NCBI RefSeq assembly: GCF_003234815.2
Contig: NZ_CP126279.1
Coordinates: forward strand, 248,001 to 312,000
Source of the DNA: Curtobacterium sp. MCBD17_035
GTDB lineage: Bacteria > Actinomycetota > Actinomycetes > Actinomycetales > Microbacteriaceae
Length of the DNA: 64,000 bases
Direction: 5' to 3'
The translations under genes and the position numbers were made by a program. The notes below the pieces were generated by a model. That model searched no databases. It was not told the DNA's origin and saw only the letters and a program-made list of their open reading frames with translations. Positions within the stretch are counted from its first letter, which is position 1. Each line of letters opens with the position of its first letter. Below, one piece after another: positions 1 through 64,000 of the stretch.

Positions 1-1
1 G

Positions 2-166
2 GACGTGCTCGCGGCGATCGCGGCGGGTCGCACGAACCCGGAGATCGCCAGCGCGCTGTTCCTGACGGTCCCGACCGTGAAGTCGTACGTGAACCAGGTG
101 TTCGCCAAGCTCGGCGTCCGCACCCGGGCCGAGGCGGTCGCGGTCGTCCTGTCCCCGCGCTCCTGA
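2..166 (+). CDS. LuxR-type response regulator, C-terminal fragment
   Basis: This is the last 54 codons of a gene that begins before the window. The frame reads a LuxR/GerE helix-turn-helix: GRTNPEIASALFLTVPTVKS is the turn and recognition helix, followed by VFAKLGVRTRAEAVAVVL. That arrangement is typical of NarL/FixJ response regulators and other LuxR-family DNA-binding domains. The receiver or sensor part is outside the window, so the signal and the targets are unknown. The gene ends in TGA about 90 bp before the aldo/keto reductase, and a separate -10-like box in the gap suggests that the two genes are transcribed separately. Confidence 0.85.
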   Translation, partial: DVLAAIAAGRTNPEIASALFLTVPTVKSYVNQVFAKLGVRTRAEAVAVVLSPRS

Positions 167-212
167 CACCCCTCCGGCCCCTCCCACCCGAGCCGCCCCC
201 CGGTGCGGAGCG

Positions 213-250
213 TAGCCTCCGCTCGTCCCCCCACCCCGACCCGACAGGAG
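213..250 (+). promoter_or_regulatory. putative promoter and Shine-Dalgarno of aldo/keto reductase
   Basis: TAGCCT at 213-218 fits the actinobacterial TANNNT -10 pattern. It would start a transcript near 225 with a leader of about 33 nt. The ribosome binding site AGGAG at 246-250 lies 7 nt before the ATG at 258. No convincing -35 hexamer is visible, so the promoter is tentative while the ribosome binding site is good. Confidence 0.5.
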
Positions 251-257
251 CACCCGC

Positions 258-1229
<972 letters not shown>

Positions 1230-1253
1230 GGACGCGCGCCCCGACGGACGGAC

Positions 1254-1300
1254 GCGGGCAGCGCCTCCTGGCAGTGGGAATGCCGGGAGGCGCTGCCCGC
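1254..1300 (+). terminator. strong hairpin terminator after aldo/keto reductase
   Basis: A perfect 15-bp inverted repeat (arms 1254-1268 and 1286-1300, GCGGGCAGCGCCTCC and its complement) with a 17-nt loop begins 25 nt after the stop codon. It is followed by TTAT rather than a long T run, as is usual in high-GC actinobacteria. It separates the reductase from the rpoB promoter. Confidence 0.8.
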
Positions 1301-1337
1301 TTATACACTCCGGTGCGGATTCCGGTCAACTACGGAC

Positions 1338-1367
1338 TGGACAGCACCGAAACCGGCGACCTATGAT
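1338..1367 (+). promoter_or_regulatory. rpoBC promoter and long leader
   Basis: TGGACA (1338-1343, five of six matches to the -35 consensus) and TATGAT (1362-1367) are separated by 18 bp. Transcription would begin near 1374. That leaves a leader of about 247 nt before the rpoB start, with no credible gene in it. The whole gap 1230-1620 holds the upstream terminator, this promoter and the leader. A leader this long ahead of rpoB could host growth control, but I see no named riboswitch or protein-binding motif. Confidence 0.75.
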
Positions 1368-1620
1368 AGAGGTTCGCGCTCCCTGGCATCGGTGTCGTCA
1401 TATTGCGGTCGACCAAGGCCCCTGGTGCAGCGCTCCGGCTCTACTCCGTATATGGCGGCGGGGGTGACGGAGCAGCTCGCCTGATCATCCCACACCGACT
1501 CATCGGACCCAGGTCCGACACGGTGCGGGGTGCCCACCCGGGGTCGCCGAGCGATCAGTCCATCCACCTACATACTGCCCGTCAGTATCGGCCCGACGGG
1601 GCCATCCGGAGGTTACCCCC

Positions 1621-5112
<3,492 letters not shown>

Positions 5113-5153
5113 TCCCGCCCGACACACGTCAGATCCAGCAAGAGAGAAGAACA

Positions 5154-9035
<3,882 letters not shown>

Positions 9036-9049
9036 GTCAGGTGACCACG

Positions 9050-9084
9050 AAGGGCCCCGCACCGATCATCGGTGCGGGGCCCTT
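9050..9084 (+). terminator. rpoBC terminator
   Basis: A near-perfect palindrome with 17-bp arms (AAGGGCCCCGCACCGAT and its complement) begins 14 nt after the rpoC stop. It is the end of the rpoBC transcript. The symmetric tails could also stop weak transcription arriving from the right. Confidence 0.9.
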
Positions 9085-9114
9085 CCGCGTTCCCCGGTCC
9101 TCCGGTCCCTTCGG

Positions 9115-9170
9115 GAGATCGCAGTCGTCGCCGTTCCGACCGGATTCGGAGCGACAACCACTGCGATCTC
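9115..9170. repeat. REP-like imperfect palindrome
   Basis: Arms GAGATCGCAGT (9115-9125) and ACTGCGATCTC (9160-9170) are exact complements. The pairing continues imperfectly inward, with TCGCCGTTCCGA on one side and TTCGGAGCGA on the other. The element fills most of the gap between the rpoC terminator and the convergent glyoxalase-fold gene. It encodes nothing visible. It looks like an intergenic palindromic repeat, but copy number elsewhere in the genome is unknown. Confidence 0.5.
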
Positions 9171-9239
9171 GCCGGTGCTCTGTGGCCGGCCGCGGTCGGG
9201 AGGCGCGGTGCGGGGCCGCCCCGTTCCTCCCGCCCGGCG

Positions 9240-9647
9240 TCAGCCCTTGCCGGGCGCGCGACCGGCGTCGCTGTCGCGCCCGGACTCGTCACGACCCGTC
9301 TCGTCGATGAGCGAGTAGAGGCTCAACACGTTGCCGTCGGGATCGCGGAAGTCGAAGTACTCGACGGCGCCGGGGACCCGGGCGATCGGGCCGACGTCGA
9401 TGCCGAGGGCGCCGATCCGCGCGTGCTGGGCGGCGACGTCATCGACGCCGAACCGGACGGCCACGCACTGCTCCTCGGCGTGCTCGTCCTCGTACAGCTG
9501 GATCCAGATGCCGCTGACCTCGTACTCGGCGACGCCGTCGGCGGGCTCGAGGTCGGGCTCGGCGCGCTCGAACACCGCGCCGTACCAGAGGCACGACGCC
9601 TCGATGTCGGTGACGGGGAGCCCGACGGTCACGCTCGTGATGTCCAT
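9240..9647 (-). CDS. VOC (glyoxalase/bleomycin-resistance fold) protein
   Basis: This is a 135-residue protein with one vicinal oxygen chelate module pair. It opens with MDITSVTVGLPVTDIEASCLWYG, typical of the first beta-alpha-beta unit. The second unit carries YFDFRDPDGNVLSLYS, whose Asp-Pro-Asp-Gly-Asn block is a hallmark of the family. Relatives include glyoxalase I, ring-cleaving dioxygenases and antibiotic-binding proteins, so the reaction is undefined. The C-terminal 20 residues are charged and low in complexity. The ATG at 9647 was chosen because conservation begins there, although the frame is open far upstream. It converges on rpoC and is divergent from the acetyltransferase gene. 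Confidence 0.85.
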   Translation of the reverse strand: MDITSVTVGLPVTDIEASCLWYGAVFERAEPDLEPADGVAEYEVSGIWIQLYEDEHAEEQCVAVRFGVDDVAAQHARIGALGIDVGPIARVPGAVEYFDFRDPDGNVLSLYSLIDETGRDESGRDSDAGRAPGKG

Positions 9648-9726
9648 GGTCCATCTTGCGACACCGGCGCTGTGCCCGTCGAGATCCCGGCCGCGCCGGA
9701 CGGACGGTTCCTGGGAGACTGGCGGC

Positions 9727-10755
9727 ATGAGCACGAGCACCACGTCCCTCGCCGAGCGGGTGACCGCTCCGGCGGCCCTGTCACTGCCCACGTCGATCGC
9801 CGGGCTGTCGTTCCGGCCGCTCGAGCAGCGTGACCTCGAGGCCGTGCACCAGCTCATCGTCGCCGCTGCCGCGGTCGACGCCCCGACGTGGCGGCCCTCC
9901 CGAGGCGAGATCGCCCACTGGTTCTCCACAAGTGGCGTCGATCCGCAGCGGGACGGCCTCGTCGGCGTCGATGCTGGTGGGCATGTCATGGCTGCAGCGC
10001 TCGACCTCGCGGTCCCCGGACGCGAGACCATGCTCCGCGTCCTGCTCCTCGGCGCCGTGCACCCCGACGTCCGCGGGCAGGGGATCGGCCGGCGCGTCCT
10101 CGCCTGGCAACTCGGTCGCGGTCGGCAGCTCCTCGCGGCCTCGGAGCTCACGGTGCCGGGCATGCTCGAACTCGCCGCGGCCGAGGGCTCGGGACCGCTG
10201 CGCCTCGCCGCACGCGCCGGTCTCGTGCCGCTCCGATACTGGCTCGAGCTCGAACGTGACCTCGCCGATCCGATCCCCGAGCGCGCCGTCCCGGACGGGT
10301 TCGTGCTCCGGCCGTCCGTCGAGTCCGACGTCGAGGCGATCCGCATCGCCCGGAACGACGCCTTCCGCGACCACTGGGGATCGCAGTCGACCCCGGCCGA
10401 GGACTGGGCGCGCCGGTTCCACGAGGACACCTTCCGCTTCGACCTCTCGTACGTCGTCGTCGACGGGTCGGGAGTCGTGGTCGCGTTCTCGGTCACCGAG
10501 GTCGATCCCGACGCCTTCGCGGCCCGGGGTGGATCGCACGCCTACGTCGACTACGTGGGGGTCGTGCGCGACCACCGAGGGCGGGGACTCGCCCCGCTCG
10601 TGCTCGGCGCGACCATGCGGGCAGCCCAGCGGGCCGGCCTCGACCACGTCGTGCTCGACGTCGACGCGGAGAACCCCTCCGGGGCGCTCGGCCTCTACGA
10701 GCGGATGGGGTTCGTACGGGCGCGCACGACCGTCAGCCACGCAGCGCTGTTCTGA
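9727..10755 (+). CDS. tandem GNAT acetyltransferase (MshD-like layout)
   Basis: This 342-residue cytosolic protein is built from two GNAT domains. The first is at about residues 28-170, with the acetyl-CoA loop VHPDVRGQGIGRRV. The second is at about 195-340, with VVRDHRGRGLAPLV followed by ENPSGALGLYERMGF. Two fused domains with the better conserved CoA site in the second half match the mycothiol synthase MshD layout. Many actinobacteria have several such paralogues, so I do not assign mshD. No mycothiol gene lies nearby to support it. The ATG follows the last upstream stretch shared with the divergent gene. Confidence 0.85.
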   Translation: MSTSTTSLAERVTAPAALSLPTSIAGLSFRPLEQRDLEAVHQLIVAAAAVDAPTWRPSRGEIAHWFSTSGVDPQRDGLVGVDAGGHVMAAALDLAVPGRETMLRVLLLGAVHPDVRGQGIGRRVLAWQLGRGRQLLAASELTVPGMLELAAAEGSGPLRLAARAGLVPLRYWLELERDLADPIPERAVPDGFVLRPSVESDVEAIRIARNDAFRDHWGSQSTPAEDWARRFHEDTFRFDLSYVVVDGSGVVVAFSVTEVDPDAFAARGGSHAYVDYVGVVRDHRGRGLAPLVLGATMRAAQRAGLDHVVLDVDAENPSGALGLYERMGFVRARTTVSHAALF

Positions 10756-10944
10756 TCCAGCGCGGTCCCCCCTCTTTCTGGGACTGCGCCCGGATCATGC
10801 GCACGAATTAGCGTGGGTCAACGTCCGAGAACGCGGCGTCCCGGGTCCGATCCGCATCGCGTTCCGGCCGCATCGACGAGGTCTCGGTCATCCCTGCCGT
10901 GCCGCGTCCCCTGATCGTGCGAGAACAAGGAGGTGAGGAGCGCC

Positions 10945-12615
10945 ATGGCGACCCTCTCGGAGATCCTCATCCTCAACGGCGCGCTGCCGATCGAGCACCT
11001 CGACACCCTCACCGGCGACGAGCAGGTGGACGAGCGGGCGATCCGGTCCCTCGTCGACCAGGGCGTCGTGAGCGAGGCCCAGTTCGTCACGGCTCGTGCG
11101 GCGTCGAACAACTCGAAGTCTGTGCCGCTCACCGACTACCCCGTCGACGGCACCGCGGTGTCCATGCTCCCGGCCGCCCTGTGTCGTCGGCACGGGATCC
11201 TCGGCGTCGGGTTCGAGGGCGAGGCCCTCGTCCTCGCGATGGTGAACCCGGCGAACGTGCTCGCCCTCGACGACGCCCGTGCCGCGTCCGGTCGGGTCAT
11301 CAAGCCGCTGCAGGTGGACGAGCGCGACATGGTCGCCGCACTCGACCGGTACCTCCGTGCGGACGACGAACTCAACGACCTGACCTCCTCGCTCGAGGAG
11401 GAAGCTGGTGTGCACCACGACGAGCAGGTCGACATCGGCGACGGCGGCCTCGACGACGTCCCGATCGTCCGGTTCGTGAACCTGCTCGTGTCGCAGGCGA
11501 TCCAGGACCACGCGTCCGACATCCACATCGAGCCCGGCGAGCACGACGTCCGGGTCCGCTACCGCATCGACGGCGTGCTGCACGAGATGACGCCGGCGCC
11601 GAAGAACATCCAGAACGGTGTCATCAGCCGGCTCAAGATCATGAGCGACATCGACATCGCCGAGCGACGGAAGCCGCAGGACGGCCGCATGTCCGTGCGG
11701 CACGGCGGCCGGCAGATCGACCTCCGCGTCGCGACGCTCCCCACCGTGTGGGGCGAGAAGGTCGTCATGCGGATCCTCGACAACTCGAACACGTCGATGT
11801 CCCTGCGCGACCTCAACCTGCTCGAGCGCAACGCCGAGGCGTACAAGCGCTCCTACTCCAAGCCGTACGGCATGATCCTCGTCACGGGCCCGACGGGTTC
11901 CGGCAAGTCGACCACGCTGTACACGACGTTGAACGCCGTCGCGAAGCCCGAGATCAACGTCATCACCGTCGAGGACCCGGTGGAGTACCGGATGCCGGGC
12001 GTCAACCAGGTGCAGGTCAACCCGAAGGCGGGCCTGACCTTCGCCTCGGCGCTGCGGAGCATCCTCCGGTCCGACCCCGACGTGGTCCTGCTCGGTGAGA
12101 TCCGCGACCACGAGACGGCCCAGATCGCCATCGAGGCGTCGCTCACCGGTCACCTCGTGCTCTCGACCCTCCACACGAACGACGCCCCGAGCGCGGTCAC
12201 CCGCCTCACCGAGATGGGCATCGAGCCGTTCCTCGTCGGCTCTGCCCTCGACTGCGTCGTCGCGCAGCGCCTCGCCCGCAAGCTCTGCGACCGCTGCAAG
12301 GCACCGGCGAACCACACCATGGAGCGACTCCAGGACCTCCGCTTCATCGACGACGTGGCGCAGCCCCTGCCGACCGTGTACGCACCGGTCGGCTGCGCCG
12401 TGTGCTCGAACACCGGGTACCGCGGCCGCATCGCCCTGCACGAGGTCATGACCGTCTCCGAGGAGATCGAGCGCCTCGCCGTCTCCCGCAGCTCGAGCGT
12501 CGAGATCAGCCGGGTCGCCCAGGCCCAGGGCATGCTCACGCTCCGCCAGGACGGCTGGGAGAAGGTCAAGCTCGGCCTCACCAGCGTCGAGGAGATCCTG
12601 CGCGTCGTCGCGTAG
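10945..12615 (+). CDS. pilB: type IV pilus assembly ATPase PilB
   Basis: This 556-residue hexameric ATPase powers pilus extension from the cytoplasmic face of the membrane. An N-terminal GspE-N type domain (about residues 1-150) precedes the ATPase core. Walker A is GPTGSGKSTT near residue 315, the Asp box is VITVEDPVEYR, and Walker B is DPDVVLLGEIRD, followed by the His box LSTLHTNDA. A zinc site of Cys448, Cys451, Cys484 and Cys487 is present, as in PilB and GspE but not PilT. The start was placed at the ATG behind AAGGAGG (10928-10934); a GTG at 10933 overlaps that ribosome binding site and is unlikely. It heads the pilus operon. Confidence 0.95.
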   Translation: MATLSEILILNGALPIEHLDTLTGDEQVDERAIRSLVDQGVVSEAQFVTARAASNNSKSVPLTDYPVDGTAVSMLPAALCRRHGILGVGFEGEALVLAMVNPANVLALDDARAASGRVIKPLQVDERDMVAALDRYLRADDELNDLTSSLEEEAGVHHDEQVDIGDGGLDDVPIVRFVNLLVSQAIQDHASDIHIEPGEHDVRVRYRIDGVLHEMTPAPKNIQNGVISRLKIMSDIDIAERRKPQDGRMSVRHGGRQIDLRVATLPTVWGEKVVMRILDNSNTSMSLRDLNLLERNAEAYKRSYSKPYGMILVTGPTGSGKSTTLYTTLNAVAKPEINVITVEDPVEYRMPGVNQVQVNPKAGLTFASALRSILRSDPDVVLLGEIRDHETAQIAIEASLTGHLVLSTLHTNDAPSAVTRLTEMGIEPFLVGSALDCVVAQRLARKLCDRCKAPANHTMERLQDLRFIDDVAQPLPTVYAPVGCAVCSNTGYRGRIALHEVMTVSEEIERLAVSRSSSVEISRVAQAQGMLTLRQDGWEKVKLGLTSVEEILRVVA

Positions 12616-12643
12616 CCCAGAGAACGAACGAACAGGTCATCGC

Positions 12644-14263
12644 ATGAGTGATTCGGTCTACGACCTCGGTGCCGGCTCTGACGAGCCCGTCGCCGGATGG
12701 CACCCCGGCTCCGCGGGCAACGTCGTCGGTGGACGGCGCGCGGCGCGGCTCGCGGAGACCGGCCAGCAGCCGGTCGTCGCGGGCACCGGGCGTGTGTTCG
12801 ACCTGTCGGACGATGCTGCGTGGGCCGCGGCGAACACGGCGTCGGTGTCGTCCCCGTACTCGGAGCCGGTGTACGCCTCGCCCGACGGCAGCGTCCCGGC
12901 GACACCGCCGGCACCGCAGTACCCCGTCGCCTCCTCCGTCGCGTACGCCGCTCCGTCCGAGGTCGCGACCGCCCAGGTGCCGGTACAACCCGCCCCGCCG
13001 ACCACGGTCCTCCCGACCCCTGCGTTCGTGCCGGCGCCCGCCGCGCACGTCGCCGCGGCGGTCCCCACCGACGACGACGCGGTCGTCATCGAGTACACGC
13101 GACACGCGCGTGAGGTCGCCGACCCGGACCTCGTCGTCGCCCTGTCGCAGGTCGTGTACCAGGGCGCGTCGGACCTCCACGTCACCGCGGACGCGGCACC
13201 GACCGTGCGCGTCGACGGTTCGCTCCGTCCCGCCGTGCCGGGAGGCCCGTGGTCGCGCGACAAGGTCATCAACGCGCTCACGACACTGCTCAGCCCGGAG
13301 CAGCTGCGGCAGTTCGAGTCGGAGCAGGAACTCGACTTCGCGTACTCGCTGTCGACCGAGTCGCGGTTCCGCGTGAACTTCTACCAGCAGCGCGGGAACT
13401 GGGGCGCGGCCTTCCGCATCATCCCCACCAGGATCAAGAGCCTCAAGCAGCTGGGCATCCCGGAGCACATCGGCGAGTTCGCCAAGTTGCCCCGTGGGCT
13501 CGTTCTCGTCACCGGCCCGACGGGGTCCGGCAAGTCGACGACTCTCGCCGCGCTCATCGACCTCGTCAACGAGACTCGCGCCGACCACATCGTGACGGTC
13601 GAGGACCCGATCGAGTTCATGCACGAGCACAAGAAGGCGATCATCAACCAGCGCGAGGTCGGGGCCGACACCCACTCGTTCGCGCAGGCGCTCAAGCACG
13701 TGCTCCGCCAGGACCCGGACGTCATCCTCATCGGCGAGCTCCGCGACCTCGAGACCATCTCGGTCGCGCTCACCGCGGCCGAGACCGGCCACCTGGTGTT
13801 CGCGACCCTGCACACGCAGAGTGCGCCCGGCACCATCGACCGTGTCATCGACGTCTTCCCGCCGCACCAGCAGGGGCAGATCCGGACCCAGCTCGCCGCG
13901 ACCCTGCAGGGTGTCGTCTGCCAGACCCTCGTGCCCAAGGCGAACGGCTCGGGCCGCGTCGTGGCGACCGAGGTCATGGTGACCACGCCCGCCATCGCGA
14001 ACCTCGTGCGTGAGGGCAAGACGTACCAGATCGTCTCGGCCATGCAGGCCGGCGGTGACGCCGGCATGCACACGATGGACCAGGACCTCGCCGAACTCGT
14101 CAACGTGGGCACCATCACGCGCCGGGCCGCGCTCGAGAAGGTGCACGACGAAGAGGGCTTCGGTCGCCTCGTCCAGCGCGTCGAGTCGCCGTCCGACTCG
14201 TCCGCCGCCGCCATCGCCGCGAGCGAGATCGACTTCGGCGACAAGTACTCGGGAGGCTACTGA
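12644..14263 (+). CDS. pilT: pilus retraction ATPase PilT with long N-terminal extension
   Basis: This 539-residue ATPase drives pilus retraction. The core, from about residue 155 on, has Walker A GPTGSGKST at 291-299, the Asp box TVEDPIEFMHEHK, Walker B DPDVILIGELRD, the His box TLHTQSAPGTIDR and the PilT signature AIANLVREGKTYQI. There is no zinc tetracysteine site. The first 150 residues are an Ala/Pro/Val-rich, probably disordered region not seen in the roughly 350-residue canonical PilT. The TGA overlaps the pilC ATG by one base, so translation is probably coupled. Together with pilB it suggests dynamic pili (twitching, adhesion or DNA uptake). Confidence 0.95.
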   Translation: MSDSVYDLGAGSDEPVAGWHPGSAGNVVGGRRAARLAETGQQPVVAGTGRVFDLSDDAAWAAANTASVSSPYSEPVYASPDGSVPATPPAPQYPVASSVAYAAPSEVATAQVPVQPAPPTTVLPTPAFVPAPAAHVAAAVPTDDDAVVIEYTRHAREVADPDLVVALSQVVYQGASDLHVTADAAPTVRVDGSLRPAVPGGPWSRDKVINALTTLLSPEQLRQFESEQELDFAYSLSTESRFRVNFYQQRGNWGAAFRIIPTRIKSLKQLGIPEHIGEFAKLPRGLVLVTGPTGSGKSTTLAALIDLVNETRADHIVTVEDPIEFMHEHKKAIINQREVGADTHSFAQALKHVLRQDPDVILIGELRDLETISVALTAAETGHLVFATLHTQSAPGTIDRVIDVFPPHQQGQIRTQLAATLQGVVCQTLVPKANGSGRVVATEVMVTTPAIANLVREGKTYQIVSAMQAGGDAGMHTMDQDLAELVNVGTITRRAALEKVHDEEGFGRLVQRVESPSDSSAAAIAASEIDFGDKYSGGY

Positions 14264-15486
14264 TGACCCTGGCGTTCGACTACCGCGGGCGTGACACCGC
14301 AGGCAAGCTCGTCAAGGGCAAGCTCGACGCCGCGAGTGAGGGTGCCGCCGTCGCGAGGCTCCGCACCATGGGCATCTCGCCGATCGCGCTCGACGAGGCC
14401 AAGCCGGGCACGGGCCTCCAGGCCGAGATCAAGATCCCGGGGTTCCAGAAAGGCGTCGGGCTCAAGGACCTCGCCATCATGGCGCGTCAGGCGTCCACCA
14501 TGCTCTCGTCCGGCCTGTCGCTGCTCCGCGCACTGACGATCCTGGCCGACCAGACCGAGTCGAAGAAGCTCAAGGAGATCCTCGGCAAGGTCCGCGATGA
14601 GGTCGAGCAGGGCGTCTCGTTCTCGGACGCCGTGTCGAAGTACCCCGTCGAGTTCCCGCCGATCATGATCAACATGATCCGCGCGGGTGAGACCGGCGGG
14701 TTCCTCGACCAGGCGATGGACTCGATCGCGATGAACTTCGAGAAGGAGCACAAGCTCCGCTCGACGATCAAGTCCGCGATGACCTACCCGACCGTCGTGC
14801 TGATCATGTCGCTGGCCAGCGTCGTGATCATGCTCATCTTCATCGTGCCGATCTTCCAGAACATGTTCGCGAGTCTCGGCGGCAAGCTCCCGTTGCCGAC
14901 GATGATGCTCGTGTACGCATCGCATGCCATGGTCTGGCTCGGTCCGGTCCTGGCGGTGCTGATCATCGTCGGATGGCTCTGGTACCGCGCCAACAAGAAC
15001 ACCGACCGGGTGCGTGGGTTCCTCGACCCGATCCGGCTCAAGTTGCCGGTGTTCGGGCAATTGAGCACCAAGATCGTGATCGCCCGGTTCGCCCGCAATT
15101 TCGCGAACATGATCGGCGCCGGCGTGCCCATCCTGCAAGCGTTGAAGATCGTCGGCGAGGTGTCGAACAACTTCGTGGTGGAAAAGGCCCTGGACCGCGT
15201 CGCCGAATCCGTTCGGAAAGGTGAATCGATCGCCGCTCCACTGGCGCGGGAGAGTGTCTTTCCGCAAATGGTGAGTCAAATGGTCGCGGTCGGCGAGGAC
15301 GCCGGTTCCATGGAGGTCATGCTCGAGAAGATCGCGGTGTTCTACGACGCCGAGGTCGAGTCGACCACCGAAGCCCTGACCTCCTTGATCGAGCCGCTGC
15401 TCATCGCGTTCCTCGGCGTCGTGGTCGGCGGGATGATCGTCGCGCTGTACCTGCCGATCTTCCAGATCACCACGCTCATCCACTGA
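14263..15486 (+). CDS. pilC: type IV pilus inner-membrane platform protein PilC
   Basis: This 407-residue polytopic membrane protein is the platform on which PilB and PilT act. It contains two GspF repeats, roughly residues 70-195 and 270-400. Membrane segments are visible near 172-195 (VVLIMSLASVVIMLIFIVPI), 222-243 and 379-402. Each repeat starts with the typical ARQASTMLSSGLSLLRAL or ARNFANMIGAGVPILQAL sequence. The ATG overlaps the pilT stop. It ends 192 bp before pilA, a gap that holds hairpins. Confidence 0.95.
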   Translation: MTLAFDYRGRDTAGKLVKGKLDAASEGAAVARLRTMGISPIALDEAKPGTGLQAEIKIPGFQKGVGLKDLAIMARQASTMLSSGLSLLRALTILADQTESKKLKEILGKVRDEVEQGVSFSDAVSKYPVEFPPIMINMIRAGETGGFLDQAMDSIAMNFEKEHKLRSTIKSAMTYPTVVLIMSLASVVIMLIFIVPIFQNMFASLGGKLPLPTMMLVYASHAMVWLGPVLAVLIIVGWLWYRANKNTDRVRGFLDPIRLKLPVFGQLSTKIVIARFARNFANMIGAGVPILQALKIVGEVSNNFVVEKALDRVAESVRKGESIAAPLARESVFPQMVSQMVAVGEDAGSMEVMLEKIAVFYDAEVESTTEALTSLIEPLLIAFLGVVVGGMIVALYLPIFQITTLIH

Positions 15487-15530
15487 ATCTGACCGGAATG
15501 CCCCCGTGCGGGGGTGGTTCGCCCGCGAAC

Positions 15531-15550
15531 TGCCCCCGTTTCTGGGGGCA
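15531..15550 (+). terminator. hairpin between pilC and pilA
   Basis: TGCCCCCGTTTCTGGGGGCA is a compact GC hairpin with a TTTC loop, followed by TTTCG. A second small hairpin, CCCCCGTGCGGGGG, lies just upstream at 15501-15514. Either could be a partial terminator that lowers read-through from pilB-T-C, or a 5' processing barrier that stabilises the separate pilA message. The major pilin usually needs far more protein than the machine genes, so a decoupling element here makes sense. Confidence 0.6.
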
Positions 15551-15678
15551 TTTCGCTTGCCCGATCACCCCCGTTCTCGGGATTCTCCCGAGCGAGTGCC
15601 CTGAATACGCTGGTCTCCGGCGGCGAGCACACGCCGGATCCAATTCTCCCCTCACATTCCCGAAAGAATGGAAATCTC

Positions 15679-16173
15679 ATGTACTTCCGCCTCATGGGCA
15701 AGCTCAACGCTCGCCGGCAGAACCTGCTCGAGGAGAACGAGAAGGGCTTCACCCTGATCGAGCTCCTCGTCGTCGTGATCATCATCGGCATCCTCGCCGC
15801 GATCGCGATCCCGGTGTACCTCGGCGTGCAGAAGAACGCGCAGGACAGTGCCACGCAGTCCGACGTGTCGAACGCGAAGACGGCGGTCGTGAGCATTCAG
15901 ACCGACCTCGGAAAGACGCCTGATTCCACTGCCCTGATCTCAGCGACGGGCACCGTGGCGACGACCACACCCGCTGCTGGCGGCACCGCCGCCTCGCAGA
16001 GCTGGTCCAACGCGGGTGTGACCGCTTCTTCCAACACGAAGGTCCTGAACCTGGTCACGGGCAGCAACGGTGCGTTCTGCATCCTCGGTCAGAGCACGAA
16101 CAACACGTACTTCTACGCCACGGACCAGAAGGGCGTAACCAAGACGGCCAGCATCCCGAGCGGCTGCTCCTGA
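15679..16173 (+). CDS. pilA: major type IV pilin (type IVa-like)
   Basis: This 164-residue prepilin has a 23-residue basic leader ending in Gly23. Mature protein would begin at Phe24 (FTLIELLVVVIIIGILAAIA), with Glu28 at position +5 for subunit docking and processing by PilD. The hydrophobic alpha-1 segment is followed by a small Ser/Thr/Ala-rich globular domain. That domain has a Cys near FCILG and a C-terminal Cys, which could form the usual disulphide loop. The ATG at 15679 gives the full leader; a second ATG at 15694 would also keep the cleavage site. It is isolated by hairpins on both sides, suggesting its own high-level mRNA. Confidence 0.93.
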   Translation: MYFRLMGKLNARRQNLLEENEKGFTLIELLVVVIIIGILAAIAIPVYLGVQKNAQDSATQSDVSNAKTAVVSIQTDLGKTPDSTALISATGTVATTTPAAGGTAASQSWSNAGVTASSNTKVLNLVTGSNGAFCILGQSTNNTYFYATDQKGVTKTASIPSGCS

Positions 16174-16180
16174 TCCATGA

Positions 16181-16222
16181 GCGCAAGCCCCCATCGCCGA
16201 AATCGGTGATGGGGGCTTGCGC
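16181..16222 (+). terminator. terminator after pilA
   Basis: A perfect 15-bp inverted repeat (arms 16181-16195 and 16208-16222, GCGCAAGCCCCCATC and its complement) lies 8 nt after the pilA stop and is followed by TTCCTT. It should end most pilA transcripts. The downstream minor pilins would then depend on read-through, which fits the low amount they need. Confidence 0.9.
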
Positions 16223-16262
16223 TTCCTTGAGACTCTCCCAGCCGATAGCGGAAGGACCTGAG

Positions 16263-17672
16263 ATGCTTGCTCTCCGCAAGTACCTCGACCGCGCCCTGAC
16301 CGGCCGCGAGGAGGGCTTCACGGTCATCGAGGTCATGGTCGCGATGATGGTCTTCGCGATCATCAGCGTGGGCCTCGCCTACGGCATCACGAACTCCCTG
16401 CAGACCACGCAAGCGAGCCGCGGCCGGGACATGGCCGTGTCGCTCGCGTCGCAGGACATCGACACGATGCGACAGACCGCCGCGGCGACGACGAACGGCA
16501 TCTTCAGCGTCCTGAGCGCCTCCACCACCAAGAGCATCGGCGGTGTCACGTACACGGTCACGCGCACCGCCAACTGGGTCCAGAGTGACGGTGCCACCGG
16601 AGCCTGCGGATCGAGCAACGGCACGTTGGCGTACAAGAGCGTCGCCGAGACGGTCAGCTGGAACAACCCGCATGGCCCCGGCAAGCTGTCGACGACCGTG
16701 ACCTCGGCCATCGCGCCGTCCGACGCTGTCACCGATCCCGGTGATGGAACGATCATCGTCTCCGTCAGGGACGCTGCTGGCGCGGCGAACGCGGGCGTCA
16801 GCGTGTCGGCGGCGCCCGTGAGCGGGGGAACCGGCGCGGCGATCACCACCGCCCCCACCACGACCGACGCGGCGGGCTGCTGGTACGCAACGGACGTGCA
16901 GCCGGGCACGTACACGCTGACCGCGAGCACGACCGGGGGGATCGATTCCAACCAGGCTGCGACGTCCACCTGGACCATCCCCGTCATCGCAGGCGCGAGT
17001 GCGTATCAACCGATCTCGTACGACCAAGCCGCGACGATCCCCGTCAACTACGCGCAGACCTACAGCGCGACCATGGCGACGAACATGACGACGACCCTGT
17101 CGAGCAACTCCGGCGGCCTCGACACGATGACCCCGTGGTCGACCAGCGCGACCGTGACGTCCTCGACGAAGGTGTCGATGAACGTCTTCCCGTTCTCCGA
17201 CGGCTACCAGATGTACGGGGGGACGTTCAACAGCAGCTCGGGTGCGAGCAGCTGCATCGACACCAACCCGACGAAGTGGACGACCCCGACCTCGGCAGGC
17301 GCCGTCGGGACCAGTGTGCCGGTGCCGGTCGTCAGCGTCAGCCCAGGGCAGACCGTGTCGCCTCCGCAGAACGTGGCACTCGGCGTCATCCAGGTGTCGG
17401 TCGCGAGCGGCTCGTACCTCAGGGCGACGACGGCGTCGAGAACCACCGCCGACGATCCCGGGTGCTCGGCCGGCATGACGCTGAACTTCCCGAAGACCAC
17501 GAGTTCGACCGCAACGCTCGCGTTGCCCTTCGGGACCTGGTCGATCTCCACGACATCGGGAGCGTCCGGTGCTGTGACCGGCACCGTCGCTGGCGCGAAC
17601 ATCAAGAACGTCACGCCCGGTTCGGTCACCGGCAACACCGTGCTCGTCGACCCGCGAGGACAGACGAAGTGA
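16263..17672 (+). CDS. large minor pilin (PilV-like prepilin)
   Basis: This 469-residue prepilin has the cleavage site after Gly18 (EEG then FTVIEVMVAMMVFAIISVG), with Glu23 at position +5. After the helix comes a large Ser/Thr/Gly-rich extracellular part. A segment near residues 155-230 (GTIIVSVRDAAGAANAGVSV to GCWYATDVQPGTYTLTAS) resembles a carboxypeptidase-regulatory or SpaA-type beta-sandwich, a fold common in actinobacterial pilins. The type III cleavage site and the position after pilA suggest a minor or tip pilin, by analogy with PilV. The ribosome binding site GGAAGG precedes the ATG. The protein is much larger than proteobacterial PilV. Confidence 0.8.
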   Translation: MLALRKYLDRALTGREEGFTVIEVMVAMMVFAIISVGLAYGITNSLQTTQASRGRDMAVSLASQDIDTMRQTAAATTNGIFSVLSASTTKSIGGVTYTVTRTANWVQSDGATGACGSSNGTLAYKSVAETVSWNNPHGPGKLSTTVTSAIAPSDAVTDPGDGTIIVSVRDAAGAANAGVSVSAAPVSGGTGAAITTAPTTTDAAGCWYATDVQPGTYTLTASTTGGIDSNQAATSTWTIPVIAGASAYQPISYDQAATIPVNYAQTYSATMATNMTTTLSSNSGGLDTMTPWSTSATVTSSTKVSMNVFPFSDGYQMYGGTFNSSSGASSCIDTNPTKWTTPTSAGAVGTSVPVPVVSVSPGQTVSPPQNVALGVIQVSVASGSYLRATTASRTTADDPGCSAGMTLNFPKTTSSTATLALPFGTWSISTTSGASGAVTGTVAGANIKNVTPGSVTGNTVLVDPRGQTK

Positions 17673-18361
17673 TCGGCGACATCCGGCAGTTCCACCGCGG
17701 TCAGCGCGGCATCACCCTGATCGAGCTCATCGTCGCCATGTCCGTCTCGATGATCGTCCTCACCGCGGTCGGCGGCTTCTTCGCCGCATCGCTGCACGCG
17801 AGCAAGACGGGCAGCGCGGCCGAGACGAACACGCGGCAGGCGTCCAACGTCATGAACGCGCTGACCCAGTACATCCACGCCGCGACGGTCCTGCCGAAGC
17901 CGGACGGCACGTACGCGAACGCGATCACCACCGCAACGGCAACAGACCTCGCCTTCTACTCGTACGTCAACCTGACGAACGGCACGGTGGACCAGCCGGA
18001 GTACGTCGAGTTCAAGATCGACACCGCGACGGGCAACCTGGTCGAGAAGCAGTGGGACGGCTCGGCCGATACCAAGGGCTACTACAGCTTCACGACCACC
18101 GGCGCGGCCGCACGGACGGTGACGCTGGGGGGTCCCGTCGCGTCGCCGACGAGCGACGGCACGGACCTCTTCACGTACCTCGACGCGAGCGGTGCGAAGA
18201 TCGCGAGTCCGATGGCGAACCCCAGCGCGGTCCGTGCGATCCAGGTGAACCTCGAGCTCGGCTCCACCAAGGCCGGCACCGCCTCGAACACCCACATCCA
18301 GAACACCCTGTACCTGTTCAACGTCGGGTACAGCACGAGCACTGCGAGTCCGGCGCCATGA
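17669..18361 (+). CDS. minor pilin (PilW-like prepilin)
   Basis: This 230-residue prepilin is cleaved after Gly14 (QRG then ITLIELIVAMSVSMIVLTAVGG), with Glu19 at +5. The rest looks like an extracellular beta-rich domain without cysteines. The GTG start overlaps the preceding stop (GTGA), which argues for coupled translation. Size, position and N-terminal helix match PilW-type minor pilins, which help prime pilus assembly. Sequence similarity outside the helix cannot be judged here. Confidence 0.8.
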   Translation: MIGDIRQFHRGQRGITLIELIVAMSVSMIVLTAVGGFFAASLHASKTGSAAETNTRQASNVMNALTQYIHAATVLPKPDGTYANAITTATATDLAFYSYVNLTNGTVDQPEYVEFKIDTATGNLVEKQWDGSADTKGYYSFTTTGAAARTVTLGGPVASPTSDGTDLFTYLDASGAKIASPMANPSAVRAIQVNLELGSTKAGTASNTHIQNTLYLFNVGYSTSTASPAP

Positions 18362-20217
18362 TGAACCGCATCGTCCGCGTGATGCGGAGCGTCGACCGCG
18401 GTGACGAGCAGGGGTTCGTCCTCGCCAACGTCATCATCTTCGGCATGATCGTCACGATGATCGTCGCCGCGATGGTCGCGCTCTCGACGGCCGGGTCGCT
18501 CAAGTCCGGGAACGACCGCAACTACCAGAACGCGGCGGCGGCAGCGTACGCGGGGCTCGCCGACTACCAGGCGAAGATCTCGAACGACAACGGCTACGCG
18601 ACGTACGGCAACAAGGACGCGCAGTTCAGCAAGGACAGCGGCTCGGTGTTCCAGGGCGACAACGGCAACGTCGCGTTCACGAGCAGCGGTTCGACGTGGG
18701 CTCCGGTGGTCGGAACGACCGACGAGTTCTTCCGCTACGAGGTCGACAACTCGAAGTACGCGTCACAGGGCTTCCTCCGCGTTCGGGTGACGGGCAAGAG
18801 CGGGACGAAGACCCGGTCGCTCGTGGCCGACCTCCGCGGCGACGGCTTCATCAACTACCTGTACTTCACCCAGTACGAGTCGGCGGACAACGACATCACG
18901 GGCGACAACTGCACGAACGACTACCAGTGGCAGGCGAGGAGCAGGACCTGCGACCCCGTGCAGTTCGCCAGTGGCGACGTGCTCAACGGTGCCATCCGCT
19001 CCGACGACGACTTCACCGCCTGCGGGTCGACGTTCAACTCCTCCGTCGAGGACCACAGCGGCAAGGTCCTCGCGCCGAGCGGTTGCACGACGACGCCCAA
19101 GTACAACGGCGGCCAGCCGAGCGCCGCCGCCTACCTCGGCCTGCCGTCGCTCAACACGAACATGGCCCAGGAGGCCCGCACGGACCTGCCGACGACCGTC
19201 CCGCGCCCCGGGTGCCTGTACACCGGACCGACGAAGGTGCAGTTCAACAGCGGCGGCACCATGACGATCTGGTCCCCGTGGACGCGGTTCACGCAGGTGA
19301 CCGCGACGAGCCACTCCTCGGACGCGGCAGCAGCGGATGCACTGTGTGGCAGCAGCGCCGCGCTCCAGAGCGCGAGCGGTGCGACGATCCCGACGCTCCC
19401 GACGAACCTCATGTACGTGCAGGGCGTGCCCACCACGAAGTCCGACCCGAACTACTGGGGCTCGTCGTACCCGCAGCGCTACACCAACACGTACTGCACG
19501 ACCAAGGTGACCGTCAGTGGCAACTCGGTCAGCTACAGCGACAACCAGACGTTCAGCAACGGGGTCGGCTACCCGACGTCGAACGAGTGGATCGGCACCG
19601 ACTCGACACCCGGCACGGCGTCCTCCGTCTACAGCTGCACCGCCGGCGACGTCTTCGTCAGCGGCAGGTTCTCGGGGCACATGACGATCGCATCGGCGGG
19701 CACGGTCTGGGTGACCGGTGACATCACCTACACCGACCCGAACGACGACATCCTCGGCCTGGTCGGGCAGAACGCGGTCGAGGTCTACAACCCGATGACG
19801 TGCTGGAACTACCAGTCGGTCTACTACCAGGGCTACGGCAACTACGTCACGTGCCGCAACGTCCAGCTCGTCCGATCCGCTGGCACCAACCTGACGATCG
19901 ACGCGGCCATCGCCAGCAACAACGGAACGTTCTACGTGCAGAACTACGACCAGGGGAGCGCGCTCGGCACCCTGACGGTGAAGGGCTCGATCGCCCAGAA
20001 GTACCGCGGCACGGTCGCGACCTCGAACAGCGGCAACGGCAAGGTGAGCACCGGCTTCACGAAGAACTACATCTACGACAACCGGCTGCTCACGACCGCA
20101 CCGCCGAAGTTCCTGCAGCCCGTGTCGACGTCCTACGGCGTCACGACGCAGGTCGAGGTCCAGCCGGCCTACAACCCGGACGGCTCGTGCGCGACGACCG
20201 GGGGGAAGTGCCGATGA
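18358..20217 (+). CDS. PilX-like large prepilin lacking Glu at +5
   Basis: This 619-residue protein has a prepilin-like N terminus. The leader ends in Gly19 and is followed by FVLANVIIFGMIVTMIVAAM. Position +5 of the mature helix is Asn24 rather than the conserved Glu, as in pseudopilins of the GspK/PilX type that cap the fibre tip. The very long ectodomain contains many Tyr, Asn, Ser and Thr residues and several cysteines, for example CTNDYQWQARSRTCDP and CGSTFNSS. The ATG overlaps the previous stop codon. PilX-like is an inference from order and the missing Glu. Confidence 0.75.
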   Translation: MMNRIVRVMRSVDRGDEQGFVLANVIIFGMIVTMIVAAMVALSTAGSLKSGNDRNYQNAAAAAYAGLADYQAKISNDNGYATYGNKDAQFSKDSGSVFQGDNGNVAFTSSGSTWAPVVGTTDEFFRYEVDNSKYASQGFLRVRVTGKSGTKTRSLVADLRGDGFINYLYFTQYESADNDITGDNCTNDYQWQARSRTCDPVQFASGDVLNGAIRSDDDFTACGSTFNSSVEDHSGKVLAPSGCTTTPKYNGGQPSAAAYLGLPSLNTNMAQEARTDLPTTVPRPGCLYTGPTKVQFNSGGTMTIWSPWTRFTQVTATSHSSDAAAADALCGSSAALQSASGATIPTLPTNLMYVQGVPTTKSDPNYWGSSYPQRYTNTYCTTKVTVSGNSVSYSDNQTFSNGVGYPTSNEWIGTDSTPGTASSVYSCTAGDVFVSGRFSGHMTIASAGTVWVTGDITYTDPNDDILGLVGQNAVEVYNPMTCWNYQSVYYQGYGNYVTCRNVQLVRSAGTNLTIDAAIASNNGTFYVQNYDQGSALGTLTVKGSIAQKYRGTVATSNSGNGKVSTGFTKNYIYDNRLLTTAPPKFLQPVSTSYGVTTQVEVQPAYNPDGSCATTGGKCR

Positions 20218-21053
20218 CGACCGCGCTCGACCTCGGCCCGCTCGTCGCGACCCTCGGCGGGGTGTTCGGGCTGCTCATCGGCTCGTTCCTCAACGTCGTC
20301 GTGTACCGGGTGCCGGCGCACGTGTCGATCGTGTCGCCGCCGAGCGCGTGCCCGCGGTGCGACCATGCGATCCGCGGGTACGACAACGTCCCGGTGCTCT
20401 CGTGGCTCGTGTTGCGCGGCAGGTGTCGCGACTGCGGCGCGCCCATCTCGTCGCGGTACCCACTCGTCGAGCTCGCCACGGGCCTCCTGTTCGTCGTGGT
20501 GGCGCTCCGGTTCTGGCCGGCGACCACCGCGGGGGACCGGGTGCTCGCCGCGCACGTCGTCCTGCTGCTGGCGTTCCTCTACCTCATGGCGATCAGCGTG
20601 GCCCTGGCTCTGATCGACGTCGACACGCACACGTTGCCGAACGCCATCACCTACCCGTCGTCCGTCGTGCTCGCGGTGCTCCTGGCCGGTGCATCGGCAC
20701 TGTCGGGCGACTGGGCAGCGTTCGTGCGGGGCGTCATCGGTGCCGCTGCGCTCGGGGTCCTGTACCTCGTGCTCGCCATCGCGGTGCCCGGCGGCATGGG
20801 GCTCGGCGACGTCAAACTCGCCGGGATCCTGGGCCTCGCGCTCGCGTACCTCGGATGGGGACCCCTCGCAGTGGGTGCTTTCGGCGCCTTCCTCGTCGGG
20901 GGTATCTTCGCGCTCGTCCTCGTCGCCGCGCGCCGAGCGAAGTGGCGCGGAGGGATCCCCTTCGGCCCGTCCATGCTCACCGGAGCCTGGGTCGGCGTCC
21001 TCGTCGGCGCGCCCGCGTCGCACGCCTACCTGCACCTCATCGGTCTGGCCTGA
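20214..21053 (+). CDS. pilD: prepilin peptidase / N-methyltransferase
   Basis: This 279-residue membrane aspartyl protease cleaves prepilins after Gly and methylates the new N terminus. The cytoplasmic zinc motif is Cys46, Cys49, Cys71 and Cys74, marking the bifunctional form. The catalytic aspartates lie in LIDVDTHTLPNAITYP and in GGMGLGDVKLAG, the GxGD site. Several membrane helices are evident. The ATG overlaps the previous stop by four bases (ATGA). It should process the four prepilins encoded just upstream. Confidence 0.95.
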   Translation: MTTALDLGPLVATLGGVFGLLIGSFLNVVVYRVPAHVSIVSPPSACPRCDHAIRGYDNVPVLSWLVLRGRCRDCGAPISSRYPLVELATGLLFVVVALRFWPATTAGDRVLAAHVVLLLAFLYLMAISVALALIDVDTHTLPNAITYPSSVVLAVLLAGASALSGDWAAFVRGVIGAAALGVLYLVLAIAVPGGMGLGDVKLAGILGLALAYLGWGPLAVGAFGAFLVGGIFALVLVAARRAKWRGGIPFGPSMLTGAWVGVLVGAPASHAYLHLIGLA

Positions 21054-21080
21054 GCGCCGCCCCCTACGGAGAACACACCC

Positions 21081-22133
21081 ATGGCGAAGAGCATCGTCGG
21101 CCTGGACATCGCGGCCGCCTCGATCCGCGCGGTCGAGGTCGCCTCGGCCGACCGCGGCCGTCCGACCGTCGTCCGGTTCGCCGAGGTCCCCACGCCGGAA
21201 GGATCGGTGAGCCGGGGTGAGGTCCTCGAGGCGAACACGGTGGCCGGCGCGTTGAAGCAGTTGTGGTCCCTCGGCAAGTTCCGCTCCCGGGACGTCGTGC
21301 TCGGCATGGGGAACCAGCGTGTGCTGTCGCGTGACCTGACCGTGCCGCTCGCGCCCATCGAGCAGATCCGCGAGTCGTTGCCGTTCCAGGTCCAGGACAT
21401 GCTTCCCGTGCCGGTCATCGACGCGATCCTCGACTTCTACCCGACGTCCGAGGGGATGGGGGAGAACGGACCGGTCGTCCGGGGTCTGCTCATCGCCGCG
21501 ATCAAGGACGCCGTGCTGGCGAACGTCAAAGCGGTGCAACTCGCGGGCCTGAACCCGGCGGGCGTCGACCTGATCCCGTTCGCCTTGACCCGCGCACTCG
21601 TCTCACGACCGGGTCTGGTCGGGACGGTGGCGCTCATCGAGATCGGGGCCGACACGACGAGCGTCGTCATCGCGACGGACGGCGTGCCGCAGTTCGTGCG
21701 CATCATCCCAGCGGGCGGTGCCGACGTCACACGCGCCCTCAGCGGACAGCTCGACATCGCGGCGGACGACGCCGAGGCGGTCAAGCGCCACCTCGGGATC
21801 GCGGCCGTCGCCCAGACCGCGGACGACCGTCGCGCGATCGCGGTCACGCACGAGACGATCACCGAGGTCCTCGCGAGCCTCCGCAACACGATCAACTACT
21901 TCGTCAACACCCACCCGGACCAACCCGTCGGCCACATCCTCATCGCAGGCGGAGGCGCCCGGATGCGCGGCTTCCGGGAGGCACTCGCCGACTACACCCG
22001 GATCCCCGTGTCGTACGGGCAGGCGTTCGGCGGAGTGGCGCTCGCCGGATCGATCTCGGAGCAGGACGTCGCAGAGCGCGGCGACGCGATCACGGTGGCC
22101 TTCGGGCTCGCCGTCGGAAGCAGGGCAGCATGA
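21081..22133 (+). CDS. pilM: type IV pilus assembly protein PilM
   Basis: This 350-residue actin-like cytoplasmic ATPase forms the alignment ring that binds the N-terminal tail of PilN. It begins with SIVGLDIAAASIRAVEV, the phosphate-1 loop of the actin/FtsA fold. It contains VALIEIGADTTSVVIATDG as phosphate-2 and HILIAGGGARMRGF as the adenosine motif. Its length is normal for PilM. It is 27 bp downstream of pilD and overlaps pilN by four bases. Confidence 0.93.
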   Translation: MAKSIVGLDIAAASIRAVEVASADRGRPTVVRFAEVPTPEGSVSRGEVLEANTVAGALKQLWSLGKFRSRDVVLGMGNQRVLSRDLTVPLAPIEQIRESLPFQVQDMLPVPVIDAILDFYPTSEGMGENGPVVRGLLIAAIKDAVLANVKAVQLAGLNPAGVDLIPFALTRALVSRPGLVGTVALIEIGADTTSVVIATDGVPQFVRIIPAGGADVTRALSGQLDIAADDAEAVKRHLGIAAVAQTADDRRAIAVTHETITEVLASLRNTINYFVNTHPDQPVGHILIAGGGARMRGFREALADYTRIPVSYGQAFGGVALAGSISEQDVAERGDAITVAFGLAVGSRAA

Positions 22134-22930
22134 GCAAGGTCGAGGCGGACATCCGCAAGGAGCAGAAGCAGCGCACCTCGGTGATCGGCGGCGCCAAGGC
22201 GCCGCGCACCGGCAAGCAGTCCCGGGTCACGGGCGGTACCGCGACGACGGGAGGCTCGGCGGCGCCGGCGACGCGGGCGGCGGTCGCGTCCTCCCTCGTC
22301 GGCCGTGAGCCCCGTGTCGACCTCCTGCCCACCGAGGTGCACCTCGACCGACGCGAGCGCGCGGTCGCGCGACGCGCGTGGCTCGGTGTCGTCGTGCTCG
22401 CCGTCGTGGTGCTGCTCGTCGCGGGCGGAGCGACGGTCGATGCCATCCGGTCGCGAACCGATCTCGCGACCGCTCAGAACGAGACGACCTCACTCCTCCT
22501 CGAGCAGCAGAAGTACGCCGAGGTCCGCACGCTCGAGGGGCAGATCGCACTGCTCGAAGCGGGTCAGACCGTCGGTGGATCGACCGAGATCGACTGGTCC
22601 TCGATGCTCGGGGACCTCGCGTCGTACCTCCCGAGCGGCGTCACGATCACGAGCATGACGATCACGTCGGCGAACGCGACGGCGCCGTTCGCGCAGAGCA
22701 CCTCGCCGCTCGACGGGTCGCGGGTCGCGGCCATCCAGGTCTCGGTGTCGAGCACCTCCGTCCCGTCGGTCCCGGACTGGACCGACCGGCTCTCGAAGCT
22801 CAAGGGCTACGTCGACTCCTCGATCGGGTCGATCGACCACGCGACCGACGGCGACGCGTACACGGCGTCCATCTCGGTCGACCTGGACGAGAAGGCCTAC
22901 GACGGCAAGTACACGGGGAGCGACCGATGA
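22130..22930 (+). CDS. pilN: type IV pilus assembly protein PilN
   Basis: This 266-residue bitopic membrane protein has a cytoplasmic tail of about 83 residues carrying RVDLLPTEV, equivalent to the INLLP motif that docks into PilM. Next come one membrane helix (WLGVVVLAVVVLLVAGGATV), a coiled-coil segment and a periplasm-side ferredoxin-like domain. The tail is longer and more basic than in proteobacteria, where the motif is almost N-terminal. The start and stop codons overlap those of its neighbours, as expected of a coupled MNO module. Confidence 0.88.
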   Translation: MSKVEADIRKEQKQRTSVIGGAKAPRTGKQSRVTGGTATTGGSAAPATRAAVASSLVGREPRVDLLPTEVHLDRRERAVARRAWLGVVVLAVVVLLVAGGATVDAIRSRTDLATAQNETTSLLLEQQKYAEVRTLEGQIALLEAGQTVGGSTEIDWSSMLGDLASYLPSGVTITSMTITSANATAPFAQSTSPLDGSRVAAIQVSVSSTSVPSVPDWTDRLSKLKGYVDSSIGSIDHATDGDAYTASISVDLDEKAYDGKYTGSDR

Positions 22931-23700
22931 ACAAGCACAAGCTCTCACTCGTCCTCGCGGGCGTCGCCGCGCTCGTGATCATCGCCGGTGGCTGGTTCCT
23001 CGGGGTGCAGCCGCAGCTCGCGACCGCGTCCGCGAACGACCTCCAGCGCGAGAGCATCGACGAGACGAACGCCTCGAACCGTGCGGAGCTGACGCGCCTC
23101 GAGGAGCAGTACCAGAAGCTCGGCACGATGAAGACGACGTTCGCCGACCTCCAGGAATCGGTCCCTGCGAAGGCCGACACCACGGGCTTCACGCGTGAGA
23201 TCAACACCGCCGCGACCACGAGCGGCGTCGGGATCTCCTCGGTGCAGTTCGACACCCCCGTCGCGTACGCGCCGCCGGCCGCCGCCGCCGGGGCCGGTGC
23301 CACCACGACGGGCACGAGCACCGGTTCGCCGACGGCCAGCGCGTCGGCCACCCCGTCACCGAGCGTGACGGCGACGGCGGCCCCCGCGGCCGCACCAGCG
23401 GCGACGCCCGCCCCTGGCGGCCCCACGACCGACTCGTCGATCACGAGTGCGGACTTCACGGTCGTCCCCGTGACGGTCGCGGTGACGGGTTCGTACCAGC
23501 AGGCGCTCGCCTTCACCAAGGCCCTGCAGAACGGGTCCCGGCTGTTCCTCGTCGACACCGTCTCACAGTCCCTCTCGGACACCTCGAGCGGCGGGTCCGG
23601 CGGGCAGAACTGGTCGCTCGGTGGCGAGATCTACGTCCTCAAGGCGTCGTCCGCGTCCTCGTCGTCGACCGATGCCACCTCGACACAGGCGGCTGGGTGA
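22927..23700 (+). CDS. pilO: type IV pilus assembly protein PilO
   Basis: This 257-residue bitopic protein has a short cytoplasmic start, one membrane helix (LVLAGVAALVIIAGGWFLGV) and a coiled coil (RAELTRLEEQYQKLGTMKTTF). A PilO-type domain follows. An Ala/Thr/Pro-rich insertion at about residues 115-175 splits the ectodomain and is probably a flexible linker. It would pair with PilN to link the PilM ring to the platform. No PilP or PilQ follows, as expected for a cell with one membrane. Confidence 0.88.
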   Translation: MNKHKLSLVLAGVAALVIIAGGWFLGVQPQLATASANDLQRESIDETNASNRAELTRLEEQYQKLGTMKTTFADLQESVPAKADTTGFTREINTAATTSGVGISSVQFDTPVAYAPPAAAAGAGATTTGTSTGSPTASASATPSPSVTATAAPAAAPAATPAPGGPTTDSSITSADFTVVPVTVAVTGSYQQALAFTKALQNGSRLFLVDTVSQSLSDTSSGGSGGQNWSLGGEIYVLKASSASSSSTDATSTQAAG

Positions 23701-23737
23701 ACCGAGCGGCGGCCTGACCTCCCCTCGCCCCCGGCAC

Positions 23738-23750
23738 TACGCTCGTCCCA
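23738..23750 (+). promoter_or_regulatory. -10 box giving a leaderless transcript
   Basis: TACGCT at 23738-23743 lies exactly 6 nt before the ATG at 23750, so transcription would begin at or next to the start codon. No Shine-Dalgarno sequence is present. It separates the small membrane protein gene from the pilus operon. Confidence 0.65.
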
Positions 23751-24205
23751 TGTCCCGGTGGCTCCTCGCGACGATGACGACGGTGCTGTTCTTCGCGCTC
23801 GTCATCGCGGTCACGGGGTTCGAGAGCCTGTTCTCCGGCCTCGAGGTCATCCGCCAACCCGACGCCACCCCGTACCTCGGCCCGGCGATGGTGACGGGCG
23901 TCGCGATCGTGGTGTTCGCAGGCACGGCGGTGGGCGCGCGGAGCGGCAGTCCGGCGATGTCCGGGCTGGTGTGTGCGGCCACGGCGTACCTCGTCATGCT
24001 CGGCGTCGGGTCGGTCGGCTACGCGTTGGTCCACGGTGACGCCGCGCAGCTCGTGGTGTTCCCCGCCGGCTACGCGCTCGGCCCCTTCGTCGTTGGCACG
24101 GTCGTCATCGCGCTCGTGGTCGTGATCGCGGCGGTGCTCCTGGCCCGCCACGAGGACCGCCGCCGCCAGGAGGGCGGGCCCGGCTTCGGTACCGGGCGGT
24201 CGTGA
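23750..24205 (+). CDS. small four-helix membrane protein of unknown function
   Basis: This is a 151-residue protein with four predicted membrane helices: near residues 5-25, 45-65, 70-95 and 108-135. A basic cytoplasmic tail, RHEDRRRQEGG, follows. It resembles small uncharacterised Microbacteriaceae membrane proteins (possibly Pfam DUF6121, from memory), and no function can be assigned. It follows pilO by 49 bp but appears to have its own leaderless promoter, so it is probably not a pilus component. Its stop overlaps a GTG that opens a short, frame-disrupted coding stretch. Confidence 0.75.
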   Translation: MSRWLLATMTTVLFFALVIAVTGFESLFSGLEVIRQPDATPYLGPAMVTGVAIVVFAGTAVGARSGSPAMSGLVCAATAYLVMLGVGSVGYALVHGDAAQLVVFPAGYALGPFVVGTVVIALVVVIAAVLLARHEDRRRQEGGPGFGTGRS

Positions 24206-24451
24206 CGACCGAGGAGGCCGACGCCGCCGCCCACACCGTCCCGGTCCCCGGTGCCATGACGGCCGCTCCGGTCGGCCTCGCCCGGGAGCGCGTCGTTCTC
24301 GGCGACGTTCTCGAGTCCGGCCGGAGCGGGCATCGCGAGTGCGGGTCCGGTCGCGTTCCCCGCGGACGGTGTCGTCACGGGCATCACGGACGCGGGAGCG
24401 GTGTGCCGACCGACGGTGACGAACGGCACCAACGCGGGCACGGCCTCCTGA
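24202..24451 (+). pseudogene. possible frame-disrupted coding remnant
   Basis: A GTG overlapping the previous stop (GTGA) opens a frame whose third positions are strongly GC-rich up to about 24306. After that, strong third-position GC bias continues only in the +1 frame, which ends at the TGA at 24449-24451. The pattern could be a gene with one frameshift, whose second part is rich in Gly, Ala and Thr. The bias in the second half would equally suit a reverse-strand frame, so the assignment is weak. The rest of the gap to rpsL (to 24736) holds only the str promoter and leader. Confidence 0.3.
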
Positions 24452-24457
24452 GCGGGA

Positions 24458-24486
24458 TTGACCGCCTCTGTCACGCCGAGTAATCT
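24458..24486 (+). promoter_or_regulatory. str operon promoter and leader
   Basis: TTGACC (24458-24463) and TAATCT (24481-24486) are separated by exactly 17 bp, among the best matches to consensus in the window. Transcription would start near 24493, giving a leader of about 244 nt before rpsL. The leader encodes no evident peptide. It probably folds, and in other bacteria this operon is controlled by S7 binding, though I cannot identify that site here. Confidence 0.85.
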
Positions 24487-24736
24487 TGTTCCGGTGTGCG
24501 CCGACAGCGGCGTGCCCGGAAGTCCGAACGCTCACGGAGCGGTACAGGACATGTCCGTCCCAGGCGGTACCGCGAGAGCGGTCGCCCGCCGTGGTCCGAC
24601 GTTGGAATCGTCGGCCCGGTGTCGGGGTTGTACGGGAAGCGACACGGATCACCATGTCGGGCGCCGTCCGGCCGCGGGACGAGGAAGCCGACGGATCACG
24701 TCGGCCAGGGAATCGAGCAGGAACCAGGAGCAGCAG

Positions 24737-25105
24737 TTGCCTACGATTCAGCAGCTGGTTCGCAAGGGCCGCGCGCCGAAGGTCGTCAAGACCAAGGCGC
24801 CCGCCCTCAAGGCGAACCCCCAGCAGCGTGGTGTGTGCACCCGCGTCTACACCACCACCCCGAAGAAGCCGAACTCGGCACTGCGCAAGGTCGCTCGTGT
24901 CAAGCTCTCGAACGGCACCGAGGTCACCGCGTACATCCCCGGTGAGGGCCACAACCTCCAGGAGCACTCGATGGTGCTCGTCCGTGGTGGTCGTGTGAAG
25001 GACCTCCCCGGCGTCCGCTACAAGATCGTCCGTGGTGCGCTCGACACCCAGGCCGTCAAGAACCGTAAGCAGGCCCGCAGCCGCTACGGCGCGAAGAAGG
25101 GTTGA
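24737..25105 (+). CDS. rpsL: 30S ribosomal protein S12
   Basis: This 122-residue decoding-site protein is the first gene of the str operon. It begins with TTG, 6 nt after AGGAG. The streptomycin-determining loops are wild type, with Lys43 in [13 protein letters not shown] and the Lys of [12 protein letters not shown]. Stop and next start are 5 bp apart, in line with co-translation with rpsG. Confidence 0.98.
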
Positions 25106-25110
25106 GATAG

Positions 25111-25581
25111 ATGCCTCGTAAGGGACCCGCCCCCAAGCGCCCCGTCGTCGCCGATCCGGTCTACGGCGCTCCGGTCGTCAGCCAGCTCGTCAACAAGATC
25201 CTGCTCGACGGCAAGAAGGGCCTCGCCGAGCGCATCGTCTACGGTGCACTCGAAGGCGTCGCCGCCAAGAACCAGCAGGACGCCGTCGCGACGCTCAAGA
25301 AGGCCCTCGACAACGTCCGCCCGACCCTCGAGGTCCGCAGCCGCCGCGTCGGTGGTTCGACCTACCAGGTGCCGGTCGAGGTCAAGCCGCACCGTGCGAA
25401 CACGCTCGCGCTCCGCTGGCTCACCTCGTACGCCAAGGCCCGTCGCGAGAAGACGATGACCGAGCGTCTCATGAACGAGATCCTCGACGCGTCGAACGGT
25501 CTGGGTGCCGCGGTCAAGCGCCGCGAGGACACCCACAAGATGGCCGAGTCGAACAAGGCCTTCGCGCACTACCGCTGGTAA
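25111..25581 (+). CDS. rpsG: 30S ribosomal protein S7
   Basis: This 156-residue protein initiates assembly of the 30S head and contacts the E-site tRNA. It starts [12 protein letters not shown] and contains the conserved [11 protein letters not shown] and ALRWL blocks. The C terminus, [15 protein letters not shown], matches bacterial S7. It is second in the str operon, 89 bp before fusA. Confidence 0.98.
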
Positions 25582-25669
25582 CACTCCCGGCCCCATCGGG
25601 GGTGCCGGCGACATGATCCCGGCGCCCCCATGGGCGCTGTCGACTCCCACAACTACTCGGAGGAACCCT

Positions 25670-27784
25670 GTGGCACAGGACGTGCTCACCGACCTGAACA
25701 AGGTCCGCAACATCGGCATCATGGCGCACATCGATGCCGGCAAGACCACCACCACCGAGCGCATCCTGTTCTACACGGGCATCACCCACAAGATCGGGGA
25801 GGTCCACGACGGGGCCGCCACGATGGACTGGATGGCGCAGGAGCAGGAGCGCGGCATCACGATCACGTCGGCCGCGACGACGTGCTTCTGGAACAAGAAC
25901 CAGATCAACATCATCGACACGCCTGGTCACGTCGACTTCACCGTCGAGGTGGAGCGTTCGCTCCGCGTCCTCGACGGCGCCGTCGCCGTGTTCGACGGCA
26001 AGGAGGGCGTCGAGCCCCAGTCGGAGACCGTCTGGCGTCAGGCCGACAAGTACGACGTGCCCCGCATCTGCTTCGTCAACAAGATGGACAAGCTCGGCGC
26101 GGACTTCTACTTCACGGTGGACACGATCATCAACCGCCTCGGCGCGGAGCCGCTCGTGATCCAGCTCCCGATCGGTGCCGAGAGCACGTTCGAGGGTGTC
26201 GTGGACCTCGTCGAGATGCGGGCGCTCACCTGGCGCGGTGACGCCAAGGGTGACGTCCAGATGGGCGCGCACTACGAGATCGAGGAGATCCCGGCCGACC
26301 TCAAGGACAAGGCCGACGAGTACCGCGCGAAGCTGATCGAGCGCGTCGCCGAGACCGACGACGCCCTGCTCGAGAAGTACTTCGGTGGCGAGGACCTCTC
26401 CGTCGACGAGATCAAGGGCGCCATCCGCAAGCTCACGGTCAACAGCGAGGTCTACCCGGTCCTCTGTGGTTCGGCGTTCAAGAACCGCGGTGTGCAGCCG
26501 ATGCTCGACGCGGTCATCGACTACCTGCCGAGCCCGCTCGACGTCCCGGCGGTCGAGGGCCACGACGTGAAGAACGAGGAGACCATCCTCACCCGTCACG
26601 CCGACTCGACCGAGCCCTTCTCCGCCCTCGCGTTCAAGGTCGCGGTGCACCCGTTCTTCGGTCGCCTCACCTACGTCCGCGTGTACTCGGGCTCCATCGA
26701 GTCCGGGTCGCAGGTCATCAACTCGACCAAGGGCAAGAAGGAGCGCATCGGCAAGATCTTCCAGATGCACTCCAACAAGGAGAACCCGGTCGACAGCGTG
26801 ACCGCGGGCCACATCTACGCGGTGATCGGCCTCAAGGACACGACGACCGGTGACACCCTGTGCGACCCGGACAACCAGATCGTCCTCGAGTCGATGACGT
26901 TCCCGGAGCCGGTCATCGAGGTCGCGATCGAGCCGAAGACCAAGCAGGACCAGGAGAAGCTCTCCACCGCCATCCAGAAGCTGGCGGAGGAGGACCCGAC
27001 GTTCCGGGTCGAGCTCAACGCGGAGACCGGTCAGACGGTCATCAAGGGCATGGGCGAGCTCCACCTCGACATCCTCGTCGACCGCATGAAGCGCGAGTTC
27101 AAGGTCGAGGCGAACGTCGGCAAGCCGCAGGTCGCGTACCGCGAGACCCTGCGCAAGCCGGTCGAGCGGTACGACTACACCCACAAGAAGCAGACCGGTG
27201 GTTCCGGCCAGTTCGCGAAGGTGCAGATCGCGCTCGAGCCGATGGAGGTCACGGCCGAGAAGGTCTACGAGTTCGAGAACAAGGTCACGGGTGGCCGCGT
27301 TCCGCGCGAGTACATCCCCTCGGTCGACGCCGGCATCCAGGACGCCATGCAGGTCGGCATCCTCGCGGGCTTCCCGACGGTCGGCGTCAAGGCGACCCTC
27401 CTCGACGGTGCGGCGCACGACGTCGACTCGTCCGAGATGGCGTTCAAGATCGCCGGTTCGATGGCCTACAAGGAGGCTGCGCGCAAGGCGAACCCCGTCC
27501 TGCTCGAGCCGCTCATGGCCGTCGAGGTCCGCACCCCCGAGGAGTACATGGGCGACGTCATCGGCGACCTGAACTCCCGTCGTGGGCAGATCTCGTCGAT
27601 GGAGGACGCCTCGGGCGTCAAGGTGGTCCGCGCGAGCGTGCCGCTGTCCGAGATGTTCGGCTACGTCGGCGACCTCCGGTCGAAGACGTCGGGCCGCGCC
27701 GTCTACTCGATGGTGTTCGACTCCTACGCCGAGGTCCCCCGGGCCGTGGCGGACGAGATCGTGCAGAAGAGCAAGGGGGAGTGA
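25670..27784 (+). CDS. fusA: elongation factor G
   Basis: This 704-residue GTPase moves tRNA and mRNA through the ribosome. The P loop is [12 protein letters not shown], switch II lies in DTPGHVDFT and the base-specific motif is NKMDK. Domains II-V follow at normal length. The GTG start was chosen because GGAGG at 25659-25663 lies 6 nt ahead and the product then begins [20 protein letters not shown]. The frame is open further upstream across the end of rpsG, but that part is not coding. Fusidic-acid resistance changes were not assessed. Confidence 0.98.
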
Positions 27785-27805
27785 CGCCCTCGGCGTGACT
27801 CCCCA

Positions 27806-27835
27806 GGCGAGGGGGTCGGCAGCGGCCCCCTCGCC
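27806..27835 (+). terminator. attenuating hairpin between fusA and tuf
   Basis: GGCGAGGGGG (27806-27815) pairs perfectly with CCCCCTCGCC (27826-27835) across a 10-nt loop. No T run follows. Just downstream, TACAGT at 27842-27847 could be the -10 of a separate tuf promoter, without an obvious -35. The layout would let tuf be made in excess of fusA. Confidence 0.55.
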
Positions 27836-27921
27836 ACCAAGTACAGTAGTTCCACACCAACACGCAGCGCCGCCGGACGTGAACCGGGGGTCCTGCATCC
27901 GAGTCCTGAGGAGGACCCACA

Positions 27922-29112
27922 GTGGCTAAGGCCAAGTTCGAGCGGACCAAGCCGCACGTCAACATCGGAACCATCGGGCACGTCGACCACGGCAAGACGA
28001 CGCTCACCGCGGCGATCACCAAGGTCCTGCACGACAAGTACCCGGAGCTGAACACGGCCTCGGCGTTCGACCAGATCGACAACGCGCCTGAGGAGAAGCA
28101 GCGCGGTATCACGATCAACATCTCGCACGTCGAGTACCAGACCGAGAAGCGCCACTACGCGCACGTCGACGCCCCGGGCCACGCGGACTACGTGAAGAAC
28201 ATGATCACGGGTGCGGCGCAGATGGACGGCGCGATCCTCGTGGTCGCCGCCACCGACGGCCCGATGCCGCAGACGCGTGAGCACGTGCTGCTCGCCCGTC
28301 AGGTCGGTGTCCCCTACATCGTCGTGGCCCTCAACAAGGCCGACATGGTGGACGACGAGGAGATCCTGGAGCTCGTCGAGCTCGAGGTCCGCGAGCTCCT
28401 CTCGAGCCAGGAGTTCGACGGCGACAACGCCCCGATCGTCCGCGTCTCGGCGCTCCAGGCGCTCGAGGGTGACGAGAAGTGGGCCGCGACGGTCGCCGAC
28501 CTCATGGACGCCGTCGACGAGAACGTGCCGGACCCAGTGCGCGCCACCGACCAGCCGTTCCTGATGCCGATCGAGGACGTCTTCACGATCACCGGTCGTG
28601 GCACCGTCGTCACCGGTCGTGTCGAGCGTGGCACGCTCAAGGTGAACGAGGAGGTCGAGATCGTCGGCATCCGCGCGACGCAGAAGACCACCGTCACGGG
28701 CATCGAGATGTTCCGCAAGCTGCTCGACTCCGCCGAGGCCGGTGACAACACGGGTCTGCTCCTCCGCGGCACCAAGCGCGAGGACGTCGAACGCGGCCAG
28801 GTCGTCGTGAAGCCGGGTTCGGTCACGCCGCACACCGAGTTCTCCGCGAACGTCTACATCCTGTCGAAGGACGAGGGTGGTCGTCACAACCCGTTCTACG
28901 GGAACTACCGCCCGCAGTTCTACTTCCGCACCACGGACGTCACCGGCGTCATCACGCTGCCCGAGGGCACCGAGATGGTCATGCCCGGCGACACCACCTC
29001 CATCACGGTCGAGCTGATCCAGCCGATCGCCATGGAGGAGGGCCTCCGCTTCGCCATCCGTGAGGGTGGTCGTACGGTCGGCGCCGGTACGGTCGAGAAG
29101 ATCATCAAGTAA
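27922..29112 (+). CDS. tuf: elongation factor Tu
   Basis: This 396-residue GTPase delivers aminoacyl-tRNA to the ribosome. The motifs [21 protein letters not shown] and NKADM are intact. The product begins [15 protein letters not shown], so the GTG at 27922 is secure; GAGGA lies about 8 nt upstream. It is the last gene of the str operon and ends at a U-rich hairpin. Only one tuf copy is seen in the window. Confidence 0.98.
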
Positions 29113-29128
29113 CTCCGGTTGCTGCGAC

Positions 29129-29160
29129 AAGGGGTCGGACCTTCGGGTCCGGCCCCTTTC
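29129..29160 (+). terminator. str operon terminator
   Basis: AAGGGGTCGGACC and GGTCCGGCCCCTT form a 13-bp stem with one G-T pair closed by a TTCG tetraloop, followed by TTC. It begins 16 nt after the tuf stop. Confidence 0.92.
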
Positions 29161-29170
29161 GTCGTTCCCG

Positions 29171-29230
29171 GACGGGACGTGGTGTCCCCGGGCGGGACGT
29201 GGTGTCCCCGGGCGGGACGTGGCCGTCCCT
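29171..29230. repeat. 20-bp tandem repeat, three copies
   Basis: The unit GGCGGGACGTGGTGTCCCCG is repeated with a period of exactly 20 bp at 29171, 29191 and 29211. The first two copies are nearly identical and the third diverges at its end. Each unit contains GGGAC and GTCCC, which can pair, so the array is a row of small hairpins just after the tuf terminator. No gene is visible in it. Confidence 0.75.
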
Positions 29231-29345
29231 GGGCATGACGGGGCGGGAGGAGGCAGGGCGCGACGTGCGCGAGCCCACCGCGAGCCGGGAGGACCGTGGG
29301 CACCTCGGTGGGTCATCGGCGGGGATGCCGGTGTTGACTGGTCGC

Positions 29346-30323
29346 ATGACACGTCTGCGCCGTTCGAGGACGACGGGACGCGGATTCCACCGGGTCCGAT
29401 CCGGCAAGGGGTTCTCCTACCGCGATCCGGACGGCGGTACCGTCCACGACGCCGACCTCCGCCACCGGTTCGACGAGCTGGTGATCCCGCCCGCGTGGAA
29501 CGACGTGTGGATCTCGCCGTACGAGAACGGACACATCCTCGCGACGGGCATCGACGGCGCCGGTCGGCGCCAGTACATGTACCACCCGGGTTGGCGCGAG
29601 CGGATGGACAAGATCAAGTACGACCGGGCGCTCGCCCTCGCCGAGTCGCTCCCGTCCGCTCGACGGATGGTGACCATGGACCTCCGCCGACCGGACCCGG
29701 ACCTCCGACGTGCGCAGGCCGCGGCCTTCCGGATGCTCGACCAGGGGTCGCTCCGGGTCGGCTCGGAGCGGTACGCGCTCGAGCACGGGAGCCACGGCCT
29801 GTCGACGCTGCTGTGTTCCCACGCGCACATCTCGGGCGACGACATCGAGCTCGGGTTCCCGGGCAAGAGCGGGCAGGAGTGGTCTTCCACCATCCACGAC
29901 CACGACCTCGCGCGGGTGCTCGTCGGCATGAAGCGTCGGGGCGGGAACGCGCGACTGCTCTCGTTCCGCGACGAGCCCGGTGCCGAGTGGCGTCCGCTGT
30001 CGGCCGAGCTCATCAACGAGTACGTCAAGGAGCGCGCCGGCGACGACTTCACGGCGAAGGACTTCCGGACGCTGCACGGTACGGTCGCCGCGGCCGTGGA
30101 CCTGGCGAAGACGGGGCCCCAGTCGTCCGACGCCAAGCGCAAGAAGGCGATATCGCATGCGGTGAAGGCCGCGTCCGACGTGCTCGGCAACACCCCGACC
30201 GTGGCGCGGCAAAGCTACATCGACCCGCGCGTGATCGACGCGTACAACCACGGCGAGACGATCGATCCCGCCCGGTTGGCCTCTGCGGAGTCCGAGGTCC
30301 GCGCGCTGCTCTACCGCGACTGA
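29346..30323 (+). CDS. DNA topoisomerase IB
   Basis: This 325-residue enzyme of the poxvirus/bacterial type IB family relaxes DNA through a 3'-phosphotyrosine intermediate. By alignment from memory with vaccinia, the catalytic set is the Arg of LRVGSERY, the Lys of FPGKSGQEW, the Arg of [10 protein letters not shown], Asn282 in [10 protein letters not shown] and Tyr291 in QSYIDPR. Bacterial members use Asn where vaccinia has His, so the set is complete. It starts at an ATG without a clear Shine-Dalgarno; TTGACT, 6 nt upstream, is a weak leaderless-type box. It is not essential in most bacteria, and its presence between tuf and rpsJ is unusual. Confidence 0.92.
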
Positions 30324-30380
30324 ATGACGTACCGTTGATGCACGTGCCGACCGTTCGGGCGTCGGCACGGAGAGGCCAGC

Positions 30381-31193
30381 GTGACCGACGAGTGCATCCA
30401 CGGTTTCCCCGTCGAGCTCTGTGACATCTGCACCCCACGGCAGCGGGCGGAACCGGTCGTCGCACCGACCCGCGCCCCGCGGCGTGCCCGTCCGGTCTCG
30501 CTCCGGTCGGACGGTCCGTCGGACGCGCCCCGGGCCTCCCGGAGTGCGACCCGGACCGCGGCCCCGGTGGCGGCGGAGCCCCAGGTCCGCCCGTTCGCGT
30601 CGATGCGCGCGCACCACTGGACCCATCGCGACAACCTCGCGGCCATCGTCGCCGAGGGTGCGCTGCTGGCCGCGTCGTCGGTGGTCCCCGAGTTCGACGT
30701 CAGCGCGGCGGAGGTCCGCGCGGCCCGAGCGGCCGCGGCCACCCCGGACGGCGGGTCCGTCGCGGACCACGTCCCCTTCGTGCTCACCCCGGAGGCCCTG
30801 ACCTGGCAGTCGCTGCGCACCGGCGCCGAGGACGACCGGTGGTCCGACGCGGCACGTCGCAGTCGTCCGGTCGACTACGTCATGCTGGTCGTGCCGACCG
30901 TCGCGTTCGGGGCGTCGGTCATCGTGACGGATCTCGACGCGGAGGACCCCGCGGCGCGCTCGGCCGTCGGCCCGGAGGCCGCGGGCACCCTGCTCCGACG
31001 CGCTTCGCTCCAGGACCCCGAGTTGCAGCGCGTCGAGCTGCTGGCGGGTCCGCGTGTGCCGTTCTCGGCCGTCGCGGTCGTCGGCGTGCCGAACGACCGC
31101 GTCCGCGACGACGTCCGCTCGGTCCTGGCGGAGGCCGGCGGCCACGCCCCGCGCGTCGCGGTGTTCCCGCCCTGGTTCCGTCCGACCGTCTGA
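30381..31193 (+). CDS. DarT-like ADP-ribosyltransferase domain with N-terminal Cys/His motif
   Basis: This 270-residue protein begins with a putative zinc motif, ECIHGFPVELCDICTP (Cys5, His7, Cys14, Cys17), then a disordered Arg/Pro/Ala stretch. From about residue 75 it reads like DarT (DUF4433): HHWTHRDNLAAIVAEGALL matches the NAD-binding start. VRAARAAAATPDGGSVADHV then matches the Arg and VGDYVPF blocks. Glu219 in QRVELLAGPRVPF aligns with the catalytic Glu of DarT. Known DarT modifies thymidine in DNA and is toxic unless DarG, a macrodomain protein, reverses it. No DarG-like gene lies beside it. The GTG start follows GAGAGG by about 7 nt. Function is inferred from fold-level resemblance only. 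Confidence 0.65.
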   Translation: MTDECIHGFPVELCDICTPRQRAEPVVAPTRAPRRARPVSLRSDGPSDAPRASRSATRTAAPVAAEPQVRPFASMRAHHWTHRDNLAAIVAEGALLAASSVVPEFDVSAAEVRAARAAAATPDGGSVADHVPFVLTPEALTWQSLRTGAEDDRWSDAARRSRPVDYVMLVVPTVAFGASVIVTDLDAEDPAARSAVGPEAAGTLLRRASLQDPELQRVELLAGPRVPFSAVAVVGVPNDRVRDDVRSVLAEAGGHAPRVAVFPPWFRPTV

Positions 31194-31311
31194 CGTCCGG
31201 CGGGCGGTCGCCGGACTCCCGACGGGAGGCCCGTCACCAGGTCGCCCCGGACCGCCCGTCCGCCGCTCCTCGAGCCCCCCGACGGCGTGGATCGCACGCG
31301 ACACGCCCGGG

Positions 31312-31340
31312 TTGCACGAGTGCGGAGGACATGCGAGACT
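31312..31340 (+). promoter_or_regulatory. candidate S10 operon promoter and structured leader
   Basis: TTGCAC (31312-31317) and GAGACT (31335-31340) are separated by 17 bp, a fair but not strong match. Transcription from here would make a leader of about 370 nt before rpsJ. That leader contains several hairpins: CGGACAC/GTGTCCG at 31360-31375, CACTGCC/GGCAGTG around 31382-31397, and GCCTGCC/GGCAGGC at 31648-31667. No credible gene lies in 31194-31717. In E. coli this operon is controlled by L4 through its leader; whether that occurs here is unknown. Confidence 0.45.
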
Positions 31341-31717
31341 TGTCCGGTTCCAAATTCCGCGGACACACGTGTCCGCCGGGTCACTGCCCAGGCAGTGCAC
31401 AGGCCCCGCCCTCCGGGTGGCTGCGCCTGGGCCGCAGGCAGCAAGAACACCACATCGACTCCACACCTGGAACGCACGGGACACCCGTGTGCTCCGCGGA
31501 GGCGATACGGGTCCGACCGGAACGGTCGAAATCCCCCTCCTGCGGAGTGGGTTCTCGACCGGCCCGGGAGGGCAGTTGACAGGAGAACAGCGGTCATGGC
31601 CGGCGGGAGTGATCCCGACGGTGACGTGCCGGTGATCTAGGCAAACAGCCTGCCCGACGAGGCAGGCGGCGTCAGGCGGCCCACGCGGTGCGCGGCGCAG
31701 AGAGGAACGAGAGAGAC

Positions 31718-32026
31718 ATGGCGGGACAGAAGATCCGCATCCGGCTCAAGTCGTACGACCACGAGGTCATCGACACGTCGGCCCGGAAGATCGTCGACAC
31801 GGTGACCCGTGCCGGTGCGACCGTGGTCGGCCCGGTGCCGCTCCCCACCGAGAAGAACGTGGTCGTCGTGATCCGTTCTCCCCACAAGTACAAGGACTCG
31901 CGCGAGCACTTCGAGAAGCGCACGCACAAGCGGGTCATCGACATCATCGACCCGACGCCGAAGGCCGTCGACTCGCTCATGCGTCTCGACCTGCCCGCAG
32001 ACGTCAACATCGAGATCAAGCTGTAA
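31718..32026 (+). CDS. rpsJ: 30S ribosomal protein S10
   Basis: This 102-residue protein of the 30S head is also a partner of NusB in antitermination. It begins [19 protein letters not shown] and carries the loop block [17 protein letters not shown]. The ATG follows a purine-rich ribosome binding site (GAGAGAGAC). It is the first gene of the S10 operon, 13 bp before rplC. Confidence 0.98.
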
Positions 32027-32039
32027 GGGGGCGACAACG

Positions 32040-32693
32040 ATGGCCATCGCAACCAAGACCGTCAAGGGCCTGCTCGGCAAGAAGCTCGGCATGACCCAGG
32101 TGTGGGACGAGAACAACAAGCTCATCCCCGTCACCGTCGTCGAGATCACCCCGAACGTCGTGACCCAGATCCGCACCGCCGAGAAGGACGGCTACCAGGC
32201 CGTCCAGATCGCCGCTGGCGCGATCGACCCCCGCAAGGTCAACAAGCCCTCCGCCGGGCACTTCGAGGCCGCCGGTGTCACGCCGCGCCGCCACCTCACC
32301 GAGATCCGCACCGCTGACGCCGGCGAGTACGCGCTCGGCCAGGAGCTCGCCGTCGACATGTTCGAGGCCGGCCAGAAGGTCGACGTCGTCGGCACCAGCA
32401 AGGGCAAGGGCTTCGCCGGTGTCATGAAGCGCCACAACTTCAAGGGTGTCTCCGCCTCGCACGGTGCGCACCGCAACCACCGCAAGCCCGGTTCGATCGG
32501 TGCTTCGTCGACCCCGTCGCGCGTCTTCAAGGGCATGCGCATGGCCGGTCGCATGGGTGGGGAGCGCGTCACCGTCCTCAACCTCACGGTGCACGCCGTG
32601 GACGCCGAGAAGAACCTGCTGCTCGTCAAGGGCGCGGTCCCCGGTGCTCGCGGTCGCATCGTCTTCGTCCGCACCGCCGTGAAGGGTAAGTGA
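32040..32693 (+). CDS. rplC: 50S ribosomal protein L3
   Basis: This 217-residue protein binds near the 3' end of 23S rRNA and the peptidyl transferase centre. It has the start [18 protein letters not shown] and the core-entering loop [20 protein letters not shown]. Length and order are standard. AAGGGGGCG lies just ahead of the ATG. Confidence 0.98.
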
Positions 32694-32695
32694 GC

Positions 32696-33355
32696 ATGGC
32701 CACCACGACTGCAACCACGATCGACGTGCTCGACGCGTCGGGCGCCCAGGCCGGCACGGTCGAGCTCCCCGCCGAGATCTTCGACGTCGAGACCAACGTC
32801 CCGCTGATCCACCAGGTCGTCGTCGCGCAGCTCGCCGCCGCGCGTCAGGGCACCCACAAGACCAAGCGCCGCGGCGAGGTCTCCGGTGCCGGCCGCAAGC
32901 CCTTCAAGCAGAAGGGCACCGGCCGCGCGCGTCAGGGCTCGATCCGCGCCCCGCAGATGACCGGCGGTGGCATCGTCCACGGACCCGTGCCGCGCGACTA
33001 CGCGCAGCGCACCCCCAAGAAGATGATCGCCAAGGCGCTGCTCGGTTCGCTCTCGGACCGCGCTCGCGGTGGGCGGATCCACGCGGTCGAGGCCTTCCTC
33101 GACGCCGAGGTCCCCTCGACCAAGAGCGTCCGCACGCTCCTCGAGAAGATCGCCCCGTCGAAGCACGTCCTCGTCGTGCTCGAGTCGACGGACGAGGTCG
33201 CGCTCAAGAGCGTCCGGAACCTGCCCAACGTCCACGCGCTCACGTACGGCCAGCTGAACGCCTACGACGTCCTCGTGAGCGACGACGTGGTCTTCAGCAA
33301 GAGCGCCCTCGACGCCTTCGTCGCGTCGAAGACCGCGAAGGAGAACAACGCATGA
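32696..33355 (+). CDS. rplD: 50S ribosomal protein L4
   Basis: This 219-residue protein lines the exit tunnel and in some bacteria represses its own operon. The conserved extended loop [20 protein letters not shown] is present. The ATG at 32696 was preferred to the GTG at 32690 because GAAGGG lies too close to the latter. It overlaps rplW by four bases. Confidence 0.97.
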
Positions 33356-33651
33356 GCGGCTTCAACAAGGACCCGCGCGACATCATCATCGCGCCGGTCG
33401 TGTCGGAGAAGAGCTACGGCCTCATCGACCAGGGCAAGTACACGTTCCTCGTGGACCCGCGCGCGAACAAGACCGAGATCAAGCTCGCCATCGAGAAGAT
33501 CTTCGACGTCAAGGTCGCGGGCATCAACACCCTGAACCGTCCGGGCAAGACCCGTCGTACGCGGTTCGGCATCGGCAAGCGCAAGGACACCAAGCGCGCC
33601 ATCGTCACGCTCAAGTCCGGTTCGATCGACATCTTCACGGCTGTCGGCTGA
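33352..33651 (+). CDS. rplW: 50S ribosomal protein L23
   Basis: This 99-residue protein sits at the tunnel exit, where trigger factor and the signal recognition particle dock. It contains [20 protein letters not shown] and the extended-loop end [19 protein letters not shown]. Its ATG overlaps the rplD stop, so translation is probably coupled. Confidence 0.97.
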
Positions 33652-33670
33652 GGACCGGAAGGGATACATC

Positions 33671-34510
33671 ATGGCTATTCGTAACTACAAGCCCACGACC
33701 CCGGGTCGTCGCGGCTCCTCCGTCGCCGACTTCGCCGAGATCACGCGTTCGACCCCGGAGAAGTCGCTCCTGCGTCCGCTCCCGAAGACCGGTGGCCGCA
33801 ACAGCTCCGGCCGGATCACGACGCGTCACATCGGTGGTGGCCACAAGCGCCAGTACCGGGTCATCGACTTCCGTCGGAACGACAAGGACGGCGTCGACGC
33901 CAAGGTCGCGCACATCGAGTACGACCCGAACCGCACCGCGCGCATCGCGCTGCTGCACTTCGTGGACGGCACCAAGCGCTACATCCTCGCGCCGAACCGC
34001 CTGAAGCAGGGCGACGTCGTCGAGTCGGGTGCCGGCGCCGACATCAAGCCGGGCAACAACCTGCCGCTCCGCAACATCCCCGTCGGTACGGTCGTGCACG
34101 CGATCGAGCTCCGTCCGGGTGGTGGCGCCAAGCTCGCCCGTTCCGCGGGTGCCTCGGTGCGCCTCGTGGCGAAGGACGGCCCCTACGCGCAGCTCCGCCT
34201 GCCGTCGGGCGAGGTCCGCAACGTCGACGCGCGCTGCCGCGCGACGATCGGCGAGGTCGGCAACGCCGAGCAGTCGAACATCAACTGGGGCAAGGCCGGC
34301 CGCATGCGCTGGAAGGGCGTCCGCCCGACCGTGCGTGGTGTCGCGATGAACCCGATCGACCACCCGCACGGTGGTGGTGAGGGCAAGACCTCCGGTGGTC
34401 GCCACCCGGTCAGCCCGTGGGGCCAGCCGGAGGGCCGGACGCGCAAGCCGAACAAGCCGAGCGACCAGCTCATCGTCCGTCGCCGCACCGCCGGTAAGAA
34501 GCGCAAGTAG
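33671..34510 (+). CDS. rplB: 50S ribosomal protein L2
   Basis: This 279-residue protein is needed for subunit joining and peptidyl transfer. It has the hallmark C-terminal segment [20 protein letters not shown], with the conserved His-Pro-His-Gly. Spacing to rplW is 19 bp, with GAAGGG as ribosome binding site. Confidence 0.98.
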
Positions 34511-34522
34511 GAGTTGTAGAAG

Positions 34523-34804
34523 ATGCCACGCAGTCTGAAGAAGGGCCCCTTCGTCGACGAGCACCTGCTTCGCAAGGTGGTCGTCCAGAACGAGGCCAAC
34601 ACGAAGAACGTGATCCGCACGTGGTCGCGTCGCTCGATGATCGTTCCGAACATGCTCGGGCACACGATCGCCGTGCACGACGGCCGCAAGCACATCCCGG
34701 TGTTCGTCACCGAGTCGATGGTCGGTCACAAGCTCGGCGAGTTCGCGCCGACCCGCACCTTCCGTGGTCACGTGAAGGACGACAAGAAGGGCCGTCGCCG
34801 CTAA
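34523..34804 (+). CDS. rpsS: 30S ribosomal protein S19
   Basis: This 93-residue protein binds the 30S head next to S13. It begins [19 protein letters not shown] and contains [20 protein letters not shown]. Standard length and position between rplB and rplV. Confidence 0.98.
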
Positions 34805-34830
34805 CGCGGGGACGCTGAAGGAGGAACGAA

Positions 34831-35223
34831 ATGGTGGAGTCGATCGCACGCGTGCGACACATCCGCGTCACGCCTCAGAAGGCCCGTCGCGTCATCGAGC
34901 TGATCCGCGGCAAGCAGGCCCACGAGGCCCTCGCCATCCTGAAGTTCGCCCCGCAGGGCGCTTCCGAGCCGGTCTACAAGCTGGTCGCCTCGGCGATCGC
35001 GAACGCCCGGGTCAAGGCGGACCAGACGAACAGCTTCCTCGACGAGCGCGACCTCTACGTGAGCCGCGTCTTCGTCGACGAGGGCACGACCTTGAAGCGG
35101 TTCCAGCCGCGTGCCCAGGGGCGAGCCTTCCGCATCAACAAGCGCACCAGCCACATCACGGTCGTCCTCGCGACGCCGGACGAGGTCGGGGCGGCCGCTA
35201 CCAGCAAGAAGGCGAGCAAGTAA
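34831..35223 (+). CDS. rplV: 50S ribosomal protein L22
   Basis: This 130-residue protein has a beta hairpin that lines the exit tunnel. It contains [20 protein letters not shown] and the hairpin [20 protein letters not shown], the macrolide-resistance region, which looks wild type. AGGAGG precedes the start. Its TAA shares one base with the rpsC ATG. Confidence 0.97.
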
Positions 35224-36023
35224 TGGGCCAGAAGGTCAACCCGTACGGCTTCCGTCTCGGGATCACGACGGACCACGTGTCGCACTGGTTCTCGGACAGC
35301 ACCAAGAAGGGCCAGCGGTACAGCGACTACGTCGCCGAGGACGTCCGCATCCGTCAGATGCTGACCAAGTCCCTCGACCGCGCCGGCGTCGCCCGCATCG
35401 AGCTCGAGCGCACCCGTGACCGCGTCCGCGTGGACATCCACACGGCCCGTCCTGGCATCGTCATCGGCCGCCGTGGCGCCGAGGCCGAGCGCATCCGCGG
35501 CGACCTCGAGAAGCTCACGGGCAAGCAGATCCAGCTGAACATCCTCGAGGTCAAGAACCCCGAGACCGAGGCGCAGCTCGTCGCCCAGGGCATCGCGGAG
35601 CAGCTCAGCGCTCGTGTTGCGTTCCGTCGCGCCATGCGCAAGGGCCTCCAGGGCGCCCAGCGCGCTGGCGCCAAGGGCGTCCGGATCCAGGTGTCGGGTC
35701 GTCTCGGCGGCGCCGAGATGAGCCGTTCGGAGTTCTACCGCGAGGGCCGCGTGCCCCTGCACACGCTCCGCGCCAACATCGACTACGGCTTCTACGAGGC
35801 CCGCACGACCTTCGGTCGGATCGGTGTGAAGGTCTGGATCTACAAGGGCGACATCACCAACAAGGAGCTCGCTCGCGAGCAGGCGAACCAGCGTTCGTCG
35901 CGCCCCGAGCGTCGTGACGGCGGCCGTGGCGGTCGTGGCGGCCGTGACGGCGCCCCCCGCGGCGACCGTCGCGAGCAGCAGGCTCCGCAGGAGGCGCCGG
36001 CCGGCGCAGGAGTTGAGGCGTAA
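35223..36023 (+). CDS. rpsC: 30S ribosomal protein S3 with RGG-like tail
   Basis: This 266-residue protein lies at the mRNA entry site and has helicase activity there. The KH-domain loop is [18 protein letters not shown], and the C-terminal domain is intact to about residue 217. After that comes an Arg/Gly-rich, probably disordered tail ([20 protein letters not shown]) ending in a Gln/Ala/Pro segment. The E. coli protein has 233 residues, so the tail adds about 35. Such tails occur in actinobacteria but their role is unknown. Confidence 0.97.
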
Positions 36024-36025
36024 CC

Positions 36026-36445
36026 ATGCTTATCCCCCGTCGAGTCAAGCACCGCAAGCAGCACCACCCCACGCGTCGCGGCCAGGCGACCGGCGGCACC
36101 AAGGTGTCGTTCGGTGACTTCGGTATCCAGGCCCTGACCCCCGCCTACGTGACGAACCGCCAGATCGAGTCCGCTCGTATCGCCATGACGCGTCACATCA
36201 AGCGTGGCGGCAAGGTGTGGATCAACATCTACCCGGACCGTCCGCTCACGAAGAAGCCCGCCGAGACCCGCATGGGTTCCGGTAAGGGTTCGCCCGAGTG
36301 GTGGGTCGCGAACGTCAAGCCGGGACGCGTGCTCTTCGAGCTCTCCGGCGTGAGCGAGGACATCGCCCGCGAGGCGATGACCCGTGCAATCCACAAGCTG
36401 CCCCTCAAGGCACGCATCATCAAGCGCGAGGAGGGCGACGCATAA
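36026..36445 (+). CDS. rplP: 50S ribosomal protein L16
   Basis: This 139-residue protein shapes the A-site tRNA path. It begins [19 protein letters not shown] and carries [20 protein letters not shown]. The stop TAA shares its last base with the rpmC start. Confidence 0.98.
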
Positions 36446-36783
36446 TGGCGATCGGTTCCAAGGAGCTCCGTCCGTCGGAGCTCGACACCTTCGAGGACGA
36501 GCGTCTCGCTGACGAGCTGAAGAAGGCCAAGGAAGAGCTGTTCAACCTGCGCTTCCAGTCGGCCACCGGCCAGCTCGAGAGCCACGGCCGCCTCCGTGCC
36601 GTCAAGCGCGACATCGCCCGCATCTACACGGTGCTGCGCGAGCGCGAGCTCGGCATCCGTGCCACCCCGACCCCGGTCGAGGCGAGCACCACCACGACCA
36701 AGAAGTCGTCCCGCAAGAAGGCCGACGCGGCCGAGGCCACGACGACCGACACCGCTGCATCGACCAGCACCGAGGAGAAGTGA
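36445..36783 (+). CDS. rpmC: 50S ribosomal protein L29 with C-terminal tail
   Basis: This 112-residue protein has the normal two-helix L29 core in the first 70 residues ([20 protein letters not shown], then [19 protein letters not shown]). It also has a low-complexity tail of about 40 residues, basic then Thr/Ser/Ala/Glu-rich. Standard L29 has 60-70 residues. The ATG overlaps the rplP stop, and the TGA overlaps the rpsQ start. Confidence 0.95.
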
Positions 36784-37079
36784 TGGCCACCGAGAAGCAG
36801 GCCACCGAGGTCGACGCCGCGACCACCGCGCGCGGCTACCGCAAGACGCGTCGTGGCTACGTCACGAGCGACAAGATGGACAAGACGATCGTCGTCGAGG
36901 TCGAGGACCGCGTGAAGCACCCCCTCTACGGCAAGGTCATCCGTCGCACCTCCAAGGTGAAGGCCCACGACGAGCAGGGCACCGCCGGCATCGGCGACCT
37001 GGTCCTCATCAGCGAGACCCGTCCCCTCAGCGCCACCAAGCGCTGGCGCCTGGTCGAGATCCTCGAGAAGGCCAAGTAA
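36783..37079 (+). CDS. rpsQ: 30S ribosomal protein S17
   Basis: This 98-residue primary 16S rRNA binding protein has the OB-fold core [20 protein letters not shown] and [18 protein letters not shown]. The ATG at 36783 overlaps the rpmC stop (TGATG); a GTG three bases earlier is possible. It ends the S10 operon; rplN follows after 34 bp. Confidence 0.97.
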
Positions 37080-37113
37080 GCCCCCGGGCCTACTTGCGGA
37101 ATAGGAGACAGCA

Positions 37114-37482
37114 GTGATTCAGCAGGAATCCCGCCTGAAGGTCGCCGACAACACCGGAGCCAAGGAGATCCTGGCCATCCGCGTGCTCGGTGGCTCGGGT
37201 CGTCGCTATGCCGGCCTCGGTGACGTGATCGTCGCGACCGTGAAGGACGCGATCCCGGGCGGCAACGTCAAGAAGGGTGACGTCGTCAAGGCCGTCATCG
37301 TTCGCACCAAGAAGGAGACCCGTCGTCAGGACGGCTCCTACATCAAGTTCGACGAGAACGCCGCGGTGATCCTCAAGGCGGACGGCGACCCCCGGGGCAC
37401 CCGCATCTTCGGGCCGGTCGGTCGCGAGCTCCGCGACAAGAAGTTCATGAAGATCATCTCGCTGGCACCGGAGGTCATCTAG
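37114..37482 (+). CDS. rplN: 50S ribosomal protein L14
   Basis: This 122-residue protein forms an intersubunit bridge. It begins [21 protein letters not shown] with a GTG start behind AGGAG. The conserved [20 protein letters not shown] block is present. It opens the spc gene set and lies 2 bp ahead of rplX. Confidence 0.98.
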
Positions 37483-37484
37483 TC

Positions 37485-37844
37485 ATGGCGAACATCAAGA
37501 AGGGCGACCTGGTCCAGGTGATCTCGGGCCCGTCGCAGGCGCGCGGCGGCGACCGCGGCAAGCAGGGCAAGGTCATCGAGGTGCTCCCCGACGAGCAGCG
37601 TGTCGTCGTCGAGGGCGTGAACTTCGTCAAGAAGCACGTCCGCGTCGGTCAGACCCAGCGCGGCTCGAAGACCGGTGGCATCGAGACCCACGAGGCCCCG
37701 ATCCACGTGTCCAACGTGGCCGTGGTCGACCCGAAGACCAAGAAGCCGACCCGTGTCGGTCACCGCACCGAGACGGTCGAGAAGGACGGCGTCAGCAAGA
37801 CCGTCCGCGTCCGTTACGCCAAGAAGTCGGGGGAGGACCTCTGA
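37485..37844 (+). CDS. rplX: 50S ribosomal protein L24
   Basis: This 119-residue assembly initiator protein has an N-terminal KOW motif, [22 protein letters not shown], and the block [19 protein letters not shown]. It shares its last base with the rplE start (CTGATGAG). Confidence 0.97.
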
Positions 37845-38449
37845 TGAGCGACACCACTACGGCGCCGGCTGAGGCCGCGTCTAGCGAGAAGGTCCAGCCG
37901 CGGCTGAAGCAGAAGTACAAGAACGAGATCGCCGCGGCGCTCACCGAGCAGTTCGGCTACACGAACGTCCACCAGGTCCCCGGCCTGGTCAAGGTCGTCG
38001 TGAACACCGGTGTCGGCGAGGCCGCTCGTGACTCGAAGGTCATCGACGGTGCGGTGCGCGACCTCACGGCCATCACCGGCCAGAAGCCGCAGGTCACGAA
38101 GGCCCGCAAGTCCATCGCGCAGTTCAAGCTGCGCGAGGGCCAGCCCATCGGCGCGCACGTCACCCTCCGCGGTGACCGCGCGTGGGAGTTCCTCGACCGC
38201 CTGCTGTCGCTGGCACTGCCCCGCATCCGCGACTTCCGCGGTCTGAGCGACCGCCAGTTCGACGGCAACGGCAACTACACCTTCGGTCTCACGGAGCAGA
38301 GCGTGTTCCACGAGATCGACCAGGACCGCATCGACCGCGTCCGTGGCTTCGACATCACCGTCGTCACCACGGCCAAGACGGACGACGAAGGCCGCGCGCT
38401 GCTCCGCCAGCTCGGCTTCCCGTTCCGTTCCACCGAGCAGACGGTCTAA
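37844..38449 (+). CDS. rplE: 50S ribosomal protein L5
   Basis: This 201-residue 5S rRNA binding protein of the central protuberance has a short acidic N-terminal extension of about 20 residues ahead of the core. Conserved segments include [36 protein letters not shown] and [10 protein letters not shown]. Standard S14 normally follows, but no rpsN is found; instead a 152-bp gap with a strong hairpin precedes rpsH. Confidence 0.97.
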
Positions 38450-38465
38450 GATCGTTCGGACGGCC

Positions 38466-38492
38466 GGGCCGGAGGGGCGCCCCCTCCGGCCC
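38466..38492 (+). terminator. hairpin in the rplE-rpsH gap
   Basis: A 12-bp perfect stem, GGGCCGGAGGGG with its complement, closes on a tiny loop at 38466-38492, directly after rplE. It has no T tail, so it may attenuate rather than end the transcript. It occupies the place where rpsN lies in many bacteria. Confidence 0.6.
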
Positions 38493-38601
38493 GCCGCACG
38501 AGCACCGAGACGTCGGGGAATCGCCCTGACGTCGCCCGATCACACAGGTCGGCATCCGTGGAACGGGTGTCGAAACCGGGTGAGAACAGGATGAACCAAC
38601 C

Positions 38602-39000
38602 ATGACGATGACCGATCCGGTCGCAGACATGCTGACGAGATTGCGCAACGCGAACTCGGCGCACCACGACGCCGTCTCGCTGCCCAGCTCGAAGCTGAAG
38701 ACCCACATCGCCGAGATCCTCAAGCGCGAGGGCTACATCAGCGAGTGGCGTGTGGAGGATGCCCGCGTGGGGCAGACCCTCACCATCGACCTCAAGTACG
38801 GCCCCGAGCGCGAGCGCTCCATCGCCGGCATCAAGCGCGTCTCCAAGCCCGGTCTCCGGGTCTACGCCAAGTCGACGGAGATCCCCCAGGTCCTCGGTGG
38901 CCTCGGCGTGGCGATCCTGTCGACCTCCTCCGGTCTCCTCACGGACCGCGAGGCCGAGCAGAAGGGCGTGGGTGGGGAAGTCCTCGCCTACGTGTGGTGA
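38602..39000 (+). CDS. rpsH: 30S ribosomal protein S8
   Basis: This 132-residue protein binds helix 21 of 16S rRNA and in E. coli represses the spc operon. It begins [20 protein letters not shown] and ends with the typical [20 protein letters not shown]. An alternative ATG two codons on is also possible. It lies 6 bp ahead of rplF. Confidence 0.98.
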
Positions 39001-39006
39001 TCGACC

Positions 39007-39543
39007 ATGTCTCGTATCGGACGTCTTCCCATCGACATCCCCGCCGGCGTCACCGTGACGGTCGACGGCGCGAACGTCGCCGTCAAAGGGCCGAAGGGTG
39101 AGCTCGCGCTCACCGTCGCCAGCCCCATCGCGGTCGCGATCGAGGACAACCAGATCCTCGTCACCCGCCCGGACGACGAGCGCACCTCGCGTTCGCTGCA
39201 CGGCCTGACCCGGACGCTGATCGCCAACCAGATCACCGGCGTGACCCAGGGCTACTCCAAGGGCCTCGAGGTCGTCGGGACCGGCTACCGCGTCCAGGCA
39301 CGCGGCACGAGCGTCGAGTTCGCACTCGGCTACTCGCACCCCATCACGGTCGAGCCGCCCGCGGGCATCAGCTTCACCGTCGAGGGCAACAACCGACTCA
39401 CCGTGAACGGCATCGACAAGCAGGCCGTCGGTGAGGTCGCCGCAAACATCCGCAAGCTTCGCAAGCCCGAGCCGTACAAGGGCAAGGGCGTTCGCTACGC
39501 CGGCGAGGTCGTCCGCCGCAAGGCCGGAAAGTCAGGTAAGTGA
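39007..39543 (+). CDS. rplF: 50S ribosomal protein L6
   Basis: This 178-residue protein sits near the factor-binding site. It has the duplicated L6 fold. It starts [20 protein letters not shown] and ends with the conserved segment [20 protein letters not shown]. It runs directly into rplR. Confidence 0.98.
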
Positions 39544-39545
39544 TC

Positions 39546-39917
39546 ATGGCTCTCGGAACTCGAGGAGCGAGCAAGTCGGCCGCCAAGGCGCGCCGTCACA
39601 GCCGCCTCCGCAAGAAGATCACCGGCACCGAGACGCGTCCGCGTCTGGTCGTCACCCGCTCGTCGCGTCACGTGTTCGTGCAGGTCATCGACGACACCAA
39701 GGGCCACACCGTCGCCAGCGCGTCGACCATGGAGGCGGACCTCCGCAGCCTGGACGGCGACAAGACCGCGAAGTCGCGTCGCGTCGGCGAGCTCGTCGCC
39801 GAGCGCGCGAAGGCCGCGGGTGTCGAGGCGGTCGTGTTCGACCGCGGTGGCAGCAAGTACGCCGGTCGCGTCGCCGCGATCGCCGAAGGCGCCCGTGAAG
39901 GAGGGCTGAACCTGTGA
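39546..39917 (+). CDS. rplR: 50S ribosomal protein L18
   Basis: This 123-residue 5S rRNA binding protein has the block [20 protein letters not shown] and a C-terminal [15 protein letters not shown]. The ATG at 39546 was preferred to a GTG at 39540 that overlaps the rplF stop. It overlaps rpsE by four bases. Confidence 0.97.
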
Positions 39918-40627
39918 GCGACACCGCGAGCAGCACCAATCAGGAAGCACCGGTCGAGAAGCCGGTCGAGACCGCAGCCGGCTCCGCGTCGGCGAACCGC
40001 GAGAACACGGGCCCCGAGCGCGGACGCCGTGGTGGGGGTCGTGACCGCCAGCAGGGTGGTCGCGGCGACCGCAACAACCGCGCCGCCGAGAGCCAGTTCC
40101 TCGAGCGCGTCGTGACGATCAACCGTGTGTCGAAGGTCGTCAAGGGTGGTCGTCGCTTCAGCTTCACCGCGCTCGTCGTGGTGGGTGACGGCAACGGACT
40201 CGTCGGCGTCGGCTACGGCAAGGCCCGCGAGGTCCCGACCGCGATCTCCAAGGGCGTCGAGGAGGCGAAGAAGAACTTCTTCCGCGTCCCGCGCGTCGGC
40301 AACACGATCCCGCACCCCGTGCAGGGTGAGGCCGCCGCTGGCGTCGTGCTCCTCCGCCCGGCCGCTGCCGGTACCGGCGTCATCGCCGGTGGTCCGGTGC
40401 GCGCCGTCCTGGAGTGCGCCGGCATCCACGACGTCCTGAGCAAGTCGCTCGGGTCGTCCAACACCATCAACATCGTGCACGCGACCGTCACGGCGCTGCA
40501 GCAGCTCGAGGAGCCCCGTGCGGTCGCCAGCCGCCGTGGCCTCGACGTCGACCGGGTCGTCCCGGGTCGTCTGCTGCGTGCCGAGGCCGCGGCCCGCACG
40601 GCTGCGACCGAGAAGGCAGGTGCCTGA
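39914..40627 (+). CDS. rpsE: 30S ribosomal protein S5 with long N-terminal extension
   Basis: This 237-residue protein supports decoding fidelity. The core begins near residue 58 ([19 protein letters not shown]) and keeps the spectinomycin loop [10 protein letters not shown]. The first 55 residues are disordered, with an acidic Thr/Ala part and then an Arg/Gly-rich stretch. E. coli S5 has 167 residues. The GTG start overlaps rplR (GTGA). Confidence 0.97.
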
Positions 40628-40815
40628 TGGCCGGCAAGATCAAGGTCACCCAGATCAAGTCCGTTATCAGCGAGAAGCAGTACCAGCGCGAGACCCTGCG
40701 CAGCCTGGGCCTCAAGCGCATCGGCCAGTCGGTCGAGCGTGAGGACAACGCCCAGAACCGCGGGTACGTCGCGACGGTCGCGCACCTCGTGAAGGTCGAG
40801 GAGATCAACGCATGA
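40627..40815 (+). CDS. rpmD: 50S ribosomal protein L30
   Basis: This 62-residue protein begins [20 protein letters not shown] and keeps the L30 signature [20 protein letters not shown]. Start and stop codons overlap those of rpsE (TGATG) and rplO (ATGA). Confidence 0.97.
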
Positions 40816-41303
40816 GCGACGAAACCCCCAAGGCCGGACAGGCCGGCAACACCGAGGGCCGCGTGCAGGTCCTCAAGGTCCACCACCTCCGTCCCGCTGC
40901 TGGCTCGAAGAAGGACCGGACCCGCGTCGGACGCGGTGAGGGCTCGAAGGGCAAGACGGCCGGACGTGGCACCAAGGGCACGAAGGCCCGCTACTCGGTC
41001 AAGGCCGGGTTCGAGGGTGGGCAGATGCCGCTGCACATGCGCACCCCGAAGCTCCGCGGGTTCAAGAACCCGTTCCGCGTGGAGTACCAGGTCGTGAACC
41101 TCGACAAGCTCGGCGAGCTCTACCCGCAGGGCGGTGACGTCACCGTGAGTGACCTCGTCGCCAAGGGTGCGGTCCGCAAGAACGAGAAGGTCAAGGTCCT
41201 CGGCCAGGGCGACATCAGCGTGGCGCTCAACATCACGGTCGACAAGGTCTCCGGCTCCGCCGAGGAGAAGATCGTGGCGGCGGGCGGCACCGTCTCCAAG
41301 TAG
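40812..41303 (+). CDS. rplO: 50S ribosomal protein L15
   Basis: This 163-residue late assembly protein has the Gly-rich N-terminal block [20 protein letters not shown] and [19 protein letters not shown]. About 20 residues precede the usual start. It is followed by a hairpin before secY. Confidence 0.97.
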
Positions 41304-41309
41304 TACCTG

Positions 41310-41342
41310 ACCGGCGGTCCGAGCACAGCTCGGGCCGCCGGT
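41310..41342 (+). terminator. hairpin between rplO and secY
   Basis: ACCGGCGGTCCGAG pairs with CTCGGGCCGCCGGT (one G-T pair) across a short loop. Only a few T residues follow, so partial read-through to secY is likely. It may lower secY, adk and map expression relative to the ribosomal genes. Confidence 0.65.
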
Positions 41343-41403
41343 TCGGCATCGCTTGACGCGATCCGAGATGCTCGGGTCGCACTGAACGAAGTACGGAGAA
41401 CTC

Positions 41404-42726
41404 GTGTTCAGAGCGGTCGCGCGGATCTTGCGCACCCCCGACCTTCGCAAGAAGATCGGCTTCACCCTCGCGATCATCGCGCTGTTCCGCCTGGGGTCCT
41501 ACATCCCCGCGCCGTTCGTCGACTACGCCAGCGTGCAGTCGTGCCTCGCGAGCGCTTCATCCCAGGGGAGCCTGTACGGGCTCGTGAACCTGTTCTCCGG
41601 CGGCGCGCTGCTGAAGCTCTCGGTCTTCGCGCTCGGCATCATGCCGTACATCACGTCGTCGATCATCGTGCAGCTGCTGCGCGTCGTGATCCCGCACTTC
41701 GACGCCCTCTACAAGGAGGGCCAGGCGGGTCAGGCCAAGCTGACGCAGTACACGCGGTACCTCACGATCGCGCTCGGCGTCTTGCAGTCGACGACGCTCA
41801 TCACGGTCGCGCGTTCGGGTGCCCTCTTCGGCAGCTCGGCGTCGACCTCCTGCACGTCGATCATCTCGAACGACAGCTGGTACGCGATCCTCCTCATGGT
41901 GGTCACGCTGACGGCTGGCACCGGACTCATCATGTGGATGGGCGAGCTCGTCACCGAGCGCGGCGTCGGCAACGGCATGTCGCTCCTCATCTTCACGTCC
42001 ATCGCGGCCCAGTTCCCGACCGCGCTCTGGGCGATCGAGCAGTCGCAGTCCTTCGAGCTCTTCCTCTTCGTGATCCTCGTCGGACTCGTGATCATGATGG
42101 CGGTCGTGTTCGTCGAGCAGTCGCAGCGCCGGATCCCGGTGCAGTACGCCAAGCGCATGGTCGGGCGTCGCACCTACGGCGGCAACAACACGTACATCCC
42201 GATCAAGGTGAACATGGCCGGTGTCGTGCCCGTCATCTTCGCGTCGTCGCTGCTCTACCTGCCGGCGCTCGTCGCACAGTTCAACCAGAAGTCCGACGGG
42301 ACCGAGCCCGCGGCATGGGTCACCTGGATCCAGAACAACCTGACCTCGGGCGACAACGCCTTCTACATGGTCCTCTACTTCCTCCTCATCGTCGGGTTCA
42401 CGTACTTCTACGTCGCGATCACGTTCAACCCGGAAGAGGTCGCCGACAACATGAAGAAGTACGGCGGGTTCATCCCGGGCATCCGTGCCGGACGTCCGAC
42501 GGCGGAGTACCTCGACTACGTGCTCACACGGGTCACGCTCCCCGGCGCTCTCTACCTCGGCATCATCGCGCTCATCCCGCTCGCCGCACTCGCCTGGTTC
42601 GGCGCCAACCAGAACTTCCCGTTCGGTGGTGCCAGCCTGCTGATCATCGTCGGTGTGGGCCTCGAGACCGTGAAGCAGATCGACTCGCAGCTGCAGCAGC
42701 GCCACTACGAGGGACTCCTCCGATGA
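41404..42726 (+). CDS. secY: Sec translocon channel subunit
   Basis: This 440-residue polytopic protein forms the protein-conducting channel. It begins [20 protein letters not shown] and contains the plug region after the first helix and the signature [10 protein letters not shown]. Ten membrane helices are evident. The cytoplasmic loop [20 protein letters not shown], a ribosome contact, is present. The GTG start follows GGAGAA. It overlaps adk by four bases. Confidence 0.98.
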
Positions 42727-43316
42727 GCGCGCGGCTGATCATCGTGGGCCCGCCTGGTGCGGGCAAGGGCACCCAGGCAGGGCGGATCGCCGAGGCCTTC
42801 GGGATCCCGGCGATCTCGACGGGCGACATCTTCCGGCAGAACGTCCGTGACGAGACGCCGCTGGGCATCAGGGTCAAGGCGATCCTGGACGCCGGCGACT
42901 ACGTGCCCGACAGCCTCACGAACGAGCTCATCGCCGATCGGCTCCGTCAGCCGGACGCCGAGCCGGGGTTCCTGCTCGATGGTTATCCCCGGACGACGGC
43001 GCAGGTGGAGTTCCTCGACGGGTTCCTCGCCGAGCAGGGGCAGGCCCTGGACGCGGTGGTGCAGCTCGTCGCCGACCGGGACGCCTTGGTCGACCGGCTC
43101 CGCAGGCGTGCGCTCGAGCAGGGTCGCAGCGACGACACCGAGGACGCCATCCGGCACCGGCAGGACGTCTACCTCGAGCAGACGGAGCCCATCGTGGCCG
43201 TGTACGCACAGCGGGGGCTCGTCATCGACGTCGACGGTCTCGGCGGTGTCGACGAGGTCGGTGACCGCATCGCCGACGCGCTCGCGACCCGCGGCCTCGG
43301 CCGCGCCGTCGCCTGA
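42723..43316 (+). CDS. adk: adenylate kinase
   Basis: This 197-residue enzyme interconverts AMP, ATP and ADP in the cytosol. The P loop is [10 protein letters not shown], the AMP site contains STGDIFRQN and [10 protein letters not shown], and a short LID is visible as [20 protein letters not shown]. It lacks the zinc-binding LID of longer bacterial forms, as usual in actinobacteria. The ATG overlaps the secY stop. Confidence 0.97.
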
Positions 43317-43318
43317 CC

Positions 43319-44152
43319 GTGGCGCGGTTCCGCCGCCCGTCGCTCTACAAGTCGTCGGAGGAACTCCGGGCGATGGTCCGGCCGGGGCTCCTGACCGCCC
43401 AGGCACTGGACGCCGTCCGGTCGGCGCTGCGCGTCGGCATCACCACCGGTGAGCTCGACGCGATCGCGGAGCGTGTCATCCTCGAGGGCGGTGGCGTCCC
43501 GAACTTCCAGCTGGTCCCCGGTTACCAGCACACCCTGTGCGTCTCCGTCAATGACGAGATCGTGCACGGCATCCCCGGCGAACGGGTGATCGAAGCCGGC
43601 GACATCGTGTCCATCGACGCGGGCGCCGAGGTTGACGGCTGGAACGGCGACAGCGCCGTGACGGTCGTCGTGCCCGGGGGAGACCCGGAGCGGGCCGCGG
43701 CACGGACGATGCTCGCGGACGTCACCGAGCGGTCGATGTGGCGGGGGATCGCGGCTCTCGCGACGGCACGGAACCTCAACGAGATCGGCGCGAGCATCGA
43801 GGACGCGATCGACGAGACCGGCGCCTGGGGCATCGTGGAGGACTTCACGGGTCACGGCATCGGTCGTTCGATGCACGAGGATCCGCCGGTGTTCAACTAC
43901 CGGGTGCGGGGCGGGGGTCCCGCGGTCCGTCCGGGGCTCGCGGTGGCCATCGAGCCGATGGTGACCGCCGGCACGATCGACAGCAGCACCGATGCGGACG
44001 GTTGGACCGTCCGCACGCTCGACGGCTCGGACGCCGCGCACTGGGAGCACAGCGTGGCGGTGCACGAAAACGGCATCTGGGTGCTCACCGCAGCGGACGG
44101 CGGCGCCGCCGCCCTGGCACCGCTCGGGGTGCAGCCGCAGCCCATCGCGTGA
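43319..44152 (+). CDS. map: methionine aminopeptidase type I
   Basis: This 277-residue metalloprotease removes the initiator methionine. Metal ligands are Asp100 and Asp111 (SIDAGAEVDGWNGDSAVTV), the His of GHGIGRSMHEDPPVF, the Glu of AIEPMVTAG and the Glu of HENGIWVL. The GTG start lies 2 bp after the adk stop. It is the last gene of the secY-adk-map group; a repeat array and a reverse-strand gene follow instead of infA. Confidence 0.97.
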   Translation: MARFRRPSLYKSSEELRAMVRPGLLTAQALDAVRSALRVGITTGELDAIAERVILEGGGVPNFQLVPGYQHTLCVSVNDEIVHGIPGERVIEAGDIVSIDAGAEVDGWNGDSAVTVVVPGGDPERAAARTMLADVTERSMWRGIAALATARNLNEIGASIEDAIDETGAWGIVEDFTGHGIGRSMHEDPPVFNYRVRGGGPAVRPGLAVAIEPMVTAGTIDSSTDADGWTVRTLDGSDAAHWEHSVAVHENGIWVLTAADGGAAALAPLGVQPQPIA

Positions 44153-44160
44153 TCCAGCGC

Positions 44161-44318
44161 AGCGCGTGAACCAGCGGAGCGCGTGAACCAGCCGCAGTGC
44201 GGGAACCAGCGGCGCGGGTGAACCAGCCGCAGTGCGGGAACCAGCGGCGCGGGTGAACCAGCCGCAGTGCGGGAACCAGCGGCGCGGGTGAACCAGCCGC
44301 AGTGCGGGAACCAGTGGG
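44161..44318. repeat. 35-bp tandem repeat array
   Basis: From 44186 a unit beginning AACCAGCCGCAGTGCGGGAA is repeated with a period of exactly 35 bp at 44186, 44221, 44256 and 44291. The first three copies are identical and the fourth is truncated near 44318. Two degenerate half-units with GAACCAGCG precede it from 44161. Within each unit the word GGAACCAGCGGC echoes GTGAACCAGCCGC, so the array probably grew from a 17-18 bp half-unit. There are no spacers, so it is not a CRISPR. Confidence 0.9.
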
Positions 44319-44390
44319 CGACGCGACGTCACAGGCCACTCGACGCCCCGGTTCGTCTCATCCGAGGCGGGAGCACATCACGCCTCCCGA

Positions 44391-44465
44391 GCCGGGCGGG
44401 CGGGCTGCGCCGCGCCTCCCGATCGTTCGCAAGTCAGCGGCGGACCGGCGGGCCGCCCGCCCGGC
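44391..44465. terminator. bidirectional terminator between map and the LytR-CpsA-Psr gene
   Basis: GCCGGGCGGGCGG (44391-44403) pairs perfectly with its complement at 44453-44465. The 49-nt loop itself contains the GCGCCGCGCCTCCC word seen elsewhere in the window. It lies 12 bp beyond the stop codon of the convergent gene. Together with the repeats it fills the 325-bp gap. Confidence 0.6.
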
Positions 44466-44477
44466 CTGCGACCGCTG

Positions 44478-45785
44478 TCAGTTGCCGACCGAGCAGGTCT
44501 GCTCGGCGGCCGACTGTCCGGTGATCGTCGAGGGCAGCGGCGTCGCAGTCGCGCTCGGCGTGCTCGATGCCGAACTGCCCGCCGAGGACCCGGAGGAGGG
44601 TGCACTCGACGTCCCGCTGCTCGACGTCCCGCTGCTCGACGACCCGGAGCTGCCGGTGCCGGAGGAAGACGCGCTGCCGGTCCCGCCCTCGGCCTCGGAG
44701 GCACGGCCGGTGCTCGAGTCGGTGAGGCTCGTCTTCGTGTCGTTCTGCAGCGCGACGTTGAGCGTGTGTGCGTCGCTCTGGGAGACGATCACGCGGTTCG
44801 CGTCGTAGGGATCGTCGGTCACCGGGTACTGGACGAACAGCATGTCCGCCGTGCTCATGCTCTTGAGGGTCGTGGCGAGTGACACGAGCGTCTGGGCCGA
44901 GGCGAGACCATCGGACAACGTCATGTTCGAGATCGCGGCGCGCGCGAGCTTGTACAGGGTCAGGGGGTTCGACAGCGTGCCGTTCGAGGTCACCTTGCGG
45001 AGCAGGGCGGACAGGAACACCTGCTGGGAGCTGATGCGCGCGAGGTCGCTGCCGTCGCCGACGCCGTGGCGAGTCCGGAGGAACTGGAGGGCCTGTGTGC
45101 CCTGGAGCGTGTGCGTCCCGGCCGACAGATGGAGGCCCGTGTAGCCGTCGTTGATCGAGTTCGCGACGCAGACCGAGACACCGCCGACCGCGTTCGACAT
45201 CTCGATGACGCCGTCGAAGGTGATGAGACCGGCGTACGGGATGGAGACGCCGGTCAGGTTCTCGACGGTGTCCACGACGCACGAGACACCGCCGTTGCCG
45301 AGCGCCGTGTTGATCTGCGCGGCGGAGGACGCGGGGTAGGACGTCCCCGTGTCCGGGTTCGTGCAGGCGGGGAGGGGCACGACGAGATCGCGGGGGAAGC
45401 TCACGGCGGTGAGCTGCGTGTGGTCGGCGGAGATGTGGATGAGGATCGTGACGTCGTTCCGCGCACCCTCGGTGTCGAGCGACTCCGCCTTCTGACCCAC
45501 GCGGGTGTCGCTGCCGATGAGCAGGATGTTCGCCCCGCCCTTCATCGCCGTGATGGAGGTCTTGTTGGCACTCGCCTGGTCGTCGTCGCTGAGCTTGACC
45601 GTCGAGACGGATCCCGTGAGCGTCACCGCGGCGAAGGCCGTGACGGCGACGCTGCTGACGAGGGCGACGCTGAGCACGGACGCGATGACGGTGAGCAGCG
45701 TCCGCCAGGAGTTCGGACGACGGAGCCGTCCGTGCCGGGCGATGCCGGGGCGACCGCGACGGCGGCGCAGCGGGGCGTCGGACAC
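44478..45785 (-). CDS. LytR-CpsA-Psr family cell-wall glycopolymer ligase
   Basis: This protein of about 435 residues is anchored by one N-terminal helix (LLTVIASVLSVALVSSVAVTA) after a very basic cytoplasmic tail. The LCP domain follows, with NILLIGSDTRVGQ, ARNDVTILIHISADH and SFPRDLVVPLPACTN, which hold the conserved Arg and Asp residues of the catalytic face. The family transfers lipid-linked glycopolymers to peptidoglycan. The last 70 residues are Ser/Gly/Thr-rich and end near a single Cys. The GTG at 45785 was chosen because GGAG lies 8 nt ahead; an ATG nine codons upstream has no ribosome binding site. It sits reversed between map and infA. Confidence 0.88.
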   Translation of the reverse strand: MSDAPLRRRRGRPGIARHGRLRRPNSWRTLLTVIASVLSVALVSSVAVTAFAAVTLTGSVSTVKLSDDDQASANKTSITAMKGGANILLIGSDTRVGQKAESLDTEGARNDVTILIHISADHTQLTAVSFPRDLVVPLPACTNPDTGTSYPASSAAQINTALGNGGVSCVVDTVENLTGVSIPYAGLITFDGVIEMSNAVGGVSVCVANSINDGYTGLHLSAGTHTLQGTQALQFLRTRHGVGDGSDLARISSQQVFLSALLRKVTSNGTLSNPLTLYKLARAAISNMTLSDGLASAQTLVSLATTLKSMSTADMLFVQYPVTDDPYDANRVIVSQSDAHTLNVALQNDTKTSLTDSSTGRASEAEGGTGSASSSGTGSSGSSSSGTSSSGTSSAPSSGSSAGSSASSTPSATATPLPSTITGQSAAEQTCSVGN

Positions 45786-46003
45786 GAGGTGGACTCCGTT
45801 CGGTGGGCGCATCAGCGCGGGGCATGGGCGGCATCGCGGGTGGCGGAGCATCGCCGGGCGGAGGTGCGCGGCGGCACTCCCGTGGAGAACCGTACGATGG
45901 TGCTCCTGTCGCACTCCTGGAAATCGCCGGAGAACCCCTGAAGAGGGGTCGCTGACGGCGCGATCGCGGGTCGCGAACAGGACGCGCCGAGACCGGGCCG
46001 GAC

Positions 46004-46032
46004 TTGGCAATCGTCCCGCTACCACATAAGAT
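46004..46032 (+). promoter_or_regulatory. infA operon promoter
   Basis: TTGGCA (46004-46009) and TAAGAT (46027-46032) are separated by 17 bp. Transcription would begin near 46039, giving a leader of about 145 nt ahead of infA. This gives infA, rpmJ, rpsM, rpsK and rpoA their own transcription start after the reversed gene. In the rest of the 45786-46183 gap I see no further gene and no convincing promoter for the reverse strand. Confidence 0.8.
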
Positions 46033-46183
46033 CGATCTTTGGTGTGTCATGCCGTTCGGCGTGGCGCAGGTGACTGCTCCGGCGGTCACCGGTCCGGTCC
46101 GCACATCCTGCCAGACCGGACGCCGAACCCGCAGACCGGTTCGGATCACTCCCAGCGACAGCAACCCAAGCGACAGTGAGGCT

Positions 46184-46405
46184 ATGGCCAAGAAAGACGG
46201 CGTCATCGAGATCGAGGGCTCGGTGCTCGAGGCTCTGCCCAACGCGATGTTCCGCGTTGAGCTGACCAACGGACACAAGGTCCTCGCGCACATCTCGGGG
46301 AAGATGCGTCAGCACTACATCCGCATCCTCCCGGAGGACCGCGTGATCGTGGAGCTCAGCCCGTACGACCTCACTCGCGGCCGGATCGTCTACCGCTACA
46401 AGTGA
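46184..46405 (+). CDS. infA: translation initiation factor IF-1
   Basis: This 73-residue OB-fold protein binds the ribosomal A site during initiation. The product starts [20 protein letters not shown] and ends GRIVYRYK, as in most bacteria. GTGAGG lies just ahead of the ATG. rpmJ follows after 67 bp. Confidence 0.98.
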
Positions 46406-46472
46406 TCCTCGCCGGAAAGGAACGGCCCGACGGCCCCGTCGGGTACGAAGCCAGCGAGATCGAGGAATCGAC

Positions 46473-46589
46473 ATGAAGGTCAACCCCAGCGTCAAGCCCA
46501 TCTGTGAGCACTGCAAGGTGATCCGCCGGAAGGGCCGCGTCATGGTGATCTGCAAGAGCAACCCGCGCCACAAGCAGCGCCAGGGCTAG
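46473..46589 (+). CDS. rpmJ: 50S ribosomal protein L36, zinc form
   Basis: This is a 38-residue protein, [20 protein letters not shown] at its start. The zinc ligands Cys11, Cys14, Cys27 and His33 are all present, so it is the C+ (zinc-binding) form. GAGGAA lies 6 nt before the ATG. The usual order infA-rpmJ-rpsM is preserved. A hairpin GTGCGGGG/CCCCGCAC (46613-46636) lies in the 203-bp gap before rpsM. Confidence 0.97.
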
Positions 46590-46792
46590 TCCCTCCGCCG
46601 CGGCCGGGTGCCGTGCGGGGTCGCCAGGCCCCGCACCGGCTCGACAGCGAACAGCTGAGCAGCACGCACAACTGAACATCGACAACGCAGTGCCAGAACC
46701 GATCGGCGACGAACCGACCGGGGACACCTCGGGGCGGAGGCCCGAGCACCGGTACTGCGCCACACCTCCACCGAAAACAGGAGCAGCCAGAC

Positions 46793-47167
46793 ATGGCACG
46801 TCTAGCAGGCGTCGACATCCCGCGCGAGAAGCGTGTGGAGATCGCACTCACGTACATCTACGGCGTCGGCCGTACCCGTTCCCTCCAGGCGCTCGCCGAG
46901 ACCGGTATCTCGGGCGACATCCGCGTCAAGGACCTCACCGACGACCAGCTCGTCGCCCTCCGCGACTTCATCGAGGGCAACTTCAAGGTCGAGGGTGACC
47001 TCCGCCGTGAGGTGGCCGCCGACATCCGCCGCAAGGTCGAGATCGGCAGCTACGAGGGCCTCCGCCACCGTCGTGGTCTCCCGGTGCGTGGACAGCGCAC
47101 CAAGACCAACGCGCGGACCCGCAAGGGCCCGAAGCGCACCGTGGCAGGCAAGAAGAAGGCCCGATAG
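46793..47167 (+). CDS. rpsM: 30S ribosomal protein S13
   Basis: This 124-residue protein of the 30S head contacts 50S and P-site tRNA. It begins [20 protein letters not shown] and ends with the basic tail [25 protein letters not shown] precedes the ATG. It is 9 bp ahead of rpsK. Confidence 0.98.
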
Positions 47168-47176
47168 GAGATCACC

Positions 47177-47575
47177 ATGGCTACCCCCAAGACTGCTGCC
47201 CGCAAGCCGCGGCGCAAGGAGAAGAAGAACATCGCCGTGGGCCAGGCCCACATCAAGTCGACGTTCAACAACACGATCGTCAGCATCACCGACCCGTCGG
47301 GCGCCGTCCTGAGCTGGGCCTCGTCCGGTGCTGTCGGCTTCAAGGGCTCGCGCAAGTCCACGCCGTTCGCGGCGCAGCTCGCCGCCGAGTCGGCCGCCCG
47401 GCAGGCGCAGGAGCACGGCGTCAAGAAGGTCGACGTCTTCGTCAAGGGTCCGGGCTCGGGCCGCGAGACCGCGATCCGCTCGCTCCAAGCCGCCGGCCTC
47501 GAGGTGGGCTCGATCAACGACGTCACCCCGCAGGCGCACAACGGATGCCGCCCGCCGAAGCGTCGTCGCGTCTGA
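47177..47575 (+). CDS. rpsK: 30S ribosomal protein S11
   Basis: This 132-residue platform protein carries [20 protein letters not shown] and the C-terminal [19 protein letters not shown]. The order rpsM-rpsK-rpoA is standard, but no rpsD (S4) lies between them, as in many actinobacteria. Confidence 0.98.
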
Positions 47576-47588
47576 GCTAGGAGCTCTC

Positions 47589-47637
47589 GGCCGCGACCGG
47601 ACGCCCGCTCATCGAGCGGGGTCGACCGGTCGCGGCC
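47589..47637 (+). terminator. branched hairpin between rpsK and rpoA
   Basis: GGCCGCGACCGG and CCGGTCGCGGCC (outer arms 47589-47600 and 47626-47637) enclose a second stem CCCGCTC/GAGCGGG at 47604-47620. It lies 13 nt after rpsK and has a short T tail (ATTCCT). It probably acts as a partial terminator, letting rpoA be set separately from the ribosomal proteins. Confidence 0.7.
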
Positions 47638-47762
47638 ATTCCTGGTCGTTCGATCGCGCACGTCGGTGCGCGTGATCACAACTCAACAGACCCGGCGAGG
47701 CCTCGGGCCCCGTCGTACCGCCAAGTGTCATATAGCGGACACTTCGCCGAAAGGAATCCACA

Positions 47763-48755
47763 GTGCTCATTGCACAGCGCCCCACCCTGACCGAGGAGCC
47801 GATCTCCGAGTTCCGCTCGCGGTTCATCATCGAGCCGCTCGAGCCGGGCTTCGGCTACACCCTCGGCAACTCGCTGCGCCGCACGCTCCTGTCCTCGATC
47901 CCCGGTGCCGCCGTCACCAGCATCCGCATCGACGGTGTGCTGCACGAGTTCAGCACCGTGCCGGGTGTCAAGGAGGACGTCACCGAGATCATCCTCAACA
48001 TCAAGAACCTGGTCGTCTCGAGCGAGCACGACGAGCCCATCACGGCGTACCTCCGCAGGCAGGGCGCGGGCCAGGTCACGGCGGCGGACATCTCGGCTCC
48101 GGCCGGTGTCGAGATCCACAACTCGGACCTCGTCATCGCCACGCTGAACGACACCGCCCGGTTCGAGCTGGAGCTCACGATCGAGCGCGGTCGTGGGTAC
48201 GTCTCGGCGACCCAGAACCGCTCCGAGTTCAGCGAGGCCGGTCAGATCCCGATCGACTCGATCTACTCGCCGGTCCTCAAGGTCACCTACCGGGTCGAGG
48301 CGACCCGTGCCGGTGAGCGCACGGACTTCGACCGTCTGGTCGTCGACGTCGAGTCGAAGCCGGCGATCACGCCTCGCGACGCCATCGCCTCCGCCGGCCG
48401 CACGCTGGTCGAGCTGTTCGGGCTCGCCCGCGAGCTCAACACGGCGGCCGAGGGCATCGAGATCGGCCCCGCGCCGGTCGACGCGGTGCTCTCGAACGAG
48501 CTGCAGACCCCGATCGAGGACCTCGACCTGTCGGTCCGCAGCTACAACTGCCTCAAGCGCGAGGGCATCAACACGGTCAGCGAGCTCGTCGCCCTCTCGG
48601 AGACGCAGCTCATGAACATCCGCAACTTCGGTCAGAAGTCGGTGGACGAGGTCAAGGACAAGCTCACCGAGCTCGGCCTGTCCCTCAAGGACACCGTTCC
48701 CGGATTCGACGGCGCCCACTTCTACAGCGGGTACGACGAGGACGAGTCCAACTGA
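47763..48755 (+). CDS. rpoA: RNA polymerase alpha subunit
   Basis: This 330-residue subunit nucleates RNA polymerase assembly. The N-terminal domain has [20 protein letters not shown]. The C-terminal DNA-binding domain has [20 protein letters not shown] and [14 protein letters not shown]. The GTG start gives the usual [12 protein letters not shown], with a Shine-Dalgarno GAAAGGAA about 9 nt ahead. It is followed by rplQ after 59 bp. Confidence 0.98.
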
Positions 48756-48814
48756 TCCCGTGCCGCTCCTGACGGAGCGCAGCACACCCACCTTCCCACC
48801 ACTGGAGAACTGAC

Positions 48815-49486
48815 ATGCCCAAGCCCACCAAGGGCCCCCGCCTCGGAGGCGGTCCCGCGCACGAGCGCCTGCTCCTGAGCAACCTCGCGAACGCGCTGTT
48901 CACGCACGGCCGCATCACCACGACTGAGACGAAGGCCAAGCGCCTCCGTCCCGTCGCGGAGCGTCTCGTGACGTTCGCGAAGCGTGGCGACCTGCACGCC
49001 CGCCGCAAGGTGATCAGCATCATCCGGGACAAGTCCGTCGTGCACACGCTCTTCACGGAGATCGCGCCGCAGATGGCCGACCGCCAGGGCGGTTACACCC
49101 GGATCACCAAGCTCGGCTTCCGCAAGGGCGACAACGCGCCCCTCGCGTCGATCGAGCTCGTGCTCGAGCCCGTCTCGGGCACGCCCGCTCCGGTGAACCG
49201 TCGCTCGAACCGTGCGTCCGGTTCGGCCGCAGCTGGGGCCGTGTCGACGACCGCCGCCGAGGAGGCCGCCACCGAGGAGACCACCGACGACGCCGCCGTC
49301 GCCGCGGAGACGACCGAGGCGACCGCGACCGAGGCGACCGCGACCGACGTGACCGCGACCGACGCTGCTGAGGCCGAGAGCACGGACGCCGTCGCGGAGT
49401 CCGAGCCCGTCGCCGCCGAGGAGACGACCGACGCGGCCGCCGAGGTCGAGGCGGACGCCGCCAGCAAGGCCGACGAGACCGAGTAG
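48815..49486 (+). CDS. rplQ: 50S ribosomal protein L17 with long acidic tail
   Basis: This 223-residue protein has the normal L17 core in the first 120 residues ([20 protein letters not shown], then [20 protein letters not shown]). About 100 further residues are low in complexity: Ala, Thr and Glu with repeats of TEATATEA type, ending in an acidic segment. E. coli L17 has 127 residues. The tail is presumably solvent exposed near the tunnel exit. The function is unknown. Confidence 0.96.
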
Positions 49487-49506
49487 GTCCTCGCCAGCAC
49501 ACCACA

Positions 49507-49544
49507 CGGAGGGCCTCCGCAGCGATCGCTGCGGAGGCCCTCCG
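49507..49544 (+). terminator. alpha operon terminator
   Basis: A perfect 38-base palindrome (19-bp arms starting CGGAGGGCCTCCGCAGCGA) begins 20 nt after the rplQ stop. It is the longest perfect hairpin in the window and should end the infA-rplQ transcript. It lies only 24 bp before the -10 box of the next gene. Confidence 0.93.
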
Positions 49545-49567
49545 TCGTCGGTGGGGCCCCCGGTCCC

Positions 49568-49580
49568 TAGACTCGACGCG
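49568..49580 (+). promoter_or_regulatory. -10 box giving a leaderless transcript (SARP gene)
   Basis: TAGACT (49568-49573) is followed by CGACGC and then the GTG at 49580, so the transcript should begin at or next to the start codon. No ribosome binding site is present. The -35 region is not recognisable. Confidence 0.65.
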
Positions 49581-52500
49581 TGACCGGTCAGCCACGCGTC
49601 GCCGTCCTCGGCCCGGTGCTCGTCGAGTCCCCGGCAGGGGACCTCGATCCGCTGCCCGGCGCGCTCGCCCGGACGTTCATCGCGGTCCTCGTGCTCGCCC
49701 GGGGCAACACCGCCACGACCGAGACGCTCATCGACGAGCTCTGGGGCGACACCCCGCCGAAGGGGGCGCGTGCCGCGCTGCAGACCCTGGTGTCGCGGGT
49801 ACGGCGGTCGACCGTCGAGGGCGTCGTCGCGTCGACGGGCACCGGCTACCGGTTGGCCCTGGACCCGTCGGCGCTCGACCTGGGACGGGCCGAGCAGGTC
49901 GCCGAGCGGATCTCCGACGAACTCCGGACCGATCCAGCCGGCGCGGCCCGCCGGGCATCGGCCGTGCTGGCCACGTGGCGCGGTGAGCCGGGTGCGGACC
50001 TCGAGGGACCGGTCGCCGAGGAGCTCGCGGACCGGGCGGCGACCGTGCAGCGGACCCTGCGGCGCGCCCTGGCCCAGGCGCTCTCGGCGTGCGACGACCC
50101 CGACGGCGCGGCGCGGCTGTGGGAGCAGGAGGTCGTGGCCCACCCGTTCGACGAGGCTGCGGTCGCGGGGCACATGCGGGCACTCGTCGCGGCCGGACGG
50201 GGCGCCGAGGCCCTCACGGTGTTCGCAGGACACCGCGATCGCCTGGCCGAGGAGCTCGGCGCGGACCCGTCGGCGGACCTGGTGCGGCTCAACATCGAGA
50301 TCCTCCGAGCGACGTCGACGTCGGCCCGCACGGTGCGGCGCCTCGGTCTGCGCCGATCCCCGACCACGCTCATCGGCCGGGACGCCGAGGTGGAGGCCGT
50401 CGAGCGGCTCGTCGAGGAGGAGCGGTTGGTCACGGTCCTCGGTGCCGGAGGCCTCGGCAAGACCCGGCTCGCGCAGGAGGTCGCGGGGCGCACCGCGCCC
50501 GACGTCGCCGTCGTCGTCCTCGAGCTCGCCTCGCTCACGGACGGCGCGGACATCGTCCCCGCGCTCGGCGCGGTGCTCGGGATCGCGGAACTCCGCGCCG
50601 GACGGTCGCTCCGGGACGTCGTGCTCGCGGACCTCCGGTCACGGGTCCTCCGGGCTCTCGGGGAAGCGCCGACCTTGCTCGTGCTCGACAACTGCGAACA
50701 CGTCGTCGGGGAGGTCGCCGCACTCGTCGTCGACCTGCTCGGCGAGGTCCCGAGCCTCCGCGTGCTCACGACGTCACGTGCCCCGCTCGCGGTCCCGGGC
50801 GAGGTGGTCGCACCACTCCCGCCCCTGCCGGTCGAGGCCGACGGCGCCGCCGTCCGGCTGTTCACCGAGCGTGCCCGGGCCGCCCGGCCCGGCGCCGTGT
50901 TGCCGGTCGATGCGGTCCGTCGGATCTGCGCCCGGCTCGACGGCTCGCCGCTCGCGATCGAGCTGGCGGCGGCACGCGTCCGCGGCATGAGTGTCGACGA
51001 GATCGAGCGACGGCTCGACGACCGATTCGCCCTGCTCCGCGGAGGCGATCGGACCGCGCCCGAACGGCATCGGACGCTGCTCGCCGTGATCGAGTGGAGC
51101 TGGCGGCTCCTCGACGACGGCGCCCAGGACCTGTTGACCCGCTTGGCGCTGTTCCCGGACGGCGTCGCGGTGGAGGCGGTCGAGGCCGTCGTGCGCCCGG
51201 ACCGGGTCGACACGGCGCTCGACGACCTCGCGGAGCTCGTCGAGCAGTCGCTCGTCCAGTTGACGGAGCGCGAGGGCGAGCCCGCACGCTACCGGTTGCT
51301 CGAGACGGTCCGGGAGTTCGGTGCCGCGCGGCTCACCGAGCGGGGTACGACCGAGGACGTGCGCACGGTGATGATCCGGTGGGGCGCGGCCCACGCCCTC
51401 GATCGGAACGTGCTCCTCGCCGGTCCCGGGCAGCGTCGCGTGTTCCGCGAGGTCGAACGCGAGGTCGACAACCTCGTCGCGCTCCTGCGGTGGTCGCTCG
51501 GCCGGGGTGACCGCAGGGCGATCGCGCCCATCGCCGCAGCGCTCGGGACGTACTGGTCACTCCGGGGCGTGCACGGGGAGGTCGTGGCGATCGCGCCCGA
51601 CGTCGTCGCGGCGCTGGCGGGCGGCGCGCCCGACCCCGACCTGCTCCTGCCCACCGTCGTGGCCCTCACCGTCATGGGGGCGTCGTCGGCGTTCACCGAC
51701 CTCCGGACGGCCGCCGTCGCCGTGTCCGCCTTGCGCCGACTGCGTCGGCAGCACGGTCCGACCGGAGTCCGCCTGGCGGATGCGCAGGCGGAGCTCTTCA
51801 CCGCGATCGGACGCACCGACCTCGCGATGGCGACCCTCGCCCGCCTCCGCGACGACGACGACCCCGAGGTCGCGTGCTTCGCCCTGACGATCAGTGCGCC
51901 CCTGGCCGAGAACGCGGGCGACGTGGCGGACGCGCTCCGCTACGCCCGCCGGGCGGAGGCGCTCGCGAGCGCCCACGGCGACCTCTGGACGGCGGGAACG
52001 GCCGACGTGTCCCGCGTGCAGCTCCTCACTCAGACCGGGCACCCCGAGGAGGCACTGGTCGCCGCGGATCGCGCACGGGAGCGACTGCAGTGGTTCGGCG
52101 CGGATGACGACCTCGCCGAGATCAGCTGGTCGATGGGCCTGGCTGCCGCCGCTGCCGGTCAGCCGGACCGGGCGCGCGCCGTCGCGGTCGACCTCGACCT
52201 GCCCCGACCGGGCGCCCGACTCGACGACGACGGACTCCAGTTCCGGACGCTCGCGTTCGCCGTCCGGGCGGAGGCCGCCCGCGCCGAGGGCGACGTGCAG
52301 ACCGCGCTGGAGGAGTACGACCGCGGCTTCGCGTACGTCCGTGACCACATGAAGCAGGCACCGCAGTGGACGCTCATGGTCGCCGCGGCGCGCATCGCTA
52401 TCGATCTGGAGGCCCGCGAGCGGGACGGGGGTGCACCGCGCCTCCCGGACGACGGCAGGGCGACGGAGGCGGCCCGGGTGGCCAAGGTCGGCGCGCTCGT

Positions 52501-52840
52501 CGCGATCCGCATCGGCGCGTGGTGGCTCGACCTGCCGGTGATCGGCGACGCGCTCATCGCGGTTGCCCTGTGGGGGGCCACCACGCAGCGCGTCGAACCG
52601 GGTCTCGTCGCGGCGATCTGGGGGACCGCCGTGCGCGTGGGAGCGCGGCAGGACCTCGCCGTGCTCCGGTACGAGCGCGTCCGGGGCGTGCTCGCGCGGT
52701 GGACGGGACGGGCCGCCCTCGCGGACGCCGAGACGGCCTCGGCCGGTCTGGACCGGGCCGAGGCCGTCGCGCGGGCCCGAGCGCTGCTCGAGCAGGTCCG
52801 CGTCCCGCGGCGGGCGGAGGCTCAGGCCTTCCGCATGTAG
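49580..52840 (+). CDS. AfsR/SARP-family transcriptional regulator with NB-ARC ATPase
   Basis: This 1086-residue multidomain activator has, first, an OmpR-like winged helix (residues 1-95, VAVLGPVLVESPAGDLDPLP to GTGYRLAL). Next is a bacterial activator domain (about 100-250, with HPFDEAAVAGHMRALVAAGR). An STAND/NB-ARC ATPase follows, with Walker A GAGGLGKTRL near 290 and Walker B LLVLDNCEHVV near 368. The last 450 residues are helical and TPR-like. AfsR-type proteins activate secondary-metabolism or export genes by binding direct repeats. The gene converges on an ABC transporter and overlaps its end by 19 bp. The likely operator lies at 54681-54709. Its input signal is unknown. Confidence 0.92.
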   Translation: MTGQPRVAVLGPVLVESPAGDLDPLPGALARTFIAVLVLARGNTATTETLIDELWGDTPPKGARAALQTLVSRVRRSTVEGVVASTGTGYRLALDPSALDLGRAEQVAERISDELRTDPAGAARRASAVLATWRGEPGADLEGPVAEELADRAATVQRTLRRALAQALSACDDPDGAARLWEQEVVAHPFDEAAVAGHMRALVAAGRGAEALTVFAGHRDRLAEELGADPSADLVRLNIEILRATSTSARTVRRLGLRRSPTTLIGRDAEVEAVERLVEEERLVTVLGAGGLGKTRLAQEVAGRTAPDVAVVVLELASLTDGADIVPALGAVLGIAELRAGRSLRDVVLADLRSRVLRALGEAPTLLVLDNCEHVVGEVAALVVDLLGEVPSLRVLTTSRAPLAVPGEVVAPLPPLPVEADGAAVRLFTERARAARPGAVLPVDAVRRICARLDGSPLAIELAAARVRGMSVDEIERRLDDRFALLRGGDRTAPERHRTLLAVIEWSWRLLDDGAQDLLTRLALFPDGVAVEAVEAVVRPDRVDTALDDLAELVEQSLVQLTEREGEPARYRLLETVREFGAARLTERGTTEDVRTVMIRWGAAHALDRNVLLAGPGQRRVFREVEREVDNLVALLRWSLGRGDRRAIAPIAAALGTYWSLRGVHGEVVAIAPDVVAALAGGAPDPDLLLPTVVALTVMGASSAFTDLRTAAVAVSALRRLRRQHGPTGVRLADAQAELFTAIGRTDLAMATLARLRDDDDPEVACFALTISAPLAENAGDVADALRYARRAEALASAHGDLWTAGTADVSRVQLLTQTGHPEEALVAADRARERLQWFGADDDLAEISWSMGLAAAAAGQPDRARAVAVDLDLPRPGARLDDDGLQFRTLAFAVRAEAARAEGDVQTALEEYDRGFAYVRDHMKQAPQWTLMVAAARIAIDLEARERDGGAPRLPDDGRATEAARVAKVGALVAIRIGAWWLDLPVIGDALIAVALWGATTQRVEPGLVAAIWGTAVRVGARQDLAVLRYERVRGVLARWTGRAALADAETASAGLDRAEAVARARALLEQVRVPRRAEAQAFRM

Positions 52841-53643
52841 GCGCGGACGGTCAAGGGGGCGAAGACCGCGACGACGACGGCGGCACCGACGAGCGAGAGC
52901 ACGAGGTCGCTGCCCACCTGCCCGTGGTTGACGAGGTCGCGCACGGCGGTGATGAGGTGCGAGATCGGGTTCACCTCGCTGAACCACCGGAGCCAGGACG
53001 GCAGCGTGTCGGCGGGGACGAACGCGTTGGACAGGAACGTCAGCGGGAACAGGACCATGTTCGAGATGCCCGAGACGCTCGACGCGGTGCGCGCGACGAC
53101 GCCGAAGAACGCGAACACCCAGCTGATCGCCCAGGCGACCACGACGACGAGGAGTCCCGCGGCGACGACCGACCCCAAACCGCCCTCGGGGCGCAGGCCC
53201 ATGCAGAACCCGACGACGAACGTGATGGTCGTCGCGATCGCGTAGCGGACCGTGTCGGCGAGCAGCGCTCCGGCGAGCGGGGCGATGCGGGCGATGGGCA
53301 GCGACTTGAACCGGTCGAACACGCCCTTGTCCATGTCCTCGCGGAGCTGGACGCCCGTGACGATCGACGAGGTGATGTTCGTCTGGACGAGGATGCCCGG
53401 GATGATGATCGGGAGGTAGGCCGTCACGCCGCCGGCGATGGCCCCGCCGAAGATGTACGTGAACATCACGGTGAAGATGATCGGCATGAGCGTGACGTCG
53501 AAGAGCTGCTCCGGCGTCCGACGCACCTTGATGAGCCCGCGGTACGCCATGGTGAGCGACTGTCGGACCGTGGCCCCGAGTCCGGAACCGCCGACGCCGG
53601 GGCGCGGGGTGACGGTGCGGCGTGTGCTGGTGATGGCGGTCAT
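52822..53643 (-). CDS. ABC transporter permease (DrrB-like, ABC-2 family)
   Basis: This 273-residue membrane protein has about six helices and the ABC-2 core: IIFTVMFTYIFGGAIAGG, then YLPIIIPGILVQTNITSSIV, and NMVLFPLTFLSNAFVPADTL near the end. The family exports hydrophobic drugs, lipids or polyketides, DrrB being the daunorubicin example. The substrate is not evident. The ATG overlaps the upstream ATPase stop by four bases, so the two are coupled. Its last 19 bp overlap the end of the convergent SARP gene. Confidence 0.9.
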   Translation of the reverse strand: MTAITSTRRTVTPRPGVGGSGLGATVRQSLTMAYRGLIKVRRTPEQLFDVTLMPIIFTVMFTYIFGGAIAGGVTAYLPIIIPGILVQTNITSSIVTGVQLREDMDKGVFDRFKSLPIARIAPLAGALLADTVRYAIATTITFVVGFCMGLRPEGGLGSVVAAGLLVVVVAWAISWVFAFFGVVARTASSVSGISNMVLFPLTFLSNAFVPADTLPSWLRWFSEVNPISHLITAVRDLVNHGQVGSDLVLSLVGAAVVVAVFAPLTVRAYMRKA

Positions 53644-54641
53644 GCGAGGGTCCCTTCGAGGACGCGGTCGGTGTCGTCGGTCGGGTCGTCCTGCGCGACG
53701 CTCCGCCCGGTGATGGTGAGGAAGACCTCGTCGAGCGTCGGCTTCTGCACGCTCATCTCGGCGAGGGAGACGCCCGAGTCGCGGAGCGCGACGAGCAGGT
53801 CCGCGACGCGGTCCGGGTCGGCCATCGGTGCGGTGATGCGGGCGCCCTCGGGTGAGACGGCGGCGCCGGCCCCGAGGATCCGCTCGACGATCGCCTGCGC
53901 CGCACCGAGCCGGGCGGCGTCCGCGAGCCGGAGCTGCAGGGAGGCGGTGCCCACCGATGCCTTGAGGTCGTCCGCCGTGCCCTCGGCGACGACGCGTCCA
54001 CGGTCGATGACGGCGATGCGGTCGGCGAGCTGGTCGGCCTCGTCGAGGTACTGCGTGGTGAGGAGCACGGTCGATCCGGTCGCGACGAGCTCGCGGATCG
54101 TGTCCCACATCTGCGCACGCGTCCGGGGGTCCAGCCCGGTGGTCGGCTCGTCGAGGAAGATGAGTGGCGGTTGCGCGATGAGGCTCGCGGCGAGGTCGAG
54201 CCGCCGTCGCATCCCACCGGAGAACGCCTTGAGCGGGCGCTTCGCGGCCTCGGTCAGTCCGAAGCGCTCGAGGAGGTCCGAGGCCTTCGCCCGCGACTCG
54301 GCCCGACCGAGGCCGAGCAGTCGGGAGAAGATGACGAGGTTCTCGGTCGCGCTGAGCGTCTCGTCGACGGACGCGTACTGCCCGGTCACGCCGATGAGCC
54401 GTCGGACCGCCTGGGCCTCGTGCCGCACGTCGTGTCCGAAGATGCGTGCCTCGCCCGCGTCGGGCTTGAGCAGCGTGGCGAGCATGCTGATGGTGGTGGT
54501 CTTGCCCGCGCCGTTCGGCCCGAGCACGCCGTACACGGTGCCCGCCTCGACCCGCAGGTCGACGCCATCCACCGCACGGTTCTGCCCGAACGTCTTGACG
54601 AGGCCGGTCGCCTCGACGGCGAGCGTCGCCTGGTCGTTCAT
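53640..54641 (-). CDS. ABC transporter ATPase (DrrA-like)
   Basis: This 333-residue ATPase has Walker A GPNGAGKTTT, the Q loop VTGQYASVDE, the signature FSGGMRRRLDLA, Walker B LIFLDEPTTGLD and an H loop in TTQYLDEADQLAD. A C-terminal regulatory domain (about 230-333) is typical of DrrA-type exporters. The ATG is preceded by AAAGGA, 6 nt upstream. It is divergent from truA across an 87-bp gap holding 11-bp periodic repeats. The pair probably exports a hydrophobic compound; this is inference from family only. Confidence 0.92.
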   Translation of the reverse strand: MNDQATLAVEATGLVKTFGQNRAVDGVDLRVEAGTVYGVLGPNGAGKTTTISMLATLLKPDAGEARIFGHDVRHEAQAVRRLIGVTGQYASVDETLSATENLVIFSRLLGLGRAESRAKASDLLERFGLTEAAKRPLKAFSGGMRRRLDLAASLIAQPPLIFLDEPTTGLDPRTRAQMWDTIRELVATGSTVLLTTQYLDEADQLADRIAVIDRGRVVAEGTADDLKASVGTASLQLRLADAARLGAAQAIVERILGAGAAVSPEGARITAPMADPDRVADLLVALRDSGVSLAEMSVQKPTLDEVFLTITGRSVAQDDPTDDTDRVLEGTLA

Positions 54642-54680
54642 GGGGTGTCCTTTCGTTCGACGGTGCCCATGCTCCGGGCG

Positions 54681-54722
54681 GGCGCTGACGTGGCACTGAC
54701 GTGGTGCTGACGCCGGTACCCT
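54681..54722. promoter_or_regulatory. putative SARP operator with truA leaderless promoter
   Basis: Three heptamers, GGCGCTG (54681-54687), GGCACTG (54692-54698) and GGTGCTG (54703-54709), are spaced by 4 bp (ACGT twice), a strict 11-bp period. SARP activators are known to bind direct heptamers with 4-bp spacers about 8 bp ahead of a -10 box. The truA -10 TACCCT (54717-54722) lies 7 bp after the third heptamer and 6 nt before the GTG, so truA would be leaderless. On the other strand GAGCAT lies 6 bp past the outermost heptamer and could serve the ABC genes. The binding protein is inferred. Confidence 0.5.
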
Positions 54723-54728
54723 CGTTCC

Positions 54729-55724
54729 GTGACAGACGAGGCCGGCACCGTGCGTCTCCGGCTCGACATCGCCTACGACGGCAGCGGTTTCGCCGGATGG
54801 GCTCGGCAGCCGACCCTCCGGACGGTGCAGGGCGAACTCGAGTCCGCGCTCGAGACCGTGTTCCGGCGCTCCGGTCCGGCGCCCCGCCTCACGGTGGCGG
54901 GCCGGACGGACGCGGGCGTGCACGCGACGGGGCAGGTCGCCCACTGTGACCTCACCCCCGAACAGTGGGAGAGCCTCGCTCGACCGCACCGCGGTGCGGC
55001 CGGCCGACCCCAGCGGCTGCCGACGGACGCCCTCCTGCACCGCCTGAACGGCATCGCGGGGCTCGACAGTGACGTCGTGGTGACGGCCGTCGCGGTCGCG
55101 CCGCCGGGGTTCGACGCCCGGTTCTCCCCGGTCTGGCGACGGTACGCGTACCGCGTCGCGGACCTCGGGGCACCGCGGGACCCGCTCCGCCGCGGCCACA
55201 CGCTGTGGTACCCCACGCGCCTCGACGAGGGCGCGATGGAGACGGGCGCCCTGACGCTGCTGGGCCTGCACGACTTCGCCACGTTCTGCAAGCCGCGGGA
55301 AGGCGCCACCACCATCCGAACGCTCCAGGAGTTCCGATGGCACCGTGAGCCGGACGGCGTGCTCGTGGCGTCCCTCCAGGCCGACGCGTTCTGCCACAGC
55401 ATGGTGCGGGCGATGGTGGGTGCGTCGCTCGCGGTCGGCGAGGGGCGGCTCGCGCCGCACCGGCTGGCGGAGCTGCGCGAGGAGGCGGTGCGCACGAGCG
55501 CGTTCACGGTCGCCCCGGCGAAGGGGCTCGTCCTCACCGAGGTCGGCTACCCGCCCGACGACGAGCTCGCGGCCCGCGCGGAGCAGACCCGGGCCCGCCG
55601 CGACCAGGACGGGCACCGGTCGGAGGCCGACCAGGCTCGACAGGTGGGCATCAGCACCGCCGCGCCCACCGCCGCCCCGGAAGGCCCCGCAGGGTCGGGT
55701 GCGGTCGCGGAGCGACGCGCGTGA
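54729..55724 (+). CDS. truA: tRNA pseudouridine synthase A
   Basis: This 331-residue enzyme makes pseudouridine at positions 38-40 of tRNA. The catalytic Asp61 is in AGRTDAGVHATGQVAH. RLDIAYDGSGFAGWARQPTL opens the fold and FCHSMVRAMVGASLAVGEG lies in the C-terminal half. The protein is about 60 residues longer than E. coli TruA, through an insertion near residue 85-100 and a Pro/Ala tail. In many actinobacteria truA follows rplQ; here the regulator and exporter genes lie between. It overlaps the next start (GTGA). Confidence 0.95.
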   Translation: MTDEAGTVRLRLDIAYDGSGFAGWARQPTLRTVQGELESALETVFRRSGPAPRLTVAGRTDAGVHATGQVAHCDLTPEQWESLARPHRGAAGRPQRLPTDALLHRLNGIAGLDSDVVVTAVAVAPPGFDARFSPVWRRYAYRVADLGAPRDPLRRGHTLWYPTRLDEGAMETGALTLLGLHDFATFCKPREGATTIRTLQEFRWHREPDGVLVASLQADAFCHSMVRAMVGASLAVGEGRLAPHRLAELREEAVRTSAFTVAPAKGLVLTEVGYPPDDELAARAEQTRARRDQDGHRSEADQARQVGISTAAPTAAPEGPAGSGAVAERRA

Positions 55725-56467
55725 GCCGGCGCAGGCCCCGGGCCGTCGTCGCGGTCGCACCGGGCGTGGTGTTCGTCGAGGGACCCGTGTCGAACTGGGT
55801 CGTGCTCGCCGAGGAGGACGGGGTCGCCCTCGTCGACGCCGGGTACCCCGCCGACGCCGGACTCGTGCTCGACACCATCCGGTACGCGGGACACGACCCG
55901 GCCGACCTGCGCCGGGTGTACGTCACGCACGGGCACGTCGACCACATCGGTGGCCTCCCCGCGATCCTGGAGGCCCACCCCGGCGTGACCGTGCTGGCCC
56001 ACGCCGACGAGGTCGCGGCCGTGCGCGGGCCCGAGCGAGACCAGGCGACGCTCGGCGACATCGGTGGCCGGATCGCGGCGCCGCGGGTGCTCGGCTGGGC
56101 CGCCCGTGCCGTCCGCTCGGGCGGCCTCGACCCCGTGGCCGTGCCCCCGGTCCGCGCGTTCACGCCTCGCGACTTCGACGAGCGGGCCATCGCACCCCTG
56201 CCGGCCCCCGGGCACACGCTCGGGTCGACGGCGTACCTGTTGCCCGCCGCGGACGCGCTCGTCACCGGCGACGCGGTCGTCACGCACCATGACGTGCAGC
56301 CCCGGTCGTGGTCGCCGCGGCCGCGGATGATCCCGGCCCTGTTCACCGCCGACACGGCCACCGCTGTGGAGTCGGCCGCGGCGCTGCCCCTGCCGGGGAT
56401 CGTGCTGCCGGGCCACGGGCCCGCCGTGCACCGGGTCGGTGACCGCTGGGTCCCGATCGGGCACTGA
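55721..56467 (+). CDS. metallo-beta-lactamase fold hydrolase
   Basis: This 248-residue protein has the metal-binding motif THGHVDHIGG and further ligands in LPAPGHTLGSTAYL, VTGDAVVTHHD and LPGHGP. This layout is that of glyoxalase II-like or lactonase-like enzymes. The substrate is unknown. Its GTG overlaps the truA stop by four bases, so it is probably co-translated, but no functional link to tRNA modification is known to me. Confidence 0.88.
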   Translation: MSRRRPRAVVAVAPGVVFVEGPVSNWVVLAEEDGVALVDAGYPADAGLVLDTIRYAGHDPADLRRVYVTHGHVDHIGGLPAILEAHPGVTVLAHADEVAAVRGPERDQATLGDIGGRIAAPRVLGWAARAVRSGGLDPVAVPPVRAFTPRDFDERAIAPLPAPGHTLGSTAYLLPAADALVTGDAVVTHHDVQPRSWSPRPRMIPALFTADTATAVESAAALPLPGIVLPGHGPAVHRVGDRWVPIGH

Positions 56468-56479
56468 GTCCGTCGAGGT

Positions 56480-56508
56480 TTGACGGTACCGCGACGCTCC
56501 GGTAGTGT
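56480..56508 (+). promoter_or_regulatory. rplM-rpsI promoter
   Basis: TTGACG (56480-56485) and TAGTGT (56503-56508) are separated by 17 bp, just 13 bp after the preceding stop codon. Transcription would begin near 56515, with a leader of about 130 nt before rplM. Confidence 0.8.
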
Positions 56509-56646
56509 CGTCGATTGGTCTGCGCCTCGTGCGTCGGACCCGAAGTTGAGCCCTCCACCGGAGCGTTCGCCGGGCGTCGCCCCGCGGAACACCCCACCGG
56601 AGTGGGATTCACGGACACCTCACCTCGACACGAAAGCAGCACACCT

Positions 56647-57093
56647 GTGACTCGCACGTTCTCACCGAAGCCCGCGGACGTCCAGCCGAAGTGGCTCGTC
56701 ATCGACGCCACCGACGTCGTCCTCGGTCGTCTCGCCTCGCACGCCGCGGCGCTCCTGCGCGGCAAGCACAAGGCCACCTTCGCTCCGCACATGGACATGG
56801 GTGACTTCGTCATCATCGTCAACGCCGAGAAGGTCGCCCTGACCGGCTCGAAGCTGGCGCAGAAGACGTACTACCGGCACTCCGGCTACCCGGGCGGCAT
56901 CACCGCCACGACCTACCCGGAGATGCTCGAGAAGCACCCGACCCGCGCCGTCGAGAAGGCGATCCGCGGCATGCTCCCGAAGAACAGCCTCGGCCGCGCC
57001 CAGCTCAAGAAGCTCAAGGTCTACGCCGGTCCCGAGCACCCGCACGTCGCCCAGCAGCCGACGCCGTACACCCTCGACCAGGTCGCGCAGTAA
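56647..57093 (+). CDS. rplM: 50S ribosomal protein L13
   Basis: This 148-residue early assembly protein has [20 protein letters not shown] and [20 protein letters not shown]. The GTG at 56647 gives the standard start [15 protein letters not shown]; the frame is open upstream through the leader, but that part has no conserved sequence. It is paired with rpsI as in nearly all bacteria. Confidence 0.98.
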
Positions 57094-57131
57094 CGACGGC
57101 CACGCAGCAGAAGACACAGGACTCCACACTC

Positions 57132-57617
57132 ATGGCTCAGATCGCAGACTCCATCGACCAGACCCCGTCGAGCTTCAGCACCGAGAGCGCCCCGGCGACC
57201 TCGGAGGCGGCTCCTCGTCAGATCCTCAACGTCTCGGGCGCGGCCGTCGGTCGCCGCAAGGAGGCCATCGCCCGCGTGCGCCTCGTCCCCGGCGCCGGCA
57301 CGTTCTCGGTGAACGGCCGCTCGCTCGAGGACTACTTCCCGAACAAGCTCCACCAGCAGCTCATCAACGACCCGTTCAAGGTCCTCGAGCTCATCGGTTC
57401 GTACGACGTCACCGCCCGCATCACCGGTGGAGGCCCCTCGGGCCAGGCCGGCGCGCTGCGTCTGGCGATCGCCCGGGCGCTCAACGAGATCGACCGCGAG
57501 AACAACCGCGCCACGCTCAAGAAGGCGGGCTTCCTCACCCGTGACGCCCGCGTCATCGAGCGCAAGAAGGCCGGTCTCAAGAAGGCCCGTAAGGCGTCGC
57601 AGTTCTCGAAGCGCTGA
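57132..57617 (+). CDS. rpsI: 30S ribosomal protein S9
   Basis: This 161-residue protein has a C-terminal tail that reaches the P-site tRNA. The core carries [20 protein letters not shown] and the tail ends [12 protein letters not shown] with the conserved Lys-Arg. An N-terminal extension of about 38 residues, Ser/Thr/Ala-rich, is longer than in E. coli. Confidence 0.98.
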
Positions 57618-57639
57618 TCGCGCTTCGGACGGCATCACC

Positions 57640-59013
57640 GTGCCACGTCTGTTCGGAACGGACGGTGTTCGTGGTCTCGCCAACGGCGAGCTGACGGCCG
57701 CGCTCGCACTGGGCCTCGCCCAGGCGAGCGCGGCCGTGCTCACGCACGGACACCACGCGGACGCACGTCGTGCGTCCGGTCGGCCGCGTCCCATCGCGGT
57801 CCTGGCGCGCGATCCGCGCGTCTCCGGGGAGTTCCTGGGCGCGGCCGTCGCGGCCGGCCTGGCGAGCGCCGGCGTCGACGTCCTCGACGCCGGGGTCATC
57901 CCCACCCCCGCGGCGGCGTTCCTCGTCGCCGACACCGACGCGGACTTCGGCGTGATGGTCTCCGCGTCCCACAACCCGGCGCCCGACAACGGGATCAAGT
58001 TCTTCGCCGCCGGCGGCCGGAAGCTCCCCGACGAGGTCGAGGACCGCATCGAGGCAGCGATCGGGAGCGCCGAGGTCCCGGTGCCCACGGGCGCCGACGT
58101 CGGGCGGATCACCCGCTTCGCCGACGCCGAGGACCGCTACGTCGTCCACCTGCTGAGCACCCTGCCCGCGCGGCTCGACGGCATCCACGTCGTCCTCGAC
58201 TGCGCGAACGGGGCGGCGGCTGGTGTGTCGCCCGAGGTGTTCGTCAACGCCGGCGCGCAAATCACCCTCATCGGTGCCGACCCGGACGGCGTCAACATCA
58301 ACGACGGCGTCGGGTCGACCCACATCGACAACCTCGCCCGCGCCGTGCTCGAGGTCGGCGCCGACGTCGGGATCGCCCACGACGGCGACGCCGACCGGTG
58401 TCTGGCGGTCGACGCCGAGGGCAACGCGATCGACGGCGACCAGATCATGGCGATCCTCGCGCTGTCCCTCAAGGAGCGCGGCCGGTTGCAGGACGACACG
58501 CTCGTGGCCACGGTCATGAGCAACCTCGGTCTCCGCCGGGCGATGGCCGAGAACGACATCGCGGTGCTCGAGACCGCCGTGGGCGACCGGTACGTGCTCG
58601 AGAAGATGGTCGAGGGCGGGTACTCGCTCGGCGGCGAGCAGTCGGGCCACATCATCTTCAACGAGTTCGCCACGACCGGCGACGGCATCCTGACCGGGCT
58701 CCACCTGGTCGCCGAGATGGCCCGCACGGGCAAGACCCTGGCCGAACTGGCCGCCTGCATGACCGTGTTCCCGCAGGTGCTCGTCAACGTGCGGGGTGTC
58801 GACCGGCACGGCCTCGACGACGCCGGTGTCCAGCGCGCCATCGCGGGCGCGGAGGCAGCGCTCGGTGACACCGGGCGGGTCCTGCTCCGGCCGTCGGGCA
58901 CCGAACCCGTGGTCCGGGTGATGGTCGAGGCGGCGGACCAGGCGACCGCCGAGCGCGTCGCCAATGAACTCGCCGCGGTCGTGCACGACCGGCTCGGACT
59001 CGACGCGGCCTGA
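57640..59013 (+). CDS. glmM: phosphoglucosamine mutase
   Basis: This 457-residue enzyme converts glucosamine 6-phosphate to glucosamine 1-phosphate for peptidoglycan precursors. It starts [14 protein letters not shown]. The active serine is Ser110 in [11 protein letters not shown], the magnesium loop is DGDADR from Asp248, and the phosphate site is [12 protein letters not shown]. The GTG start lies 22 bp after rpsI, with only a weak ribosome binding site. glmS, which makes its substrate, is about 3.3 kb downstream. Confidence 0.96.
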
Positions 59014-59021
59014 TCAGGGCC

Positions 59022-59118
59022 GGGAGGCGCGGTGCGGATCGGACCCGCACCGCGCCTCCCGGTCGTGTCCGGGTGGTGCGGATCGGACCCGCACCGCGCC
59101 TCCCGGTCGTGTCCGGGT
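59022..59118. terminator. duplicated hairpin terminator between glmM and coaA
   Basis: GGGAGGCGCGGTGCGG (59022-59037) pairs perfectly with its complement at 59045-59060. A 44-bp block (59031-59074) is then repeated in tandem at 59075-59118, bringing a second, weaker stem and a second copy of the right arm at 59089-59104. The block lies between convergent genes and could stop transcription from both sides. The second copy looks like a recent slippage duplication. Confidence 0.8.
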
Positions 59119-59124
59119 GGTGCG

Positions 59125-60072
59125 TCAGATCTTGCGGAGCAGCACGCTCGAGACGGAGTGGTCCGCGCCCTTCTTGAGCACGAGCGTCGCCCGGGATCGC
59201 GTCGGCAGGACGTTCTCGAGGAGGTTCGGCTCGTTGATGCTCCGCCAGACGTCCGTCGCGGTGCGGACGGCGTCCTCGTGGGAGAGCGTCGCGAAGCGGT
59301 GGAAGAACGAGTTCGGGTCCGCGAAGGCCGCCTGCTGCAGGGCGAGGAAGCGGTCGACGTACCAGGACTCGATGTCGCGGGTCTTCGCGTCGACGTAGAT
59401 CGTGAAGTCGAAGAGGTCCGACAGCGCCAAGCCGCCGTTGACGGGTGGTGCGAGCACCGTGAGCCCCTCGACGATGAGCACGTCGGGCTGGCGGACGACG
59501 ATCTCGGCGTCGGGCACGACGTCGTACTGCAGATGTGAGTAGAACGGGGCGCGGACCTCGGCCGCACCGCTCTTGACCTGGCTGACGAAGCGCAGCAGGG
59601 CGCGGCGGTCGTAGGACTCGGGGAACCCCTTGCGGTCCATGATCCCGCGGCGCTCGAGCTCCGCGTTCGGGTAGAGGAAGCCGTCCGTCGTCACGAGTTC
59701 GACCCGCGGGGTGTCCTCCCACCGCTTCGTCAGCTCGCGGAGCAGCCGCGCGACGGTGGACTTGCCCACCGCGACGGACCCCGCGACGCCGATCACGAAG
59801 GGCGTGCGTGACGCTCGCTCGCCGAGGAACCCGCTCGTGGCCGCGTGGAGGCTCCGGGCGCCCGCCGCGTAGAGGTTGAGCAGCCGGGACAGCGGGAGGT
59901 AGACCTGTTGCACCTCGTCCATGTCGAGCCGGTCGCCGAGCCCCCGGAGCTGGACGATCTCGGTCTCGGTGAGCGCGAGGTGCTGGGAGGGTGCGAGGGC
60001 GGACCACTCGGGGCGGTCGATCTCGACGAAGGGCGTCGGGTGGGCGACGGTCTCCGCGTGGGCGTTGGCCAT
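59125..60072 (-). CDS. coaA: pantothenate kinase type I
   Basis: This 315-residue enzyme phosphorylates pantothenate, the first step of coenzyme A synthesis. The P loop is [12 protein letters not shown] near residue 100, with [17 protein letters not shown] after it and [20 protein letters not shown] further on. The ATG at 60072 was chosen because it starts just before conserved sequence and is preceded at 7 nt by the -10 box TACCCT. There is no Shine-Dalgarno, so it is probably a leaderless gene. It converges on glmM. Confidence 0.95.
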
Positions 60073-60085
60073 GAGGACGAGGGTA
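60073..60085 (-). promoter_or_regulatory. -10 box giving a leaderless coaA transcript
   Basis: On the reverse strand TACCCT (60085-60080) lies 7 nt before the coaA ATG, so the mRNA should begin at or next to the start codon. No ribosome binding site is seen. The inverted repeat TGTGGAC/GTCCACA at 60121-60142 lies a little further upstream. Confidence 0.6.
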
Positions 60086-60146
60086 GACGAGAGGATGGTG
60101 CAGTCTCCGAGCCGACGCGGTGTGGACGACGTGCTGTCCACAGCGG

Positions 60147-60524
60147 GTGGACCGGATCACAGCGCCGCGGGAGACCCTGAGCGCACAGCCGGCGCTCGCC
60201 GGCGTCGCGATCCTCGTGATGGCGGTCGTCATCCCCACCGCACTGGCCCTGGGCCTCCACGCGGAACTCCGTCTCGAGGCGCCAACCGTGCAGTGGTGGC
60301 CGAGCTGGCTCAAGCTGCCGCGGCGGCAGACCGCCTACGAGAGCACGCCCACTGCCTGGGACAAGGCCGCCCCGCGACAGGGCGACAAGTGGATCCGCAT
60401 ATCGCTCCCCAACGGACAGCGCGTCGGCGGCTGGATGAGCGGGGCCAGCCTCGTGTCCACCTATCCGCAGCCGCGAGACGTCTTCATACAGGAGCAGTTC
60501 CCGCCCCAGGCCTCGTCGAAGTGA
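60147..60524 (+). CDS. small membrane-anchored protein, DUF6338-like C-terminal domain
   Basis: This 125-residue protein has one membrane helix near residues 16-36 ([20 protein letters not shown]), then a soluble domain of about 85 residues. The block [20 protein letters not shown] followed by [20 protein letters not shown] and [12 protein letters not shown] resembles, from memory, the C-terminal domain of DUF6338 membrane proteins of actinobacteria. Those proteins usually have several helices, so this one may be a short or truncated form. The start is uncertain (GTG at 60147, or further upstream). Codon use is less GC-biased than in its neighbours. No function is known to me. Confidence 0.55.
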
Positions 60525-60569
60525 CCGAGCGCGTCGCTCATCTGGGCGTACTGCTGTCTGTTGTCTGAG

Positions 60570-60583
60570 TAGGGTCGGCCGCA
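60570..60583 (+). promoter_or_regulatory. -10 box giving a leaderless transcript (second aldo/keto reductase)
   Basis: TAGGGT (60570-60575) is followed by 7 nt and the ATG at 60583. There is no Shine-Dalgarno sequence in this spacer. Confidence 0.6.
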
Positions 60584-61641
60584 TGGAATACCGTCATCTG
60601 GGCAACACGGGACTGCAGGTCTCCACGATCAGCCTCGGCACGATGGGGTTCGCCGGCACCGGGTGGGCGAGTCCGGTCGGCCACATCGACGTCGATGGGG
60701 CACGCCGGCAGATCGACATCGCGCGCGACGCGGGCGTCAACCTCATCGACACGGCCGACGTCTACTCCGACGGCGCGTCCGAGGAGATCCTCGGCCAGGC
60801 GCTGGGCAGCGCGCGTGAGGACGTGCTCATCGCCACGAAGGTCCGCGGGGGCATGGGGCCCGGACCGAACGACGGCGGACTGTCCCGCCACCACATCGTC
60901 AAGGCCGCCGAGGACAGCCTCCGTCGGCTCGGCACCGATCACATCGACCTCTACCAGCTGCATGGCTGGGACGGATCGACGCCCCTCGAGGAGACGCTCG
61001 GCGCGCTGGACGACCTCGTTCGGTCGGGCAAGGTGCGCTACATCGGTGCGTCGAACTTCTCCGGATGGCACCTCATGAAGGCGATGTGGGCCTCCGACAA
61101 GCACCACCTGGAGCACTTCGCGAGCCAGCAGATCTACTACTCGCTGCAGTCCCGTGACGCCGAGAACGAGCTCGTGCCGATCACGCTCGACCAGGGCATC
61201 GGCATCCTCGTCTGGAGTCCGCTCGCTGGTGGTCTGCTCACCGGCAAGTACCGTCGCGGTCAGGACGTGCCGGAGGGTTCGCGGCGCTTCGAGGGCTGGA
61301 CCGAGCCGCCCATCGACGACGAGGACCGCCTGTACGACACGATCGAGGTGCTCGTCGACATCGCCGAGCAGCGGGGCGTCACCGCGACGCAGGTCGGCCT
61401 GGCCTGGACGCTCGCGAAGCCGGGCGTCACGTCGGCGATCGTCGGCGCGCGGACCGAGGAGCAGCTCACCGACAGCCTCGGAGCGGCGGACGTCCAGCTC
61501 TCCGCGGACGAGATCGCCCGCCTCGACGACGCGAGCGCGACGCCGTTGCAGTACCCGTACTGGCACCAGGCGAACACCGCGGACGGTCGGTCGAGTGCGG
61601 CCGACCTCAGCCTCATCGGGCGCCACCTGCAGCAGGACTGA
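60583..61641 (+). CDS. aldo/keto reductase
   Basis: This 352-residue NAD(P)H-dependent oxidoreductase has the catalytic Asp and Tyr in NLIDTADVYSDGASEE, the Lys in LIATKVRGG and the His in DLYQLHGWDG. The C-terminal cofactor segment is SAIVGARTEEQL. It belongs to a different subgroup from the reductase at 258; its closest known type is the YajO/AKR11 group of general-stress reductases. The substrate is unknown. Glutathione peroxidase, another redox gene, lies next on the opposite strand. Confidence 0.92.
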   Translation: MEYRHLGNTGLQVSTISLGTMGFAGTGWASPVGHIDVDGARRQIDIARDAGVNLIDTADVYSDGASEEILGQALGSAREDVLIATKVRGGMGPGPNDGGLSRHHIVKAAEDSLRRLGTDHIDLYQLHGWDGSTPLEETLGALDDLVRSGKVRYIGASNFSGWHLMKAMWASDKHHLEHFASQQIYYSLQSRDAENELVPITLDQGIGILVWSPLAGGLLTGKYRRGQDVPEGSRRFEGWTEPPIDDEDRLYDTIEVLVDIAEQRGVTATQVGLAWTLAKPGVTSAIVGARTEEQLTDSLGAADVQLSADEIARLDDASATPLQYPYWHQANTADGRSSAADLSLIGRHLQQD

Positions 61642-61699
61642 CCGCCGATCGGTCCGAGGCCCCGCACGCCACCGAGCGTGCGGGGCCTCGCCCGCAGAC

Positions 61700-62182
61700 T
61701 CAGGCGGGGAGCGCGGCCTCGATCACGGCGACGATCGCCGGGTCGTCCGGCACAGTCGTGGGCCGGAACCGGTGGACGGCGCCGTCCGGCGTCACGACGA
61801 ACTTCTCGAAGTTCCACGTGACGCGTCCGGCCTTGCCGTTCGCGTCCGGGGTCTGCTTGAGCTCCTGGTACAGCGGATGGGCGCCGCGGCCGTTCACCTT
61901 GACCTTCTCGGACATCGGGAACGTGACGCCCCAGGTGGTGCTGCAGTACTCCTCGATGGCCTCGGACGACCCGAGCTCCTGCAGGAACTGGTTGCTCGGG
62001 AACCCGAGGACGGTGAACCCACGGTCGCCGTACCGGCGCTGGAGTTCCTCGAGCTGCTCGTACTGCGGCGCGAGGCCGCATCGGGAGGCCACGTTCACCA
62101 CGAGGACGACCTTGTCGGTGAACGCGCCGAAGGTGGTCTGCTCGCCCTGGAGCGTGGTGATCGGGATGTCGGTGAGGGTCAC
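61700..62182 (-). CDS. glutathione peroxidase family thiol peroxidase
   Basis: This 160-residue enzyme reduces peroxides. The catalytic Cys35 is in NVASRCGLAPQYEQL, with the Gln of GFPSNQF and the Trp-Asn of TWNFEKF completing the usual tetrad. Actinobacteria of this kind lack glutathione, so thioredoxin or mycothiol is the likely electron donor. The GTG at 62182 lies 6 nt after the reverse-strand box TAGCTT (62194-62189) and has no Shine-Dalgarno, so it looks leaderless. Confidence 0.93.
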   Translation of the reverse strand: MTLTDIPITTLQGEQTTFGAFTDKVVLVVNVASRCGLAPQYEQLEELQRRYGDRGFTVLGFPSNQFLQELGSSEAIEEYCSTTWGVTFPMSEKVKVNGRGAHPLYQELKQTPDANGKAGRVTWNFEKFVVTPDGAVHRFRPTTVPDDPAIVAVIEAALPA

Positions 62183-62194
62183 GGGCCGAAGCTA
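62183..62194 (-). promoter_or_regulatory. -10 box giving a leaderless glutathione peroxidase transcript
   Basis: The reverse-strand TAGCTT is followed by CGGCCC and the GTG start codon, a 6-nt spacer. Confidence 0.6.
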
Positions 62195-62289
62195 GACCCG
62201 GCAGCTGGGCGCCGTGCGTGTCCCCGGACCGGCGACCGGCAGGGCGATCGCGCGACGCCCGTGCGGCGGGCTCCCGGCCGCGCACCCCA

Positions 62290-62303
62290 TAGGATCGAGC
62301 GCA
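62290..62303 (+). promoter_or_regulatory. -10 box giving a leaderless glmS transcript
   Basis: TAGGAT (62290-62295) is followed by 7 nt and the ATG at 62303. There is no room for a ribosome binding site or for a glmS ribozyme, so glmS control here differs from that in Bacillus. Confidence 0.65.
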
Positions 62304-64000
62304 TGTGTGGCATCGTCGGGTACGTCGGCAACGGCAGCAGTCTGGGGGTCCTCCTCGGCGGACTGGGTCGGCTCGAGTACCGGGGGTACGACTCCGCGGG
62401 CGTCGCCGTGATCGACGCCGCGGGCGACCTCGAGTCGCGCAAGCGGGCCGGCAAGCTGCAGGTCCTCAAGGACGACCTGCAGGCCGACCCCATGACGGAC
62501 GGCCGCACGGGCATCGGCCACACGCGATGGGCGACGCACGGCGGCCCGACCGATGGCAACGCACACCCGCACCTGGCCGACGGTGGCAAGTTGGCGCTCA
62601 TCCACAACGGCATCATCGAGAACTTCGCCCTGCTCAAGGACGAGCTCCTGGCCGAGGGTGTGACGTTCCACAGCGAGACGGACAGCGAGGTCGCGGCGCA
62701 CCTGGTCGCGCGGGAGTTCCGTGCCGGCCACGACCTGACCGAGGCGATGCGGCGGACGGTCGCCCGGCTCGACGGCGCCTTCACGCTGCTCGTCGTGCAC
62801 GCGGACGAGCCGGACGTCGTGGTCGGCGCCCGCCGCAACTCGCCCCTGGTGGTCGGCCTGGGCGACGGTGAGAACTTCCTCGGCTCGGACGTCGCGGCCT
62901 TCGTGTCGCACACCAAGCGCGCGCTGGCGATCGGGCAGGACGAGATCGTCACGATCCGCCCCGATGCCGTCACGGTGATCGGGTTCGACGGCACGCCCGC
63001 GACCGCGAGCGAGTTCGAGGTGTCGTGGGACGCGTCCGCAGCCGAGAAGGGCGGCTGGTCGAGCTTCATGGCGAAGGAGATCAGCGAGGAGCCCGAGGCG
63101 GTCGCGAACACGCTGCTCGGCCGCGTGCACGACGGCGCCGTGACCCTGACGGACCTCGAGCCGATCGCGGACCGCCTCGCCCAGGTCGACCGCGTCATCG
63201 TGATCGCCTGTGGCACCGCGGCGTACGCCGGGATCCTCGGCAAGTACGCGATCGAGCAGTGGGCGCGGGTCCCGGTCGAGGTCGAGCTCGCGCACGAGTT
63301 CCGGTACCGCGACCCGGTGCTCGACGAGCGGACCCTCGTCGTGTCGATCAGCCAGTCCGGCGAGACGATGGACACCCTGATGGCGGTCAAGTACGCCCGT
63401 GAGCAGGGTGCCCGCACGCTGTCCATCTGCAACACCCAGGGCGCGACGATCCCGCGCGAGTCCGACGCCGTGCTGTACACGCACGCGGGCCCCGAGGTCG
63501 CCGTGGCCTCGACGAAGGCGTTCCTGGCGCAGGGCGTCGCGCTGTACCTGCTCGGCCTGCACCTCGCGACGCTCCGGGGCACGCTCACGCCGGAGCAGGT
63601 CGCGGCGCAGGTCGCGGAGCTCGACGCGCTCCCGGCGAAGCTGCAGCAGACGATCGAGGACGCCGCCTCGGTGACCGAGCTCGCGCGCTGGATGGCGGAC
63701 ACCCGGAGCGTGTTGTTCCTCGGGCGCCACGTCGGCTACCCCATCGCCCTCGAGGGGGCGCTCAAGCTCAAGGAACTCGCGTACATCCACGCCGAGGGCT
63801 TCGCCGCGGGCGAGCTCAAGCACGGCCCGATCGCGCTCATCGAACCGGGGCAGATCGTGTTCGTCATCGTGCCGAGCCCCCGCGACGAGCGGTCGCTCCA
63901 CCCGAAGGTCGTCTCGAACATCCAGGAGATCCGGGCCCGTGGGGCGCGGGTCATCGCGATCGCGGAAGAGGGCGACGCGGCCGTCCTGCCCTACGCCGAC
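62303..64000 (+). CDS. glmS: glutamine-fructose-6-phosphate aminotransferase, 5' part
   Basis: The first 566 codons are in the window; the family has about 610. The enzyme makes glucosamine 6-phosphate for cell-wall precursors. Cys2 (after Met removal the N-terminal nucleophile) opens the glutaminase domain in CGIVGYVGNG. RLEYRGYDSAG and GHTRWATHGGPT follow. Two SIS domains bind the sugar: VIACGTAAYAGILGKYAIEQ and SISQSGETMDTL in the first, then LGRHVGYPIALEGALKLKEL. The end is cut by the window edge, not by a stop. Confidence 0.96.
   Translation, partial: MCGIVGYVGNGSSLGVLLGGLGRLEYRGYDSAGVAVIDAAGDLESRKRAGKLQVLKDDLQADPMTDGRTGIGHTRWATHGGPTDGNAHPHLADGGKLALIHNGIIENFALLKDELLAEGVTFHSETDSEVAAHLVAREFRAGHDLTEAMRRTVARLDGAFTLLVVHADEPDVVVGARRNSPLVVGLGDGENFLGSDVAAFVSHTKRALAIGQDEIVTIRPDAVTVIGFDGTPATASEFEVSWDASAAEKGGWSSFMAKEISEEPEAVANTLLGRVHDGAVTLTDLEPIADRLAQVDRVIVIACGTAAYAGILGKYAIEQWARVPVEVELAHEFRYRDPVLDERTLVVSISQSGETMDTLMAVKYAREQGARTLSICNTQGATIPRESDAVLYTHAGPEVAVASTKAFLAQGVALYLLGLHLATLRGTLTPEQVAAQVAELDALPAKLQQTIEDAASVTELARWMADTRSVLFLGRHVGYPIALEGALKLKELAYIHAEGFAAGELKHGPIALIEPGQIVFVIVPSPRDERSLHPKVVSNIQEIRARGARVIAIAEEGDAAVLPYAD

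Follow-up and report, generated by a model that had tools for sequence, protein, structure and literature searches.

The repeats at 54683-54711 of the window (the whole 64-kb stretch of Curtobacterium DNA analysed here) are very probably a SARP-type operator for a DrrA/DrrB-type exporter, recognised by the neighbouring large SARP (49580-52840). We infer binding, activation and signal from sequence comparison, and hold with high confidence that this regulator would switch the exporter on through the site while truA is a bystander. The first-pass annotation had proposed that the AfsR-type protein controls the adjacent exporter through a SARP operator, a proposal now strongly supported by conservation of the repeat phase, the 8-bp rule, the joint loss of regulator and exporter, and the specificity of the site. 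The features concerned are the following.

49580-52840, plus strand: large SARP (AfsR-type), inferred regulator of the site (Pfam BTAD, 6.7e-21; AfsR chain 8hvr, 3e-21; AF2/Foldseek)
52822-53643, minus strand: ABC-2 exporter permease, DrrB-like, operon gene 2 (Pfam ABC2_membrane, 6.1e-30; NCBIfam DrrB models below cut-off)
53640-54641, minus strand: DrrA-type ABC exporter ATPase, operon gene 1 (Pfam ABC_tran, 8.9e-32, and DrrA1-3_C; TIGR01188 drrA above cut-off)
54648-54653, minus strand: ribosome-binding site AAAGGA of the exporter ATPase, 6 nt from ATG (sequence)
54669-54674, minus strand: GAGCAT, predicted -10 of the exporter operon; its 8-bp spacing to heptamer 3 is kept in relatives
54683-54689, minus strand: heptamer 3 (proximal), GTCAGCG (sequence and relatives)
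54694-54700, minus strand: heptamer 2, GTCAGTG (sequence and relatives)
54705-54711, minus strand: heptamer 1 (distal), GTCAGCA (sequence; identical place and phase in relatives)
54717-54722, plus strand: TACCCT, predicted -10 of a leaderless truA promoter, whose upstream side the operator overlaps; not a conserved part of the system
54729-55724, plus strand: truA, tRNA pseudouridine synthase (Pfam PseudoU_synth_1), a neighbour outside the regulon

Regulator and exporter genes

The domain layout of the regulator comprises a DNA-binding domain, BTAD, NB-ARC/STAND and helical repeats. Its BTAD match scores 75.6 bits against a cut-off of 22.1, the Trans_reg_C match lies just below the cut-off (23.5 vs 26.2) and that to AAA_22 slightly below, while Pfam returns no TPR family match. 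AfsR is the nearest solved structure by sequence, and the AF2 model (pLDDT 88) predicts a winged helix, a helical BTAD, a STAND-type ATPase and a helical-repeat tail, with residues 591-1085 all-helical. Searched with this model, Foldseek retrieves AfsR (8k60, TMt 0.84-0.86, and 8hvr), EmbR, the STAND-TPR structure 6mfv and Apaf-1. The combination of an N-terminal winged helix and BTAD with a STAND ATPase and helical-repeat C-terminus is that of a large SARP. Its assignment as an equivalog of the global regulator AfsR was rejected, NF053617 giving 104.9 bits against a cut-off of 1430, which makes it a relative and not AfsR proper. A counterpart in Curtobacterium sp. MCBD17_013 is 99% identical.

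The two exporter genes, which overlap by 4 bp, unite a DrrA ATPase (TIGR01188, 359.9 bits, cut-off 312.45) and an ABC-2 permease in a single operon, as in DrrAB-type exporters. The 3' ends of the permease and SARP genes share 19 bp (52822-52840). The distance from rplQ to the SARP gene or truA, 93 bp in the window (49486-49580), is occupied in some relatives (L047, L049, L051, L053) by a region of about 1.3 kb with coding sequence at least in its last part (...GPSAFGRPRG stop).

The operator repeats

On the plus strand GGCGCTG (from 54681), GGCACTG (from 54692) and GGTGCTG (from 54703) are separated in both cases by ACGT; these three heptamers, TACCCT 7 bp after the third, and GAGCAT all lie where the first-pass annotation had placed them. 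The triple heptamer pattern occurs once in the 64-kb window, against an average of 0.01 in shuffles. TRF likewise finds an 11-bp array (54681-54712). Other tandem repeats of the window lie at 44149-44314 (35-bp, 4.8 copies, 95% matches) and 59031-59124 (perfect 44-bp, 2.1 copies).

The register and strand assigned to the heptamers at first were off. The bases kept among relatives, at 54683-54689, 54694-54700 and 54705-54711, are CRCTGAC on the plus strand, or GTCAGYG on the minus strand; because GTVAG on the minus strand is invariant in relatives, the register GGYRCTG was replaced by GTVAGYG, the heptamer consensus over relatives on the minus (exporter) strand. GAGCAT (minus strand, 54674-54669), which in the former register stands 6 bp beyond the first GGYRCTG heptamer, closes the series read along the exporter strand: heptamer, N4, heptamer, N4, heptamer, 8 bp, -10. 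In published SARP sites the direct repeats have a spacing of 11 or 22 bp, with 8 bp between the 3' one and the -10 (PMC10936776), and the present site likewise has direct heptamers at 11-bp spacing and GTCAGCG followed after 8 bp by GAGCAT, overlapping the -35.

The operator overlaps the -35 region of both the exporter and the truA promoter. Such an overlap would also suit the same protein at the same site acting as a repressor of the exporter, or acting both ways by also occluding truA; this is unlikely, however, since the exporter promoter, which has no -35 and a poor -10 at a constant 8-bp spacing, is built like one that a SARP activates (PMC10936776). Autoregulation of the SARP gene was rejected, its upstream region (49401-49590) containing no heptamers.

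Conservation within Curtobacterium

The surroundings of truA were taken from 34 relatives. Regulator and ATPase are found in 30 of them, with the permease seen in 29 of these 30; in one relative the contig ends inside the ATPase and the regulator lies on a different contig. All 30 relatives with the genes have repeats between the ATPase and truA, one of them in degenerate copies, and the truA surroundings of the four relatives without regulator and ATPase have none. Among 60 Curtobacterium genomes the two genes are jointly present in the same 50 and jointly absent from the same 10, counts that are phylogenetically linked: on a truA tree of 35 rows the presence of the cassette changes twice. 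The exporter carries the site in every one of the 50 genomes with the genes and the triple pattern in 49; one genome (G032) has degenerate heptamer copies, yet keeps both the phase and the 8-bp gap. The 8-bp spacer, together with A and T at positions 2 and 6 of the -10 hexamer, recurs at 31 of 31 genus sites. Relatives with both regulator and transporter but without the 11-bp phase had been named beforehand as an argument against the operator; the phase is kept. Short tandem repeats are common in the GC-rich window, and one might take the array for a product of chance or slippage with no function; this is scarcely credible, since in 50 genomes and in other genera the array stands at the same place, its heptamers kept and its 4-bp spacers diverged.

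Specificity of the site

A search for the strict triple in 300 genomes of the family gave 33 matches at 30 sites, 19 of them directly upstream of the exporter on the same strand, and 2 matches for the reversed pattern. A search for two heptamers followed after 8 bp by a -10 gave 60 matches in the 50 Curtobacterium genomes with the regulator and none in the ten without it, and the reversed control of this pattern gave none in the Curtobacterium genomes. Most genomes of the genus contain one or two matching sites, that of the window one. Five exporter orthologues from three genera (~71-74%) with no regulator nearby lack such repeats, as do eleven exporter paralogues (54-58%). The orthologues without a SARP (L179-L183) mostly stand close behind a coding region that ends in a conserved ...ELGTVPRAL... 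stretch and perhaps encodes a different regulator.

OmpR-family regulators use similar 11-bp phased direct repeats, and in Streptomyces the sequences bound by AfsR and PhoP reportedly overlap. Binding of the repeats by a PhoP- or MtrA-like response regulator or another global factor is nevertheless quite unlikely given the low number of sites per genome, their absence from the ten genomes without the SARP and the lack of repeats at exporter orthologues without it.

The position of truA

The first-pass annotation had suggested that the same site may also control truA. In the window truA starts with TACCCT, 6 nt and GTG and is apparently leaderless, as is the SARP gene, a TANNNT hexamer standing about 6 nt before GTG in both (54717-54731; 49567-49582). 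Activation by the site of truA, or of exporter and truA together, would tie tRNA modification to the regulator, and in 20 of 31 Curtobacterium genomes, the window included, the truA -10 does lie exactly 5 bp past the last CTGAC. In the other 11, however, its distance to the repeats is 53-114 bp, with no change on the exporter side; heptamer polarity and the 8-bp rule suit the exporter only, and truA is no neighbour outside the genus, which together make this alternative very unlikely. truA is a bystander and not in the regulon, and the suggested connection of tRNA modification to secondary metabolism falls away. The bound SARP may possibly occlude truA in those genomes whose truA promoter overlaps the operator.

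Further sites in Curtobacterium

The 60 two-heptamer matches divide into 49 at the exporter, 5 at flavin monooxygenase genes, 5 at Anthrone_oxy genes and 1 unexplained (L279, G063:C1:2979871-2979902), the single match in the genus with no target gene found behind it. The monooxygenases belong to FAD_binding_3, and their nearest NCBIfam models, tetracycline destructase among them, score below cut-off; the Anthrone_oxy targets are membrane proteins of that family, one of them a partial sequence with a score of 27.2, just short of the cut-off (27.3). The site stands upstream of every one of the seven monooxygenase homologues at 64-100%, and one of the seven site-bearing genes is in a genome listed as the window's species (G075). 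Five distant homologues (42-43%) have no site, and a close copy of the flavin monooxygenase is missing from the window's own genome. The distant homologues L288, L289 and L291 are preceded by an inverted repeat (TTGCCAAT...TTGGTAAT) that another regulator perhaps recognises. Because the site also precedes flavin monooxygenases and anthrone-oxygenase-like proteins in some Curtobacterium, the regulon looks like one of export plus detoxification.

Other genera and beyond the family

Forty relatives of the regulator (~36-45% identity) from other Microbacteriaceae genera were examined with 5 kb flanks. The exporter permease, the ATPase or both (~70-81% identity) are near the regulator in 39, mostly convergent with it, and at the fortieth locus (G290) the ATPase lies just past this stretch. 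truA is not among the neighbours found at these 40 loci. GTVAGYG-like heptamers are again in phase in these genera, and in named genomes outside the family, where a DrrA-like ATPase accompanies a SARP relative at 34 loci, the phase is as strong and the heptamer altered, for example to GTCGGYG in Streptomyces. The mean 11-bp phase score upstream of the exporter ATPase (of 21) is 17.4 in the genus, 16.7 in the family and 16.7 outside it, against a baseline of about 12, given by shuffles and by most other spacings, and 11.9 for exporters without the regulator. A -10 with the same A and T as in the genus stands at 8 bp in 27 of 29 family sites with a clear triple, and a -10 at exactly 8 bp in 17 of 27 outside the family, with none at 7 or 9 bp in genus, family or outside-family sites; the 8-bp figures lean on the choice of register for the family and outside sites, since the script that picked it favours G-first, AG-centred heptamers, which does not apply to the exact-pattern searches.

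Recognition helix and comparison with known systems

In S. coelicolor AfsR the bases are contacted by T88 and R92, and S91 touches the backbone (PMC10936776). These residues and R94 are all kept in the window's SARP, which shares about 35% identity with AfsR over the SARP domain. A change of helix Ser91 to Gly accompanies a change of heptamer A4 to G (72 + 13 cases agree, 1 does not), and in Streptomycetaceae Ala88/Gly91 are paired with G at heptamer position 4. As a statistical proof this covariation was dropped, and it is kept as supportive; it represents a single evolutionary event and is therefore not independent support.

The closest known system is AfsR with the afs box of afsS in Streptomyces coelicolor (8hvr, 8k60; PMC10936776), likewise a large SARP with an NB-ARC and helical-repeat sensor acting on 11-bp direct repeats that overlap the -35, the 3' repeat being 8 bp from the -10 and the repeat reading TTCAGC, against GTCAGC in the window. 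It differs in having two repeats instead of three, and a regulator of secondary metabolism as target instead of an exporter operon. Three heptamers are also found at the sites of ActII-ORF4, PimR and related SARPs, with 4-bp spacers for PimR (PMC10972967, PMC5930380), the known targets of which are in biosynthetic gene clusters, unlike the exporter of the window.

A SARP at drrAB-type exporter genes has a reported precedent in DnrI, the small SARP of an antibiotic producer. In 2017 Prija et al. reportedly found that DnrI of Streptomyces peucetius binds drrAB/drrC. Unlike DnrI, the large SARP of the window is encoded convergently with the exporter in a ribosomal-protein neighbourhood, and the pair recurs across genera. 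The openly licensed papers searched held nothing relevant on a SARP-exporter module, an absence that is weak evidence. The novelty is in the target and its recurrence, not in the mechanism.

Proposed mechanism and biological meaning

By analogy with S. coelicolor AfsR, adjacent SARP protomers on the repeats would stand in for a good -35 element, and the bound protein would hold sigma region 4 and recruit RNA polymerase, turning the exporter on. The STAND ATPase and helical-repeat domains presumably gate activation in response to a signal, which is probably a toxic aromatic compound, a guess made from the target genes only, because in some relatives flavin monooxygenase and anthrone-oxygenase-like genes have the operator upstream too.

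The best-known role of SARPs is to switch on antibiotic biosynthesis, and few signals of large SARPs with a STAND domain are known. Large SARP and DrrAB-type exporter may form a widespread actinobacterial sensor module apart from antibiotic biosynthesis, in which the STAND ATPase would detect toxic aromatic natural products and induce export and enzymatic detoxification via phased heptamers that vary with the recognition helix, a generalisation that we offer tentatively, at slightly less than even chances. The recurrence of regulator, site and exporter in many actinobacteria suggests a drug-response switch for efflux and, in some species, for detoxifying enzymes. A recurring SARP-exporter pair with a readable operator and few detoxification targets makes a simple reporter system for finding the signal, and the operator rule could predict targets of uncharacterised large SARPs.
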